Shown here one piece after another: positions 1-64,000 of a stretch of 64,000 nucleotides of DNA. The position numbers and the translations under genes were made by a program. The stretch lies in NCBI RefSeq assembly GCF_013705725.1, contig NZ_CP055481.1:4588001-4652000 (forward strand). The letters run 5' to 3'. This DNA comes from Klebsiella sp. RHBSTW-00484 (GTDB taxonomy: Bacteria > Pseudomonadota > Gammaproteobacteria > Enterobacterales > Enterobacteriaceae). Within the stretch, counting starts at the first letter, position 1. Each line of letters begins with the position of its first letter. The notes beneath the pieces are model-generated. The model did no database searches, was not told where the DNA came from, and saw only the letters and a program-made list of their open reading frames with translations.

Positions 1-717
1 AAGGTCCTTCTGGTGCAGCGAAATTTTAAAGCCCGGATTAAATGTCCGATTCAACATTCTTTCGCCATGCACTTCCAGAATACGCGACGAAGCGAAACCG
101 CCCATCAGCGCCTGACGCACACGAGCAGGATCGGCACCGGCTTTCGAAGCAAAAACCAGCGCTTCAGAGACCGCTTCAATATTCAGCGCGACGATAATCT
201 GATTGGCGACTTTACAGGTTTGCCCGTCGCCATTACCGCCGACGAGGGTGATATTTTTCCCCAAAATATCGAACAGCGGCTTCACGCGATTAAACACGCT
301 TTCTTCACCGCCAACCATAATCGAGAGCGTGCCTTCGCGCGCGCCGATTTCGCCGCCGGAAACCGGCGCATCCAGATAATCCGCGCCTAAATCCCGAATC
401 TGCTGCGCAAAGCGTTTGGTTTCAATCGGCGAGATAGAGCTCATATCAACAAGCGTTTTTCCCTTCAGCGCCGCTTTGGCGCAGCCGTGTTCGCCAAACA
501 GCACTTCGGCAACCTGCGGGGTATCCGGGACCATAATAAAAATAATCTCAGATTGCTCCGCGACCTGCTCTGCGGTGGCCAGATGCTGTGCGCCCTGCAA
601 AAGCAGCTCGTCGGCAACCGGGCCAATGGTGGTGACATGCAGAGCGTGGCCTGCTTTAGCGAGGCGAATCGCCATCGGGGTGCCCATAATACCCAGACCA
701 ATAAATCCCAGTTTCAT
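1..717 (-). CDS. glxR: Tartronate semialdehyde reductase (2-hydroxy-3-oxopropionate reductase), partial
   Basis: Reduces tartronate semialdehyde to D-glycerate with NAD(P)H, the step after glyoxylate carboligase in glyoxylate use. The gene starts at 717 on the minus strand; its N-terminus MKLGFIGLGIMGTPMAIRL holds the Rossmann GxGxxG dinucleotide fold of the beta-hydroxyacid dehydrogenase family. 239 codons lie in the window; the family has about 292 residues, so roughly 50 C-terminal residues lie beyond position 1. It follows hyi on the same strand, but an ERIC repeat separates the two. Assignment rests on sequence and on the gcl-hyi-glxR order known from E. coli. Confidence 0.93.
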   Translation of the reverse strand, partial: MKLGFIGLGIMGTPMAIRLAKAGHALHVTTIGPVADELLLQGAQHLATAEQVAEQSEIIFIMVPDTPQVAEVLFGEHGCAKAALKGKTLVDMSSISPIETKRFAQQIRDLGADYLDAPVSGGEIGAREGTLSIMVGGEESVFNRVKPLFDILGKNITLVGGNGDGQTCKVANQIIVALNIEAVSEALVFASKAGADPARVRQALMGGFASSRILEVHGERMLNRTFNPGFKISLHQKDL

Positions 718-805
718 AAGTGTCCTCTTAGAATTTCTGTTTCGATTTATTTGGGCAATAGTTATCCCTTCCATTTTTTGGAATAATAAATACTGCCCAA
801 CGATA

Positions 806-930
806 TATACCCTAAATAATTCGAGTTGCATGAAGGCGGCAAGAGAGCGAATCCCCTGGAGCTTACAGAAGTAAGTGACTGGGGTGAGTGAATGCAGCCA
901 ACGCACAAGCAACTTGAAGTATGACGGGTA
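806..930. repeat. ERIC element (standard length)
   Basis: A 125-bp imperfect palindrome with the central ERIC core GAGCTTACAGAAGTAAGTGA and ends TATACCC and GGGTA. It lies between hyi and glxR, inside what should be one transcript, so it would be transcribed as an RNA hairpin in the operon. Confidence 0.93.
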
Positions 931-939
931 AATTAAGAA

Positions 940-1716
940 TTAACGGTAGTGATTAAACCATGTCAGTCCCGCTTCAGTGGTGGTCAACGGTTTATATTCA
1001 CAGCCAACCCAGCCGTCATAACTTGATTTATCGATAAATTTAAAAAGATAATCATAATTAATTTCACCGGTACCCGGCTCGCCGCGATGTGGGTTATCGG
1101 CAATCTGTAAATGGCCAATACGATTGGCATAAGTTTGCATAGTATGGGTTAATTCCCCTTCCATGCGCTGCATATGGTAAATATCGTACTGGATTTTCAG
1201 ATTATCGCTGCCCACTTCATCAATCAGCGCCAGCGCCTGATGAGTGGTATTCAAATAAAAGCCCGGCATATCGAAGTAATTAATCGGCTCAATCAGCAGA
1301 AGGATGCCTTCCTGGGCCAGCGCAGCGGCGGCAAAGCGTAAATTCGCCACCAGCGTCGCGCGAATATGCTCTTCGCGATAGCCCATCGGCGTTTTACCGA
1401 CCAGACAGTTTATTTTGCGATTGCCCAGCGCTTTGGCATAGCGGATAGCGGCATCAACGCCTTCGCGGAATTCCGCTTCGCGACCGGGAATACAGGCAAT
1501 GCCGCGCTCCCCTGCCGCCCAATCGCCAGCGGGTAGGTTATGTAAGGTATGCTCAAGCTGGTTGTCGCTCAGCTTTTGCTTTAATACCTCGGGCGCATAG
1601 TCATACGGGAACATAAATTCAACGGCGCGAAAACCGCAGGCTGCCGCTTTCTCAAAGCGATCCAAAAAATCATATTCCAGAAATAACATTGATAGGTTGG
1701 CAGAAAAGCGCAACAT
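940..1716 (-). CDS. hyi: Hydroxypyruvate isomerase
   Basis: Interconverts hydroxypyruvate and tartronate semialdehyde in the cytoplasm. The 258-residue protein has the full family length and the TIM-barrel xylose-isomerase-like fold. Acidic metal-ligand segments typical of the family are visible, such as LLIEPINYFDMPG (near residue 140) and YDIYHMQRMEGE (near 180). The start at 1716 (MLRFSANLSMLFLEYDFLDR) matches the E. coli protein. It starts 13 nt after the gcl stop and is surely cotranscribed with gcl. Confidence 0.95.
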   Translation of the reverse strand: MLRFSANLSMLFLEYDFLDRFEKAAACGFRAVEFMFPYDYAPEVLKQKLSDNQLEHTLHNLPAGDWAAGERGIACIPGREAEFREGVDAAIRYAKALGNRKINCLVGKTPMGYREEHIRATLVANLRFAAAALAQEGILLLIEPINYFDMPGFYLNTTHQALALIDEVGSDNLKIQYDIYHMQRMEGELTHTMQTYANRIGHLQIADNPHRGEPGTGEINYDYLFKFIDKSSYDGWVGCEYKPLTTTEAGLTWFNHYR

Positions 1717-1729
1717 AGGTTCACCTCAT

Positions 1730-3511
1730 TTATTCATATTTCATAAAGCAGGTTTCGGTCGGCGCATCAATGGCGCTGTCGGCAACGTCTTCGAATTCCA
1801 TGACGTTATCCAGCTCGCTGCCCATCGAGATATTGGTGACGCGCTCAAGGATCACTTCCACAACTACCGGGACGCGATACTCTTTCATCCACGCTTTCGC
1901 CAGTTCAAACGCGGGCGCGATGTCTTCAGGTTTGATGACGCGGATCGCTTTACAACCAAGGCCTTCAGCGACCTTCACGTGGTCAACGCCATAACCGTTG
2001 ACTTCGCTGGAGTTAATATTTTCAAACGCCAGCTGGACGCAGTAATCCATGTCAAACGCGCGCTGCGACTGACGAATTAAGCCCAGGTAGGCGTTGTTCA
2101 CCAGCACGTGAACGTAAGGGATATTGAACTGCGCACCTACCGCAAGCTCTTCAATCATGAACTGGAAGTCGAAGTCGCCGGAGATCGCCACTACGTTGCG
2201 TTCAGGATCGGCGGCACACACGCCCAATGCGGCAGGAAGCGTCCAGCCCAGCGGCCCCGCCTGACCACAGTTGATCCAGTGGCGGTCTTTAAATACGTGC
2301 AGCATCTGCGCAGCAGCGATTTGCGACAAACCAATGGTGGTGACGTAACACACGTCGCGGCCAAAGGATTTGTTCATCTCTTCGTAGACGCGCTGCGGTT
2401 TAACCGGCACGTTATCGAAGTGCGTTTTACGCAGCAGCGTGCGTTTGCGTTGCTGGCACTCATCTACCCAGCTCTCACGGCGCGGCAGGCGGCCCTCTTT
2501 TTGCATCTGCTGCGCGATTTCCACCAGTTGGGTTAACGCGGCTTTCGCATCGGAGACAATGCCTAAATCCGGACACAGTACGCGACCAATCTGCGTGGGT
2601 TCGATATCAATGTGGATGATTTTGCGCCCTGCAGTGTACTTCTCTACCGAACCGGTATGGCGGTTAGCAAAGCGGTTGCCGATACCAAACACCAGGTCGG
2701 AGGCCAGCAACGTGGCGTTACCGTAGCGATGCGCGGTCTGTAAACCAACCATTCCCGCCATCAGCTCGTGGTCGTCCGGGATACAGCCCCAGCCCATCAG
2801 CGTCGGGATCACCGGCACATGGGTTATTTCCGCAAATTGCTGCAACAGCGCTGCGGCGTCGGCATTAATCACCCCGCCACCGGCGACAATCACCGGGCGC
2901 TCCGCCATCAGTAACATCGCCAGCGCACGTTCAATTTGTGGACGCGTGGCAACAGGTTTATAAGCCGGGAGCGGCGAATACAGCTCAGGATCGAACTCGA
3001 TTTCCGCCACCTGGACATCATAAGGCAGGTCGATCAGCACCGGACCCGGTCTGCCGGAACGCATCAGGTGGAAAGCCTGCTGCAGCACGCCCGGCACCAG
3101 CGCCGCTTCACGCACGGTCACCGCCATCTTGGTGACCGGCTTGGCGATAGACTCAATATCCACCGCCTGGAAATCCTCTTTATGCAGACGAGCGCGCGGT
3201 GCCTGACCGGTAATGCACAGAATGGGAATGGAATCGGCGGAGGCAGAGTAAAGAGCGGTAATCATATCCGTACCCGCCGGGCCGGATGTTCCCAGGCATA
3301 CGCCGATGTTACCGGCAGTGGCGCGCGTATAGCCTTCCGCCATATGCGACGCACCCTCTACGTGGCGAGCCAGGATATGACGAATACCGCCGTGCTTGCG
3401 CATCGCTGAGTAGAAAGGGTTAATGGCCGCGCCAGGCACGCCAAATGCAGTATTAACCCCTTCTTTTTCAAGTATATACATTGCCGCGTCGACGGCTCTC
3501 ATTGTTGCCAT
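1730..3511 (-). CDS. gcl: Glyoxylate carboligase (tartronate semialdehyde synthase)
   Basis: Thiamine-diphosphate and FAD-dependent enzyme that joins two glyoxylates into tartronate semialdehyde and CO2. The start at 3511 ([18 protein letters not shown]) gives 593 residues, the E. coli length, and follows a GAGGTAG ribosome site; a start at 3562 would run through the operator and is rejected. Residue 51 is Val in [10 protein letters not shown], the known Gcl peculiarity where most ThDP enzymes have the catalytic Glu. The ThDP-binding stretch [15 protein letters not shown] with the later NN is intact. First gene of the gcl-hyi-glxR operon, with an AllR-type operator just upstream. Confidence 0.97.
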
Positions 3512-3529
3512 TTTCACTACCTCACTATG

Positions 3530-3546
3530 TTGGAAAAATTTTCCAA
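3530..3546. promoter_or_regulatory. Probable AllR operator at the gcl promoter
   Basis: TTGGAAAAATTTTCCAA is a perfect 17-bp palindrome (8-bp arms, central A) 18 bp upstream of the gcl start. AllR is known to repress gcl, and a near-identical palindrome occurs at 5096. Identity as the AllR site is inferred from position and recurrence. Confidence 0.8.
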
Positions 3547-3598
3547 ATTTGAATACAGCCAAAAAAGTCCCGCTCCTGCGAGCGGGTCGAATCTGCTA

Positions 3599-4417
3599 TC
3601 AATCCGCCTGAGTTTTAAGGCCCAACGCCGTACTGATATTCCTTGCGGTCTCCCTCACCAGCTCTCCCTGGCTGACAAAGCGGTCCGCAGTGAGTCTGGA
3701 AGCGGGCCCGGAAATCGAAATGGCCGCCACTACGCTCCCCACATCATCGTAAACCGCTGAAGCAATACAGTTTAATCCCGTCACGTGCTCCTCCTGGTCG
3801 ATGCAGTAGCCGCTGACTTTTGCCTCATCCAGATTGCGCTGTAGCGCGGGTAAATCGACAATGGTCGTCGGCGTAAATTGCTGCAACCCGGTCTTCACGA
3901 TGACATCTATCAGCTCTTCTGCTGACAGCGGATACAGCAGCGCTTTCCCCGCCCCCGACGCGTGCAGCGGCAATCGGCTTCCCAGCGGGGCACACATTCG
4001 CACCATCGATTTGCACTCCTGCTGACCAATCAACACCGCTTCGTTACCGTTGCGAATAGCCACGTTGACCGTCTCGCCCGACATCAGCATCAATCGGCGC
4101 ATAAACGGCCCGCCTACTGATAAAACATCCCGGTTGTGGATATACGCCGAGCCGATGTTAAATGCGCCAAGACCGATGTGCCACCAGCCTAACTGACTGT
4201 CCTGATACACAAAATCTGCGCCTTCCAGCACCTTCAGCAGGCGAAAGGTGGTCGATAACGGTAAGTCCAGATTCAGGGAAATATCGCTAACCGACGAGCT
4301 GCCGCCGCTCTTTTCAAGGTATTGCAGTATCGCGATCCCTCTCTCCAGCGCCTGTGCGCCTTTTTGCGCGGTCGGCTCCTGCTGGCCCGGCCTTCCGCGC
4401 CTTCTAACTTCTGTCAT
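3599..4417 (-). CDS. allR: IclR-family repressor of allantoin and glyoxylate genes
   Basis: Repressor that is relieved by glyoxylate and controls gcl and the allA/allS region. The 272-residue protein has an N-terminal winged helix-turn-helix (about residues 22-85, with [21 protein letters not shown]) and a C-terminal IclR effector domain ([43 protein letters not shown]). It closely matches E. coli AllR (271 residues). It lies just upstream of gcl on the same strand, with the gcl operator in the gap. Confidence 0.96.
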
Positions 4418-4508
4418 ACCTCGATTATCTCCGGCTCAAAACCTGAGCATAAATAGTGTGTAAGCGCCCACATGTTATGCAAGATAATCGGCAGCGTCAC
4501 GTGCAACC

Positions 4509-4991
4509 TCACGCAAAGCTCAACTCCACGGTCGGGATCTCCACGACATCGCAGTTATCTTTTCCGCCACGATCGACGGTTAAAAAATCGGTTTCGGTTT
4601 GCCAGGCAAACAGTGGGTGATGCCAGACATTGCGGTGATAATTGACGCCCTGACAGCCGTTAGAGATAAAGGCCCGCAGGGTGTTCATATCCGGCTCATC
4701 GCCCCCCGCCGCGACCACCACGACAAAGGCTTCGCCATTCATCGGCACAAACGCCTGGGTGCCTAACGGATGGCGTTCCAGCTCGGTCACCACAATCGGT
4801 AGCACCGCTGGCTGGGCGCGATTAATGCTGATCAGCGTCCGATCCTGCTGGAGCGTCTCGACCTTCGCCAGATCGTGAAAGCGCTGCACTTTGCCATCAT
4901 TAATATGGAAAAAATCTTGTCCTTGCGTTTCGATAACATCTCCATAGAGGCGGAATGCTTCACGCGTCAGCGGCAATACTTCAAGCTTCAT
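4509..4991 (-). CDS. allA: Ureidoglycolate lyase
   Basis: Splits ureidoglycolate into glyoxylate and urea, so it supplies substrate to gcl. The start at 4991 ([20 protein letters not shown]) gives 160 residues, as in E. coli; an upstream ATG at 5039 would add 16 residues with no counterpart. The cupin-like core shows the conserved segments [29 protein letters not shown] and [16 protein letters not shown]. It is divergent from allS, with an AllR-type palindrome between them. Confidence 0.96.
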
Positions 4992-5095
4992 TGCATTTTC
5001 CTTAGTCATTAAAAACTGTTCTACCTTCTTACACATCACGGGTAATGTCAGTAGCGGTCAATCCAGAGTCATCTAAAAGTGACATCAACTATAAG

Positions 5096-5112
5096 TTGGA
5101 ATAATTTTCCAA
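5096..5112. promoter_or_regulatory. Probable AllR operator between allA and allS
   Basis: TTGGAATAATTTTCCAA differs from the gcl palindrome at 3530 at only one of 17 bases. It sits in the divergent allA-allS control region, where AllR is known to act. Confidence 0.8.
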
Positions 5113-5202
5113 AACCTGATTTAAGCCACATTATTGAAAAGGATATTATGAAAAAATACTTAAAAATCAGGGGTGAATTATTAAATAACGAGGAAATTGG
5201 CG

Positions 5203-6126
5203 ATGCTAGATCCCGAAACACTGCGCACATTTGTGAGCGTCGCGGAGACCGGTAGCTTCTCCAGAGCAGCGGAAAAACTGTACAAAACCACCGCCACCAT
5301 CAGCTATCGCATTAAGCTGCTGGAAGATAACACCGGCGTGGCGCTCTTTAGTCGTACCACCCGCAGCGTCCTGCTAACCCCGGCGGGAATGCACCTGCTG
5401 GCGCAGGCCAGAGAGTGGCTGGGCTGGATTGACAGCATGCCTGGAGAGCTGCAGCAGATTAACGACGGCGTTGAGCGTCAGGTCAATATCGTCGTGAATA
5501 ACCTGATGTATCACCCTCAGGCCATTGCGCGACTGCTGGCCTGGCTCACTCAGCGCTACCCTTTTACGCAATTTCATTTTTCACGCCAAATCTATATGGG
5601 CGTCTGGGATACGCTTCTGCACGATGACTTTTCGCTGGCGATTGGCGTGACCGGCACCGAACCCTTATCGGAAAACATTGCGGTTAATCCGCTGGGCGAG
5701 GTGACCTGGCTGTTCGTGATGTCGCCGCATCATCCGCTCAGCCAGCAAACCGACCCGCTATCAGAAGCCCAGTTGCGTCGCTATCCGGCGGTGAATATAG
5801 AGGACAGCGCCCGCCGGTTGACCAAGCGCGTCGCCTGGCGTCTGCCGGGGCAAAAAGAGATTATTGTTCCGGATATTGAAACCAAAGTCGCGGCGCATAT
5901 CGCAGGCGTCGGCATTGGTTTTTTACCCGAGCCGCTGTGCCAGCCGCTTATCGCCCGCGGCGAGCTTATTGCCCGGCAAATTCCGGCCATGCGCCCTCCC
6001 TCTCCTCTGAGCCTCGCCTGGCGTAAAGATCATCCCGGTAAAGCGGTGCAGGATGTCGCTTCGCTGTTCAGCCATTCGGCCCCGGAAATTCAGGGGTTTC
6101 TGACGCTATTCAGCGATACACCGTGA
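5203..6126 (+). CDS. allS: LysR-family activator of allantoin genes
   Basis: LysR-type regulator; in E. coli it activates the anaerobic allDCE operon in response to allantoin. The start at 5203 ([20 protein letters not shown]) follows AGGAA at 7 nt; a TTG two codons earlier is less likely. The 307-residue protein has the N-terminal helix-turn-helix ([26 protein letters not shown]) and a LysR effector domain ([24 protein letters not shown]). Whether allDCE exists in this genome cannot be seen here. Confidence 0.94.
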
Positions 6127-6210
6127 AAAATCAATCCAGCATTCCGTTCACCGCGTACAATAGACGGATTATCGCGTCGAGCGACGCGTCAGGATTGATT
6201 AACGGTTTGG

Positions 6211-7302
6211 ATGATGGAATTAGTACCACAGAATATTCGACAGATTCTTGCCAGCGATACGCCGCTGATTGACGTACGCGCCCCCATTGAGTTCAGGCAA
6301 AGCGCAATGCCTGCGGCTGTCAATTTGCCACTAATGAACGATGACGAACGCGCAGCCGTCGGCACCTGCTACAAGCGCCAGGGAGCGGAAGCCGCGCTCG
6401 CGCTGGGCCACCAGCTGGTGAACGGCGAGGTTCGCGCCAGCCGCCTTGCAGCCTGGAAAAAGGCCTGCGCGCGCCATCCCGATGGCTACCTGTGCTGTGC
6501 CCGCGGCGGCCAGCGTTCGCATATCGTGCAGCAGTGGCTGAAAGAAGCGGGCGTTGATTACCCGCTGATCGTTGGCGGTTATAAAGCACTGCGCCAGGCG
6601 GCTATTCAGCTCACCGAAGAGCTGGTGCAGCGCCCTATCGTGCTGATCGGCGGCTGTACTGGCAACGGTAAAACCCAACTGGTTTGCGCCCAGCCCGACG
6701 GTATCGATCTCGAGGGCCTCGCTCATCATCGCGGCTCCTCGTTTGGCCGGACTTTGCAGGAGCAGCATCAGCAGGCCACCTTTGAAAATCACCTGGCGGT
6801 AGCAATGCTCAAAAAGTCACAGCAGCAGACGCGCTGGGTGCTGGAAGATGAAGGGCATATGATCGGCGCAAATCATCTGCCGGAGTGTATGCGCCTTCGT
6901 ATGGCGCAGTCGCCGCTGGCGGTGGTGGAGGACCCGTTTGAGATCCGTCTTGAGCGGCTGCGCGAGGAGTATTTCACACGGATGCATCGTGAATTTATTG
7001 GCGCATACGGCGAGGAGCAAGGGTGGCAGGAGTACAGCGAATATCTGCATCATGGCCTGTTCGCCATTCGCCGCCGCCTGGGGTTACAGCGTTTTGCCCA
7101 GCTCACCGCTCTGCTTAATGAGGCACTGGCTGAGCAGCAGCGCACCGGTAGCACAGAAACCCATTTTGGCTGGCTGGTTCCCCTGCTGAACGAGTATTAC
7201 GATCCGATGTACCGCTATCAGCTCGGGAAAAAGGCGGAGAAGATTATCTTTCGCGGCAGCTGGCAGGAAGTCGCCGCCTGGCTAAAAAGTGCAGAGGAGT
7301 GA
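6211..7302 (+). CDS. selU: tRNA 2-selenouridine synthase
   Basis: Converts 2-thiouridine at the wobble position of certain tRNAs to 2-selenouridine with selenophosphate, through a geranylated intermediate. The 363-residue protein has an N-terminal rhodanese domain with the catalytic Cys in [11 protein letters not shown] (near residue 95) and a P-loop in [12 protein letters not shown] (near residue 150). Length matches E. coli YbbB. Two adjacent ATG codons (6211 and 6214) could start it. Confidence 0.95.
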
Positions 7303-7303
7303 T

Positions 7304-7395
7304 CCCCTCTCCCTTTTGGGGAGAGGGTTAGGGTGAGGGGGAAAAGTCTCCCAATGCCCTCACCCCGGCCCTCTCCCACAGGGAGAGGGAGAAAA
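7304..7395. repeat. Double-hairpin GAGAGGG repeat, copy 1
   Basis: Two hairpins, CCCCTCTCCC-TTTT-GGGGAGAGGG (7304-7327) and CCCTCTCCC-ACA-GGGAGAGGG (7369-7389), are linked by the complementary segments GGGTGAGGG and CCCTCACCC, so the whole unit can also fold on itself. It lies between the convergent selU and porin genes and may stop transcripts from both sides. A copy with the halves swapped occurs at 37620. Confidence 0.85.
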
Positions 7396-7429
7396 CCGGC
7401 GCACAGCGCCACCGGGAAGCTGTGACCGC

Positions 7430-8575
7430 TTAGAAGTCGTAACGCAGACGTACCAGGTTCATATCACCCAGGTTGTCAGTGCTGGACGTGAAGACGTGTT
7501 CATAATCAACGCGGAAGCCGTAATCCAGCTGGAAGCTTACGCCGACGCCGTTATCAATGCGCTGGTAGTTGCGGCCATTCACGTACTGCAGGCGGTCGCC
7601 CATAAAGTACGGCTGAATAGATTTCAGCGCATACTGACCAATCGGGAATTTATAACCGGCAAAGTACTCAATCCCCCAGGCATCGCCCGCGAAGTAGTTG
7701 TGTACATCGGTTTTCCTGGTGGTCAGGAAGTTTTGATACCAACCGCCGCCGAAGGAGAAGGTCCAGTTATCCGGCGTCCAGCTCAGCGCGGTACCGACGA
7801 TATTCTGGTCGTAAGATTTGCTGTCCGAATTTGACGGGTTACGCATATCGGCGCGGGTATAGTTCCACGCGGTGCCCCAGGTCAGGTCCTTCATGATGTG
7901 GTAATCCGCACCGATGGAGCCGCCGCCTTTACGCTTATAGCGCAGACCGTTGCCCGGCAGATATTCGCTGTCTTCAAACAGATAAGAAGCGTAGAGATCG
8001 ACGTCACCGACGGTTTTCTTATATTTCAGCATATTGCGTGAACGGTAAGATCCATCGTAATCGCCGTTGATCCCGTTGCCCGGGGCCTGGCCGACCATGT
8101 CGTAATCCCAGATATCGGTTTTCACGCCCACTACATCGTAATAAACGCTGTTCTGCTGACCGTAAGTTAACGTCCCCCAGGTATCGCTTTTCAGGCCGGT
8201 GTAGAGCATACGGCGGCTGGTGTCGTTTGCGCCTTCGGCATAGTGGTTATCCCAGTCGAAGAGCGCCGGAATATTGACACCCAGCTCGTAGTAGCTGATC
8301 CAGCTAATATCATCAAACAGATAGTAGTCAGCCGCGAAGCGGAAACGGGTGCCGCCGTCAAAACCGTTACGTTTATAAGAGCCTTTATCGCCATCGCCGG
8401 ACATCATATTGAACTGCGGACGAATACTCCCGCCGACGGTGAAGTTCAGTCGACTTAACGGATAGCCCGCTTGAGGGTCTTGTTTTAATAGCGTAATTTC
8501 AGCCTGGGATGCAAAAGAGGTTAACGCCAGGGCTGCGCCGATCGATATCGCCAGCGCTTTGATTTTATGTGCCAT
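7430..8575 (-). CDS. General outer-membrane porin family protein
   Basis: Beta-barrel outer-membrane porin of the Gram-negative porin family; the exact orthologue is not recognised. The start at 8575 (MAHKIKALAISIGAALALTS) follows AAGGA and gives 381 residues with a signal peptide cleaved near SFASQA|EITL. The mature protein has repeated amphipathic strands such as FRFAADYYLFDDISWISYYELG and YGQQNSVYYDVVGV, and ends in LVRLRYDF with the C-terminal Phe used by the BAM machinery. Monocistronic, between a repeat and ydhR. It could be a specific substrate channel rather than an OmpC/OmpF type. Confidence 0.85.
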   Translation of the reverse strand: MAHKIKALAISIGAALALTSFASQAEITLLKQDPQAGYPLSRLNFTVGGSIRPQFNMMSGDGDKGSYKRNGFDGGTRFRFAADYYLFDDISWISYYELGVNIPALFDWDNHYAEGANDTSRRMLYTGLKSDTWGTLTYGQQNSVYYDVVGVKTDIWDYDMVGQAPGNGINGDYDGSYRSRNMLKYKKTVGDVDLYASYLFEDSEYLPGNGLRYKRKGGGSIGADYHIMKDLTWGTAWNYTRADMRNPSNSDSKSYDQNIVGTALSWTPDNWTFSFGGGWYQNFLTTRKTDVHNYFAGDAWGIEYFAGYKFPIGQYALKSIQPYFMGDRLQYVNGRNYQRIDNGVGVSFQLDYGFRVDYEHVFTSSTDNLGDMNLVRLRYDF

Positions 8576-8783
8576 ACTTTTTCCTTGATTAATAAGCAAC
8601 CTTATATTTTCCAGTTGAATATTAACTGCGATTTAGTATGCCGTGTTGTTGGGTTTTTAATGTTTTGTGCGGTTAAAAATCAGTGAGTTATCATTTTGTG
8701 TCGTTAAAATATTGATGGTTATAATTTCATCGCATTGTCATTAAAATGAAGTATTACCGCTGTACACCATCCAAGGAGGAATT

Positions 8784-9089
8784 ATGTCAAAAAAACTACT
8801 GCAGCTGCACTTTGCCTTTAACGGGCCCTTCGGCAGCGAGATGTCCCGTCAGCTTGTGGAGCTGGCCGAGTCAATTAACCAGGAGCCGGGGTTTATCTGG
8901 AAGGTTTGGACTGAAAGCGAACAGAATCATGAAGCAGGCGGAATTTATCTTTTCCAGGATGAAGAGACCGCGCTTGCTTACCTCAATAAGCACACCGCGC
9001 GTCTGAAGTCTCTGGGGGTGGATGAGGTTATCTGCAAAATCTTCGACGTTAATGAGCCGCTCACCATCCTGAACCACGGTCATCTGTAA
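8784..9089 (+). CDS. ydhR: YdhR-family monooxygenase-like protein
   Basis: Small dimeric alpha+beta barrel protein of 101 residues, the same length as E. coli YdhR and with many shared stretches ([39 protein letters not shown]). Its enzymatic role is unproven; it resembles monooxygenases of aromatic substrates. AAGGAGG (8773-8779) is a strong ribosome site. In E. coli ydhR lies elsewhere in the chromosome, so its place next to a porin is a local rearrangement. Confidence 0.9.
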
Positions 9090-9109
9090 TAGCAACTCGC
9101 ATCCGTACC

Positions 9110-9230
9110 GAGTACACCCCGGGTTGCGGCTGACGCCTTACCCGGGCTACTTTCCGCAGAGAGCAGTGAAACGGTAGCCGGGTGAAAACTCCCGGGTTGC
9201 GGCTAGTGCCTTACCCGGGCTACATGATGG
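9110..9230. repeat. REP/BIME cluster downstream of ydhR
   Basis: Two copies of a REP-like unit containing CCGGGTTGCGGCT, each followed by CCTTACCCGGGCTAC, plus the inverse half GGTAGCCGGGTG between them. It fills the gap between the convergent ydhR and ybbP genes. Confidence 0.85.
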
Positions 9231-9253
9231 CATAACTTGCTGGGGCACTAACC

Positions 9254-11671
9254 CTATCCCTGGCTAAACTGGCGGAACAGCGCCTTACCTTTCAACAGAC
9301 GCAGCCCCAGCCAGCCGCCGCACAGCGACAGCAGTATCGCCCCGCAGAGCGGCAGCATTACCCACAGCCGCCAGTCCGGAGGCCATGGGAAATCAAAGAT
9401 TTTGGTTTGCAGCAGCGCCAGCGCCACCTCTGCACCAATCGCCGCCACCACGCCGGAAACCACGCCCAGCAGGGCAAATTCGGCCCACAGCGTCGTGCGC
9501 AGCAGAGACTTCCCGGCACCCAACGTACGCCAGACCACCAACTCCTGATAGCGCTGACGCATTCCCACCTGCACCTGAGCCAGAAGCAGCAAAATGCCGC
9601 AGGCAGTCACCAGAATCACCATCACCTCCAGGGCGCGGCTGACCTGGGTCAGCACCTGGCCAATCTGCTGCAAAATCGCCCCAATATCCAGCAGGCTGAC
9701 TGTCGGGAACTCGCGGTTGAGCTGCGTCAGCATCCCGTTGCCGTTATCCCAGCGGAAGCTGGTCAGCCAGCTTTGTGGCTGTCCGTCGAGCGCCCCCTGC
9801 GGGAAGATAAAGAAGAAGTTCGGCCGCAGGCTCTCCCAGTCAACTTTGCGCACGCTGGTCACTTTGGCGCTAAAGTCCTGAGTATCGCCAGTAAAGGTCA
9901 CGCTATCGCCGAGCTTAACGCCCAGCCGCTGGGCCAGCCCCTCTTCAATCGAGACCTCGCCCGCTTTCGGCGGCCAGCTTCCAGCCACCAGCGGGTTATG
10001 ATCCGGTCGCTCGCTGCTCCAGGTGAGGTTCAGCTCGCGATTCAAAGCTTCATCTTTATTACCTACAGCTTCCTGACCGTTAATTTTCGTCAGGCGGGCA
10101 CGCACAATCGGGTAGAACTCGGTCGCGCGAGTCTGATGCTCGGCGAGGAACGTTTTCACCGGCACCACCTGCTCCGGCGCGATGTTGATTAAGAAGTAAT
10201 TAGGGCTTTCCGGCGGCAGCTGTTGCTGCCAGCGGTCAAGCAGATCGCCGCGCAGCACCAGCAGCAGGGCCAGCAGCATAAACGACAGCGAGAAGGCCGC
10301 CAGCTGGCTTAGCGTCGACCACGGCTGACGCAGCAGGCGGTTGACCGCCAGACGCAGCGGCAGCGCTTTCAGCGTCACGCGCTTCAGTAACCACAGGACG
10401 CCCCACCCCGCCAGGCCACACAGCAGCGCCAGCACCACCGCACCCGCCAGTACCGCCCACAGCAGTGGACTGCCACCCATCAGCAACGCCAGCAGCCCGA
10501 CAACAATTACGCAGACCAGCGGGATATAGAACTTCAGCGGCCAGACGTTAGCCACCACATCCTGACGCAGCACCCGCAACGGCAGCGTCGCCAGCAGCAG
10601 CCGATAAAGACGCAGCCCGACCAGCAGGGATATCACCACCATCGCGCCAATCGCCCACAGCCACGGCCAGCCGCTTGCTGCCGGGAGCGCCGCCGGGAGC
10701 ACCGGCTTAAGCATCACCAGCAGGATATTTTCCAGCCCGACTCCCATCGCCCCGCCGGCAATCACCGCCAGCGCCAGCAGCATCAGCCATTGTCCGACAA
10801 TGAGCTTGCGCAGCTGTGTCCGCCCGGCACCGAGGGTTTTAAGGATCGCCACCAGATCGTAACGGCTGCGGCAGTAATGGCTCATCGCCACCGCCACCGC
10901 GGCAACCGCCAACAGCAGCGTTAACAGCGCCGAGAGCAGCAAAAACTGCTGCGAGCGCTCCAGCGATTTACCTAATGCGCTATCGTCCTGCTCGAGGCCG
11001 ATCCAGCGATGTTCCGGCCCCAGCTTTGGCAGCAGCCACTTTTCATAATCCGCCAGTTGCTGCGGAGTTCCGGCATATTTATAGCGCCACGAGACACGAC
11101 TACCGGGCTGCACCGCGCCGGTTTTCGCCACATCAGCGGTATTCATCATCAGCCGCGGCGCCATCTGGAAGGGGTTAAACCCGGCATCAGGCTCCTGAAT
11201 GACCTCCCCGGCAATGCGCAGCGTAGCGTCCCCCACGTCAATGGTGTCGCCGGTTTTCAGATTCAACAGCGCCATCAATCGCGGTGCCAGCAGCACGCTT
11301 CCGGCCTGCGGCTTCAGACCCGGCGGCTGGGTTTGCAACTGACCATATAGCGGATAGGTGTCGTCAACCGCTTTCACCTCCGCCAGCTGCGGCGTATCGC
11401 CGGAAAAGGTCATAGTGGCGAAGTTCAGTTGTTCGCCAACGGTTAAGCCGAGCCGACGCGCTTCGTCAATCCATGCGGCAGGGACCTCGCGCGAGCTACG
11501 CAGCGTGCGGTCTCCAGCCATAAATTCGCGGCTCTGTTGGCTAAGCCCTTTCTCCATGCGGTCGCTTATCGAACCCAGCGCCAGCACGCAGGCCACCGCC
11601 AGGCTCAGCGCCAGCCAGACAATCAGCAGCGACGGCGAGCGCCATTCTCGCCAGAACCAGCGGGCAATCAT
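9254..11671 (-). CDS. ybbP: ABC transporter permease YbbP
   Basis: Large FtsX/MacB-type inner-membrane permease that works with YbbA; the family is thought to move or release lipid or lipoprotein-like substrates, but the substrate is not settled. The 805-residue protein has an N-terminal membrane segment (LLIVWLALSLAVACVLALGS), a periplasmic domain and two FtsX permease blocks with several hydrophobic helices (about residues 250-480 and 690-800). Its start overlaps the ybbA stop by 4 nt, showing translational coupling. Confidence 0.94.
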   Translation of the reverse strand: MIARWFWREWRSPSLLIVWLALSLAVACVLALGSISDRMEKGLSQQSREFMAGDRTLRSSREVPAAWIDEARRLGLTVGEQLNFATMTFSGDTPQLAEVKAVDDTYPLYGQLQTQPPGLKPQAGSVLLAPRLMALLNLKTGDTIDVGDATLRIAGEVIQEPDAGFNPFQMAPRLMMNTADVAKTGAVQPGSRVSWRYKYAGTPQQLADYEKWLLPKLGPEHRWIGLEQDDSALGKSLERSQQFLLLSALLTLLLAVAAVAVAMSHYCRSRYDLVAILKTLGAGRTQLRKLIVGQWLMLLALAVIAGGAMGVGLENILLVMLKPVLPAALPAASGWPWLWAIGAMVVISLLVGLRLYRLLLATLPLRVLRQDVVANVWPLKFYIPLVCVIVVGLLALLMGGSPLLWAVLAGAVVLALLCGLAGWGVLWLLKRVTLKALPLRLAVNRLLRQPWSTLSQLAAFSLSFMLLALLLVLRGDLLDRWQQQLPPESPNYFLINIAPEQVVPVKTFLAEHQTRATEFYPIVRARLTKINGQEAVGNKDEALNRELNLTWSSERPDHNPLVAGSWPPKAGEVSIEEGLAQRLGVKLGDSVTFTGDTQDFSAKVTSVRKVDWESLRPNFFFIFPQGALDGQPQSWLTSFRWDNGNGMLTQLNREFPTVSLLDIGAILQQIGQVLTQVSRALEVMVILVTACGILLLLAQVQVGMRQRYQELVVWRTLGAGKSLLRTTLWAEFALLGVVSGVVAAIGAEVALALLQTKIFDFPWPPDWRLWVMLPLCGAILLSLCGGWLGLRLLKGKALFRQFSQG

Positions 11672-12354
11672 GCTTCCTCCTGCAACAGACCATCCACCAG
11701 GCGCAGCCGCCGGTCGCAGCGCGCCGCCAGCAGCGGGTCATGGGTGACTAAAATCAGCGTGGTACCGTGCTCGCGGTTCAGTGAAAACAGCAGGTCGGCG
11801 ATTTTATCTCCGGTGTGTCGGTCAAGATTGCCGGTGGGTTCATCGGCGAACAGCAGTTCCGGACGACCGTTAAACGCCCGCGCCAGCGCGACACGCTGCT
11901 GTTCGCCGCCGGAAAGCTGTACCGGCAGATGATGCAGACGTTTTCCCAGCCCCAGCTGTTCCAGCAACGCGCGGGCGCTACCGCGGCTCTGGCTGTCGCT
12001 TTCACCGCGCAGCAACGCCGGAAGCTCGACGTTTTCGAGGGCGTTGAGGGTGGGTATCAGCATAAAAGATTGAAAAACAAAGCCGACGTGCTTAGCGCGC
12101 AGCTTCGCTCGCGCCTCTTCGTCCATCTGATGTAGCGGTTGTCCGAGCAGCGAGACTTCACCGCTGCTGCCGTCGTCCAGCCCGGCGAGGATCGCCAGCA
12201 GCGTCGATTTACCGGAACCCGACTCGCCAATCAGGGCAATGGTCTGCCCCTGTTTGACAACCAGCTCAACTCCGGTAAGGATGGAAAGCTGATGCTCACC
12301 CTGACCGACGGACTTCTTAAGATGATGAACTTCAAGTATGTTTTCCGCTGGCAT
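11668..12354 (-). CDS. ybbA: ABC transporter ATP-binding protein YbbA
   Basis: ATPase partner of YbbP, of the LolD/MacB subgroup. The 228-residue protein shows Walker A GESGSGKS, Q-loop FVFQSFMLIPTLNALENV, signature LSGGEQQRVALARA and Walker B LLFADEPTGNLD. Its start at 12354 lies 33 nt inside the divergent tesA gene, an arrangement also seen in E. coli, so the two promoters must lie within each other's coding region. Confidence 0.96.
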   Translation of the reverse strand: MPAENILEVHHLKKSVGQGEHQLSILTGVELVVKQGQTIALIGESGSGKSTLLAILAGLDDGSSGEVSLLGQPLHQMDEEARAKLRAKHVGFVFQSFMLIPTLNALENVELPALLRGESDSQSRGSARALLEQLGLGKRLHHLPVQLSGGEQQRVALARAFNGRPELLFADEPTGNLDRHTGDKIADLLFSLNREHGTTLILVTHDPLLAARCDRRLRLVDGLLQEEA

Positions 12355-12948
12355 TTGCCTTTCCTGTTTCTGGTCCTGTTTACCTGCCGCGCGATGGCGG
12401 CCGACACGCTGTTGGTTCTCGGCGACAGTCTGAGCGCCGGTTATCGAATGGCGGGCAATACCGCCTGGCCTGCGCTGCTTAACGATAAGTGGCAGACCAA
12501 AACGCCAGTGGTTAACGCCAGCATCAGTGGCGATACCTCACAGCAGGGGCTGGCAAGGCTTCCGACGTTGCTCAAACAGCATCAGCCGCGCTGGGTGCTG
12601 GTTGAGCTGGGTGGCAACGACGGTCTGCGCGGTTTCCCGCCGCAGCAGACAGAGCAGACCCTGCGTACCATTATTCAGGATATCAAAGCGGCGAACGCCG
12701 AGCCGTTACTGATGCAAATTCGCCTGCCCGCTAACTATGGTCGCCGTTATAATGAAGCCTTTAGCGCAATCTATCCGGCACTGGCCAAAGAGTTCGATAT
12801 TCCTCTGCTGCCCTTTTTTATGGAAGAGGTTTATCTGAAACCGCAGTGGATGCAGGACGATGGAATTCACCCTAATCGCGATGCCCAGCCGTTTATCGCC
12901 GACTGGATGGCCACGCGTTTGGCTCCCTTAGTTAATCATGACTCCTGA
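12322..12948 (+). CDS. tesA: Multifunctional acyl-CoA thioesterase I / protease I / lysophospholipase L1
   Basis: Periplasmic SGNH hydrolase of 208 residues. The start at 12322 (MMNFKYVFRWHLPFLFLVLF) gives the E. coli length and a signal peptide cleaved near RAMA|ADTL. Catalytic motifs are GDSLSAGYR (Ser block), GDTSQQG, GGNDGLRG (Asn block) and DDGIHPN (Asp/His pair). It overlaps the ybbA 5' end by 33 nt on the other strand and the ybbO start by 11 nt on the same strand, so tesA and ybbO are probably cotranscribed. Confidence 0.97.
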   Translation: MMNFKYVFRWHLPFLFLVLFTCRAMAADTLLVLGDSLSAGYRMAGNTAWPALLNDKWQTKTPVVNASISGDTSQQGLARLPTLLKQHQPRWVLVELGGNDGLRGFPPQQTEQTLRTIIQDIKAANAEPLLMQIRLPANYGRRYNEAFSAIYPALAKEFDIPLLPFFMEEVYLKPQWMQDDGIHPNRDAQPFIADWMATRLAPLVNHDS

Positions 12949-13747
12949 CAGCCGGGAGTCGTTTGCAGGTAAAGTTATGCAAAAATCGGTTTTAGTTACA
13001 GGATGTTCCAGCGGAATTGGCCTTGAAAGCGCGCTGGATTTAAAGCGCCAGGGCTTTAACGTGCTAGCCGCCTGCCGCAAAACGGACGATGTCGCGCGGA
13101 TGCAGGAGCTGGGACTGACCGGTGTTTTGCTGGATCTTGACGATCCGCAGAGCGTGGAGCGCGCCGCCGCAGAGGTTATCGCCCTGACAGACAATCGCCT
13201 GTATGGCTTGTTTAATAACGCGGGATACGGCGTCTACGGCCCGCTGCCAACCATCAGCCGTCAGCAGATGGAGCAGCAGTTTTCCGCCAATTTTTTCGGC
13301 GCACATCAGTTAACGATGCTGCTGCTTCCGGCAATGGAGCCGCACGGCGAAGGGCGTATCGTGATGACATCATCGGTAATGGGGATTATCTCCAGCCCGG
13401 GTCGCGGCGCCTACGCCGCCAGTAAATATGCGCTGGAAGCCTGGTCAGACGCCCTGCGCATGGAGTTACGTCATAGCGGGATTAAGGTCAGCCTGATTGA
13501 GCCGGGGCCCATCCACACCCGCTTTACCACTAACGTTAACCAGACTCAGGCCGACAAGCCCGTGGAAAATCCCGGTATTGCCGCCCGCTTTACCCTTGGG
13601 CCGGAAGCGGTAGTGGAAAAGGTACGCCATGCATTTGTCAGCGATAAACCGAAACTGCGCTACCCGGTGACCCTGGTGACGCACGCGGTGGCCCTGCTTA
13701 AACGCCTGCTGCCGACCCGCGCGATGGACAAAATTATCCAGGGCTGA
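12938..13747 (+). CDS. ybbO: SDR-family oxidoreductase YbbO
   Basis: NADP-dependent short-chain dehydrogenase/reductase; E. coli YbbO reduces aldehydes. The 269-residue protein matches the E. coli length. It has the cofactor motif TGCSSGIG (near residue 22), NNAGYG, the catalytic Ser (MTSSVMG) and YAASK. Translation is probably coupled to tesA through the 11-nt overlap. Confidence 0.94.
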   Translation: MTPDSRESFAGKVMQKSVLVTGCSSGIGLESALDLKRQGFNVLAACRKTDDVARMQELGLTGVLLDLDDPQSVERAAAEVIALTDNRLYGLFNNAGYGVYGPLPTISRQQMEQQFSANFFGAHQLTMLLLPAMEPHGEGRIVMTSSVMGIISSPGRGAYAASKYALEAWSDALRMELRHSGIKVSLIEPGPIHTRFTTNVNQTQADKPVENPGIAARFTLGPEAVVEKVRHAFVSDKPKLRYPVTLVTHAVALLKRLLPTRAMDKIIQG

Positions 13748-13780
13748 GTTGAAGCACCTGGCGCTGCCCCCATATATCCA

Positions 13781-13907
13781 TATACACAAAATCATTCAAG
13801 ATGCATCGAGGCGGCAAGTCTGCGAATCCCCAGGAGCTTACTCAAGTAAGTGACTGGGGTGAGAAGACGTAGCCAACAAAGAGGCAGTTTGAAGGATGAC
13901 GAGTATA
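13781..13907. repeat. ERIC element upstream of cnoX
   Basis: A 127-bp ERIC with the core GAGCTTACTCAAGTAAGTGA. It ends only 24 nt before the cnoX start, so the cnoX promoter or leader must include or lie upstream of it. Confidence 0.93.
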
Positions 13908-13931
13908 AGTATCGACTAAAGAGATCCGCTC

Positions 13932-14786
13932 ATGTCCGCACAAAATATTATCAATATTACCGAAGCCAACCTACACCAGACGCTGCAGCAATCCGCGACT
14001 ACGCCAGTGCTGTTCTATTTCTGGTCCGCGCGCAGCCAACACTGCGAACAGCTGACGCCGGTGCTGGAAAGCCTGGCCGCGCAGTACAACGGTCTGTTTA
14101 CTCTGGCAAAAGTTGATTGCGACGCCGAGCAAATGCTGGCTTCACAGTTTGGCCTGCGCGCGATTCCTACGGTATACCTGTTCCAGAACGGTCAGCCGGT
14201 GGACGGATTCGAAGGCCCGCAGCCGGAAGAAGCTGTTCGTGCGCTGCTGGATAAATTCCTGCCGCGCGAAGAGGAGTTGAAGGCGCAGCAGGCCATGGCG
14301 CTGATGCAGGAAGAGAACTACGCCGAGGCGCTGCCGCTACTGAAAGATGCCTGGCAGCTGTCTAACCAGGAGAGCCAAATTGGCCTGCTGCTGGCAGAAA
14401 CGCTGATCGCGCTGCACCGTTCAGACGAAGCAGAAGCCGTGCTGAAAACCGTGCCGCTGCAGGATCAGGATACCCGTTATCAGGGACTGGTGGCGCAGAT
14501 TGAGCTGCTGAAAAAAGCCGCCGATACGCCGGAAATTCAGCAGTTGCAGCAGCAGGTTGAACAAAACCCGGAAGACGCGGCGCTGGCTTCCCAACTGGCA
14601 TTACAGCTGCATCAGGTTGGGCGCAACGAAGAAGCCCTGGCGCTGTTGTTCAGCCATCTGCAAAAAGATTTGGATGCAGGAAACGGTGAGGTTCGTAAGA
14701 TGCTTCAGGAGATCCTCGCCGCACTCGGCACCGGAGACGCGCTGGCAGCGAAGTACCGCCGTCAGCTCTATTCACTGCTTTATTAA
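13932..14786 (+). CDS. cnoX: Chaperedoxin CnoX (YbbN)
   Basis: Holdase that protects proteins from chlorine and oxidative stress and passes them to GroEL and DnaK. The 284-residue protein has an N-terminal thioredoxin fold (residues 1-110), where the active site is SQHC ([13 protein letters not shown]) instead of CxxC, and a C-terminal TPR region (residues 120-284). The SxxC form is typical of enterobacterial YbbN. Confidence 0.95.
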
Positions 14787-14849
14787 TAGTAAATACCCCG
14801 GTGGCGCTGACCGGGCTACGGGTTCACCGCCGTCTGCGAGCCGGTAGCC

Positions 14850-14975
14850 CGGACAGATGCGCAGCATCACCTCCGGGAAATGTGCCGGAGCGGATGCATC
14901 GCCGCTGCTTCTTCCCGGCTCGCGCTGCGCTTAGCCGGGCTACTGATTCACCGCCGTCTGCGGGCCTGTAGCCCG
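14850..14975. repeat. 126-bp REP/BIME unit left of the insertion sequence
   Basis: Runs from CGGACAGATGCGC to CTGTAGCCCG and matches the segment 16364-16489 at 124 of 126 positions. A partial further unit lies just before it (14815-14849). The insertion sequence sits at the junction of two tandem units. Confidence 0.92.
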
Positions 14976-14980
14976 ATGTG

Positions 14981-14993
14981 ATGGACACCTCCC
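14981..14993. repeat. Left subterminal inverted repeat of the insertion sequence
   Basis: ATGGACACCTCCC, the exact reverse complement of the right copy at 16348-16360. A further inverted copy of ten bases (GGAGGTGTCC) lies at 15048-15057 at the transposase ribosome site. Confidence 0.93.
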
Positions 14994-15060
14994 ACCTTAC
15001 GGCATCAGAACGTGCCAGACTGGAAGTGTTACCTGCAGTCCACAGGAGGAGGTGTCCACC

Positions 15061-16083
15061 ATGAATATTAAACGTATCGGTCTTGACCTGGCAAAAAATG
15101 TCTTTCAGATCCATGCTGTGGATCACCATGAACATGTCGTCGTACGGAAATCTCTCCGCCGCGCCCACATGCACGCTTATTTCTCTCAGCTGGCTCCCTG
15201 CACCATCGGGATTGAAGCCTGCGCATCATCCCACTACTGGTCCCGCGAACTCACCCGCATGGGGCATACCGTGCGCATTATTCCCCCGAAATTCGTCAAG
15301 CCTTACCTCAAAGGCAACAAGAATGATGCCAACGATGCCGAAGCCATCTGTGAAGCCATCAGCCGCCCCGCCATGCGCTTCGTCGCGGTTAAGACAGAGC
15401 GCCAGCAGACTCTTCAGGCTGAGCATCGCGTGCGGGCCAGAGTGATAAAAAGCCGCACGGCGCTGTGCAACGAGATACGGGGCTTTCTGGGCGAATTCGG
15501 CGTGGTGCTGCCGGTCGGCATCAGCCAGTTGCGTAAGGCGCTGCCGGAGATACTGTCACAGCAGGAGCAGTGGGATGACCGGTTTATGCGCCTGCTGTGC
15601 GAGCTGGCCGAAGAGCTGCGGATGCTGGATGACCGGGTGGCGGGGCATGACCGGCGGCTCGCAGAGGCGGCGCGGGAAGATATCTGCATCCAGCGGCTGA
15701 TGAAAATAGAAGGTATCGGCGTGATAACCGCCAGCGCGATGGTGGCGTTGTTGGGTGACGCGACGCAGTTTAAGAACGGTCGGGAGATGGCGGCTTATGT
15801 GGGGCTGGTTCCCCGGCAGCACTCAAGCGGCGGTAAGCAGCAGCTGGGGCATATCAGCAAGCGGGGTGACAGCTACCTGCGTACGCTGGTCATCCACGGG
15901 GCACGGTCAGTTCTGAAGACATGTGCAGGCAAAGAAGACCGGCGGAGCCAGTGGCTGCAGTCGGTGGCGGAAAGACGGAACCGGAATATCGCGACGGTGG
16001 CGCTGGCGAACAAGAATGTGCGGATAGCGTGGGCGGTGATGAGTCGCGGAGAAGATTACCATGGTTCACGGGTCGCCGGTTAA
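15061..16083 (+). CDS. IS110-family DEDD recombinase (transposase)
   Basis: Recombinase that excises and inserts the element guided by a non-coding RNA. The start at 15061 (MNIKRIGLDLAKNVFQIH) follows AGGAGGAGG and gives 340 residues. The N-terminal RuvC-like DEDD domain shows D9, E52 and D89/D92 (NKNDANDAEAI). A coiled-coil middle section follows, then the C-terminal Tnp_20 domain (IEGIGVITASAMVALLGD) with the candidate catalytic Ser in RQHSSGGKQ (residue 255 or 256). No frameshift or stop, so it may be active. Confidence 0.95.
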   Translation: MNIKRIGLDLAKNVFQIHAVDHHEHVVVRKSLRRAHMHAYFSQLAPCTIGIEACASSHYWSRELTRMGHTVRIIPPKFVKPYLKGNKNDANDAEAICEAISRPAMRFVAVKTERQQTLQAEHRVRARVIKSRTALCNEIRGFLGEFGVVLPVGISQLRKALPEILSQQEQWDDRFMRLLCELAEELRMLDDRVAGHDRRLAEAAREDICIQRLMKIEGIGVITASAMVALLGDATQFKNGREMAAYVGLVPRQHSSGGKQQLGHISKRGDSYLRTLVIHGARSVLKTCAGKEDRRSQWLQSVAERRNRNIATVALANKNVRIAWAVMSRGEDYHGSRVAG

Positions 16084-16164
16084 CCGACGCCCCGTGAGCC
16101 ATGCAGTAAAAAGAGCAGTAACCCTGTCGTGAGATTGCGAAGCGATTTAGCGTGATGAGTAACC

Positions 16165-16314
16165 GGTAAGACCAGCACCTGAGAAATCCGGCCTGTCCGA
16201 AGGCTCCCTGCGAAGCAAAGCCGATAGCCCGAAAGGAAGCAGGTGAGCAGAACACATCATGGCCCGGGTACGACGGTACCGAAAGAGAGGCCGGATATAC
16301 GAACGCAACTTACC
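16165..16314 (+). ncRNA. Predicted bridge RNA of the insertion sequence (minimal extent)
   Basis: Non-coding right end of the element. The outer stem GGTAAG/CTTACC (16165-16170 and 16309-16314) encloses two loops. Loop 1 is closed by CACCTG/CAGGTG (16176-16181, 16240-16245) and has guide CTGTCCG (16193-16199), a hairpin GGCT...AGCC with TGC-GAA-GCA, then guide TAGCCCG (16225-16231); these match the right flank (as reverse complement) and the left flank, both with the CG core. Loop 2 has CACATC (16253-16258) and ATATACG (16295-16301), matching the element's own left end (reverse complement) and right end, around a hairpin GGTAC-GACG-GTACC. This is the target-loop/donor-loop design of IS110 bridge RNAs. 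True 5' and 3' ends are unknown. Confidence 0.82.
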
Positions 16315-16347
16315 CTGGTGACTCACACAAAAAATAGCTTGCATCAC

Positions 16348-16360
16348 GGGAGGTGTCCAT
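16348..16360. repeat. Right subterminal inverted repeat of the insertion sequence
   Basis: GGGAGGTGTCCAT, the exact reverse complement of the left copy at 14981-14993, 3 bp inside the right end. Confidence 0.93.
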
Positions 16361-16363
16361 ATA

Positions 16364-16517
16364 CGGACAGATGCGCAGCATCGCCTCCGGGAAATGTGCC
16401 GGAGCGGATGCATCGCCGCTGCTTCTTCCCGGCTCGCGCTGCGCTTAGCCGGGCTACTGGTTCACCGCCGTCTGCGGGCCTGTAGCCCGGGTAAGGCGTT
16501 TACGCCGCAACCCGGGG
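16364..16517. repeat. 126-bp REP/BIME unit right of the insertion sequence, with REP tail
   Basis: 16364-16489 repeats 14850-14975 with two mismatches. It is followed by a REP half, CCCGGGTAAGGCGTTTACGC and CGCAACCCGGG, up to the fetB stop. Together with the right end of the insertion sequence it fills the 440-bp gap between the transposase gene and fetB. Confidence 0.9.
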
Positions 16518-16523
16518 GAAAGC

Positions 16524-17306
16524 TTACGGGCGCTTTTTCAACTGCGTTACCACCAGCTGATGGCGAGCGTTGAAGAACTTGAGGTAGGTCAGGTACCCGG
16601 CGATAATCGTTGACAGGCTGGCGGTCGATAGCAGCATAAACGTCACCATAATCTGATACTTAATCGCTTTTACCGGGTCAATTCCGGCAAAAATCAAGCC
16701 TGACATCATCCCCGGCAAACTCACTAACCCAACCGTTTTCGCCGAGTCCACCGTCGGGATCAGCGCGGCGCGAATGCTATCGCGAATCAACCTTGCGGAA
16801 GCCATCTTCGGCGTCGCCCCCAGGCTCAATTTCTCCTGAATCTGCTGCTGTTCGCTGCTAAAACGCTGGCCCATATTGTTGTAACATAGCCCCACTGCCA
16901 CCATCGCGTTTCCGGCGACCATCCCGGCAATCGGAATCACCTGCATCGGCACAAAAGCAATCGACCCGGAAAAGACCAGTACCGACAGGGTTAACCCGGC
17001 CCCGGTAGTTATCGCAATAAAAGAAGACAAAAAAGCTTTATCGATATATTTGCTGCGTTTTTTCGCATTCCACGCCGCGTTAAAACAGATAAACAGCACC
17101 ATCAGCAACGTCAGTACGGCATGATTAACGTTAAAGATATATTTCAGCACGTAGCCGACGATAATCAGTTGCACGATCGCCCGACAAATACTCCAGATAA
17201 TATCTTTTTCCAGCGCTAGCTTTTCCCGATAGCTGACCACAATCGCCACCAGCACCAAAACCATGGATAACGCCAGCGACTCATTGGTAATATTATGCCC
17301 GTTCAT
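16524..17306 (-). CDS. fetB: Iron export ABC transporter permease FetB
   Basis: Integral inner-membrane subunit of the FetAB exporter, which lowers iron-linked oxidative stress in E. coli. The 260-residue protein has about seven hydrophobic helices (for example AIVQLIIVGYVLKYIF, TLLMVLFICFNAAW, IAITTGAGLTLSVLVFSG) and the conserved cytoplasmic stretch EKLSLGATPKMASARLIRDS. It overlaps the fetA stop by 14 nt. Confidence 0.95.
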   Translation of the reverse strand: MNGHNITNESLALSMVLVLVAIVVSYREKLALEKDIIWSICRAIVQLIIVGYVLKYIFNVNHAVLTLLMVLFICFNAAWNAKKRSKYIDKAFLSSFIAITTGAGLTLSVLVFSGSIAFVPMQVIPIAGMVAGNAMVAVGLCYNNMGQRFSSEQQQIQEKLSLGATPKMASARLIRDSIRAALIPTVDSAKTVGLVSLPGMMSGLIFAGIDPVKAIKYQIMVTFMLLSTASLSTIIAGYLTYLKFFNARHQLVVTQLKKRP

Positions 17307-17970
17307 TTTTCACCTCCTGAACTTTCCCTGCGGCAGGCTGGAGCGTAATCACTTCATCCGCATGAGCAATTTCATTTTGATCGTGAGTCACCCACAGCAC
17401 GGCAATATTTTTTTCCGTCACATAGCGATGAATAATGTCATTCACATTGCTTTTATTGCTCTCGTCCAGCGCGCTGGTAATTTCATCAAGCAACAACACC
17501 TGCGGTAAAAATTGCAGATTACGAATCAATGACACGCGCTGTTTTTCGCCGCCGGAAAGTTCATTGATTGATTTTTCCAGCGTGTTTTCCGCCAGTCCAA
17601 AGCGCAGCAGATCGGCCACCAGCAATTTCTGATCCGGCTGTTTATTGCGGATTTGCCACGGAAAGACCAGATTGTCATATACCGAATCACCAAATAGCGC
17701 GGGAGTCTGCGCGCAGTATGAAACCTGCTGGCGGTAGATTTCCGGCGATAAAGTATTAATATCCTTACCTTCGAAAAAAATCTGCCCTGATGTTGGGCTG
17801 AGCAGCGAGGCGATAATTTTTAATAACGTGCTTTTCCCACAACCGGAAGGTCCGGTAATCAGTTTAAATTCCCCTGCCCTGAGCTGAAGATTAACCTCAT
17901 TGAGAATCACCACATCGTCAGCCTGAAACCCCACACCTTCAAGATGCAAAATAGCGTTATTCTCCGTCAT
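17293..17970 (-). CDS. fetA: Iron export ABC transporter ATP-binding protein FetA
   Basis: ATPase subunit of FetAB. The start at 17970 (MTENNAILHLEGVGF) with GGAAA at 8 nt gives 225 residues, the E. coli length. Motifs are Walker A GPSGCGKS, Q-loop VSYCAQTPALFG, signature LSGGEKQRVSLIRN and Walker B VLLLDEITSALD. Divergent from qmcA, with a 135-bp shared control region. Confidence 0.95.
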   Translation of the reverse strand: MTENNAILHLEGVGFQADDVVILNEVNLQLRAGEFKLITGPSGCGKSTLLKIIASLLSPTSGQIFFEGKDINTLSPEIYRQQVSYCAQTPALFGDSVYDNLVFPWQIRNKQPDQKLLVADLLRFGLAENTLEKSINELSGGEKQRVSLIRNLQFLPQVLLLDEITSALDESNKSNVNDIIHRYVTEKNIAVLWVTHDQNEIAHADEVITLQPAAGKVQEVKNERA

Positions 17971-18105
17971 TATTGTTTCCGTTTTTCCCATAACGCGGTT
18001 AGTTTACTCCAGTTTTCTTCCACCGGGATGCCCGGGAAGATATACTCTGATTATACATGCGCCACGCTACGGGCGCGTCAACAGCAATAAAACAGGAGGT
18101 TTTTG

Positions 18106-19023
18106 ATGCTAATTTTTATCCCTATTCTCATCTTCGTCGCGCTGGTTATCGTTATTGCTGGTGTAAAAATCGTCCCTCAAGGCTTCCAGTGGACCGTCGA
18201 ACGCTTTGGCCGTTATACGAAAACGCTGCAGCCAGGCCTAAACCTTGTGGTGCCGTTTATGGATCGCGTCGGGCGCAAAATTAATATGATGGAGCAGGTC
18301 CTCGACATCCCTTCACAGGAGGTCATTTCGCGCGATAACGCCAACGTCACTATTGATGCAGTGTGCTTTATTCAGGTTATCGATGCGCCGAAAGCTGCCT
18401 ATGAGGTCAGCAATCTGGAGCTGGCGATTATCAACCTGGCGATGACCAATATTCGTACCGTACTGGGCTCTATGGAGCTCGATGAAATGCTCTCCCAGCG
18501 CGACAGCATCAATACCCGCCTGCTGCATATCGTTGACGAAGCGACGAACCCGTGGGGGATTAAAATTACCCGCGTTGAGATCCGCGACGTGCGCCCACCG
18601 GCTGAACTGATCTCCTCAATGAACGCCCAGATGAAGGCCGAACGAACCAAACGCGCCTATATCCTTGAAGCCGAAGGGGTGCGTCAGGCTGAGATCCTGA
18701 AAGCGGAAGGTGAAAAGCAATCACAGATCCTTAAAGCCGAAGGTGAGCGCCAGTCGGCGTTTTTACAAGCTGAGGCCCGCGAACGTTCTGCCGAAGCGGA
18801 AGCACGCGCCACGCAGATGGTTTCTACAGCGATTGCCGAAGGCGATATTCAGGCGATCAACTACTTTGTCGCGCAGAAATATACCGACGCGCTACAGCAG
18901 ATTGGCTCCGCCAACAACAGTAAAGTGGTGCTGATGCCGCTGGATGCCACCAGCCTGATGGGCTCCATCGCCGGGATTAGCGAGCTGATTAAAGAAGGCG
19001 CTGGCGACCGGAAAAAATCATGA
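18106..19023 (+). CDS. qmcA: SPFH/band-7 membrane protein QmcA
   Basis: Stomatin-like inner-membrane protein, thought to help membrane protein quality control with FtsH/HtpX. The start at 18106 ([19 protein letters not shown]) follows AGGAGG, giving 305 residues. An N-terminal membrane helix precedes the band-7 domain (about 20-190) and a charged coiled coil ([20 protein letters not shown]). Its stop overlaps the ybbJ start in ATGA, so the two are coupled. Confidence 0.96.
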
Positions 19024-19478
19024 TTGAGATGATTATTGCCCATCCGCATATTTTCTGGCTCAGCCTCGGCGGGCTGCTGCTGGCGGCGGAAATGCTTGGC
19101 GGCAACGGTTATCTGCTGTGGAGCGGCATCGCCGGGGTCATTACCGGCTTGTTAATCTGGATGCTACCGTTTAGCTGGGAGTGGCAGGGAACACTGTTCG
19201 CCGTGCTGACCCTGCTGGCAGCCTGGCTGTGGTCACGTTGGTTGCGTAACAGCGTCAAGCGCCAGAAACCCGCAGACACCCAGCTCAATCAGCGTGGGCT
19301 GCAGCTGATTGGCCGTCGTTTGACTCTCGACCTCGCGCTGGAAAACGGTCGCGGCCATGTACGCGTCGGCGACAGCTCCTGGCCGGTGATCGCCGATGAA
19401 GACCTCGCGGCGGGTAGCAAGGTTGAAGTGGTCGCCGTCGAAGGGATAACCCTACATATAAGAGCCATATCACGATAA
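19020..19478 (+). CDS. ybbJ: NfeD-family membrane protein YbbJ
   Basis: Partner of QmcA; NfeD proteins are usually found with SPFH proteins. The 152-residue protein has hydrophobic helices in the first 75 residues ([50 protein letters not shown]) and a C-terminal OB-fold domain ([20 protein letters not shown]). Length equals E. coli YbbJ. Confidence 0.95.
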
Positions 19479-19499
19479 TAATGCCACAGGACACCCGTT

Positions 19500-21668
19500 A
19501 TGGTCAGGAAGACAACGTTTACCTTTTCGCTCTGCGCCCTGCTGGCGGCAGCCCCCCAGGTATTTGCATCTTCTGATATCGAAGATTGCTCGTGGAGCGA
19601 CAAGTTATGCCTGTTAAAAGGCGACCCGACCCTCACCCCTGAAAACGATTCTCGCGATAATCTGTTGCGCCTGCTGAGCGAAGCGAAATCATTCGCCCTT
19701 CCTGTTCAGGCCATTTCCGCTGATGTCAGCCGTACCCGCGATGTTTACTTCGACTGGCATCCTGAGTGGGATAGCGCGCCGCCGCCTCCCGCACCGCCTG
19801 CGCAAAGCGAAGACGAAACCTTTACCCGACAAATGGCGGCGCTGAATATCGATCCCGCGCAGGTGATGCCAGCCGATTCGGCTGAACGGCTGGGAACATC
19901 CGACTATGAACTGGAAAACCGTTTTGTCAGCAACACCCTTGCCGCCGTCAGCCAGTTCAACGCCGCCCTACTGGCCGCACCCTCTGTGACCCCACAGCAG
20001 CGTCATGACCTGGCGCTGGCGCGGCTGAAACTATTTTATGGCGCCAATATCACCGCAGTCGCTGATATCCTCAATAGCTTCCCGGCAGATGCGGACGCCG
20101 ACTTATTCGCTTATTACCTCTCCGGCATCGCACACTTCTATGGTGGAGATTACACCGCCGCGACTCAAGCTTTTACCTTGTTGCTGGAAAGTAAGCAGCC
20201 CTGGCTGACCGAGACCGCGCAATATATGCTGATGCGCACGGCGCTCAATAAAAGTAGCCAGTACAGCGTCGGGCAGTATGGCGATTTTGATATCGCGCGG
20301 ATCAATCGTGATGATGCCTCACTGGCGCAAAAAGAAGCGCAAACCTATTTGCAGCGCTGGCCGGAGGGGCTTTATACCGACTCCGCGCGCAACATGTTGC
20401 GCCGCATTAACTGGTATCTGCAGGCGTGGCCGCAACTGGCCGGATTATATGAGCAGGCCTTCCTGCGGGCTGCCGATGCCGGGGAACTGCGTAGACTGGT
20501 GAGTGAATATGATAATGTCTTCGGCATGCCGTTCTACGAGCAGCCCGTTCAGGCAGCATTTCCCGACGCGCCGCAGGTCAGTTATGTCGAACTTCTCCGC
20601 GCCCTGCGCCTGAACGCCGACAATAAACCGACCTTAACCCAGGCGCAGTTGGACGCCAGCAAAGAGGTGTTTGAGAAGAGCGGAAAACTACCGCTGTGGC
20701 GCGACTTACAACTGCAACTGTGGAACGTGACGGGCAACGATACCGCCATCCTTCAGGCTGTCACGCCAGCGAAAACGCTGCTGGCGAATGATATTCTCGC
20801 CTTCAGCGAACAGATACTCTACGGCGAAGCGCTGATGGGACAAAAACAGTGGCCCGCGGCGCGCGATTTTTGGCAGCAGCTGTTACAACTTAGCCAGGAC
20901 CACGAGCAACAGCAGTATATCCAGGCAAAACTGGCGGCAACACTGGTCTACAGCGGTAACGCAGAGGCCATCTTTGCCGCCGATAGCCAGGTGACCAACC
21001 TACGCTTTCGCTCCCGAGTGCTGAAAACCCAGGCCTCACCTGAACTGCTACGCCAACAGGCTGCCAGCGGTCCCAACGATGAAGAGCGCACTATCGCTCT
21101 GCATACGCTGCTAGTGCAGGATCTCACGGAAAGCCGCTTCAGCGACTGGCTGAATGACAAAAAGCTCGCCACCGCCATTACCCAACCGGTAATCAGCGAG
21201 GCCTTTAGCGACGTCAACCTTAGCCGCTTCGACTGGAATGGCGAGACAACCGAAGCCAATTATGCCTGCCGCAGCCTGGATGACACCGTCACCGTGCTCA
21301 GTAAAAACGCCGACGATGCCCATGCGCTTAACTGCCTGGGCGAGTTCTTCCGCACCACGCAAACGCATGTTGATCTATGGAAAGATGAAGCTGGCAACGA
21401 CATGCTCGAGGCCGCCATCGACCGCCAGCAGCCTCTGGGGCAGTACGATCGCCAAAGCTATTACCAGCAGATTATCACCTCGCCGAAAGCGGAGCCGGAA
21501 GATAAAAGCTATGCGCTCTATCGGGCGATCCTCTGTTACGCCCCCTCCGGTAGCAACGAATGCGGCGGCGAAGATGTCGATAAACTGCAGCGTAAGGGCT
21601 GGTTCACGCAGTTGAAAACGCAGTATCCAGGAAGCCCGTGGGCGCAAAAACTCAAATATTACTGGTAA
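19500..21668 (+). CDS. Unrecognised large periplasmic helical-repeat protein
   Basis: I do not recognise this 722-residue protein. It has a signal peptide (TFTFSLCALLAAAPQVFA|SSD), so it should be exported. The body is rich in helical repeat-like segments with paired Ala and aromatic residues (ADLFAYYLSGIAHFYGGDYTA, WPQLAGLYEQAFLRAADAGE, QILYGEALMGQKQWPAARDF), suggesting TPR or Sel1-like solenoids. A proline-rich stretch (APPPPAPPAQ) lies near residue 95. Several Cys residues (CSWSDKLC, CRSL, CLGEF, CYAPSGSNEC) could form disulfides. It overlaps the next gene by 31 nt, so they form an operon. It is absent from this site in E. coli. Confidence 0.82.
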   Translation: MVRKTTFTFSLCALLAAAPQVFASSDIEDCSWSDKLCLLKGDPTLTPENDSRDNLLRLLSEAKSFALPVQAISADVSRTRDVYFDWHPEWDSAPPPPAPPAQSEDETFTRQMAALNIDPAQVMPADSAERLGTSDYELENRFVSNTLAAVSQFNAALLAAPSVTPQQRHDLALARLKLFYGANITAVADILNSFPADADADLFAYYLSGIAHFYGGDYTAATQAFTLLLESKQPWLTETAQYMLMRTALNKSSQYSVGQYGDFDIARINRDDASLAQKEAQTYLQRWPEGLYTDSARNMLRRINWYLQAWPQLAGLYEQAFLRAADAGELRRLVSEYDNVFGMPFYEQPVQAAFPDAPQVSYVELLRALRLNADNKPTLTQAQLDASKEVFEKSGKLPLWRDLQLQLWNVTGNDTAILQAVTPAKTLLANDILAFSEQILYGEALMGQKQWPAARDFWQQLLQLSQDHEQQQYIQAKLAATLVYSGNAEAIFAADSQVTNLRFRSRVLKTQASPELLRQQAASGPNDEERTIALHTLLVQDLTESRFSDWLNDKKLATAITQPVISEAFSDVNLSRFDWNGETTEANYACRSLDDTVTVLSKNADDAHALNCLGEFFRTTQTHVDLWKDEAGNDMLEAAIDRQQPLGQYDRQSYYQQIITSPKAEPEDKSYALYRAILCYAPSGSNECGGEDVDKLQRKGWFTQLKTQYPGSPWAQKLKYYW

Positions 21669-22354
21669 TCGCGCTGCTGGCCGGGTCAGCACAGGCGGCG
21701 GAGCGTGTGGATGCCCACCAGCATTCCGCCTTCTGGCTGTGGTCCGGGGTGAAAGCCAGCAATGACCTGCGGAACGCGCAGACGGTGTACTTGCATCAGG
21801 GTGAGGTGCTGACGCGAGCGGGCGAGGTGGTATTCCAGCGTCTTGGCCTGCCGGTCAGCCGCCTGACGTTTCCCTCAATCTGGCTTACCGTCAGGTTTAC
21901 CACACTTGAAGTGCCGCAGACGATTGTGCCGCGGATCGTACGCCTGATGCAGCGTTGGCGGGCAGCGGGTAATCAGGTGGTTGGGCTGCAGGTTGATTTT
22001 GACGCAGCCACTTATCAGCTCGCCGACTACGCCCAATTTTTGCAACAGCTTCGCCGGCAGCTACCGCCTGAGTTCGCGCTGGGGGTAACAGGCCTGCTGG
22101 ACTGGGCCAAAACCGGTGATATTGCCACACTGAACGCGCTGGCGGTTGATGAACTGGTGGTGCAAAGCTATCAGGGACGCCGCACGGTGGCGAATTATCA
22201 GGATTATCTGCCCGCGCTCAGCCGACTGCGTATCCCGTTCAAACTCGGGCTGGTACAAAACGGCAGTCGCGATCGACAGGCGGAAAGGCAGTTGCAAGAC
22301 TCCTCTTACTATCGCGGCACGGTGGTCTTTATGCTCAACCCGGCGCGGCGCTAA
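21638..22354 (+). CDS. DUF3142-like exported protein
   Basis: A 238-residue protein with a GTG start at 21638 and a signal peptide ([18 protein letters not shown]). Segments such as [52 protein letters not shown] and [12 protein letters not shown] suggest a glycosidase-like (beta/alpha) barrel of the DUF3142 type; the family match is from memory and function is unknown. The start lies inside the end of the preceding gene. It is convergent with cueR and overlaps its stop by 4 nt. Confidence 0.75.
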
Positions 22355-22761
22355 GCCTGCGCCTTGCGGTGACAGCAGCCTGAGAGATTATCAATTATCG
22401 GGCAATCCGCGCTGTCATCGCCGGGGCAGGACTCCGCCAGCGCCAGCAGCTGCGCACGCATGCTTTGCAGCTCGTTGATATGGCGTTCAATCTCCGCTAC
22501 CTTCTCCAGCGTCCGGCGTTTCACGTCGGCGCTGTGCCGGGAGGGATCGTTGAACAGAAATACCAGCTCGCGGCACTCTTCGAGATTAAATCCTACCTGG
22601 CGGGCCTGCCGTAGCAAAGTCAGTTCATCCAGATGCTGCTGGCTGTAGCTGCGGTAGCCGTTATCACTGCGCAGCGGCGGCGTCACCAGCCCCTTCTCTT
22701 CGTAAAAACGAATCGCTTTACTGGTCAAACCGGTTTTTTTGGCTACATCGCTAATATTCAT
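22351..22761 (-). CDS. cueR: Copper-responsive MerR-family regulator CueR
   Basis: Cu(I)/Ag(I) sensor that activates copA and cueO by untwisting promoters with a 19-bp spacer. The start at 22761 ([20 protein letters not shown]) gives 136 residues. It has the MerR helix-turn-helix, the dimer helix and metal-binding Cys residues in [16 protein letters not shown], plus the CCH tail. The cognate operator is at 24130-24150 before copA, 1.4 kb away across a J-domain gene. Confidence 0.96.
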
Positions 22762-22825
22762 GTTTCCTCCTGACGGAACAGCCAACGGTGCTACTCCGTC
22801 ATTCTAGCGCCAATCATCATAAAAA

Positions 22826-23872
22826 CTATAGCGCAGTCTGCTGGCATATCAGGGAGAAGGAAACCGGCAATACGCGAACATCATTATTGTAATCATTAAT
22901 ATAGCGATAAATCATGGCACCATCGGCCGGAAAAAACGTACTGGCATCCATGTAATTCCCAATATGCGGGCACATAATGCTCCAGGGATTTTGGCCATTA
23001 TACGCGGGGCTATTATCGACAATCGTTTTCGCCACAAATGCCGCTGGGTTTAGCGTAATATTTGCACTCTGAGAGTAGTAATGAATTTCATAGACCAGTG
23101 AATGACCATCAATGAAAATATCGCCTAAGCTCAGGCCTTTATTTTTATAGGAAGAGCCGGCTTTTTGCCTGACCTCACCTTCATTACTCAGCAGCGAGCG
23201 CATAAAATTATTACTGGCCGTTTCCTGGCTAATAACCGGTGCTGGCGTATTTACCACGCTTTCAACTGCCGTTTTACTGACTTCACGGCCAATCACTCTA
23301 ATCACCCCAATGATAATAAGCAGCACCACCAGGCCAAGGGTGAATTTGAAAATTCGCACGATCAGTCTTTTTCCGGCACTCACCACCGGCGCGCCTTTCT
23401 GTTTAACAAAATCTTTGCCTTTACCAAATATCTCTTCCGCCGCGGTATAGGCTTCACTGGCTTTCGCCTGGTAAGAGTAATCAGGATCCTGCTTGCGTCG
23501 TTGGTGCATCCACTCCTCTTTACGCTTTTGCAGTTGATACTCTTCTTCCCATTCGGCTTCCATCTTCTGCCAGAAATCACGATAGGCGCGCTCTTCCTGC
23601 TGGCGTTCACGCTGGCGATCGTGTTGTGTGAATGCGCTGTTTTCCCGATTCTCCTGCTGAGCAATCCACGCATCGTGCTGGGCGCGCAGTGCCGGATCGG
23701 CAAGGGTACGCCAGGCTTCATTTAATAGCTGGATGATTTTGGTTTTTTCATCTTTTAGTTCAGGCGGATGGCGATCCGGATGATGAATAAAAATAAGGCG
23801 TTTATACGCTTTCTTAATCTCCTCCACCGACGCGGTGCGAGAAACTTTAAGATTATCGTAATGAGTTTGCAC
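22826..23872 (-). CDS. Membrane-anchored J-domain protein
   Basis: Likely DnaK co-chaperone tethered to the inner membrane. I choose the GTG at 23872 (VQTHYDNLKVSRTASVEEIK), giving 348 residues with the J-domain at the very start; ATGs further upstream would prepend a non-J segment. The HPD motif is at residues 31-33 (IHHPDRHPP). A charged, Glu/Arg/Gln-rich region (85-150) is followed by one membrane helix (FTLGLVVLLIIIGVIRVIG) and a C-terminal domain of unknown fold that would be periplasmic (EIHYYSQSANITLNPAAFVA). It sits between cueR and copA, where E. coli has ybaS-ybaT. Confidence 0.82.
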   Translation of the reverse strand: MQTHYDNLKVSRTASVEEIKKAYKRLIFIHHPDRHPPELKDEKTKIIQLLNEAWRTLADPALRAQHDAWIAQQENRENSAFTQHDRQRERQQEERAYRDFWQKMEAEWEEEYQLQKRKEEWMHQRRKQDPDYSYQAKASEAYTAAEEIFGKGKDFVKQKGAPVVSAGKRLIVRIFKFTLGLVVLLIIIGVIRVIGREVSKTAVESVVNTPAPVISQETASNNFMRSLLSNEGEVRQKAGSSYKNKGLSLGDIFIDGHSLVYEIHYYSQSANITLNPAAFVAKTIVDNSPAYNGQNPWSIMCPHIGNYMDASTFFPADGAMIYRYINDYNNDVRVLPVSFSLICQQTAL

Positions 23873-24126
23873 TTCTCTTCTCCCGGGATACTGCGTGAAA
23901 CACCTTCCCTTTTCCTCAATCAGGGTCGGCATCCGGCTCGCCCTGTAAATAAGCTCTTTCTGCAAACAAAAAACACTGAGGCCGTACATTCATATTTGAG
24001 TGTTATGGGGTTGGCCTGGGGATAATTATCAGCGAACAAGCCTGCCATTTTACGCTGGTCGCTCTTTTATCCGCTATTCCTTATTTAACGTGGGGGGCAG
24101 GCGATAAAAATCACCAGGATTAACGC

Positions 24127-24157
24127 TTGACCTTCCAGTTGCTGGAAGGTTTAAGCT
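24127..24157 (+). promoter_or_regulatory. copA promoter with CueR operator
   Basis: The dyad ACCTTCCAGTTGCTGGAAGGT (centre 24140; arms 24130-24136 and 24144-24150) lies between a -35 TTGACC (24127-24132) and a -10 TAAGCT (24152-24157). The spacer is 19 bp, the over-long spacing typical of MerR-type promoters. The layout matches the known E. coli copA promoter. Confidence 0.92.
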
Positions 24158-24190
24158 TAAGCACAGTTGTTAAACCAAGGAGTCAAAACT

Positions 24191-26692
24191 ATGTCTCATA
24201 CTATTGACCTGGCGCTTGATGGCCTCTCCTGCGGCCACTGCGTTAAACGCGTGAAAGAAAGTCTGGAACAGCGTCCTGATGTAGAACAGGCGGACGTTAC
24301 CGTTACCGAAGCCCACGTCACGGGCAGCGCCAGCGCTGAATCGCTGATTGAAACCATCAAACAGGCCGGATACGGCGCGGAGCTCAGCCACCCAAAGGCT
24401 AAACCGCTGGCAGAATCATCAATCCCGTCGGAAGCGCTGACAGCGGCCACCTCTGAGCTTCCGGCAGCCCGTGACGAGGATGACAGCCAACAACTGTTAA
24501 TCAACGGCATGAGCTGCGCCAGCTGCGTCTCCCGAGTACAAAACGCGCTTGCCGCGGTACCGGGCGTGTCGCAGGCGCGGGTCAACCTTGCGGAACGCAC
24601 TGCGCTGGTGATGGGCAGCGCGTCCGCAGCAGAATTAGTGCAGGCGGTGGAGAAAGCAGGCTACGGCGCGGAGGCCATAGAAGATGATCTCGAACGTCGC
24701 GAGCGCCAGCAGGAGACCGCCGTCGCCACCATGAAACGCTTCCGCTGGCAGGCCATTGTCGCCCTACTGGTCGGTATCCCGGTGATGGGCTGGGGGATGA
24801 TCGGCGACAACATGATGGTCAGCGATGACAACCGTTCGCTGTGGCTGGTTATCGGCCTTATCACCCTGGCGGTGATGGTCTTTGCTGGCGGTCATTTCTA
24901 CCGCAGCGCATGGAAAAGCCTGAAGAACGGTACTGCCACCATGGATACGCTGGTGGCGCTGGGTACCGGGGTCGCCTGGCTCTACTCGATGAGCGTCAAC
25001 CTGTGGCCACAGTGGTTCCCGATGGAAGCCCGCCACCTCTATTATGAAGCCAGCGCAATGATTATCGGCCTGATTAACCTCGGCCATATGCTGGAAGCGC
25101 GCGCACGCCAGCGTTCTTCTAAAGCGCTGGAAAAATTGCTCGATTTAACCCCGCCGTCAGCGCGGGTCGTCACCGACGAAGGCGAAAAAGATCTACCGCT
25201 GGCGGAAGTTCAGGCGGGAATGACCCTGCGCCTGACCACCGGCGATCGCGTCCCGGTCGACGGCGTGATTAGCCAGGGCGAAGCGTGGTTTGATGAAGCT
25301 ATGTTGACCGGTGAACCAATACCTCAGCAAAAAGGCAACGCTGACGCCATTCACGCCGGTACCGTGGTGCAGGACGGCAGCGTGCTGTTTACCGCCAGCG
25401 CCGTCGGCAGCCAGACCACTCTGGCGCGAATCATCCGTATGGTGCGCCAGGCACAAAGCAGCAAACCGGAAATTGGCCAACTGGCAGATAAAATCTCCGC
25501 CGTGTTTGTCCCGGCGGTGGTCGCGATTGCGCTGTTCAGCGCCGCGATCTGGTACTTTTTCGGCCCGGCACCGCAAATCGTTTATACCCTGGTGATCGCC
25601 ACTACGGTACTGATTATCGCCTGTCCGTGTGCGCTGGGGCTGGCGACGCCGATGTCGATTATCTCCGGCGTAGGTCGCGCAGCGGAATACGGCGTGCTCG
25701 TTCGTGATGCCGATGCCCTACAGCGAGCCAGTACCCTGGATACGCTGGTCTTTGATAAAACCGGCACCTTGACCGAAGGTAAGCCGCAGGTGGTGGCGAT
25801 AAAAACCTTTGCCGCGATTGATGAAGCAACCGCTCTGCGCCTGGCCGCCGCGCTGGAGCAAGGTTCCAGCCATCCGCTGGCGCGGGCGATTCTCGATAAA
25901 GCTGCTGGCAACTCGCTGCCGGTGGTTAATAATTTCCGCACTCTGCGCGGGCTGGGCGTCAGCGGTGAAGCCGAAGGTTATAGCCTGCTGCTCGGCAATC
26001 AGGCGTTACTCAATGAGAACAATGTGCTGACCGCCGAAATAGAAAGCGACATGACCGCCCAGGCTTCACAAGGGGCAACGCCGGTGCTGCTGGCCGTCGA
26101 TGGTCAGGCGGCGGCACTATTCGCCATTCGCGATCCACTACGTGAGGATAGCGTGGCGGCACTCGCCAGACTGCATCGTCAGGGCTATCGGCTGGTGATG
26201 TTGACCGGGGATAACCCGACCACCGCCAACGCCATTGCCAAAGAGGCGGGCATTGACGAGGTGATTGCCGGGGTGCTACCGGACGGTAAAGCCGATGCCA
26301 TTAAGCGTCTGCAAAGTCAGGGGCATCAGGTGGCAATGGTTGGCGACGGTATCAACGATGCACCTGCGTTGGCGCAGGCCGATGTCGGTATCGCCATGGG
26401 CGGCGGCAGCGATGTGGCCATTGAAACGGCGGCGATCACTCTGATGCGCCATAGTCTCAACGGCGTAGCCGATGCGCTGGAGATTTCAAAAGCGACGCTG
26501 CGTAATATGAAGCAGAACCTGCTGGGGGCGTTTGTTTACAACTCGCTGGGCATTCCGATTGCCGCCGGGATCCTCTGGCCGCTGACCGGTACCCTGCTTA
26601 ACCCAGTGGTGGCGGGGGCGGCCATGGCGCTCTCCTCGATTACCGTGGTGAGTAATGCTAACCGGTTGCTGCGTTTTAAGCCGAAAGAGTAG
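24191..26692 (+). CDS. copA: Cu(I)-exporting P-type ATPase CopA
   Basis: Inner-membrane pump that exports Cu(I) and Ag(I). The start at 24191 ([20 protein letters not shown]) after AAGGAG gives 833 residues. It has two N-terminal heavy-metal domains (GLSCGHC and GMSCASC), membrane helices, the TGE loop (LTGEPIPQ), the metal-transport CPC motif ([12 protein letters not shown]), the phosphorylation site DKTGTLTEG, the HP motif (GSSHPLARA) and [18 protein letters not shown]. Controlled by CueR. Confidence 0.98.
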
Positions 26693-26743
26693 ATGTTGCC
26701 CCCCATACGCGCTAGCATGAGTTCTTCACACTACGGAGCACGT

Positions 26744-27538
26744 ATGGGCCTGTTAAACCGAATAAAAATGCTGTGGCAAGCCGCTGTCGGCTCGTCTTAT
26801 TCCTGGCCCGCGCTGGATGTCACTCTTCCCGGCGAACGCTATTTGCACCTGGTCGGCAGTATTCATATGGGCACCCGCGATATGTCGCCGCCTCCAGCAC
26901 GACTGCTGAAGCTGATTCGCCAGGCCGATGCGCTGATTGTTGAAGCGGATATTACCGGCAGCGAAACGCCGTTCAGCAACCTTCCCTCTTATCCACCGCT
27001 GGCGGAACGCCTGAGCGCATCCCAGCTTGCTGAACTGGAAGAGCGAGCGGGAGAGATGGGCCTGTCTATCGCGCTATTTGATAGCCAGCCGCTGTGGCAA
27101 GTAGCAATGGTGTTGCAGGCCACCCAGGCGCAAAAGTTGGGGCTAAGAGCGGATTATGGCATTGATTACCAACTGCTAATGGCGGCCCGCGAGAGCAATA
27201 TCCGGGTGATGGAACTGGAGGGGGCCGACAGCCAAATCGCCCTGTTGCGCAACCTTCCAGATGGCGGAATGGCTCTGCTGGAGGATACGCTGACCCACTG
27301 GCGCACTAACGCCCGTCTGTTACAGGTGATGATCGGCTGGTGGCTGGAGCAGCCGCCGTCAAAAGGCGCAACCGTGCTGCCGACGACCTTTAGCCAGTCG
27401 CTATATGATGTGCTGATGCATCAGCGCAACCTGGCCTGGCGCGAAACGCTGCTGGCGCTGCCGCCGGGGCGTTACATAGTAGCCGTAGGGGCGCTGCATT
27501 TGTACGGAGAAGGGAATCTGCCGGATATGTTGACGTAA
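26744..27538 (+). CDS. ybaP: TraB/GumN-family protein YbaP
   Basis: A 264-residue protein of the TraB (GumN, Tiki) family, possibly a metal-dependent protease-like enzyme; function in bacteria is not known. The start at 26744 (MGLLNRIKMLWQAAVGSSYS) gives the E. coli length. Family motifs are LVGSIHMGTRDM near the start and VAVGALHLYGEGNLPDML near the end (GxxH repeats). It lies 51 bp after copA and its stop codon touches the chiX terminator on the other strand. Confidence 0.92.
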   Translation: MGLLNRIKMLWQAAVGSSYSWPALDVTLPGERYLHLVGSIHMGTRDMSPPPARLLKLIRQADALIVEADITGSETPFSNLPSYPPLAERLSASQLAELEERAGEMGLSIALFDSQPLWQVAMVLQATQAQKLGLRADYGIDYQLLMAARESNIRVMELEGADSQIALLRNLPDGGMALLEDTLTHWRTNARLLQVMIGWWLEQPPSKGATVLPTTFSQSLYDVLMHQRNLAWRETLLALPPGRYIVAVGALHLYGEGNLPDMLT

Positions 27539-27616
27539 AAAAATGGCCAATATTTCTATTGGCCCGTCAAAGAGGAATTTCATCATTATTATTATCCCGA
27601 GATTTGCACCTCGGAT
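27537..27616 (-). ncRNA. chiX: Small RNA ChiX (MicM/SroB)
   Basis: Hfq-dependent sRNA that silences the chitoporin gene chiP until chitosugar transcripts titrate it. Read on the minus strand it has a 5' hairpin CCGAG/CTCGG, a single-stranded seed with TAATAATAATGATG, the conserved GAAATTCCTCTTTGACGGG, and the terminator GGCCAATAGAAATATTGGCC followed by a T run (27543-27537). A promoter is visible: -35 TTGGCA (27652-27647), 18 bp, -10 GACAAT. The position between ybaP and ybaK matches E. coli. Confidence 0.93.
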
Positions 27617-27670
27617 CGCTTGATTGTCGCTCAAAGTGACCATCACTGCCAACACTATTGCGCAAGATGA

Positions 27671-28219
<549 letters not shown>

Positions 28220-28249
28220 TCACAACTCACTGTACATGGATGTATATAC

Positions 28250-29032
28250 ATGAAAAGAACAAGAGAAACATTATTGATCCGGGAAGCTGGAGATATCCCT
28301 CCCATTGATCTGCTGAGAAAAATACCCAGGACAAAGAAGTTACGTCTGCTATTTGAAGGCTCGGTGACAGAGCAAAGAGAAGCTGTGGGCGAGCAGCTAA
28401 AAGAGCAGTTGGAAGATTTTTTAGTCGGCATCCATACCCAGGATCCGGAAATCAGCATTGCCAGACTCATCTCAGCGGAAGAAATCGCCCCATATCAGGA
28501 TTTTTTTGAAAGCTGCGCCAAAGACTACCGTAAGCTAGCGACCGAACTCATTTACGCCCTGGCCCACAAGCTGAACGTTAATATTGCAGAAAACTATCCG
28601 CTATTAACCTTTAATGCCTTTAAAGCCGGGCGCAAGCAAACCGGCAAAATGGGTGACTGGCGATACTTTCTACATGGATATCATTGTGGGTTCGAAAACC
28701 AGGTTACCGGACAAAGTATAGAAGTTCCGCTTATTTACGGTTTAGATTTTGGCGATCTGGATCCATACTTTTTCTCACACTTCATAAAATCAACAAACCA
28801 GTATCAGCCTTTGCCCGTGGCAATCTACGAGGACTTCCATGACGGCGTAATAATAAATCAAACAATGCTGGAGTTCGGTAAGTTTGAAAAAATAACAGCC
28901 TCAATTCCAGGCTATGTTGGTATCGCCGCTTCAGACAGAAGCAACGTTGATATTGCACGTTTTCAATCGGCGCAGCGTAAAGTAATACGCCGGTTTAGCC
29001 TGATGAGGCTTCTTGGCAAAAAAGATATTTAG
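28250..29032 (+). CDS. Hypothetical protein, possibly DUF6896-like
   Basis: I do not recognise this 260-residue protein with certainty. It has no signal peptide or membrane helix. The C-terminal half (WRYFLHGYHCGFENQVTGQS, PLIYGLDFGDLDPYFFSHF) vaguely resembles DUF6896-type proteins found near polymorphic toxins, which would suggest an immunity-like role; this is a guess. Use of AGA, ATA and TTA codons is higher than in its neighbours, suggesting transfer. It sits alone between ybaK and ushA. Confidence 0.7.
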   Translation: MKRTRETLLIREAGDIPPIDLLRKIPRTKKLRLLFEGSVTEQREAVGEQLKEQLEDFLVGIHTQDPEISIARLISAEEIAPYQDFFESCAKDYRKLATELIYALAHKLNVNIAENYPLLTFNAFKAGRKQTGKMGDWRYFLHGYHCGFENQVTGQSIEVPLIYGLDFGDLDPYFFSHFIKSTNQYQPLPVAIYEDFHDGVIINQTMLEFGKFEKITASIPGYVGIAASDRSNVDIARFQSAQRKVIRRFSLMRLLGKKDI

Positions 29033-29049
29033 ATGTGGATTGCAGGAAA

Positions 29050-29155
29050 AGCGCGATCTATGGCGTTGCCGGGCGGCGGCTAACGCCTTGCCCGGCCTAC
29101 GGTTCACAGTTGTCTGCGAGCTAGTAGCCCCGGTAAGCGTAAGCGCCACCGGGGA
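29050..29155. repeat. REP/BIME cluster before the ushA stop
   Basis: Contains GTTGCCGGGCGGCGGCTAAC, GCCTTGCCCGGCCTAC and the inverse pair CCCCGGTAAGCG/CGCCACCGGGG (29127-29154). The last pair is a GC-rich hairpin just after the ushA stop and may end or stabilise that transcript. Confidence 0.82.
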
Positions 29156-29165
29156 GTTTCAGACG

Positions 29166-30818
29166 TTACTGCCAGCTCACCTCGCCTTTCGGCTCAAATG
29201 CTTCAACATCCAGCGGAGAGTTTTTCTGGATGTACTCCTTCAGCACTTCGGCGTCGATAAAACCGGTATTGACATAGCCTGGTTTAGTATCGATGTGCGG
29301 ATAACCATCGCCGCCGGTGGCGTTAAAGCTCAGCGTCGCCATCCGGTAGGTTTTCGCTGGGTCTACCGGTTCGCCTTTGATGGTCAAATCGTTAAGTTTG
29401 CCGTCTTTGGCAACAAAACCGACGTTGGCAAACTGCGGATACGCGCCTGAATCTGGCTTCATTTGCGCCACGGCAGTCAGATACTCTGTCACTTCCTTGC
29501 CGCTCATATCGACATACACCAGCACGTTGCCGAAGGGTTGCACCTTCATCACGTCTTTATAGGTGATATCACCCGCTTCGATAGAATCACGCACCCCGCC
29601 GCCGCTCATCACCGCAAAGTCGGCATTACTACGCGCCATTTGCGCTGCCAGCAGCAGACGACCCATATTGGTTTGCACGAAACGCACTTTGCTGCGATCA
29701 CCCTCCAGATGCCCGTTCACGCTGCCAATTTTCACCTGCAGCTGTGCTTTGCCTTTATTCTGGAACGGCGTCAGCAGAGAGAGCATCTGTGGGTTTTCGG
29801 CGATTTGCGGCGTATAGAGCACACGCTCGCTCTCACCGTTATCGTAGGTGACCTTTTTCTTCAGGTTGACCGGGATCAGCTGATAGTGCACCAGCTTCAT
29901 TTCACCATTGCGGAATTCAAAGTCGGCACGACCAACATATTTACCCCACTCGTGGGCCTGGACTATCCAGATACCGTTCTGTTTGTCCGGCGCGCACGGG
30001 CTGCCCGGCACATAATCCACCTGTTTTTTATTCTCAGACGCCATACATACCGGATCCTGAGAGTGGCCGCCGACGATCATTGCCAGCGATCCTGCGGGCA
30101 GGCTGCGCGCCATCTCGACATCGCCCGGCGCATTGGAACCATGGTCGCCGTTGTCATAATGGCCCATATGAGTGGTCGCCAGAATGACATCCGGCTTTTC
30201 ATTCTGCTGAAGTTCTTGAATCACCAGCTTGGCTTCTTCCGCCGGTTTGCGGAATTCGATATCCGTAAAATACTCAGGATTACCAATTTTCGCCGTATCG
30301 TCGGTCGTCAGGCCGATGACCGCAATATTCAGCCCACCGCGTTTAAACAGCGCCCACGGTTTAAACAGACGCTCACCAGTGCTTTTCTGGTAAATATTGG
30401 CGGAGAGGAACGGAAACTTCGCCCATTTTTCCTGCTGACGCAGTACGCTAAGCGGATTATCAAACTCATGGTTACCCACCGCCATCGCATCGTAGCCAAC
30501 CAGGTTCATACCGCGAAAATCGGGCTCCGCATCCTGTAAATCTGATTCCGGCACGCCGGTATTAATATCGCCGCCGGAAAGCAACAACACGCTGCCGCCC
30601 TCTGCAGTCACCTCTTTACGAATACCGTCCACCAGCGTTTTTTGTGCCGACAGCCCATATTCACCGTAATCGCTACGCCAGAAGTGACCATGATGATCGT
30701 TAGTATGCAGGATGGTAATTTTGTAGGTTTTATCCTGCTCATAAGCCTGTGCTGACAGGCTTCCCAGCGATAGCGCGGTGAATAATGCCAGCGCAACGCC
30801 CCGTTTGATCAATTGCAT
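29166..30818 (-). CDS. ushA: Periplasmic UDP-sugar hydrolase / 5'-nucleotidase
   Basis: Hydrolyses UDP-glucose and nucleotides in the periplasm. The start at 30818 (MQLIKRGVALALFTALSLGS) gives 550 residues as in E. coli, with a signal peptide cleaved near SAQA|YEQD. The calcineurin-like metal site is seen in ILHTNDHHGHFW, GGDINTG, VGNHEFDN and TTHMGHYDNGDHG. The C-terminal substrate domain has PFGNVLVYVDMSG and FNATGGDGYP. The ORF could be opened 30 codons earlier, but this would precede the signal peptide. Confidence 0.97.
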   Translation of the reverse strand: MQLIKRGVALALFTALSLGSLSAQAYEQDKTYKITILHTNDHHGHFWRSDYGEYGLSAQKTLVDGIRKEVTAEGGSVLLLSGGDINTGVPESDLQDAEPDFRGMNLVGYDAMAVGNHEFDNPLSVLRQQEKWAKFPFLSANIYQKSTGERLFKPWALFKRGGLNIAVIGLTTDDTAKIGNPEYFTDIEFRKPAEEAKLVIQELQQNEKPDVILATTHMGHYDNGDHGSNAPGDVEMARSLPAGSLAMIVGGHSQDPVCMASENKKQVDYVPGSPCAPDKQNGIWIVQAHEWGKYVGRADFEFRNGEMKLVHYQLIPVNLKKKVTYDNGESERVLYTPQIAENPQMLSLLTPFQNKGKAQLQVKIGSVNGHLEGDRSKVRFVQTNMGRLLLAAQMARSNADFAVMSGGGVRDSIEAGDITYKDVMKVQPFGNVLVYVDMSGKEVTEYLTAVAQMKPDSGAYPQFANVGFVAKDGKLNDLTIKGEPVDPAKTYRMATLSFNATGGDGYPHIDTKPGYVNTGFIDAEVLKEYIQKNSPLDVEAFEPKGEVSWQ

Positions 30819-30981
30819 ATTTCTCTCCCTGACAAAGTAACAAGTGCCGAAAGTATAGCGAGTTGGTGAATTAGACAACTTTGTTTTCAGAAATGAGACT
30901 TTATTCAAACCTTAGGGGCAGGTATGTTAGGCAGATAATAATTCCACCTGCATCCTCTATAAAAAACACTTAAGTGAACCT

Positions 30982-32202
30982 ATGGCAATGAATCAGACCG
31001 CACAACCCTTATCCGGCCCCGCTGCTGCGCCGCAAAAAGCACGCACCTCGTTTCGCATTCTGGGGGCCATCAGCCTCTCTCATTTGCTAAACGATATGAT
31101 CCAGTCGCTCATCCTGGCTATCTACCCGCTGCTACAGGCCGAGTTTTCCCTGTCCTTCGTACAGATTGGGATGATCACCCTCACCTTCCAGCTGGCATCA
31201 TCACTTTTGCAGCCGGTGGTTGGCTATCTGACCGACAAGCACCCGATGCCGTGGTCGCTGCCCATAGGCATGTGCTTTACGCTTTGCGGTCTGGTGCTGC
31301 TGGCGATCTCCGGAAGCTTCGGAATGGTTCTGTTGGCCGCTGCGCTAGTGGGTACCGGTTCGTCGGTGTTTCACCCGGAATCTTCTCGCGTTGCGCGAAT
31401 GGCCTCGGGTGGACGCCACGGCCTGGCGCAGTCAATATTTCAGGTTGGCGGTAATTTTGGTAGCTCGTTAGGGCCGTTACTCGCCGCTCTCATTATCGCC
31501 CCGTATGGCAAAGGTAATGTTGGCTGGTTTGTACTGGCTGCGCTGCTGGCCATCGTGGTGCTGGCGCAAATTAGCCGCTGGTATTCCGCCCAGCATCGTA
31601 TGAACAAAGGTAAACCAAAACCGGTAATTGTTAATCCGTTGCCGAAAAACAAAGTGATTCTTGCGGTTAGCATCCTGTTAATGCTGATTTTCTCGAAATA
31701 CTTCTATATGGCGAGCATTAGCAGCTATTACACCTTTTATCTGATGCAAAAATTCGGATTATCGGTGCAAAACGCCCAGTTTCACCTGTTCGCCTTCCTT
31801 TTTGCTGTAGCCGCCGGGACGGTAATTGGCGGGCCTTTGGGCGATAAAATTGGGCGAAAATATGTTATTTGGGGCTCCATCCTTGGCGTCGCACCGTTTA
31901 CCCTTGTTTTACCCTACGCCACATTGGAATGGACCGGTATTTTGACGGTGATCATTGGTTTTATCCTCGCATCAGCCTTTTCCGCCATTTTGGTCTACGC
32001 ACAGGAGCTACTGCCGGGCCGTATTGGCATGGTTTCTGGTCTGTTCTTCGGTTTTGCCTTTGGCATGGGCGGACTCGGAGCCGCGGTACTGGGGCTGTTA
32101 GCTGACCATACCAGTATCGACCTGGTCTATAAAATCTGTGCTTTCCTGCCTCTTCTCGGCATCCTGACGATATTTCTTCCTAATAACCACCAAAAATCGT
32201 GA
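30982..32202 (+). CDS. fsr: Fosmidomycin efflux MFS transporter
   Basis: Major facilitator superfamily antiporter of 406 residues that confers fosmidomycin resistance in E. coli when in excess. Twelve hydrophobic helices are apparent. Family stretches include SLSHLLNDMIQSLILAIYPL, GTGSSVFHPESSRVARMASG and FAFGMGGLGAAVLG. Length matches E. coli Fsr. Confidence 0.96.
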   Translation: MAMNQTAQPLSGPAAAPQKARTSFRILGAISLSHLLNDMIQSLILAIYPLLQAEFSLSFVQIGMITLTFQLASSLLQPVVGYLTDKHPMPWSLPIGMCFTLCGLVLLAISGSFGMVLLAAALVGTGSSVFHPESSRVARMASGGRHGLAQSIFQVGGNFGSSLGPLLAALIIAPYGKGNVGWFVLAALLAIVVLAQISRWYSAQHRMNKGKPKPVIVNPLPKNKVILAVSILLMLIFSKYFYMASISSYYTFYLMQKFGLSVQNAQFHLFAFLFAVAAGTVIGGPLGDKIGRKYVIWGSILGVAPFTLVLPYATLEWTGILTVIIGFILASAFSAILVYAQELLPGRIGMVSGLFFGFAFGMGGLGAAVLGLLADHTSIDLVYKICAFLPLLGILTIFLPNNHQKS

Positions 32203-32208
32203 ATATCC

Positions 32209-32235
32209 GGCAGCCAAAGTGAAACTTTGGCTGCC
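32209..32235. terminator. Strong hairpin after fsr
   Basis: GGCAGCCAAAGT-GAA-ACTTTGGCTGCC is a perfect 12-bp stem starting 6 bp after the fsr stop. No T run follows, so it may be a 3'-end stabiliser or a weak terminator. Confidence 0.7.
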
Positions 32236-32393
32236 GCAACCCCTTACCCCATCAGCATCACCCCGCATTATCTTCTGCCATTTTGCTGTCTGTGCTTTTT
32301 TGCGGATTAATTCCATTTTTCTGCAAAATTCAACAATTATTCATAAACAAAACCACTGAAACTGTCATAAACTATTACTCGGTTTTTTGGTTT

Positions 32394-32595
32394 TATACCC
32401 TAAATAATTCAAGTTGCGGGAAGGCGGCGACGCAGGGAATCCCCAGGAGCTTACTGAAGTAAGTGACTGGGGTGAGCGACAAATCTGTCAGGAACAGATT
32501 TGAACACCGTATTGCGGTGGCCCGTAAGGGCGAGGCTCATGGATGAGCCGAGTAACAAAGCCAACGCCCATGCAAATTGAAGTATGACGGGTATA
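32394..32595. repeat. Long ERIC element carrying an internal insertion
   Basis: ERIC ends and core (GAGCTTACTGAAGTAAGTGA) are present, but the element is 202 bp instead of about 127. About 75 bp is inserted between the core and the right arm (roughly 32480-32555) and holds its own hairpins, AAATCTGTcaggaACAGATTT and GGCTCATggATGAGCC. ERICs with inserts at fixed sites are known. The region 32236-32393 between fsr and this element is AT-rich and shows no gene; the repeat ends 39 nt before the ybaL start. Confidence 0.9.
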
Positions 32596-32634
32596 TGCCG
32601 AAAATGGATCAGCTCACCACTGCAAGGAGACGGA

Positions 32635-34311
32635 ATGCACCACGCAACACCGCTAATCACCACCATTGTCGGCGGCCTTGTGCTCGCCTTTATTCTCGGC
32701 ATGATTGCCAATAAGCTACGTATTTCTCCTCTGGTGGGATATTTATTAGCGGGCGTGCTGGCCGGACCTTTTACCCCTGGCTTCGTTGCTGATACCAAGC
32801 TGGCGCCTGAACTGGCCGAGCTTGGCGTGATCCTGCTAATGTTCGGCGTGGGTTTGCACTTCTCCTTAAAAGATTTGATGGCGGTAAAGGCCATCGCCAT
32901 TCCCGGCGCCATCGCCCAGATAGCTGTGGCGACGCTGCTGGGTATGGCGCTCTCGGCAATGCTTGGCTGGTCGCTGATGACCGGCATCGTCTTTGGTTTG
33001 TGTCTTTCTACCGCCAGTACCGTGGTGCTGCTGCGCGCGTTGGAAGAACGACAGCTTATTGATAGCCAGCGGGGGCAAATCGCCATCGGCTGGCTGATTG
33101 TTGAAGATCTGGTGATGGTGCTGACGCTGGTCCTGCTACCGGCTGTCGCAGGTATGACGGAGAAAGGCGACGTTGGCCTGGCTTCTCTGGCTGTCGATAT
33201 GGGTATCACCATTGGGAAAGTCGTCGCCTTTATCGCAATTATGATGCTGGTAGGCCGCCGCCTGGTGCCGTGGATTATGTCACGTAGCGCGGCGACCGGC
33301 TCACGCGAGCTGTTTACGCTGTCAGTGCTGGCACTGGCGCTCGGCATTGCCTTCGGTGCAGTCGAACTATTTGACGTCTCCTTCGCCCTGGGTGCCTTCT
33401 TCGCCGGGATGGTGCTCAACGAATCCGAGCTCAGCCACCGCGCGGCCCATGATACGCTACCGCTGCGTGACGCGTTCGCCGTGCTGTTCTTTGTCTCTGT
33501 CGGCATGCTCTTTGACCCAATGATCCTGGTAGAGCAGCCGCTGGCGGTACTGGCGACGCTGGCTATTATTATCTTTGGTAAATCGGCCGCGGCCTTCTTC
33601 CTGGTGCGGATGTTCGGTCACTCGCCGCGAACCGCCCTGACTATTGCCGCTAGCCTCGCACAAATCGGGGAGTTCGCCTTTATTCTCGCCGGGCTGGGCA
33701 TGGCGCTGAATCTGCTACCGCAGGCCGGGCAGAATCTGGTGCTTGCCGGGGCGATAATCTCGATTATGCTCAACCCGATTCTGTTTACTCTGCTGGAAAA
33801 ATACCTCGATAAAACCGAAACACTGGACGAGCAGACGCTGGAAGAAGTTCTGGAAGAAGAGAAACAGATCCCGGTCGATATTTGCAACCATGCGCTGCTG
33901 GTCGGTTTTGGTCGCGTTGGCAGCCTGCTTGGCGAAAAACTGATGGCCCAGGGGATGCCGTTGGTGGTTATCGAAACCTCACGCACTCGCGTAGACGAGC
34001 TGCGCGCACGCGGCATTCGCGCGGTTTTGGGCAACGCTGCCAATGAAGAAATTATGAATCTGGCGCATCTGGACTGCGCCCGCTGGCTGCTGCTGACCAT
34101 ACCTAACGGCTATGAAGCCGGGGAAATCGTGGCTTCGGCACGCGAGAAGTGCCCAAATATCGAGATCATCGCCCGCGCCCACTATGACGATGAAGTGGAA
34201 TACATTATTGAACGCGGCGCGAACCAGGTGGTGATGGGCGAGCGTGAAATTGCCCGCGCGATGATAAAACTGCTGGAAACACCGCCAGCAGGTGAGCTGG
34301 TTACTGGTTAA
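32635..34311 (+). CDS. ybaL: CPA2-family cation/proton antiporter YbaL (KefB-like)
   Basis: Putative inner-membrane K+ or Na+/H+ antiporter. The start at 32635 (MHHATPLITTIVGGLVLAFI) after AAGGAG gives 558 residues, the E. coli length; the alternative start at 32584 lies in the ERIC end. About 12 membrane helices (to residue 385) are followed by a TrkA-N nucleotide-binding domain (ALLVGFGRVGSLLGEKLMAQ) near residue 420. Confidence 0.95.
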   Translation: MHHATPLITTIVGGLVLAFILGMIANKLRISPLVGYLLAGVLAGPFTPGFVADTKLAPELAELGVILLMFGVGLHFSLKDLMAVKAIAIPGAIAQIAVATLLGMALSAMLGWSLMTGIVFGLCLSTASTVVLLRALEERQLIDSQRGQIAIGWLIVEDLVMVLTLVLLPAVAGMTEKGDVGLASLAVDMGITIGKVVAFIAIMMLVGRRLVPWIMSRSAATGSRELFTLSVLALALGIAFGAVELFDVSFALGAFFAGMVLNESELSHRAAHDTLPLRDAFAVLFFVSVGMLFDPMILVEQPLAVLATLAIIIFGKSAAAFFLVRMFGHSPRTALTIAASLAQIGEFAFILAGLGMALNLLPQAGQNLVLAGAIISIMLNPILFTLLEKYLDKTETLDEQTLEEVLEEEKQIPVDICNHALLVGFGRVGSLLGEKLMAQGMPLVVIETSRTRVDELRARGIRAVLGNAANEEIMNLAHLDCARWLLLTIPNGYEAGEIVASAREKCPNIEIIARAHYDDEVEYIIERGANQVVMGEREIARAMIKLLETPPAGELVTG

Positions 34312-34320
34312 TAGTTTTAT

Positions 34321-34362
34321 CCCCGGTGAGCTGTCCAGGCGCTTACCGGGGCTTATTTCTTC
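34321..34362 (+). terminator. Terminator after ybaL
   Basis: Stem CCCCGGTGAG / CTTACCGGGG (34321-34330 and 34342-34351, one G-U pair) followed by CTTATTTCTTCT. It separates the convergent ybaL and gsk genes. Confidence 0.8.
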
Positions 34363-34379
34363 TATTCGCCTGGCGTAAA

Positions 34380-35684
34380 TTAACGCTCCCAGTAGGCCTC
34401 TTCCAGGCTATCTTCACGCTCCGGCAGGCCGCGGGTCAGGCGCGGCGAGTGCTGATTCAGCACCTGATAACTCACGCGGTTAGCGTATTTGCATACCTGG
34501 GCCAGCGATGAATAGGTCAGCCACTTGCACTTGTGCTTACTGGAGTTCGGCACGTTATTACGGTGATAGTTATTGGCGGTAATATCGTGCAGCAGTGCCG
34601 CCAGCGCGCCGTCGCCTGCGCCGTTGGTATTCATGATCTTCTCCGGCCCGCCCATATACGGGGCGATGTGCGAGAAAATACGCAGCGGATTTTCGCAATC
34701 CTGGTGGCGCATTGCGCGGCTGAATTCATACTGGTTGAACTCAGCAATGGCCCCCGGCAGTAGCGGATGCTGAGTTTTGCGCTTAGCCTCTTCCTCGGTA
34801 AAGCTCGCCATATAGAGCCCGGCAGGACCGGCGGTACACAGCACCAGGTCAACCCACTCCAGCGCCTTATCCGAAGCCAATAGCGGATCAGAGATCCCCG
34901 TCAGCGCTTGCGCTTCTTCTTCGTTCATCGCCAGAATGGAAACATGTTCTTTCAGGAACTGCTGCCACCACTCTGGGTTATCGACAATTACATATTTGGT
35001 ACCCAGCGTCAGGACCACCGGCACGTCATGCTTTTTCGCATACTCGATGGCTTTCATCGTCGCGTCCGGCATCGGCTCGCCCGGTTTGCAGCGCACGAGA
35101 TATGAGGTCAGAACCAGCGCGGATGCTCCGGCAATGACGGCTTCCGGGATACTTTCCGGACGCAGCTTATTCATATGGCCGGGACTAATCGCAAAGGTTC
35201 GCTCGCCGGAATCGCTAATCAGCGTAAAGCAGCGGCCAATCGCGCCCTCTACGCCTTGCAGATAGTTCAAATCGGTTCGGCTGGAGGTATTACATAAATA
35301 GCGATAGGCGTAACCACCAATTTCTATATTGCTGCACATGACGCCAAGCAAAACCGAGCGGTCATCCGCCAACACCGAGTAGTTGTGCATGGTGTTACCA
35401 ATGGTGCCGCCGGCAAACTGATGGGTGATCAGGTCATTGCGTACCAGCTCCTGATACAGCGCCTCAGCAACATCATCTTCAATCACCAGCGAATGACCGG
35501 CGCTCAGACCGTAGCGTACGATAAACGACTCATCCACTTTCGCCTCGATATCCACCAGCGTTTGATCGATACCAACCACCCAGGCGACGTTAGACTCATT
35601 TTCTGGCTGAATTTGTTGCAGCAGCGGATCGCGAGCGTTGACGGGAAAGTAGTGTTTAGACTTGCGTTTACCGGGAAATTTCAT
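34380..35684 (-). CDS. gsk: Inosine-guanosine kinase
   Basis: Phosphorylates inosine and guanosine for purine salvage. The 434-residue protein matches E. coli Gsk in length. It is a PfkB/ribokinase-family enzyme with the catalytic loop NTNGAGDGALAALLHD near residue 360 and the early FAGGTIGNTMHNYSVL segment. In E. coli the esterase gene aes lies between gsk and hemH; here the gap to hemH is 63 bp, so aes is absent. Confidence 0.97.
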   Translation of the reverse strand: MKFPGKRKSKHYFPVNARDPLLQQIQPENESNVAWVVGIDQTLVDIEAKVDESFIVRYGLSAGHSLVIEDDVAEALYQELVRNDLITHQFAGGTIGNTMHNYSVLADDRSVLLGVMCSNIEIGGYAYRYLCNTSSRTDLNYLQGVEGAIGRCFTLISDSGERTFAISPGHMNKLRPESIPEAVIAGASALVLTSYLVRCKPGEPMPDATMKAIEYAKKHDVPVVLTLGTKYVIVDNPEWWQQFLKEHVSILAMNEEEAQALTGISDPLLASDKALEWVDLVLCTAGPAGLYMASFTEEEAKRKTQHPLLPGAIAEFNQYEFSRAMRHQDCENPLRIFSHIAPYMGGPEKIMNTNGAGDGALAALLHDITANNYHRNNVPNSSKHKCKWLTYSSLAQVCKYANRVSYQVLNQHSPRLTRGLPEREDSLEEAYWER

Positions 35685-35747
35685 AGTGATGGTTTATGGA
35701 CAGTGAACAAGCGGGAAATAGTAGCATACTCCCCGCGACGGGCGCGA

Positions 35748-36710
35748 TCAGCGATAGGTTGCTGTCAGGTTAACCATCATTTCGATATGCGCGGAGTCCG
35801 CGTTAAGTGCAGGAATATATTCATATTGCTGCCCACCGGCTTCAAGGAAAAATTCCCGGTTCTGTACCGCTATCTCTTCCAGCGTTTCCAGACAATCAGC
35901 GGAAAAGCCCGGGCAGATAACCTGAACATGCTTCACGCCCTTCTCACCAAGCATTTTCAACGTTTCATCGGTGTAGGGTGTCAGCCAGGGTTCACGGCCA
36001 AAGCGCGACTGAAAAGTCATCATCACGCGGTCCGGAGGGAGCCCCAGAGCCGAAACCAGCTCACGTGTCGTGTCGCGACAGCGCTGCGGATAGCTATCCC
36101 CTTCATGGGCATAACGCTGCGGTATCCCATGATAGGAGAGCAGTAGTAAATCCGGTTCGCCATGCACTGCAAACGAAGCGCGAACGCTGGCGGCCAGAGC
36201 GTGGATATAATCCACATCGTCGGCATAATCGCGAATAAAAGAGATGCCTGGAATCAACCGCTTTTTAGCAAGAATTCGCGCCAGTTCATCCCACACGGCC
36301 GCCACGGTGGAGCAGGAGTACTGCGGATAGAGCGGGAGCACCACAATATGGTCAACGCCCTGCTCCATGAGTTCATCCACTGCGCTTTCCAGCGACGGCG
36401 AGCCATAGCTCATCCCCAGCGCAACGGGTGTATCCGGAAGGCGTTCTGCCAGCGCCTGCTGCTGACGACGACTGTAGACCATCAGCGGCGACCCTTCTTC
36501 CATCCAGATAGACTGATAGAGTTTGGCAACTCGGGGCGCGCGCAGAGGCAGTATCACACCGCGCAGCAGCGGCCACCACAACAGACGAGAGGTATCCACC
36601 ACCCGCTTGTCGCTAAGAAATTGTCGCAGATAGCGCTTCACCGCATCGGGCGTGGGCGCATCGGGGGTGCCTAAATTGGCTAATAAGATACCTGTTTTCG
36701 TCTGATGCAT
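35748..36710 (-). CDS. hemH: Ferrochelatase
   Basis: Inserts Fe(II) into protoporphyrin IX in the last step of protoheme synthesis. The 320-residue protein begins [20 protein letters not shown] as in E. coli. Conserved elements include [19 protein letters not shown] (active-site His), [19 protein letters not shown] and [17 protein letters not shown]. Downstream of adk on the same strand. Confidence 0.97.
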
Positions 36711-36799
36711 TACCGCCTCTTAACCATTTGAATCGCTGACAATTGTAGCTGAAATGGCGCTAAACGGAACCAATCATAGAAAAAGGTAATATGAGAGGA

Positions 36800-36829
36800 G
36801 TTCTCATCCCACAGTTGCAGGATGAGAAC
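36800..36829. terminator. Hairpin after adk
   Basis: GTTCTCATCC / GGATGAGAAC, a perfect 10-bp stem with a 10-nt loop, 8 bp after the adk stop. The minus-strand downstream sequence (TCCTCTCATATTACC) is only weakly T-rich, so termination is uncertain. Confidence 0.65.
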
Positions 36830-36837
36830 GGACTGGA

Positions 36838-37515
<678 letters not shown>

Positions 37516-37619
37516 TCAAAAAGCGCTAAACCATACCACCAGAACGCGGATGGCTCAAGGAAGGTGGGGCGGCTGAAACGGTTAATGGTGAGATATTTTA
37601 CGTAGAGTGCGGTTGGATG

Positions 37620-37730
37620 CCCTCACCCCGCCCCTCTCCCACAGGGAGAGGGAGAAAATCAGCCCAGTGCCAGCAAGCCAGCGCCGGGCAGTCCCCTCTC
37701 CCTTTTCAGGGAGAGGGTTAGGGTGAGGGT
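37620..37730. repeat. Double-hairpin GAGAGGG repeat, copy 2
   Basis: Carries CCCTCACCCCGCCCCTCTCC with ACAGGGAGAGGG on the left and CCCCTCTCCC-TTTTCA-GGGAGAGGG with GGGTGAGGG on the right. These are the two halves of the element at 7304 but in swapped order. It lies between adk and the htpG stop. Confidence 0.85.
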
Positions 37731-37735
37731 AAAGA

Positions 37736-39610
37736 TTACGACGCCAGCAGCTGATTCATACGGCGGATAAACTGGTTCGGATCTTCCAGCGTCCCGCGCT
37801 CGGCCAGCAGTGCCTGATCGAGCAGCAACTCAACCCATTCGCCAAACTGAGCGTCATCCTGAGTGTCCGCCGCGCGTTTCACCAGCGGGTGGACCGGGTT
37901 CAGTTCAAAGATATATTTCACTTCCGGCGCAGCTTGGCCCGCAGCGGCAAACAGTTTTGCCATCTGGGTACTCATTTCATCTGCATCAGTCGTAACGATA
38001 GCGGGTGTATCGGTCAGACGATGGGTCAGACGGACTTCTTTCACTCGATCGCCCAGCAGCGTTTTCGCTCGCTCAACGAACGGCTCCAGCGCCTTCTCGG
38101 CTTCTTTGGTGGTTTCATCCACTTCATCCGTCAGCTTATCCAGCGACTCATCAGCTTTCGCGACCGACTGGAACGGTTTACCGTCGAACTCGGTCAGATA
38201 GCTCATCATCCACTCGTCGATGCGATCGGAAAGCAGCAGAACTTCGATGCCTTTCTTACGCAGCAGCTCCAGATGCGGGCTGCTCTTCGCAGCGGCGTAG
38301 CTGTCGGCAGTGATGTAATAAATCTTCTCCTGCCCTTCTTTCATGCGCGATACGTACTCTTCCAGCGACACGGTCTGCGCAGCGGAATCGGTATGCGTGC
38401 TGGCGAAGCGCAGAAGTTTGGCGATAGTCTGCAGGTTGGCGTTGTCTTCCGCCGGGCCTTCTTTCAGCGCCAGGCCAAACTGCTGCCAGAAGGTCTGATA
38501 TTTCTCCGCGTCGTCTTTCGCCAGTTTTTCCAGCATCTGCAGCGCGCGCTTACTCAACGCAGTGCGCAGGTTGCGGGTTACGCTGCTATCCTGGAGGATT
38601 TCACGCGATACGTTCAGCGGCAGATCGCTGGAATCCACAAGGCCACGCACAAAGCGCAGGTAATTCGGCATAAACTGCTCGGCGTCATCCATAATGAAGA
38701 CGCGCTGCACGTACAGCTTCAAACCGTGTTTGTGATCGCGATTCCACATATCCCAGGGCGCCTGCGACGGGATATACAGCAGGCTGGTGTACTCCTGCTT
38801 ACCTTCTACGCGGTTGTGGCTCCAGGTCAACGGATCGCTGTAGTCATGAGCAATGTGCTTATAGAATTCGTTGTATTCGTCGTCTTTAATTTCCGACTTA
38901 TTGCGGGTCCACAGCGCCTGAGCTTTGTTAATTTTCTCCCAGGAGATAACGGTTTCGCCGTCAACCTCTTCCTGCTTTTCAATCTCAACCGGCAGCGCAA
39001 TGTGATCGGAGTATTTGCTGATGATCGAACGCACGCGCCAGTCGTTGAGGAAATCGTCCTCACCTTCGCGCAGGTGCAGCGTGATCTCCGTTCCGCGATC
39101 GGCTTTAGCGATGTCGGCAACCGTATAATCGCCTTCACCAGCAGATTCCCAGAAAACACCGTTTTCCGCACTATCGCCCGCCGCGCGGGTACGCACGGTG
39201 ACTTTGTCAGCGACAATAAACGCCGAATAGAAGCCTACGCCGAACTGGCCGATCAGCTGACTGTCTTTCGCCTGATCGGAGCCCATTGATTCAAGGAACG
39301 ATTTGGTTCCGGATTTCGCAATCGTCCCCAGGTGATCGATAACTTCATCACGGTTCATACCGATTCCGTTATCGGCGATGGTCAGGGTGCGGTTGTCTTT
39401 ATCAAATGAAACACGCACGCGCAGCTCGCCGTCACCTTCATACAGATCCGGCTGCGACAGCGCGCGAAAGCGCAGCTTATCGGCCGCATCGGAGGCGTTG
39501 GAAATCAGTTCACGCAGGAAAATTTCTTTATTGGAATAAAGAGAATGGATCATCAGGTGCAGAAGTTGTTTTACCTCTGACTGAAAACCACGAGTTTCTT
39601 GTCCTTTCAT
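37736..39610 (-). CDS. htpG: Chaperone HtpG (Hsp90)
   Basis: Bacterial Hsp90. The 624-residue protein has the N-terminal GHKL ATPase domain ([50 protein letters not shown]), the middle domain ([20 protein letters not shown] region) and the C-terminal dimer domain. Start at 39610 gives [20 protein letters not shown] as in E. coli. A sigma-32 promoter lies upstream at 39666-39692. Confidence 0.98.
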
Positions 39611-39665
39611 CTAAATCAACCTCAACAATGCCATTGTTAATGGTAAAAAAACCGTTGAGTGTGAG

Positions 39666-39692
39666 ATGGGGACTGAGGGGAGAATTTTCAAG
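39666..39692 (-). promoter_or_regulatory. Sigma-32 heat-shock promoter of htpG
   Basis: On the minus strand CTTGAAA (39692-39686) and CCCCAT (39671-39666) are separated by 14 nt, exactly the sigma-32 consensus layout. It lies 56 bp before the htpG start. Confidence 0.9.
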
Positions 39693-39721
39693 CGGAGGCC
39701 CCGAAAAGCACCTCCGTTTGG

Positions 39722-40326
39722 TTAAAAACGAATCTTATGCCGTCCGGCGAGGGAGTGGGACAGCGTGGTGCCATCAACCATTTCCAGTTCGCCGCCAACC
39801 GGTACGCCATGGGCGATACGGCTCGCTTCTACGTCATACTGCGCGCAGAGCTCGGCGATATAATTGGCAGTGGCTTCCCCCTCGACCGTAGGATTGGTCG
39901 CGAGGATCACTTCCTGCATCGATTCGTCACGCAGACGCTGTTCCAGACGATCGAGCCCGATATCATCCGGCCCGATACCATCGAGCGGCGACAGATGGCC
40001 CATCAATACGAAATAACGACCGGAAAATTGCCCAGTCTGTTCAATAGCGTAGATGTCCGCAGGACTCTCCACCACGCAGAGCTGACCATTTTCCTTGCGG
40101 CGCGGGTTGCTGCAAATGTTGCACACTTCCTGTTCCGTGAAGGTGCGGCAATCGGCGCAGTGGCCGATTTCCGACATCGCGCGCGTCAGTGCCTGCGCAA
40201 GGCGCATCCCGCCGCTGCGGTCACGCTGCAGCAGGGTAAACGCCATACGCTGCGCCGACTTTGGGCCAACACCCGGCAGGCAGCGCAGCGCTTCCATCAG
40301 CTGAGTTAACAGCGGACTGGTTTGCA

Positions 40327-40327
<1 letters not shown>
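39722..40327 (-). CDS. recR: Recombination mediator RecR
   Basis: Works with RecF and RecO to load RecA at gaps. The 201-residue protein has the helix-hairpin-helix ([15 protein letters not shown]), a C4 zinc finger ([16 protein letters not shown]), and a Toprim domain ([17 protein letters not shown]). Its ATG shares one base with the ybaB stop (TGATG), showing coupling in the dnaX-ybaB-recR operon. Confidence 0.98.
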
Positions 40328-40716
<389 letters not shown>

Positions 40717-42621
40717 TCAAATGGGGCGAATACTTTCTTCATCCAGGTCCGCATCAAAGAACCGGCGCAGCGTCTGGATGTTGTTATCCGCAATAATCGC
40801 TTCACGCGCCTGCGTGAGCTTTTCTTCATAAATTGCCTGCCGCCACTCAAGCGGCGTGCGCATCGCGGGATTATCATCTTCCACGATGGTCAATTCAACC
40901 GGCGTACCGTACAAAATACCCAGCGCTTCCGCCAGCTTTTGCTGCGCGCCTGCCGAGTTCAGATGACGCTGGCTCGGACGCAGATGCAGGCAAACGCGGT
41001 TGCCGTCCTGCTCTTTCCACGCATTTAGTGCCACCTGCTCCACCAGTTTTGGCACCGCGAGCTGGTTAACTTCCGCCGCCCAGCTATCGCGCTCGACCGC
41101 TTCGACTGCCAGCTTCGCCGCCAGTTCCGGGGTTTTTTCGTGCTCCAGTGCTTTTTTCAGCGCTTTAGGTGTTGCAACTTCTTCTTTTACCGTTTCAACA
41201 ACCATCGTCGATTTCCAACGGTAAGCTTCTTTTTTCGCCGGAGCTTGCTCCAGAGCGGCAGCTGCCGGACGCGCCTGTACGCGCTCGGTAATCGAACTCA
41301 GTCGTTCCAGCGCAGCGTTATTCACCGGCCGCGCGCGGGAAGCGGCTGCCGGTTCACTCTTTTTTGGGCTGGGTGCTCCCTGGCTACGCTGAAGCTGACT
41401 GCGGGCTGCCAGCACCTGGCTGGTCGTCTGCGGCAGATTCTGCGGTGGCTGCTGAGCGGATACCGGGGCAGCCTGCTGTACAGGTGCGACCGGGATAGTC
41501 TGCGCCGGAGGGGCTTCCGGTTCCGGCAACGGCATGCGCGGATGGAATGCCAGCGCCCGCAGAAGCGTCATTTCAACACCCATGCGTCTGTCCGGCGCGT
41601 ACGGTAGCTCTTTGCGGCCAATCAACAACGTCTGATAGTAAAGCTGTACGTCGGTTGGCGGCACGGTTCGTGCCAGCTCGCGCATCCGCAGCTCTACGGC
41701 AGCCATATCCGCGCCGAGCGCCGACGGCGAGAGCTGAACCATTGCAATACGGTGCAGCAAACTTTGCATCTCGACCAACAGGGCTTCCCACTCCACGCCG
41801 CGAGCAGCCGCCTCATTGACGCCTGCCATCACGCGTTCGCCGTCGGCAGCCACTAGTGCTTCAATCAACGAGAGCGCCTGATCGTCGTCAAGAGTGCCAA
41901 GCATGGTGCTGACAGATTCTGCGGTCAGGTGGCCATCGCCGCTGGCAATAGCCTGATCCGTCAGGCTCAACGCATCGCGCAGGCTTCCATCAGCCGCGCG
42001 CGCGAGCAGTTGCAGCGCGCGCGGTTCAAAAGCAATCTGCTCTTCACCGAGAATATGCTCTAACTGATGACGGATCTGTTCAACATCCAGCGCCTTGAGA
42101 TGAAACTGCAGGCAGCGGGAAAGAATAGTGACCGGCAGCTTTTGCGGATCGGTCGTCGCTAGCAGGAATTTAACGTGCGCAGGTGGCTCCTCCAGCGTTT
42201 TTAGCAACGCGTTGAAGCTGTGGCGCGACAGCATGTGGACTTCATCGATCAGATAGACCTTGAAGCGACCACGGGCCGGTGCGTACTGGACGTTATCCAG
42301 CAAATCGCGGGTATCTTCGACTTTGGTGCGTGAGGCGGCATCGATCTCGATCAGATCGACAAAACGCCCTTGTTCTATTTCTCGGCAGTTATCGCAGACG
42401 CCACAAGGCGTGGCGGTAACGCCAGTTTCGCAGTTTAACCCTTTCGCCAATAAGCGAGCGATGGAGGTTTTACCCACCCCGCGGGTACCGGAAAAGAGAT
42501 ATGCGTGATGAATGCGCCCTAACGATAAGCCGTTCGCCAGTGCGGTCAGCACATGTTCCTGGCCGACGACGTCAGCAAAGGTTTGTGGGCGCCATTTACG
42601 GGCTAAGACCTGATAACTCAT
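40717..42621 (-). CDS. dnaX: DNA polymerase III subunits tau and gamma
   Basis: Clamp-loader ATPase. The full frame encodes tau, 634 residues: Walker A GTRGVGKTSIARLL, zinc site CGVCDNCREIEQ, Walker B VYLIDEVHMLS, sensor 1 and SRC (LSRCLQFHLKAL). Domains IV-V that bind DnaB and alpha follow a Pro/Gln/Ala-rich linker (residues 370-450). Programmed -1 frameshifting at 41359-41365 gives gamma of 422 residues. First gene of dnaX-ybaB-recR. Confidence 0.98.
   Translation of the reverse strand: MSYQVLARKWRPQTFADVVGQEHVLTALANGLSLGRIHHAYLFSGTRGVGKTSIARLLAKGLNCETGVTATPCGVCDNCREIEQGRFVDLIEIDAASRTKVEDTRDLLDNVQYAPARGRFKVYLIDEVHMLSRHSFNALLKTLEEPPAHVKFLLATTDPQKLPVTILSRCLQFHLKALDVEQIRHQLEHILGEEQIAFEPRALQLLARAADGSLRDALSLTDQAIASGDGHLTAESVSTMLGTLDDDQALSLIEALVAADGERVMAGVNEAAARGVEWEALLVEMQSLLHRIAMVQLSPSALGADMAAVELRMRELARTVPPTDVQLYYQTLLIGRKELPYAPDRRMGVEMTLLRALAFHPRMPLPEPEAPPAQTIPVAPVQQAAPVSAQQPPQNLPQTTSQVLAARSQLQRSQGAPSPKKSEPAAASRARPVNNAALERLSSITERVQARPAAAALEQAPAKKEAYRWKSTMVVETVKEEVATPKALKKALEHEKTPELAAKLAVEAVERDSWAAEVNQLAVPKLVEQVALNAWKEQDGNRVCLHLRPSQRHLNSAGAQQKLAEALGILYGTPVELTIVEDDNPAMRTPLEWRQAIYEEKLTQAREAIIADNNIQTLRRFFDADLDEESIRPI
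41354..41365 (-). other. dnaX programmed -1 frameshift site
   Basis: Slippery heptamer AAAAAAG (41365-41359 on the minus strand), preceded by a Shine-Dalgarno-like AGGGAG about 10 nt upstream and followed by an ACCGGC...GCCGGT hairpin. After slipping, the ribosome reads GAG then TGA (41356-41354), so gamma gains one residue and stops. Confidence 0.93.
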
Positions 42622-42713
42622 GGGCTGGCTCTGAAACGCTGGAAGGTGAAATCACGAGGGGGCCATGCTATCACAGCCCCGCCCAATCAGCGAGGCTATG
42701 TGTCGGGAAATGC

Positions 42714-43265
42714 TTAGTGGCCCGGGAAGGGAACCAAGCTGTAGCTGTTGATTCCCAACTTCTCCAGGCGCTGTTCGCCGCCCAGATCAAACAGATTGAT
42801 AATAAAGGCTGCATCATGTACTTCACCGCCCAGACGACGGATCAGCTTCACGGTCGCATCGATGGTGCCGCCGGTCGCCAGCAGGTCGTCAACCACCAGT
42901 ACCTTGTCGCCTTCTTTAATGGCATCAACATGGATTTCCAGCTGATCGGTACCGTATTCGAGCTCGTAGCTCTCCGCGATGGTTTCACGCGGCAACTTAC
43001 GCGGCTTGCGCACTGGAACAAAGCCTACGCCCAGCGCCAGCGCAACCGGTGCGCCAAACAGGAAACCACGCGCTTCGGTGCCCACCACTTTGGTAATACC
43101 CGCGTCTTTGTAGCGCTCTGCCAGCAGTTCAATGCTGAGCGCGTAAGCTTTTGGGTCTTCCAGCAAACTGGTGACATCACGGAAAAGGATACCAGGCTTC
43201 GGGTAGTCCTGGATGCTTTGGATGCTGTTCTTCAGATATTCAAGCTGCTGTGCAGTTGCGGTCAT
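42714..43265 (-). CDS. apt: Adenine phosphoribosyltransferase
   Basis: Makes AMP from adenine and PRPP. The start at 43265 ([20 protein letters not shown]) gives 183 residues, as in E. coli; the ATG 13 codons earlier is not conserved. The PRPP loop [16 protein letters not shown] is near residue 125 and [14 protein letters not shown] holds the dimer/adenine region. Confidence 0.97.
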
Positions 43266-43415
43266 AAGTTTATGCCTGATTAAAACGGTGTTACTCACGG
43301 GCATGACAAACGGGCCAAAGAAACATTTGTTTAACCTTTGACCAGTCGTACCCGCGCTCGAAAACGCCAGAATTTACTGTCTGTCAGCGACAATTGCAAC
43401 CATCATTATTGCGCA

Positions 43416-43793
43416 TCAGTGCTTTTGTTGCTTTGCATCAACCACCGGAATGCGCCACATAAATATCAGCAGACAGGTGAGAATCACCAGCAGCAAGATG
43501 CGCACCCACGTAAGATTAACCAGCCACAGGGAAATGGCAAAGGTCAGCAAAATCATCACCACCGCCCGAGGTTTAGCGCCAGGCGGCATAGCGCGATATT
43601 TCTGCCAATGGCGCAGGTAACCACCAAACCACGAACGATACAGCAGCCAGTGGTGAAAGCGCGGCGACGAGCGGGCAAAACACCAGGCCGCAAGCAGGAT
43701 AAACGGCGTCGTTGGCAATAAGGGTAAAAACACGCCCAGCGTTCCTAATGCTACCGCCAGCCAGCCAATGATGATTAAAATAATACGTGGCAT
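43416..43793 (-). CDS. ybaN: DUF454 inner-membrane protein YbaN
   Basis: A 125-residue membrane protein starting at 43793 (MPRIILIIIGWLAVALGTLG), same length as E. coli YbaN. Hydrophobic helices lie at residues 3-38 and 75-115, around the conserved FLPLLPTTPFILLAAWCFAR and WLLYRSWFGGYL. Function unknown. Divergent from priC. Confidence 0.93.
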   Translation of the reverse strand: MPRIILIIIGWLAVALGTLGVFLPLLPTTPFILLAAWCFARSSPRFHHWLLYRSWFGGYLRHWQKYRAMPPGAKPRAVVMILLTFAISLWLVNLTWVRILLLVILTCLLIFMWRIPVVDAKQQKH

Positions 43794-43862
43794 AATGCGA
43801 ATCGTTATCAAAAAGATAACGCTAATGTAGCACAGTTGTTTATCTGGGTAGGGAGGAGTTAT

Positions 43863-44390
43863 TTGAAAACGGCCCGGCTTTTACACTCGCTGGAAAATCA
43901 ACTGGCAGCGCTGGCGACGCAAGTTGCGCCACTGGCGGATCACGCGACGCTCAGCCCACGCTTCGATCGCCAACTGTTCCGCACCCGCAGCACGCAAATG
44001 CAGGCTTATCTGGATGAAGCCAACGAATGCTTCGCCGAGCTACAGCAGGCTGTCGAACGCCAGCAACTGCCGCAGGTCACCTGGTTGGCGGAACGTCTCG
44101 TTGCCCAGATCGCCGCTATCAGCCGGGAAACGGCAACCTGGTCGCTACGCAACTGGGATAGCGCTTCGCCCACTCTAAACCGCTGGCAGCGCCGACGTTT
44201 GCAGCATCAGGAATACGAACGCAGGCTGCTGGCGATGAGAAACGATCGCCAGCGTCAGCTCGCGCAAGCCACAACCTTTGATGAACAGCAACGGTTGGCA
44301 AAAGAAGTGGACGCCTATGCCGGGCGTCTGGCCCGCTGTCGTGACGCGCTGGAGAAAATCGAAAACATACTGGCACGTTTAACCCGTTAA
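43863..44390 (+). CDS. priC: Primosomal replication protein PriC
   Basis: Restarts stalled forks by loading DnaB on SSB-coated DNA. I choose the TTG at 43863 (read as [20 protein letters not shown]), 5 nt after a GGAGGAG site, which gives 175 residues exactly as in E. coli; the upstream ATG at 43836 precedes that ribosome site. Helical, Arg-rich protein with the conserved [13 protein letters not shown] and C-terminal [20 protein letters not shown]. Confidence 0.92.
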
Positions 44391-44404
44391 GTGGAGGAAG
44401 AAAT

Positions 44405-44578
44405 ATGTCGCTGGAAAACGCATCAGACGAGGTGAAGCTAGCCGTCGATTTAATTATGTTGCTTGAAGAGAATAAGGTCCCCGCGCAAACCGTGCTAGCT
44501 GCACTGGAGATTATTCGTCGTGACTATGAAAACAAAGTAAAAAGTGCGGAAGAAGCCTCGCAAAACGCGCAAGAGTAG
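44405..44578 (+). CDS. ybaM: DUF2496 small protein YbaM
   Basis: A 57-residue acidic helical protein ([20 protein letters not shown] at the start) 14 nt after priC, preceded by GGAGGAAG. Matches E. coli YbaM in size and place. Function unknown; probably cotranscribed with priC. Confidence 0.93.
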
Positions 44579-44643
44579 TCTGTAGTCGCATCGTTGCAGG
44601 TGGCAGAGTCATCGCCTGCCCCTTACAACGATGGATGATACTC

Positions 44644-45348
44644 ATGGAACGATTCTCACACACGCCGCACGATGCTATTTTTCGCCAGATGTTGACCCTG
44701 AAAGAGGTCGCGCGCGATTTCTTACAACTCTATCTTCCGGCACAGTTTTTACGTATTTGCGATCTGGATACGCTACCGCTGGTGGAGCCGATTCTGTTTT
44801 ATCACGGCTCCGTTAGTCCTTGGCCGCATACGCTCAACTGGCATCATCTTTTTGACGACCCCGAACTTGCCAGTGCGCTTTACAGCGGCGATTTTCCGCT
44901 GGTGGACCTGACCGTTATGCCAGATAATCAAATCGTCCGTCACCAGCGTATGGCGATGCTGGAGCTGCTGCAAAAACATATCCGCCAGCGCGATCTGGCC
45001 GAGCTTCAGCCGATGTTAATTACGCTGCTGGCGCAGGGATATCTGACGGAAACGCAGATCAATACGCTCATCAGCTATATGCTGCAGGCGGGAACCACGG
45101 AAAAGCCCGGGCCTCTCATTCGCGAGCTGGCGAAACAGTCGCCCAGGCATAAGGAGCTACTGATGACGATTGCCGAATGACTTGAAGAGAAAGGTCGTAA
45201 AAAAGGCAGAAAAGAAGGTTTACTGGAAGGCCGTCAAGAAATCTCGCGCAGCATTGCCCTGAAAATGCTCGCCAGCGGGCTGGATGCCGGGATGATAATG
45301 GAAATGACCGGACTGAGTCAGGAAGAACTCTCCTCCCTCGCCCCTTAA
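44644..45348 (+). pseudogene. Rpn-type (YhgA-like) recombination-promoting nuclease, degraded
   Basis: Reads as an Rpn family protein: TPHDAIFRQMLTLKEVARDF at the start, FPLVDLTVMPDNQIVRHQRM and LLELLQKHIRQRDL in the middle. Compared with the family as I know it, about 70 residues are missing in frame between ICDLDTL and PLVEPILFYHG; this span normally carries the PD-(D/E)XK nuclease residues. A TGA at 45178-45180 then interrupts the C-terminal part, after which LEEKGRKKGRKEGLLEGRQE continues in the same frame to 45348. So the catalytic core is lost and the tail is cut off. The ORF could also start at 44635. Confidence 0.85.
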
Positions 45349-45378
45349 AACTAAGAGGGGCGGCATGCTTGCCGCCCC
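45345..45378 (-). terminator. Terminator after mscK
   Basis: Perfect stem GGGGCGGCA-TGCT-TGCCGCCCC (45357-45378); on the minus strand it is followed by TCTTAGTTTT. It also lies just after the Rpn pseudogene and may serve both strands. Confidence 0.8.
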
Positions 45379-45385
45379 GGTAACC

Positions 45386-48300
45386 TTAACCTATCGCCGG
45401 AGCCGCATCGCCCCCATTTGCATCACGCTTCACCTCAGTGATTTCATCGCCCTTCTCATTACGCAGATGAACTTCCAGTTGGTTAAAGGCGATATTGATA
45501 TCATTCTCCCGACACAAGCGATCGATAGCACGGTTTAATTCATCTACCGCGTAGCTACGATCGCGCAGTTCGCGCACATACAGGCGCAGTTCGTGATCGA
45601 GCGTACTGGCACCAAAGGTGGTAAAGAAAACCGACGGCGCGGGCTCTTGCATCACTTTAGGATGCTCGTGCGCAGCCTGTAGCAGAACTTCTTTCACCTT
45701 ATCCAGGTCGGAACCATAGGCCACGCCCAGGCGGATGACGACGCGGGTCACGGTGTCGGAAAGCGACCAGTTAATCAAACGCTCCGTAACGAAGGCTTTA
45801 TTCGGGATAATCACTTCTTTGCGGTCAAAGTCAGTGATCGTCGTGGCGCGGATGCGGATCTTACTGACGGTGCCGGAGAACGTACCGATGGTCACCGTAT
45901 CGCCAATACGTACCGGGCGTTCGAACAAGATAATCAGACCGGAGACAAAGTTACCGAAAATTTCCTGCAGGCCGAAGCCCAAACCAACCGACAGCGCCGC
46001 TGCCAACCACTGCAGCTTGTCCCACGAAACGCCCAGCGAACCAAAGACCGTCATCGCGCCAATAACAATAATGGCATAGTTCAGGATCGTGGTAATCGCA
46101 TATGACGCCCCCTGACGCATATTCAACCGGGAGAGCACCAGGACTTCCAGTAGCCCTGGTAGGTTGCGAATTAACGCCCAGGCCACCATGGACGCCACAA
46201 TCGCAAACAGTAAGCTGCCCATGGTAACGCTTTTTATGACACTGACCCCGGCCTCTGTACCGTTGTAGTGCCAAAGCGTAATACTGTCGAGATAAGCAAA
46301 AACGGTGATCAGATCCGACCAAATAGCCCAGAACAGCACGCCAAACAGCGCGATCATTACCAACATCGTAATACGCAGCGTCTGCTGGTTAACCTGCTCC
46401 AGTGCGATCGTCGGTTCCTCCTGTGGCTCAACGCCTTCGGCCCCTTCTTTAACCAGGTGCTGACGGCGCGCCAGCGCCCGACGCCAGGCGATGCGTCGGG
46501 CGGCTACGCTCAAACCGCGCAGCACGGTCTGATACAGTAGATTCCACAACATCACCAGATAAACGGTTTCAATCCAGCGACCTGCAAGACGCAGCGTGGT
46601 GTAGAAGTAGCCCGTTGCCGTCAGAATCATCAACGCAATCGGCACAATCGACAGCACGGTCACGGTGATTAGACGCAGGCCGTGGGACTCTTTATCTCGC
46701 CAGCTTTCGCGAAACATTGGCCAGACGAGCACCGCTATCAGCAGCAGGTTGAGGAAAATAACGAACTGCCCCAGCACATCGTCCATCAAATGCAGCGGCG
46801 ACAGTTCCGACATCACCGACCAAAAGTTCAGGGGCAACAACGCAAGGCTGACGCGCACAATTTGCCGCCGCCAGTGGCTGGTCAACTGTGACGGCATATT
46901 AAAGTGGCTCACCGCCACGCCATCTTTTTCCAGCACCTTCCAGCACAAGCCAAATACCAGCCAGAATATCGCCAGCTTTTTGCTATAGGCCCACAGCAAA
47001 TCGCTGATATTCAGCTGCATCGTTAGCAGAATCAGACCAATGGCCAGAATCAACAACACTACCGGCAACGCTCGTATCAGATCGATGAGAATCGCTTTCG
47101 GCGTATGAAGCTGAGTGTCATTGCGTAGTTGTCCCACCTGTGATGCCAGCTTCGCCTGATACGCTTTAAGCCATTTCAGACGCCAGCGAATCAGCCCGGC
47201 AATCAGCAATAGCGGCAAACCGGCGAGAAATGCAATAAATACCGCAGGCCAGGCCTTTTCCCAGTTTACGGTGATTTTCATCGCCTTAAACTGACCTTGC
47301 AGCGCTTCCGGGAAGGCTTTAATCCATTCCCAATCCATCGGACGGTTACTGTTGACCCAGAAAATCTGCTGCGTCAGGATGGCTTTGAGGTTGGTCGAGA
47401 CGCTCATTAACTGCTGCTGGTTGATTTGCAGGTTAATCGCCATCATCAACTGATTGCCAAGCTGTTTATTAAACTGATCGAGCAGCTCCCGGCGCATATC
47501 AATCAGCTCCAGCAGAGCATCATGCACTTCGGGGTTAACATCGCTGCTATGCCCTTCTTCCAGCTTCGCAACGTAAGCATCACTCTGGAACAACGCGTCT
47601 CGCTGCTGGTTCACCTCAAACTGCTCAAGGCGCAGGTCAGCGATGCGGTTAGTCATATCGCTTAGTTCATCCGCCGAGGGCAGCGTCTGTTGTTGCTGGT
47701 AAAGAATGCGCGACAGTAGCAGGCTGCCTTTCAGCACCGAGATCTGCTCTTTAATATCGCGTTCAGACTGTAAAGCACGATCGAGCCAGGTCTTTACCTT
47801 GATATTACGCTGGACCAGCTGATTGCCGTTTTCCGTTGCTGAAATAAGTTTTTCACTAAGCTGATGGTTAATATCCAGCTCTTGTTTCACCAGCGGGTTA
47901 GTCTGAATCTTTGCTGCTTCATCTGGAGAAACCGCCTCCTGAGCAGTTTTCTCAGTGAGCGTTAAGCGCTTACTGTTGACGGCTTCTTGCAATAACTGAA
48001 GCTGATGCTGTAAACGGTTACTATTGGCGGTAACATAATCACGCTGCTTTTGCAGGGTATCCTGCAGCACGGTGTTACCTTCCAGGCTTTTGCGCTGTTG
48101 ATCGATCTGCGCGTTCAGTAAAGCCTGCTGTACCAGCAGCAAATTCTGCTGAGTGGGGCGCAACGCTTCATCACCTGTCGAAGTGCCATTCAGGCGATTA
48201 CGGATTTGCTGGAGCTGCTGAGAAGCGGAATACATCGCATTTTGCACGCGCTCCGGCTGCGTCTGCAGGGAGACTAACTGGCTGTTATAAGTTGCCAGAT

Positions 48301-48730
48301 CGTTCTGTGCATTTTGTAGATCGTCCAGCGTCTGAGAAACGCGCGATTCCAGCTGACGCAGTGACAAGGAACTCAACGTTTTTCGCGTCGCCTCATCATC
48401 AGTAGCATCGCTCAATGCATTCAGGCTATCGATGGCCTGATTCATTTTCGCAGGAGCCTGAGCGACCTGCTGACGCAGTTGGGCCGTTTCCGACTTTATG
48501 CGTTCAATTTTATCGAGAGTTTCCAGTGTCTGAGTCAGGTCCTGCTGAACCAGCTTATCCTGAGGTGTCAGCTCTTTTTGCTTATTCAGCGTGTTGAGTT
48601 GGCTTTGGACTTCGGCACGTTCAGGTAAATCAGCCGCTAGCGCCTGGTTGACGCTGATACAGCCGACGAAAAAAATCAGGGTAAAAATAAAAGCGGATAT
48701 GGCATTTCGCCAACGGATAGTATGCAGCAT
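45386..48730 (-). CDS. mscK: Potassium-dependent mechanosensitive channel MscK (KefA)
   Basis: Large inner-membrane channel opened by tension and external K+. The start at 48730 (MLHTIRWRNAISAFIFTLIF) gives 1114 residues with a signal-like helix; the open frame reaches back to 48964 inside acrR, but that part has no counterpart. A long periplasmic coiled-coil region (about 40-470) is followed by about 11 membrane helices and the MscS core: AALSVGLGFGLQEIFGNFVSG (TM3) and the beta domain (VRIGDTVTIGTFSGTVSKI). Confidence 0.96.
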   Translation of the reverse strand: MLHTIRWRNAISAFIFTLIFFVGCISVNQALAADLPERAEVQSQLNTLNKQKELTPQDKLVQQDLTQTLETLDKIERIKSETAQLRQQVAQAPAKMNQAIDSLNALSDATDDEATRKTLSSLSLRQLESRVSQTLDDLQNAQNDLATYNSQLVSLQTQPERVQNAMYSASQQLQQIRNRLNGTSTGDEALRPTQQNLLLVQQALLNAQIDQQRKSLEGNTVLQDTLQKQRDYVTANSNRLQHQLQLLQEAVNSKRLTLTEKTAQEAVSPDEAAKIQTNPLVKQELDINHQLSEKLISATENGNQLVQRNIKVKTWLDRALQSERDIKEQISVLKGSLLLSRILYQQQQTLPSADELSDMTNRIADLRLEQFEVNQQRDALFQSDAYVAKLEEGHSSDVNPEVHDALLELIDMRRELLDQFNKQLGNQLMMAINLQINQQQLMSVSTNLKAILTQQIFWVNSNRPMDWEWIKAFPEALQGQFKAMKITVNWEKAWPAVFIAFLAGLPLLLIAGLIRWRLKWLKAYQAKLASQVGQLRNDTQLHTPKAILIDLIRALPVVLLILAIGLILLTMQLNISDLLWAYSKKLAIFWLVFGLCWKVLEKDGVAVSHFNMPSQLTSHWRRQIVRVSLALLPLNFWSVMSELSPLHLMDDVLGQFVIFLNLLLIAVLVWPMFRESWRDKESHGLRLITVTVLSIVPIALMILTATGYFYTTLRLAGRWIETVYLVMLWNLLYQTVLRGLSVAARRIAWRRALARRQHLVKEGAEGVEPQEEPTIALEQVNQQTLRITMLVMIALFGVLFWAIWSDLITVFAYLDSITLWHYNGTEAGVSVIKSVTMGSLLFAIVASMVAWALIRNLPGLLEVLVLSRLNMRQGASYAITTILNYAIIVIGAMTVFGSLGVSWDKLQWLAAALSVGLGFGLQEIFGNFVSGLIILFERPVRIGDTVTIGTFSGTVSKIRIRATTITDFDRKEVIIPNKAFVTERLINWSLSDTVTRVVIRLGVAYGSDLDKVKEVLLQAAHEHPKVMQEPAPSVFFTTFGASTLDHELRLYVRELRDRSYAVDELNRAIDRLCRENDINIAFNQLEVHLRNEKGDEITEVKRDANGGDAAPAIG

Positions 48731-48860
48731 AGTGTTAACATGAGTGGTTGCAAAAGCCGGAGAATACCGGGGATCGTCGCAGCGCGAAGGATAGCACTTA
48801 TGACATCGCGCGAATAGCGTCGAAAAGCAGGAAATATTGGCTATTTCTCTGCTGACGCGC

Positions 48861-49511
48861 TTAAGCTTCGATTCCTTCTGGAGCCCGTAGAGAAGGGCAG
48901 AATTGATACATTTCGAGCAGCGTCGCGACGTACTCTCGCGCATCTTTTTGCAGATCAAAGGCATTCGGTGCCAGTAACCAATTTTCCATCAGGCCGGAAA
49001 GATAGCTGCGCATCAAAATGGCTGCGCGACGGGTAAGCAAATTGGCAGGCAGCATTTTCGCTGCAATGCAGTCTTGCAACGTTTGTTCGATACGATCGTA
49101 GCTCTCCAGACAAATGCTACGCTGTGCTTGTTGAAGTGTGACCATTTCACCTACGAATTCACATTTATGGAAGATGATCTCCATCATCAACCGCCTGCGT
49201 TTGTCTGTCACTGTTGCTTCAAGAACATAGACTAAGATCTCACGCACAACTGACAGTGGATCGTTAGGGAATTTTGCCCGATACTCAACTTCGAGGTCAC
49301 TAATACTGGCTTCAGAAAGTACCCATATTTCATTAAATAAATCTGATTTATTTTTGAAATGCCAGTAGATAGCCCCTCTCGTCACGCCAGCGGCTTTTGC
49401 AATTGCCGCCAACGAGGTGGATGATACGCCCTGCTGCGAAAACAAACGCAGAGCAACATCCAGAATATGTTGCCGGGTCTCAAGCGCCTGTTGTTTGGTT
49501 TTTCGTGCCAT
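48861..49511 (-). CDS. acrR: TetR-family repressor AcrR
   Basis: Represses acrAB and its own gene; ligand binding releases it. The 216-residue protein has the TetR helix-turn-helix ([27 protein letters not shown]) at residues 30-55 and a helical ligand domain. It starts with [20 protein letters not shown] as in E. coli. The ATG lies inside a mar/sox/rob box. It is divergent from acrAB. Confidence 0.97.
49493..49511 (-). promoter_or_regulatory. Mar/Sox/Rob box overlapping the acrR start
   Basis: On the minus strand ATGGCACGAAAAACCAAAC fits the marbox consensus (AYnGCACnnWnnRYYAAAY). It begins with the acrR ATG itself, the same arrangement as in E. coli, where MarA, SoxS and Rob activate acrAB from it. 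Confidence 0.85.
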
Positions 49512-49539
49512 AGGTCGATGAGTTTACAGAGGTTACGTT

Positions 49540-49563
49540 TACATACATTTGTGAATGTATGTA
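49540..49563. promoter_or_regulatory. AcrR operator
   Basis: A 24-bp near-perfect inverted repeat with arms TACATACATT and AATGTATGTA around TGTG, between acrR and acrA, the known AcrR binding sequence. Confidence 0.92.
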
Positions 49564-49653
49564 CCATAGCATGACCATAATAGAAACACAGCAGTGGGTT
49601 TGTGGTCGATTGAGCCACTGAACAATTTGAAATTGGACACTCGAGGTTTACAT

Positions 49654-50847
49654 ATGAACAAAAACAGAGGGTTAACGCCTCTGGCGGTCGTTCTGATGCT
49701 CTCAGGCAGCTTAGCGCTAACAGGATGTGACGACAAACCGGCTCAGCAAGGGGCCCAACAAATGCCGGAAGTCGGTATTGTGACGCTCAAATCCGCTCCG
49801 CTACAAATCACAACTGAACTGCCAGGTCGCACCAGCGCTTATCGCGTTGCGGAAGTTCGCCCTCAGGTCAGTGGCATTATTCTGAAACGTAACTTCACTG
49901 AAGGTAGCGATATTCAGGCTGGCGTGTCTCTTTATCAAATTGATCCGGCGACCTATCAGGCCAGCTATGAAAGCGCAAAGGGCGATTTAGCAAAAGCGCA
50001 AGCCGCGGCAAATATGGACCAGTTGACGGTAAAACGTTATCAGAAACTGTTAGGCACTAAATACATTAGCCAACAGGAGTACGATACTGCCGTTGCTACC
50101 GCTCAACAGAGCAATGCTGCCGTGGTCGCCGCCAAAGCTGCTGTAGAAACTGCACGCATCAATCTGGCATACACCAAAGTCACCTCTCCTATCAGCGGTC
50201 GCATTGGTAAATCCGCTGTAACCGAAGGTGCTCTGGTGCAAAACGGCCAAACCACTGCGCTGGCTACCGTGCAGCAGCTTGATCCTATTTATGTCGACGT
50301 GACTCAATCAAGCAATGATTTTCTGCGTTTGAAACAAGAGTTAGCCAACGGCAAACTGCAGCAGGAAAACGGTAAAGCGAAGGTTGAGCTGGTCACTAAC
50401 GACGGCCTTACCTACCCGCAGGGCGGTACGCTGGAGTTCTCCGACGTCACCGTTGACCAGACTACCGGCTCTATCACGCTGCGCGCTATCTTCCCCAACC
50501 CGGATCACACTCTGCTACCTGGAATGTTCGTCCGTGCACGTCTGGAAGAAGGTGTAAATCCTGATGCTGTGCTGGTTCCTCAGCAGGGCGTAACTCGTAC
50601 GCCACGCGGTGATGCGAGCGCCATGGTTGTTGGCGAAGGCGATAAAGTCGAAGTCCGTCAGATTACCGCCACTCAGGCAATTGGCGACAAATGGCTGGTC
50701 ACAGAAGGTTTGAAAACAGGCGATCGTGTGATTATCACTGGCCTGCAAAAAATCAAACCAGGCGTTCAGGTAAAAACGCAGGAAGTCGTTTCTGACGAAA
50801 AACAGCAAGCCGCAAGCAATGCTCAGTCAGAACAACCCAAGTCTTAA
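49654..50847 (+). CDS. acrA: Multidrug efflux periplasmic adaptor AcrA
   Basis: Membrane-fusion lipoprotein that links AcrB to TolC. The start at 49654 (MNKNRGLTPLAVVLMLSGSL) gives 397 residues; the lipobox LTGC puts the acylated Cys at residue 25. Domains follow the family order: beta-barrel/lipoyl halves (EVRPQVSGIILKRNFTEGSD; SPISGRIGKSAVTEGALVQ) around the alpha-hairpin (ASYESAKGDLAKAQAAANMD), then the membrane-proximal domain. Operon with acrB. Confidence 0.98.
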   Translation: MNKNRGLTPLAVVLMLSGSLALTGCDDKPAQQGAQQMPEVGIVTLKSAPLQITTELPGRTSAYRVAEVRPQVSGIILKRNFTEGSDIQAGVSLYQIDPATYQASYESAKGDLAKAQAAANMDQLTVKRYQKLLGTKYISQQEYDTAVATAQQSNAAVVAAKAAVETARINLAYTKVTSPISGRIGKSAVTEGALVQNGQTTALATVQQLDPIYVDVTQSSNDFLRLKQELANGKLQQENGKAKVELVTNDGLTYPQGGTLEFSDVTVDQTTGSITLRAIFPNPDHTLLPGMFVRARLEEGVNPDAVLVPQQGVTRTPRGDASAMVVGEGDKVEVRQITATQAIGDKWLVTEGLKTGDRVIITGLQKIKPGVQVKTQEVVSDEKQQAASNAQSEQPKS

Positions 50848-50866
50848 CTTAAACAGGAGCCGTTAA

Positions 50867-54016
<3,150 letters not shown>

Positions 54017-54026
54017 TCTCCCCTCT

Positions 54027-54056
54027 AAGGGCCGCATTTGCGGCCCTTTCCTTTTC
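54027..54056 (+). terminator. Rho-independent terminator after acrB
   Basis: AAGGGCCGC-ATTT-GCGGCCCTTT, followed by CCTTTTC, starting 10 bp after the acrB stop. Confidence 0.92.
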
Positions 54057-54497
54057 TATCTATATTAAGCGCACTCATTGTCATTGTTTGTTTTGTAGCC
54101 TGTTATATAATATTTAATGATGAGTTCTGCCATATATCTCTGTTTTTTTCATCCACCGATTTGTCATTCCGACCTAACTCAGAATATTCTCAATCACTGA
54201 CATTGTGTATGGTTGTCCGGCAACAACCACTAAAATACTCAGCTAACTCGATGAAATATAAGGTTTGCTTTCATTTTTTCCGTTGAAACTAATGTTGCTA
54301 TATAATAAAGCGCACAGTGTTTAAGATAAATTAACCGTGATAATTGTAATTTTTCGTAATAGCACGGTGAAATCTTTTTGAGAGTGGATTATAGTTAAAA
54401 CAGCAAGATTACATTGTATGTGTCAGGTCTGTTAGTCGTGTTCATCCCACAACGGTGCTGTTAGTCGTCGTTTAAACCACTTAAAAGGGGATGTTTT
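54057..54497. other. AT-rich intergenic region before tomB
   Basis: This 441-bp stretch has no convincing gene; short frames in it lack ribosome sites and homology. It probably holds the tomB-hha promoter(s), for example around TATAATAAAG (54301). Its AT-richness would suit binding by H-NS/Hha. An exact 11-bp direct repeat CTGTTAGTCGT lies at 54429-54439 and 54458-54468, in the likely tomB leader. Confidence 0.6.
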
Positions 54498-54872
54498 ATG
54501 GACGAATACTCGCCAAAAAGACATGATATTGCGCAGCTTAAATTTCTCTGCGAAACCCTGTATCATGACTGTCTTGCAAACCTTGATGAGAGCAACCATG
54601 GCTGGGTTAATGACCCGACTTCGGCTGTGAATCTTCAACTAAATGAATTGATCGAGCACATTGCCGCATTCGCACTTAATTATAAAATTAAGTATGCTGA
54701 GGATAATAAACTGATTACTCAGCTTGACGAATACCTGGATGACACTTTCGTGCTGTTCAGCAACTACGGCATTAACACAGCAGATCTACAGAAATGGCGC
54801 AAATCAGGCAATCGGTTATTTCGTTGCTTCGTGAACGCCAGTCGGGAAAACCCGGCAAGTCTTTCTTGTTAG
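54498..54872 (+). CDS. tomB: Hha toxicity modulator TomB (YbaJ)
   Basis: Antitoxin-like partner of Hha that affects biofilm formation. The 124-residue protein starts [20 protein letters not shown] after AAAAGGGG and matches the E. coli length and sequence closely ([20 protein letters not shown]). It precedes hha by 26 nt in one operon. Confidence 0.96.
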
Positions 54873-54898
54873 TATTATTACAATCAAAGGGTGAATTT

Positions 54899-55117
54899 AT
54901 GTCTGATAAAACATTAACCAAAATAGACTATTTGATGCGTTTACGACGCTGTCAGACAATTGATACGCTGGAACGCGTAATTGAAAAAAACAAATATGAA
55001 CTTCCCGATAATGAACTGACGGTATTTTACTCAGCAGCCGACCATCGTCTTGCTGAATTGACGATGAATAAACTGTACGACAAGATCCCTCCTTCAGTTT
55101 GGAAATTTATCCGCTAA
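54899..55117 (+). CDS. hha: Hemolysin expression modulator Hha
   Basis: Small H-NS partner that silences AT-rich and transferred genes. The start at 54899 ([20 protein letters not shown]) gives 72 residues, with the conserved [16 protein letters not shown] and [10 protein letters not shown]. The frame opens earlier, but only this start matches the family. Confidence 0.97.
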
Positions 55118-55174
55118 TATATTTCAAGTGAAAGACAAGCAACAGGTAGCGCCTCCCCCTTCAACAGCAATAAT

Positions 55175-55190
55175 TGTGATATCAATCACA
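55175..55190. promoter_or_regulatory. CRP binding site upstream of maa
   Basis: TGTGATATCAATCACA is a perfect TGTGA-N6-TCACA match, 74 bp before the maa start. A -10-like TATACT lies at 55229-55234, which would place the site near -60, a class I position. CRP control is inferred. Confidence 0.8.
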
Positions 55191-55263
55191 TATATTAGCA
55201 AGTGGCGCATATGAAACCGGTTTCTTTTTATACTATGGCGGCATTTACGATAAGGAAAGCCCC

Positions 55264-55830
55264 ATGAGTGAAGAGAAACATAAAATGATTGCCGGTGAGC
55301 TGTATCTACCCGGTGATGCTATCTTGCGAGCAGACCGTCTGCGTGCCAGGCAACTGCTGCATCGTTACAATCATTCAGCACCGGAAGAGCGTGAATTACG
55401 CAAATCATTACTGGCCGATCTCTTTGGTCAAGCTAATGATGCCTATATTGAACCCACCTTCCGCTGTGACTATGGTTACAATATTTTCCCGGGTAAAAAT
55501 TTCTACGCTAACTTTGATTGCGTCATGCTGGATGTCTGCCCAATTCATATTGGTGATAACTGTATGCTGGCTCCCGGCGTACATATCTACACCGCAACTC
55601 ATCCACTGGATGCCAGCGAACGCAACAGCGGTAAAGAGTACGGCAAACCGGTGGTCATCGGTCACAATGTCTGGATTGGCGGTCGGGCAGTCATCAATCC
55701 CGGAATCACCATTGGCGACAATGCCGTCATTGCGTCCGGCTCCGTGGTGGTGAAAAATGTCCCCGCGAATGCCGTCGTTGGCGGAAACCCGGCACAAATC
55801 ATAAAAATGCAGCCAAGCGAAGGACTGTAA
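55264..55830 (+). CDS. maa: Maltose O-acetyltransferase
   Basis: Acetylates maltose and other sugars with acetyl-CoA. The 188-residue protein has an N-terminal Mac domain ([29 protein letters not shown]) and a left-handed beta-helix of hexapeptide repeats ([40 protein letters not shown]), with the catalytic His in TATHP. The preceding CRP site suggests catabolite control. Confidence 0.95.
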
Positions 55831-55968
55831 CTGTTATGCTTTTTCGCAACTGATCTGTTACTTTCCCCTGTGATTTACGCAACATAAAATAGCCTTCAGG
55901 CTGAGCCCAAAATCGCATATTGTTCTTCAGGTATGCAGCCGGGCTCTTAGCAGAATTTGGGGAATAAG

Positions 55969-56436
55969 ATGACAGAAATACAGCTGCTGCTGAAGAACAC
56001 CATTGATGAACTTAATGTGAAGGAGAAACGCGACAACCGTCCGCGTTTTAGTATCAGCTTTATTCGCAATCATCCATGGCTGTTTGTCGCAATGTATGCC
56101 GCCTTCCTGGCTACGCTCATCGTGATGCTACGTTCAGAAACATTGGTAGATTCTGTCTGGCTGTTAATCGTGCTGTTCGTCCTGCTCAACGGCTTCTTCT
56201 TCTTTGACGTCTATCCGCGCTATCGCTATGAAGACATTGATGTACTGGACTTTCGCGTTTGTTACAACGGCGAGTGGTATAACACGCGGTACGTCCCGGG
56301 CCAACTGATCGAGAGAATCCTGCAATCACCGCGCGTCGCCGGTGAACAAAAGGCTCAGTTGCAAAAAATGGTCGATACCAAGGGTGAACTTTCGTTTTAC
56401 GATGTGTTTTCCCTTACCCGCGCCGGCACTGCGTAA
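55969..56436 (+). CDS. ylaC: Inner-membrane protein YlaC
   Basis: A 155-residue protein of unknown function starting at 55969 ([20 protein letters not shown]); the ATG four codons earlier is not conserved. Two hydrophobic helices ([18 protein letters not shown] and [18 protein letters not shown]) are followed by a soluble tail ([20 protein letters not shown]). Matches E. coli YlaC next to maa. Its end overlaps the convergent MocR gene by 23 bp. Confidence 0.94.
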
Positions 56437-57868
56437 TAAGACGATTTAGCGTCCGCACCGCAGGAATGAAATGCGAAGCGGACGTATTACCGTAGCCCAA
56501 AACCAGTCCACTTTTCGCATTTTTAGCATCAAGATAAAAACGGCTTAATGCCGCTGGTGCCTGCTGAAACTGGCGAGCCAGCTGAACAAGTGCTTCATCA
56601 TCAATGCCTTCGATAGCGACCGTCAAATGCAACCCACCTTCTCCACTAAAGAGCTCATAAGGTACCTTAAGCTCCTCTGCCAAAACCTCCCGTAATTGCT
56701 GCTGACGTTTACGATACAAACGACGCATAGCCGCAAGATGGCGCGCGTAGTGTCCCTCTTCGATAAATAACGCCAACGCCCGTTGCTCCACCCGGTGTCC
56801 ACCGCGCAATAGTGCACCAATCGCGCCCTGAGCCGCATCAGCCAACGCTGAGGGCATCACCACAAAACCAATGCGTAGCGCGGGAAACAACGTTTTGCTG
56901 AAGGTCCCGAGATACACTACCGGTGCCTGTTTGACCATTCCCAACATTGCCGGAATCGGTTCGCCGCTGTAGCGAAACTCACTGTCGTAATCATCTTCAA
57001 TAATCCACGTATTATGCTGGCGCGCATACTCAAGCAGCGCCAGTCGTCGCCCTGCACTCATTACCGCGCCACAAGGATATTGATGTGAAGGTGAAGTGAA
57101 GATCAATCGCGGGGCCTTACTCTCATCACTCATATCAGGGCGCATACCTTCACAATCCACCGGCATGCCCTTCATATGAAGTCCAGCTTTAAGAAACATG
57201 CTTTTGGCCCCCAGGTAGCCAGGCTCTTCCACCCAGGCAGTATCCCCGGCTTCGCTCAGTAAATGCGTGCATAAATTGATACCTTCCAGCGCTCCCTCCG
57301 TAATCACAATTTGCCGGGCATCACAGCGAATCCCTCGCGTCAGCGCCAAATGACGGGCAATTGCCTCACGCAGCGCAGGTTCACCTTGCGCATCACCGTA
57401 ACCCAACAACGCGGTCCCCTCTTCACGCAATATTCTGTCGAGAAGCCGACGCCAGATGGGGAGAGGAAAATAGTTAACCGCAGGCATTCCTGGCGTAAAG
57501 ATCAGCGTGGGTGAATCACGCCGAGTACCTCCTGGTAACGCCTGTAAGCGCTCGGGAAGCGCGATTGCATACACCTCAACATCACGCTCTCCCTGCGACG
57601 TCAAAGGCGCTACGTGTGTCCCCTGACGGCTACGTAGCAAATAGCCCTCGATGGCCAATTGCTCAAGCGCGCTGTTGATCGTGTTACGCGAAAGCCCCAA
57701 CCGCTGCGCCATCGCACGTGAGCCAGGTAAACGGCTATTGCCCACCAGTCGCCCCTGTAAAACGGCCTCACGCAGCAGTTGATACAGCGTACGCTGCAAG
57801 GTTTCATTCCCTCTGCTGCGCAGACCGTGCTCCAGCAAAGTAAAAAATGCATCATCTGGAATATTCAT
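56414..57868 (-). CDS. MocR/GabR/PdxR-type regulator (GntR helix-turn-helix fused to aminotransferase domain)
   Basis: PLP-dependent transcription factor. The start at 57868 ([20 protein letters not shown]) follows GAGGAG, giving 484 residues. The winged helix-turn-helix ([22 protein letters not shown]) covers residues 25-95; the fold-I aminotransferase domain follows, with the PLP Lys in [17 protein letters not shown] and the Asp/Tyr region [15 protein letters not shown]. Not close enough for me to call PdxR or GabR. Divergent from an acetyltransferase gene with three operator-like sites between, so that gene is its likely target. Confidence 0.88.
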
Positions 57869-57881
57869 CGCGGCTCCTCGT

Positions 57882-57923
57882 GGCACCATAAAAATATACT
57901 CTTATGGCACTTTTTATGGAACC
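57882..57923. promoter_or_regulatory. Three-copy operator for the MocR-type regulator
   Basis: TTATGGCACT (57902-57911) and TTATGGAACC (57914-57923) form a direct repeat at 12-bp spacing; GGCACCATAA (57882-57891) is the inverse copy (TTATGGTGCC). MocR-type dimers are known to bind direct repeats plus an inverted half-site. Assignment to this regulator is inferred from position. Confidence 0.65.
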
Positions 57924-57969
57924 AAAGAGCTCTTAATCTCATTGCATTCGCCCAAACAAGGAAAATCGC

Positions 57970-58677
57970 ATGAGCCTGCTTAACCAATTTAATCAACCTG
58001 TTGGTGTTGCCCTGCCCGACTGGCAACCTCGGCCTCACCCCGAAAGACAAAGCCTGCAAGGGCGTTGTTGCCACCTTGAGCCTTTAAGTACACAACACGC
58101 CAGCGCGCTGTTCGCCGCCCACCAGCTCGCCCCAGATACACGCAGTTGGACATGGTTGCTGCGCGAACCAGATAACAGCGTTGAGGAATACCGTACGTGG
58201 ATTGATAGCGTTGCCGGACTGGCCGACCCCATTCACTTTGCGGTGATTGATGAGCGGACAGGCCGACCCGTCGGGTCGCTGGCGCTGATGAGAATTGACG
58301 CAAAAAACGGCGTTGTTGAAGTCGGTCATGTCCACTTCTCACCGTTACTAAGCCGGACGGCAATGGCAACCGAAGCGCAGTGGCTGCTGATGCGTTACGT
58401 TTTTGATATTCTCGGCTACCGCCGCTATGAATGGAAATGCAACAGCCTGAACGAACCCTCACGCCGGGCGGCGCTACGTCTGGGGTTTCAGTATGAGGGG
58501 CGTTTTCGTCAGGCTCTGGTGATAAAAGGCCACAACCGCGATACCGACTGGTTTTCCATTATCGATGACGAATGGCCACAGATTGATAAGGCTATGCAGC
58601 AGTGGCTGGCCGCCGACAACTTCAACGACGGCCAACAGTTGCGCACGCTGGAGAGCTTCCGCAAACGGGTAAGTTAA
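57970..58677 (+). CDS. GNAT-family N-acetyltransferase
   Basis: A 235-residue acetyltransferase of the RimL-like GNAT group. Visible elements: an N-terminal region ([20 protein letters not shown]), the core strand pair ([42 protein letters not shown]) and the family segment [20 protein letters not shown] with [11 protein letters not shown]. Substrate unknown. Its stop overlaps the rpmJ2 stop on the other strand. Divergent from the MocR-type regulator. Confidence 0.88.
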
Positions 58678-58814
58678 CGTCTTTTCTTACGCCCCTGCAC
58701 GGCTTTAAAGCGGGGATTGCTTTTGCAAATCACGTACAGCCGCCCTTTGCGCTTAACTATCTGACAATCCGGGTGACGCTGTTTGGCGCTACGTAAAGAG
58801 TTGAGTACCTGCAT
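58674..58814 (-). CDS. ykgO: Alternative (zinc-free) ribosomal protein L36
   Basis: RpmJ2, the paralogue of L36 used when zinc is scarce. It encodes 46 residues beginning [20 protein letters not shown] and lacks the CxxC zinc pair of normal RpmJ; only two isolated Cys remain. Its ATG shares a base with the rpmE2 stop (TAATG), so the two are translated together. Confidence 0.95.
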
Positions 58815-59077
58815 TATTTGCTCCTTTTCGCATCAATAAAACCACCGAAGCGCTGGCGGAAGCGTGCGGTACTGCCTTCATTATTGAAAGCCTTCTGTTT
58901 ACCGGTGTAATACGGATGCGATTTGGATGACACATCAAGCGTCACGTACGGATACGTCTCACCTTCGAGCTCAATCTCACGCTCGGTCCTGATGGTTGAA
59001 CCGACTTTAAAGAATTCGTTGGCACTGGTGTCGTGAAAGACCACGGTACGATAGTGCGGATGAATGTTGGGTTTCAT
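58814..59077 (-). CDS. ykgM: Alternative (zinc-free) ribosomal protein L31 type B
   Basis: RpmE2, the L31 paralogue without zinc ligands, made under zinc limitation to free the zinc held by L31. The start at 59077 ([20 protein letters not shown]) gives 87 residues as in E. coli; no CxxC is present. First gene of the pair, with a Zur-like box before it. Confidence 0.96.
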
Positions 59078-59090
59078 GGCGACCTCGATC

Positions 59091-59111
59091 ATTACGTTAT
59101 AACATAACAAT
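59091..59111. promoter_or_regulatory. Probable Zur box upstream of rpmE2
   Basis: ATTACGTTATAACATAACAA contains the palindrome GTTATAAC and resembles the enterobacterial Zur consensus (GTTATAnTATAAC type). It lies 14 bp before the ykgM start; Zur control of ykgM is known in E. coli. Confidence 0.8.
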
Positions 59112-59188
59112 ACGGTACGCCGAGTTAATACAAAGATCAACCATGAGAACGAAAAGGGTAATGGGCGACGCAGGCCGCCCGTTGCGGA

Positions 59189-60262
59189 TTAGGGATTCAG
59201 CTGATGCGCTAACGCCCGCAGCTGTTCGGCTATGGACTGCAGATCTTTACCGGGCTCTGTTTTCGGCCCCGTAGAGTGGCGAATAACCAGTCGTGCGGGG
59301 AGAATCGAAGATGTATGCAGCATTTCGTTATCACCGCTATCAAGGATGCGGCGCACAGCCTCTTTTCCTTGTAAATCGAGGTCTAGCGAAACGGTCGTCA
59401 GCGCCGGATAGAAGAATGAACTTTCATAGGTATCATCGTAACCAATCACCGATTTCTCCCCCGGGATCGGCACCTGATGCTGATGAAAAGCGCTCAGGAC
59501 ACCCAATGCCATCTGATCGTTTCCCACCAGCACCGCGGTGAAGTTCGGTGTCTCGCGCAGCATTTGCAGCGCACCGGCGTAACCGCTCTGTGCATCCCAG
59601 TTGCCACGAACCACTGTGACAGGTTGCAGGCCATAACCCTCAAGGGTTTCCATCCAGCTTTTCAAACGTAATTTCGCTGACACCGAGCTTTCCGGTCCGG
59701 CCAACAGGGCTATCTCACGGTGCCCCATCTCATAGAGATATTTGACGCTGGCTCGGGTGCCATCCGCTGGATTGAACGAAACGTTAAACACCGAGCTATA
59801 GGGGTCAACATCCAAAAAGAGACAGACAATGTCGTCGTTATCAGCGGCGATTTTCTGGGCTTCTTCGGTCTCCAGAGGCACGTTGATAATAACCTTGTTC
59901 ACCAGTTGCGACTTCAGCTCATTGATCGAATCCTGGATACTTTGGTTGACGCTCTCATCAATCATCGAGATGAGTACCTGATAGCCTTCAACATTGGCAT
60001 AGCGTTTTACCGCTGCCGCAACTTGTGAAGGAGCGTGTAAGGCCAGAGAAATCGTCACCAGGCCGACAGTATGGCTCTGCTTACCTACCAGCTGCTGTGC
60101 AAGGCGATTAGGCACATAGCGCAGCTCCTCAATAGATTTCTCCACCTTGCTACGCGTGGCTTTGGATACATTAGCAGACTTATTGAGTACCCTGGACACG
60201 GTCTGATAGGAGACGCCCGCGTGGCGGGCAACGTCTTCTAAAGTCGCGCTTTTAGACTTCAT
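59189..60262 (-). CDS. LacI-family transcriptional regulator of the sugar locus
   Basis: The start at 60262 (MKSKSATLEDVARHAGVSYQ) gives 357 residues. The LacI helix-turn-helix and hinge (TLEDVARHAGVSYQTVSRVL; YVPNRLAQQL) are followed by a periplasmic-binding-protein-like sugar domain (HTVGLVTISLALHAPSQVAAAVKRYA; AVLVGNDQMALGVLSAFHQH; VIGYDDTYESSFFYPALTTV). Likely controls the divergent LamB-type porin and perhaps the GH42 gene; the inducer is probably a beta-galactoside. Confidence 0.92.
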   Translation of the reverse strand: MKSKSATLEDVARHAGVSYQTVSRVLNKSANVSKATRSKVEKSIEELRYVPNRLAQQLVGKQSHTVGLVTISLALHAPSQVAAAVKRYANVEGYQVLISMIDESVNQSIQDSINELKSQLVNKVIINVPLETEEAQKIAADNDDIVCLFLDVDPYSSVFNVSFNPADGTRASVKYLYEMGHREIALLAGPESSVSAKLRLKSWMETLEGYGLQPVTVVRGNWDAQSGYAGALQMLRETPNFTAVLVGNDQMALGVLSAFHQHQVPIPGEKSVIGYDDTYESSFFYPALTTVSLDLDLQGKEAVRRILDSGDNEMLHTSSILPARLVIRHSTGPKTEPGKDLQSIAEQLRALAHQLNP

Positions 60263-60383
60263 GGTCCGGTTCCTTATGTTGTTATCCCTGGATTGTAACA
60301 GGGGCAATATGAAAAAACGCTCACAGCAACATTCCCCTGATGACAATCACCATAAAAAGTACGACGCTCACAATACATTGAAT

Positions 60384-60399
60384 TGTGAATGGACTCACC
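60384..60399. promoter_or_regulatory. Likely CRP site in the LacI-porin intergenic region
   Basis: TGTGA-ATGGAC-TCACC matches the CRP consensus at 9 of 10 key bases. The same region has a 9-bp direct repeat ACGCTCACA (60317-60325 and 60364-60372), which may be part of the LacI-type operators. Function of both is inferred. Confidence 0.68.
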
Positions 60400-60529
60400 A
60401 TCCGTAACAAAATACGCCTATTTATTTGCAGTTAATCACACTATGGCGATCATTCAATTGCCTGAATTTAGGTTTAGGCATTTTATGACATCGGTTATGT
60501 GAACGTAATACAAAAATAAGAGGATAGAC

Positions 60530-61801
60530 ATGAACACTACGCTGCGCACACTCTCCGTTGCGTTGGCCGCTGCGCTGATTTCACCATCCGTGTTGGCTGC
60601 TTCCGCCGCTGTCCCAGGTATCGATTTTCATGGTTATATGCGCGCCGGGGTTGGGGTCTCCGGTGATGGTAGTCAGGCTGAATGGCAAAAAAACAAAATA
60701 GGCCGTCTGGGTAACGAATCCGATACCTATGGTGAGCTGGAGTTAGGCTCAGAGGTCTACAAGAAAAACGATGTTAGCTTCTACCTCGATAGTATGGTCA
60801 GCATGGTCTCTGACGGCTCCAACGATAACGAAACCACGCTGGATGACGATGCGCAGTTTGGTCTGCGTCAGTTGAACCTGCAAATTAAAGGCTTGGTCCC
60901 TGGCGATCCAAATGCGGTCATTTGGGGCGGTAAACGCTACTATCAGCGCCACGATCTACACATCATCGATACCAAATACTGGAACATTTCCGGCTCCGGT
61001 GCGGGACTTGAAAACTACACTCTCGGTCCTGGTGCCGTCTCCTTTGCCTGGATCCGCGGCGACGCGAATGACGTTGATTACCGCGTCGATGGCGACAGTG
61101 ATGTAAACATTAACTATCTCGACCTGCGCTATGCTGGCTGGAAACCGTGGTCTGGTGCCTGGACGGAATTTGGTATCGACTATGCGATGCCGAACACCAC
61201 TAAAAAGCAGGATACCTACGGAGGACTGTATGATGCTGAAAATGGCGTCATGCTGACCGGTGAAATCAGCCAGGACATGCTGGGTGGTTACAATAAAATG
61301 GTTCTGCAATACGCCAACAAAGGACTGGCGCAGAACATGGTCTCCCAGGGCGGCGGTTGGTACGACATGTGGAACTACGTCAATGACGCCACCGGATATC
61401 GCGTTATTAATACCGGTTTAATTCCGATTACCGACAAGTTCTCTATTAACCATGTTCTGACTTGGGGCTCTGCGGACAACATTACTGAATACACGGATAA
61501 AACACGTATGCTGTCGCTGGTCGCTCGCGGACAGTATCAGTTCACCGAATACGTGCGCCTGATTGGCGAAGTGGGCGGTTTCTATCAAAAAGACAGCTAC
61601 AAGAACAATACCGAATACAAACAGGCCGGTGAAAAATACACCATTGCGCTGGGCCTGGCCGATGGCCCTGACTTTATGTCACGCCCGGAACTGCGTATTT
61701 TCGCTTCATATTTGAATGATTCTGAAAATGGCAAACCATTCGAAGATCAGACTGCCAATAATACGTGGAACTTTGGCGTACAGGTAGAAGCCTGGTGGTA
61801 A
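60530..61801 (+). CDS. LamB-family maltoporin-like sugar porin
   Basis: Outer-membrane trimeric sugar channel of 423 residues with a signal peptide (SVALAAALISPSVLA|ASAA). The LamB fold is seen in GIDFHGYMRAGVGVSGDG, the aromatic-rich VIWGGKRYYQRHDLHIIDTKYWNISGSG region (greasy-slide residues) and the terminal NTWNFGVQVEAWW ending in aromatic residues. It is not the malE-linked LamB; the neighbours suggest transport of galacto-oligosaccharides. Confidence 0.9.
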   Translation: MNTTLRTLSVALAAALISPSVLAASAAVPGIDFHGYMRAGVGVSGDGSQAEWQKNKIGRLGNESDTYGELELGSEVYKKNDVSFYLDSMVSMVSDGSNDNETTLDDDAQFGLRQLNLQIKGLVPGDPNAVIWGGKRYYQRHDLHIIDTKYWNISGSGAGLENYTLGPGAVSFAWIRGDANDVDYRVDGDSDVNINYLDLRYAGWKPWSGAWTEFGIDYAMPNTTKKQDTYGGLYDAENGVMLTGEISQDMLGGYNKMVLQYANKGLAQNMVSQGGGWYDMWNYVNDATGYRVINTGLIPITDKFSINHVLTWGSADNITEYTDKTRMLSLVARGQYQFTEYVRLIGEVGGFYQKDSYKNNTEYKQAGEKYTIALGLADGPDFMSRPELRIFASYLNDSENGKPFEDQTANNTWNFGVQVEAWW

Positions 61802-61892
61802 TGATATTTAAACGTGTTTTATCTCCAACTGTAAGGTCGTTAATTACCCTCCGGTAATGATTATTGCCATTGAATAACTTGTTATATTTTCG

Positions 61893-61932
61893 GGATAACC
61901 CATTATTGCGTTATCCCATTTTATTTTATTTA
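61893..61932 (+). terminator. Terminator after the LamB-type porin gene
   Basis: GGGATAAC-N10-GTTATCCC (61893-61918) followed by ATTTTATTTTATTT. The T-rich tail reaches into the last codons of the convergent EIIB gene. Confidence 0.85.
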
Positions 61933-62240
61933 AGACTTGCAAAGTACTCGTCAAGTAATTGTCGTAAAGCATCCGACTGCTTACCGAAAATAGCATGCAC
62001 CTGCTGCCCCAGAATAATAACCCCCAGCGCACCCTGCTGCTGTAATGCCTGAGAATCAACAATCGCCAGGTTATTCACCGTGACGCGTAAACGGGTAATA
62101 CAGGCATCAACATGAATAATATTCGACTCACCGCCGAAAGCCTGAATCAAAGATTCAATCTGTTGTTGCTCCGCTATACTCAAAGGCACCGCGGGGCGGG
62201 GTTGGGAGAAATAATTCAGAAAGGATTTTAAACTCACCAT
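61926..62240 (-). CDS. Stand-alone PTS EIIB domain, glucose family
   Basis: A 104-residue protein made of one glucose-type EIIB domain. The phosphorylated Cys is residue 47 in HVDACITRLRVTVNN, followed by GALGVIILGQQVHAIFGKQS. No EIIC or EIIA part is fused, which is unusual; it must phosphorylate a separate permease, perhaps beyond position 64000. A good AGGAGTC ribosome site lies upstream. It is preceded by a terminator after the GH42 gene. Confidence 0.88.
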   Translation of the reverse strand: MVSLKSFLNYFSQPRPAVPLSIAEQQQIESLIQAFGGESNIIHVDACITRLRVTVNNLAIVDSQALQQQGALGVIILGQQVHAIFGKQSDALRQLLDEYFASLK

Positions 62241-62262
62241 AATAGACTCCTGATAAGCAGAT

Positions 62263-62290
62263 AAAAAAACGCCTGCTCAAAGAGCAGGCG
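62263..62290 (-). terminator. Intercistronic terminator between GH42 and EIIB genes
   Basis: On the minus strand CGCCTGCTC-TTT-GAGCAGGCG is followed by TTTTTTT, a textbook intrinsic terminator. It lies after the GH42 stop and only 22 bp before the EIIB start, leaving no room for a separate promoter. Confidence 0.92.
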
Positions 62291-62304
62291 CGGGTAAAGA
62301 GGTA

Positions 62305-64000
62305 TTACGCGTTACGGCTAAGGATACGGCAATCCCATGCTGTTAAGGTCAATGGCGCATTCAGCGCCGCACCGGTCAGGATATCCTGGTAACCCTGCGG
62401 CAGCGTAATGCTATGTTGCTGCGTACTGTAGTTTTGCAGGAATACATAGGTGGTTTCGCCATCAGTTCGCGCAGTTGCCACGACCCCCGGCGGCAAATCA
62501 GCCTCAACGGCACGCGGCAGCGCCAATTCTTTGCATATGGTAGCGAAGAAATCCCGCTGGAAGGCAAGATCGTTACGTGAAGCAACGTGCCAGGCCTTAC
62601 CTTTACCGAAATGATTGACGGTAACCGCTGGTCTTCCGGCATAAAAATCATCGCGGTATGTCGCCAGCGGCTCCGCGGCTTCAGTATGAATCAGTTCACA
62701 CAGGTGGCGTACCTGATACGGCCCCTGCAATCCGCCTTTATTCCCCGCCAGTCCTTGCACCAGGTTATGTTCACCATCGTTCAGGCAGTCGATCTCTTCC
62801 GCCCAAATGCCCAACAGCTTACGTAATGGGCCAGGGAAGCCGCCGAGATGGCACAGATCAGTTTCGTTAACGATACCCGTCCAGTATGTTGTAACTAACT
62901 GACCGCCGTTGGCGACGAAATCTTCGGCGCGCTCGGCGAATCCCTCTCGTACCATGTACAGCATAGGTGCAATAACCAGCTGATAGGCGCTCAGGTCAAC
63001 ATCCGCATCGATAATATCGACGGCGATCCCCTGCTCCCAGAATGGACGATAGTGTTCGTTGACGGTATTTTCATACTCCATCCCGAGATTACGCGGTCCC
63101 TGGGCATCATCCAGCGCCCAGCGGTTTTGCTGGTCAAAGATAATCGCCACTTTGGCATCCGTCCGGCAACCCACCACGCCCGGCAACTTGCTTAACATAT
63201 CGCCGAGCTTAGTCACTTCACGGCCTACTCGAGTATCCAGGTGGCCTACGTGATCGATAATCGCCCCGTGGAATTTTTCTACCGAACCACGGCTTTTGCG
63301 CCACTGGAAATACTGCACCGAATCAGCACCGTGCGCGACGGCCTGGATAGAAGAAAGAATATGCATTCCCGGCTTTTTCAGCTTGCTGGTCGGCTGCCAG
63401 TTAGTCGAGCTCGGCGTTGATTCCATCAGCACAAACGGTTTACCGCCCTTCAGGCTGCGCATCATGTCGTGATACATGGCGGTATAGCAAGCCAGCGTGG
63501 TTTCATCTTTATCACGGTGCCACATGGGATAGCTATCCCATGAGATGAAGTCCAGCGCCTGCGCCAGCTGCCAGTAGTCGTAATCGTAAAAATACTCCAT
63601 GAAGTTGGTTGTCACCGGCAGTTCAGCATTCGCTGCTTTCAGAGGGGCCACTTCATGGTGGCAGAAGTCAGTCACCTGCGCGGTGTTGAAACGATGCCAG
63701 TCAAGGTTAAGACCATGAATTGAGACTTCCCCCTGCGGGGCTGGAGATTCAATCTGCGACCAGTCGCTGTAGGTATGACTCCAGAAAGTGCTCCACCACG
63801 CGTGGTTGAGATTATCCAGGGTTTCATAACGCGCCTTCAGCCAGTCACGGAACCGCTCCTGACACAGCCCGCAGTGGCACTCACCGCCGTATTCGTTGGA
63901 GATATGCCAGCCCAGCACCGCCGGGTGTTGTGAGTAACGATCCGCCAGCAGCGTGTTGATTTTTAGGGTTTTCTCACGATAAACCGGTGATGACATGCAG
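62305..64000 (-). CDS. GH42 beta-galactosidase, partial (N-terminus outside window)
   Basis: Cleaves beta-galactosides in the cytoplasm. The frame stays open past the window end: the codon before the ATG at 63996 is TGC, and CMSSPVYREK fits the internal family motif, so that ATG is not the start. About 565 residues are present; roughly the first 120 are missing. The acid/base Glu is in WHISNEYGG, the zinc-type Cys cluster is CHCGLCQ, and the nucleophile Glu is in FVLMESTPSSTNWQ. The C-terminal domain (DILTGAALNAPLTLTAWDCR) is complete. Neighbours suggest galactan or galacto-oligosaccharide use. Confidence 0.93.
   Translation of the reverse strand, partial: CMSSPVYREKTLKINTLLADRYSQHPAVLGWHISNEYGGECHCGLCQERFRDWLKARYETLDNLNHAWWSTFWSHTYSDWSQIESPAPQGEVSIHGLNLDWHRFNTAQVTDFCHHEVAPLKAANAELPVTTNFMEYFYDYDYWQLAQALDFISWDSYPMWHRDKDETTLACYTAMYHDMMRSLKGGKPFVLMESTPSSTNWQPTSKLKKPGMHILSSIQAVAHGADSVQYFQWRKSRGSVEKFHGAIIDHVGHLDTRVGREVTKLGDMLSKLPGVVGCRTDAKVAIIFDQQNRWALDDAQGPRNLGMEYENTVNEHYRPFWEQGIAVDIIDADVDLSAYQLVIAPMLYMVREGFAERAEDFVANGGQLVTTYWTGIVNETDLCHLGGFPGPLRKLLGIWAEEIDCLNDGEHNLVQGLAGNKGGLQGPYQVRHLCELIHTEAAEPLATYRDDFYAGRPAVTVNHFGKGKAWHVASRNDLAFQRDFFATICKELALPRAVEADLPPGVVATARTDGETTYVFLQNYSTQQHSITLPQGYQDILTGAALNAPLTLTAWDCRILSRNA

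Follow-up and report, generated by a model that had tools for sequence, protein, structure and literature searches.

The right end of an insertion sequence in Klebsiella sp. RHBSTW-00484 contains several short segments that match either the DNA flanking the element or the element's own ends, which raises the question of whether this non-coding region encodes a guide RNA and what such an RNA would pair with. The window analyzed here is a 64,000 nt stretch of contig NZ_CP055481.1 (positions 4,588,001 to 4,652,000), and coordinates below are positions within it. The best explanation, to which we assign a probability of about 95%, is that the right end of an IS1111-group element codes for a bridge RNA (seekRNA), which pairs with a REP target and with the element's own ends. 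The ends, the target, an uninterrupted site, covariation in the fold, and coevolution of the guides with target and ends are all directly observed.

The insertion sequence, its ends and its recombinase

The main features of the element are:

14974–16363, + strand, IS1111-group insertion sequence (IS110 family), with ends set by the 7 nt/3 nt convention and shared by 27 copies in the genome
14974–14980, + strand, left-end extension CGATGTG, with which the 5′ donor guide would pair; coevolution at D+6 and D+7
14981–14993, + strand, left sub-terminal inverted repeat ATGGACACCTCCC, 13 bp
15061–16083, + strand, tnp, DEDD recombinase of 340 aa (PF01548 and PF02371), an intact frame with a possible GTG start at 15052
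16348–16360, + strand, right sub-terminal inverted repeat GGGAGGTGTCCAT
16361–16363, + strand, right-end extension ATA, 3 nt outside the 13 bp repeat

Outside the 13 bp sub-terminal repeats there are 7 nt at the left end and 3 nt at the right end, the arrangement of IS1111 elements, in which the right-end extension is 3 nt. A 7 bp left-end extension is stated to be required in IS1111 elements (PMC11187229). The IS1111 convention assigns the CG to the left end (14974–16363); treating the CG as part of the target instead gives an element of 14976–16363.

The tnp product matches PF01548 and PF02371 above cut-off, giving it the DEDD (RuvC-like) N-terminal and Transposase_20 C-terminal domains of the IS110 family, and it scores 345.7 bits (cut-off 140) against NF033542, 'IS110 family RNA-guided transposase'. 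The G--P----S(T)G motif given for the IS110 C-terminal domain (PMC11187229) is present as GLVPRQHSSG, and the solved structures closest by sequence are ISCro4 (9t56) and IS621 (8wt6). In the near-identical copies there are 267 nt between tnp and the right repeat versus 87 nt upstream of the gene, and the location of the longer non-coding region downstream of tnp agrees with the IS1111 assignment made in the original prediction. Searches of E. coli and of plasmids gave no match to a near-identical element.

Genomic copies and the target site

There are 27 full-length copies in the genome, consisting of the window copy, 25 others at 98.8–99.9% identity, and one (L027) at 77.6% identity. The target features at the window locus are:

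14845–14856, + strand, intact target copy TAGCCCGGACAG in a neighboring REP unit to the left of the element
14969–14975, + strand, left half of the target, TAGCC followed by the core CG, within a REP repeat and the same in all 26 near-identical copies
16364–16370, + strand, right target half, core CG plus GACAG, with CGGACAG in 21 of the 26 near-identical copies

All 26 near-identical copies have identical guides and the same orientation relative to the target, and a G precedes TAGCCCG in 25 of them. The five right flanks that depart from CGGACAG are each found once (CGGGCAG, CGGTATA, CGGTCAG, CGGGCAA and CGAACAG), and as read from these 26 natural insertions the element is strict for the left half of its target and looser for the right half. 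The surroundings of 25 copies are REP-like as judged by eye from the flanks. The L005 copy (G000:C1:5515020-5516407) is outside REP sequence and has a complete left target half with a right half, CGGTATA, that matches in CGG only. L005 adjoins a reading frame with an ImpA_N domain (PF06812, type VI secretion) that is apparently broken by the insertion. The expectation that guides and flanks would agree over all copies is thus borne out for the guides and for TAGCCCG without exception and for CGGACAG in 21 of 26, and fails in L005 for all of the right half beyond CGG.

The window insertion sits within a tandem array of composite REP units (14845–14856 and 16364–16490). In a related genome (L187) the same locus has the uninterrupted site GGTAGCCCGGACAGATGCGCAGCATCGCC amid tandem REP units, in which the two flanks are joined with one CG such that the target TAGCCCGGACAG is unbroken; with this single CG in the empty site there is no duplication beyond the assigned ends, as in IS1111 elements. 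Another genome (L188) has a similar REP array at this locus with variant bases at the target position, and the remaining 17 of the 19 other genus genomes compared have a different intergenic sequence. Intact TAGCCCGGACAG sites number 111 in the element's own genome (the reversed control pattern has no matches), and there are 105 intact GTAGCCCGGNNANGG sites (one control match), those listed all ending in AAGG. Twenty-one of the 26 copies are in the TAGCCCGGACAG class, one is in the GTAGCCCGGNNANGG class and four are in neither (Fisher p 2.5e-5, with the two classes counted using slightly different patterns).

Architecture of the proposed right-end RNA

The features of the proposed RNA, in order, are:

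16162–16319, + strand, bridge RNA or long seekRNA region, with ends predicted from an outer helix (16162–16170 with 16309–16319)
16176–16181, + strand, 5′ strand CACCUG of the target-loop closing stem, an 8-pair stem in the alignment
16193–16199, + strand, target guide 1, CUGUCCG, which can pair with the top strand over the core and the bases to its right
16202–16222, + strand, hairpin between the target guides, in which 16202–16205 pair with 16219–16222; three of the pairs are helix 2, with 87% of cells paired
16225–16231, + strand, target guide 2, UAGCCCG, which can pair with the bottom strand over the core and the bases to its left
16240–16245, + strand, 3′ strand CAGGUG of the target-loop closing stem, an 8-pair stem in the alignment
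16253–16258, + strand, donor guide 1, CACAUC, which can pair with the left end on its top strand
16261–16292, + strand, donor-loop stem (16261–16264 with 16289–16292) and apical hairpin (16267–16271 with 16276–16280)
16295–16301, + strand, donor guide 2, AUAUACG, which can pair with the right end on its bottom strand

The four matches on which the original prediction was built are all present where it placed them: CTGTCCG (16193–16199) is the reverse complement of CGGACAG (16364–16370), TAGCCCG (16225–16231) is identical to 14969–14975, CACATC (16253–16258) is the reverse complement of GATGTG (14975–14980), and ATATACG (16295–16301) is identical to 16359–16365. The loop-closing segments CACCTG (16176–16181) and CAGGTG (16240–16245) were likewise found, and three pairs of the hairpin proposed between the target guides make up helix 2 of the structure counted in the alignment.

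RNAalifold applied to 36 aligned relatives (of 49 references, with 13 omitted by hand, mostly more divergent) recovered the target-loop closing stem and the donor-loop stem unprompted. The closing stem has two-sided changes at all eight pairs; the donor-loop stem (helix 4) is paired in 100% of cells and has two-sided changes in two of its four pairs, and the columns of the donor apical hairpin pair in 21–32 of the 36 sequences in their best register. Seventeen pairs were counted, these being the RNAalifold pairs after removal of a short 5′ hairpin and of pairing between guides, with the hairpin between the target guides added by hand. For this structure, which derives from the same 36-sequence alignment, 94.1% of cells are paired and the covariation score is 0.701, compared with 0.172 in shuffles (0 of 500) and 0.09–0.13 on sliding the structure by one to three columns. 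A plain count gives 12 pairs with two-sided changes, which does not exceed the shuffles (mean 11.4; 236 of 500). The outer helix scores 188 against a shuffled mean of 166 and a maximum of 178 in 2000, which is moderate and suggestive support.

The minimum-energy fold of the single sequence differs from the two-loop shape (−50.8 kcal/mol versus −46.9 kcal/mol with the consensus pairs enforced) and contains a long helix joining the guide 1 region to the donor region. We rejected it as a working fold because all 11 pairs of this helix can form in the element's own type and only 3–9 of the 11 in the other 35 aligned sequences. The two-loop shape derives from the alignment of relatives, and the fold that had been predicted stands as a conserved, covarying structure in 36 relatives and does not stand as the minimum-energy fold of this one sequence. 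At the gathering threshold, Rfam has no family match within 14974–16363; the only two Rfam matches in the window are a DnaX frameshifting element (41320–41384) and an sroB RNA (27537–27618).

The guides vary with targets and ends

The joint target-guide score of the window copy is 14 (7+7), which is reached by one of 5000 dinucleotide shuffles of the non-coding region when either guide order is allowed. In L076, a near-identical copy whose right flank extends the match to 9+7 (score 16), none of 5000 shuffles reaches the score.

Relatives were drawn, with overlaps, from the genus (20 genomes), family (295), order (394) and class (369), together with GTDB contigs (24 loci). From 185 loci, 116 elements had ends assigned by a sub-terminal repeat; 58 were dropped (partial gene, contig edge or no repeat) and duplicate sites were merged. 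After one more was dropped for an N, 56 non-redundant elements of 115, including the window type, were kept by similarity of the non-coding region. The target guides of the 56 elements score 671 with their own targets, and permuted pairings have a mean of 447.6 (sd 23.8) and a maximum of 532 (0 of 20000). An element's own target outscores every other in 26 cases and is at least equal to the best in 35; in 21 another element's target scores higher, and one element (L041) has no joint target-guide match. With the guide order reversed as a control the score is 562, against a permuted maximum of 528, and six elements are strictly best. The guide complementary to the top strand lies 5′ in the higher-scoring order, which is the one originally predicted and the one published for IS1111, and is the reverse of that in the tested IS110 element (PMC11187229). 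The donor guides score 638 with their own ends (permuted mean 505.1, maximum 541, 0 of 20000), and the excess is seen for the left-end guide alone (292 versus a permuted maximum of 282) and for the right-end guide alone (347 versus 296).

An open scan of RNA alignment columns against positions in the target and end DNA (44 elements of at least 43% identity; 10,098 tests) returned guide positions for all of its first 12 matches. For target guide 2, T−1 to T−5 match 16229 to 16225 (z 8.0–9.9); for donor guide 2, D−2 and D−3 match 16298 and 16297 (z 9.2 and 7.7) and D+1 matches 16300 (7.6); and for donor guide 1, D+6 matches 16254 in complement (z 7.6). The first core base matches 16230 and 16300 (z 7.1–7.4). 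Below the first 12 come D+7 with 16253 (z 5.6) and T+2 with 16231 (z 5.4). Eighteen pairs exceed a z of 5, of which 14 are at guide positions and four are elsewhere, two of these four being based on 1 and 4 matches of 44. Signals for target guide 1 are lower than those for the other three guides (T+6, T+4 and T+2 with 16194, 16196 and 16198; z 4.4, 3.8 and 4.2), and we suspect a register shift within the alignment. Its coevolution rests on the joint score, on a sister element in another genome described below, and on these weaker single-position signals.

Sister pairs were compared for target guide 2, the core and the donor guides, with target guide 1 excluded, using 21 of 22 disjoint pairs of at least 45% identity. 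For target guide 2 and the core, the RNA base is changed in 55 of 67 positions where the DNA is changed (48 matching on both sides) and in five of 80 where it is not. For the donor guides, the RNA is changed in 19 of 21 cases with a changed end (16 matching both ends) and in four of 126 without. Sites within one pair are not fully independent and the Fisher values for these counts are indicative; the result largely meets the objection that the guide-DNA signal could come from relatedness alone. Across the relatives, coevolution of guides with targets and with ends is strong, and agrees with the proposal that the guides pair with opposite strands of target and donor, the trait of a bridge RNA. 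The two outcomes named beforehand as counting against such an RNA were copies at unrelated targets with unchanged guides and lack of a conserved fold; neither has overturned the bridge RNA reading, which is supported.

The 2 nt core CG is valid for the window element. In the 56 elements, the first core base is common to the left end and the right flank in 48, and the second in 16. We do not claim a cross-loop 'handshake' signal at the second core base, which is mostly a constant G in the RNA.

Retargeting between sister elements

For a 78%-identical relative, seven copies were located in a second genome from the genus (G014), and all of them carry the guide CTTATCCG. All seven follow GTAGCC, and they precede CGGATAAG (four copies), CGGGTAAG (two) or CGGACAAG (one). 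The left guide is the same as in the window element, and the counterpart of target guide 1 is CUUAUCCG. There are only three intact TAGCCCGGACAG sites in G014, compared with 111 in the window element's genome, and the sister element's guide reads CGGATAAG. Natural variation thus points to natural retargeting through one guide, and the same kind of one-guide retargeting has been reported for ISEc11 and ISXne4 (PMC11187229). The 78%-identical copy L027 (G000:C1:3811334-3812714) in the window element's own genome sits in CGGACAG with the guide CTGGCCG, while its relatives in G014 carry CTTATCCG. The L027 guide has a single mismatch to its own target, at T+4, which of the seven right-half positions varies most from copy to copy.

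Comparison with known systems and alternative explanations

The IS1111 seekRNA elements ISEc11, ISPa11 and ISKpn4 (Siddiquee et al. 2024, PMC11187229) resemble the window element in having a DEDD recombinase of ~340 aa and a longer downstream non-coding region, sub-terminal inverted repeats with a 7 nt left extension, a top-strand guide located 5′ of the bottom-strand guide, and a circle-junction promoter; ISPa11 also has a REP target. The target sequence of the window element differs from those of all three, and donor guides, which we describe here, are absent from the parts of that paper considered here. The IS621 bridge RNA (Durrant et al. 2024, PMC11208160; Hiraizumi et al. 2024, PMC11208158) likewise has a target loop followed by a donor loop, two guides per loop that pair with opposite strands around a 2 nt core, and a hairpin between the guides. 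Unlike in IS621, in which the RNA is in the left end and the core is CT, the window element has its RNA in the right end, reversed guide order within the loops, a CG core, and long sub-terminal repeats. A 38.6%-identical element in the same genome (L028) has the same guide arrangement and is taken to be of the IS5075/IS4321 type (IS1111 group) because plasmid records matching at 38.6% are named IS5075. Its target is a different sequence from that of the window element, and its flank fits the IS5075/IS4321 target, the end of Tn21-like transposons. Among open-access papers, screened by title and opening of the abstract apart from those cited here, none was seen to treat this combination.

By analogy with the published family, the RNA would be transcribed from a circle junction, with RNA binding, a circle intermediate and recombination to follow. 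The tnp recombinase would bind the right-end RNA, whose target loop would pair to the two strands of the REP repeat (TAGCC-CG-GACAG) and whose donor loop would do likewise on the element ends where these abut (ATATA-CG-ATGTG). Strand exchange at the core would then give insertion in one orientation with no further duplication. The expected circle junction sequence is ATATACGATGTG.

It is doubtful, in our estimation, that only the target loop guides, with the recombinase reading the ends through the sub-terminal repeats and the donor guides being leftovers or having some other role. What speaks for this is that an 82 nt RNA of ISEc11 moved a mini-element at 42%, outperforming a 154 nt RNA at ~15% (PMC11187229), and that the target-loop part of the RNA described here (~16163–16248) is near 82 nt; to judge from length, this part and the whole RNA (~16162–16319) may correspond to the short and long forms of ISEc11. 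However, the donor guides track the ends across the 56 elements and are among the first 12 matches of the open scan, they change with the ends in the sister pairs and seldom otherwise, and the donor stem is fully paired with two-sided changes in half of its pairs. The donor guide coevolution indicates that the donor loop is of importance in nature, and its strength is the least ordinary feature of the system, given that an 82 nt RNA sufficed for another IS1111 element. We lean slightly towards the broader view that IS1111 RNAs are complete bridge RNAs with a donor loop selected to match their own ends, such that sufficiency of the 82 nt form would be a feature of the overexpression assay, and that sister elements also retarget by one-guide changes that follow the REP repertoire of the host.

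A suggestion from before 2024, that the recombinase itself recognizes the REP hairpin, would make the RNA matches captured target-derived sequence. The REP-like setting of 25 of the 26 near-identical copies fits this, and REP targeting by several IS families has been described (Tobes and Pareja 2006, PMC1525189). Against it, the guides follow the targets across the element set, and the L005 copy outside REP sequence retains the left half and CGG only. Moreover, GTAG, the foot of a REP, is absent from the last 9 left-flank bases in 44 of the 56 elements, and we consider this suggestion very improbable. The guides are short (6–9 nt) and the region is GC-rich, and the matches could in principle be due to chance or be an artefact of GC-rich repeats; with one of 5000 shuffles reaching the score of the window copy, none reaching that of L076, and the permutation and sister-pair tests in relatives, we give this virtually no credence.

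The bridge RNA reading makes the window element a further example of the mechanism described in 2024, and candidate RNA-guided recombinases thereby gain an IS1111 element with many copies and well-defined ends. Target tolerance can be read from the 26 natural insertions, and natural retargeting between sister elements can be seen within one genus. The coevolution also provides sequence evidence that IS1111 donor guides matter, a point on which two 2024 lines of work differ.

The circle junction and other features

A promoter and terminator scan found no sigma-70-like site on the + strand. A candidate box is located near the right end:

16339–16344, + strand, TTGCAT, a −35-like box that circle formation would place opposite TACGAT at the joined ends

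The junction promoter of the window element is weak (7 of 12), the scorer reading CTTGCA with an 18 nt spacer. Joined ends would give a −35/−10 pair with at least 8 of 12 matches in 53 of the 56 elements (9–11 matches in 45), and in two of the 56 the scorer finds no such pair; in the unexcised control (right end plus right flank), seven of 56 reach 8 of 12 and none is higher. Where the second core base of a left end is A, circle formation would yield a complete TATAAT-like −10 box.

There is also a long stem-loop at the end of tnp:

16060–16103, + strand, stem-loop spanning the tnp stop codon, strong only in the element's close clade

Compared with 100 mononucleotide shuffles its stability has z values of −3.9 in L076, −7.3 in L027 and −8.3 in L054, and no comparably stable stem-loop was found at the stop codon in 15 checked relatives of at most 61% identity (z −2.4 to 1.1). 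It is retained with compensatory changes in the element's own type, L027 and L054, and could serve to keep the tnp mRNA and the guide RNA apart. The same genome also has, at ten listed places, another and distant transposase of IS110 type (26% identity, 338 aa open frame) (e.g. G000:C1 432233-432679).
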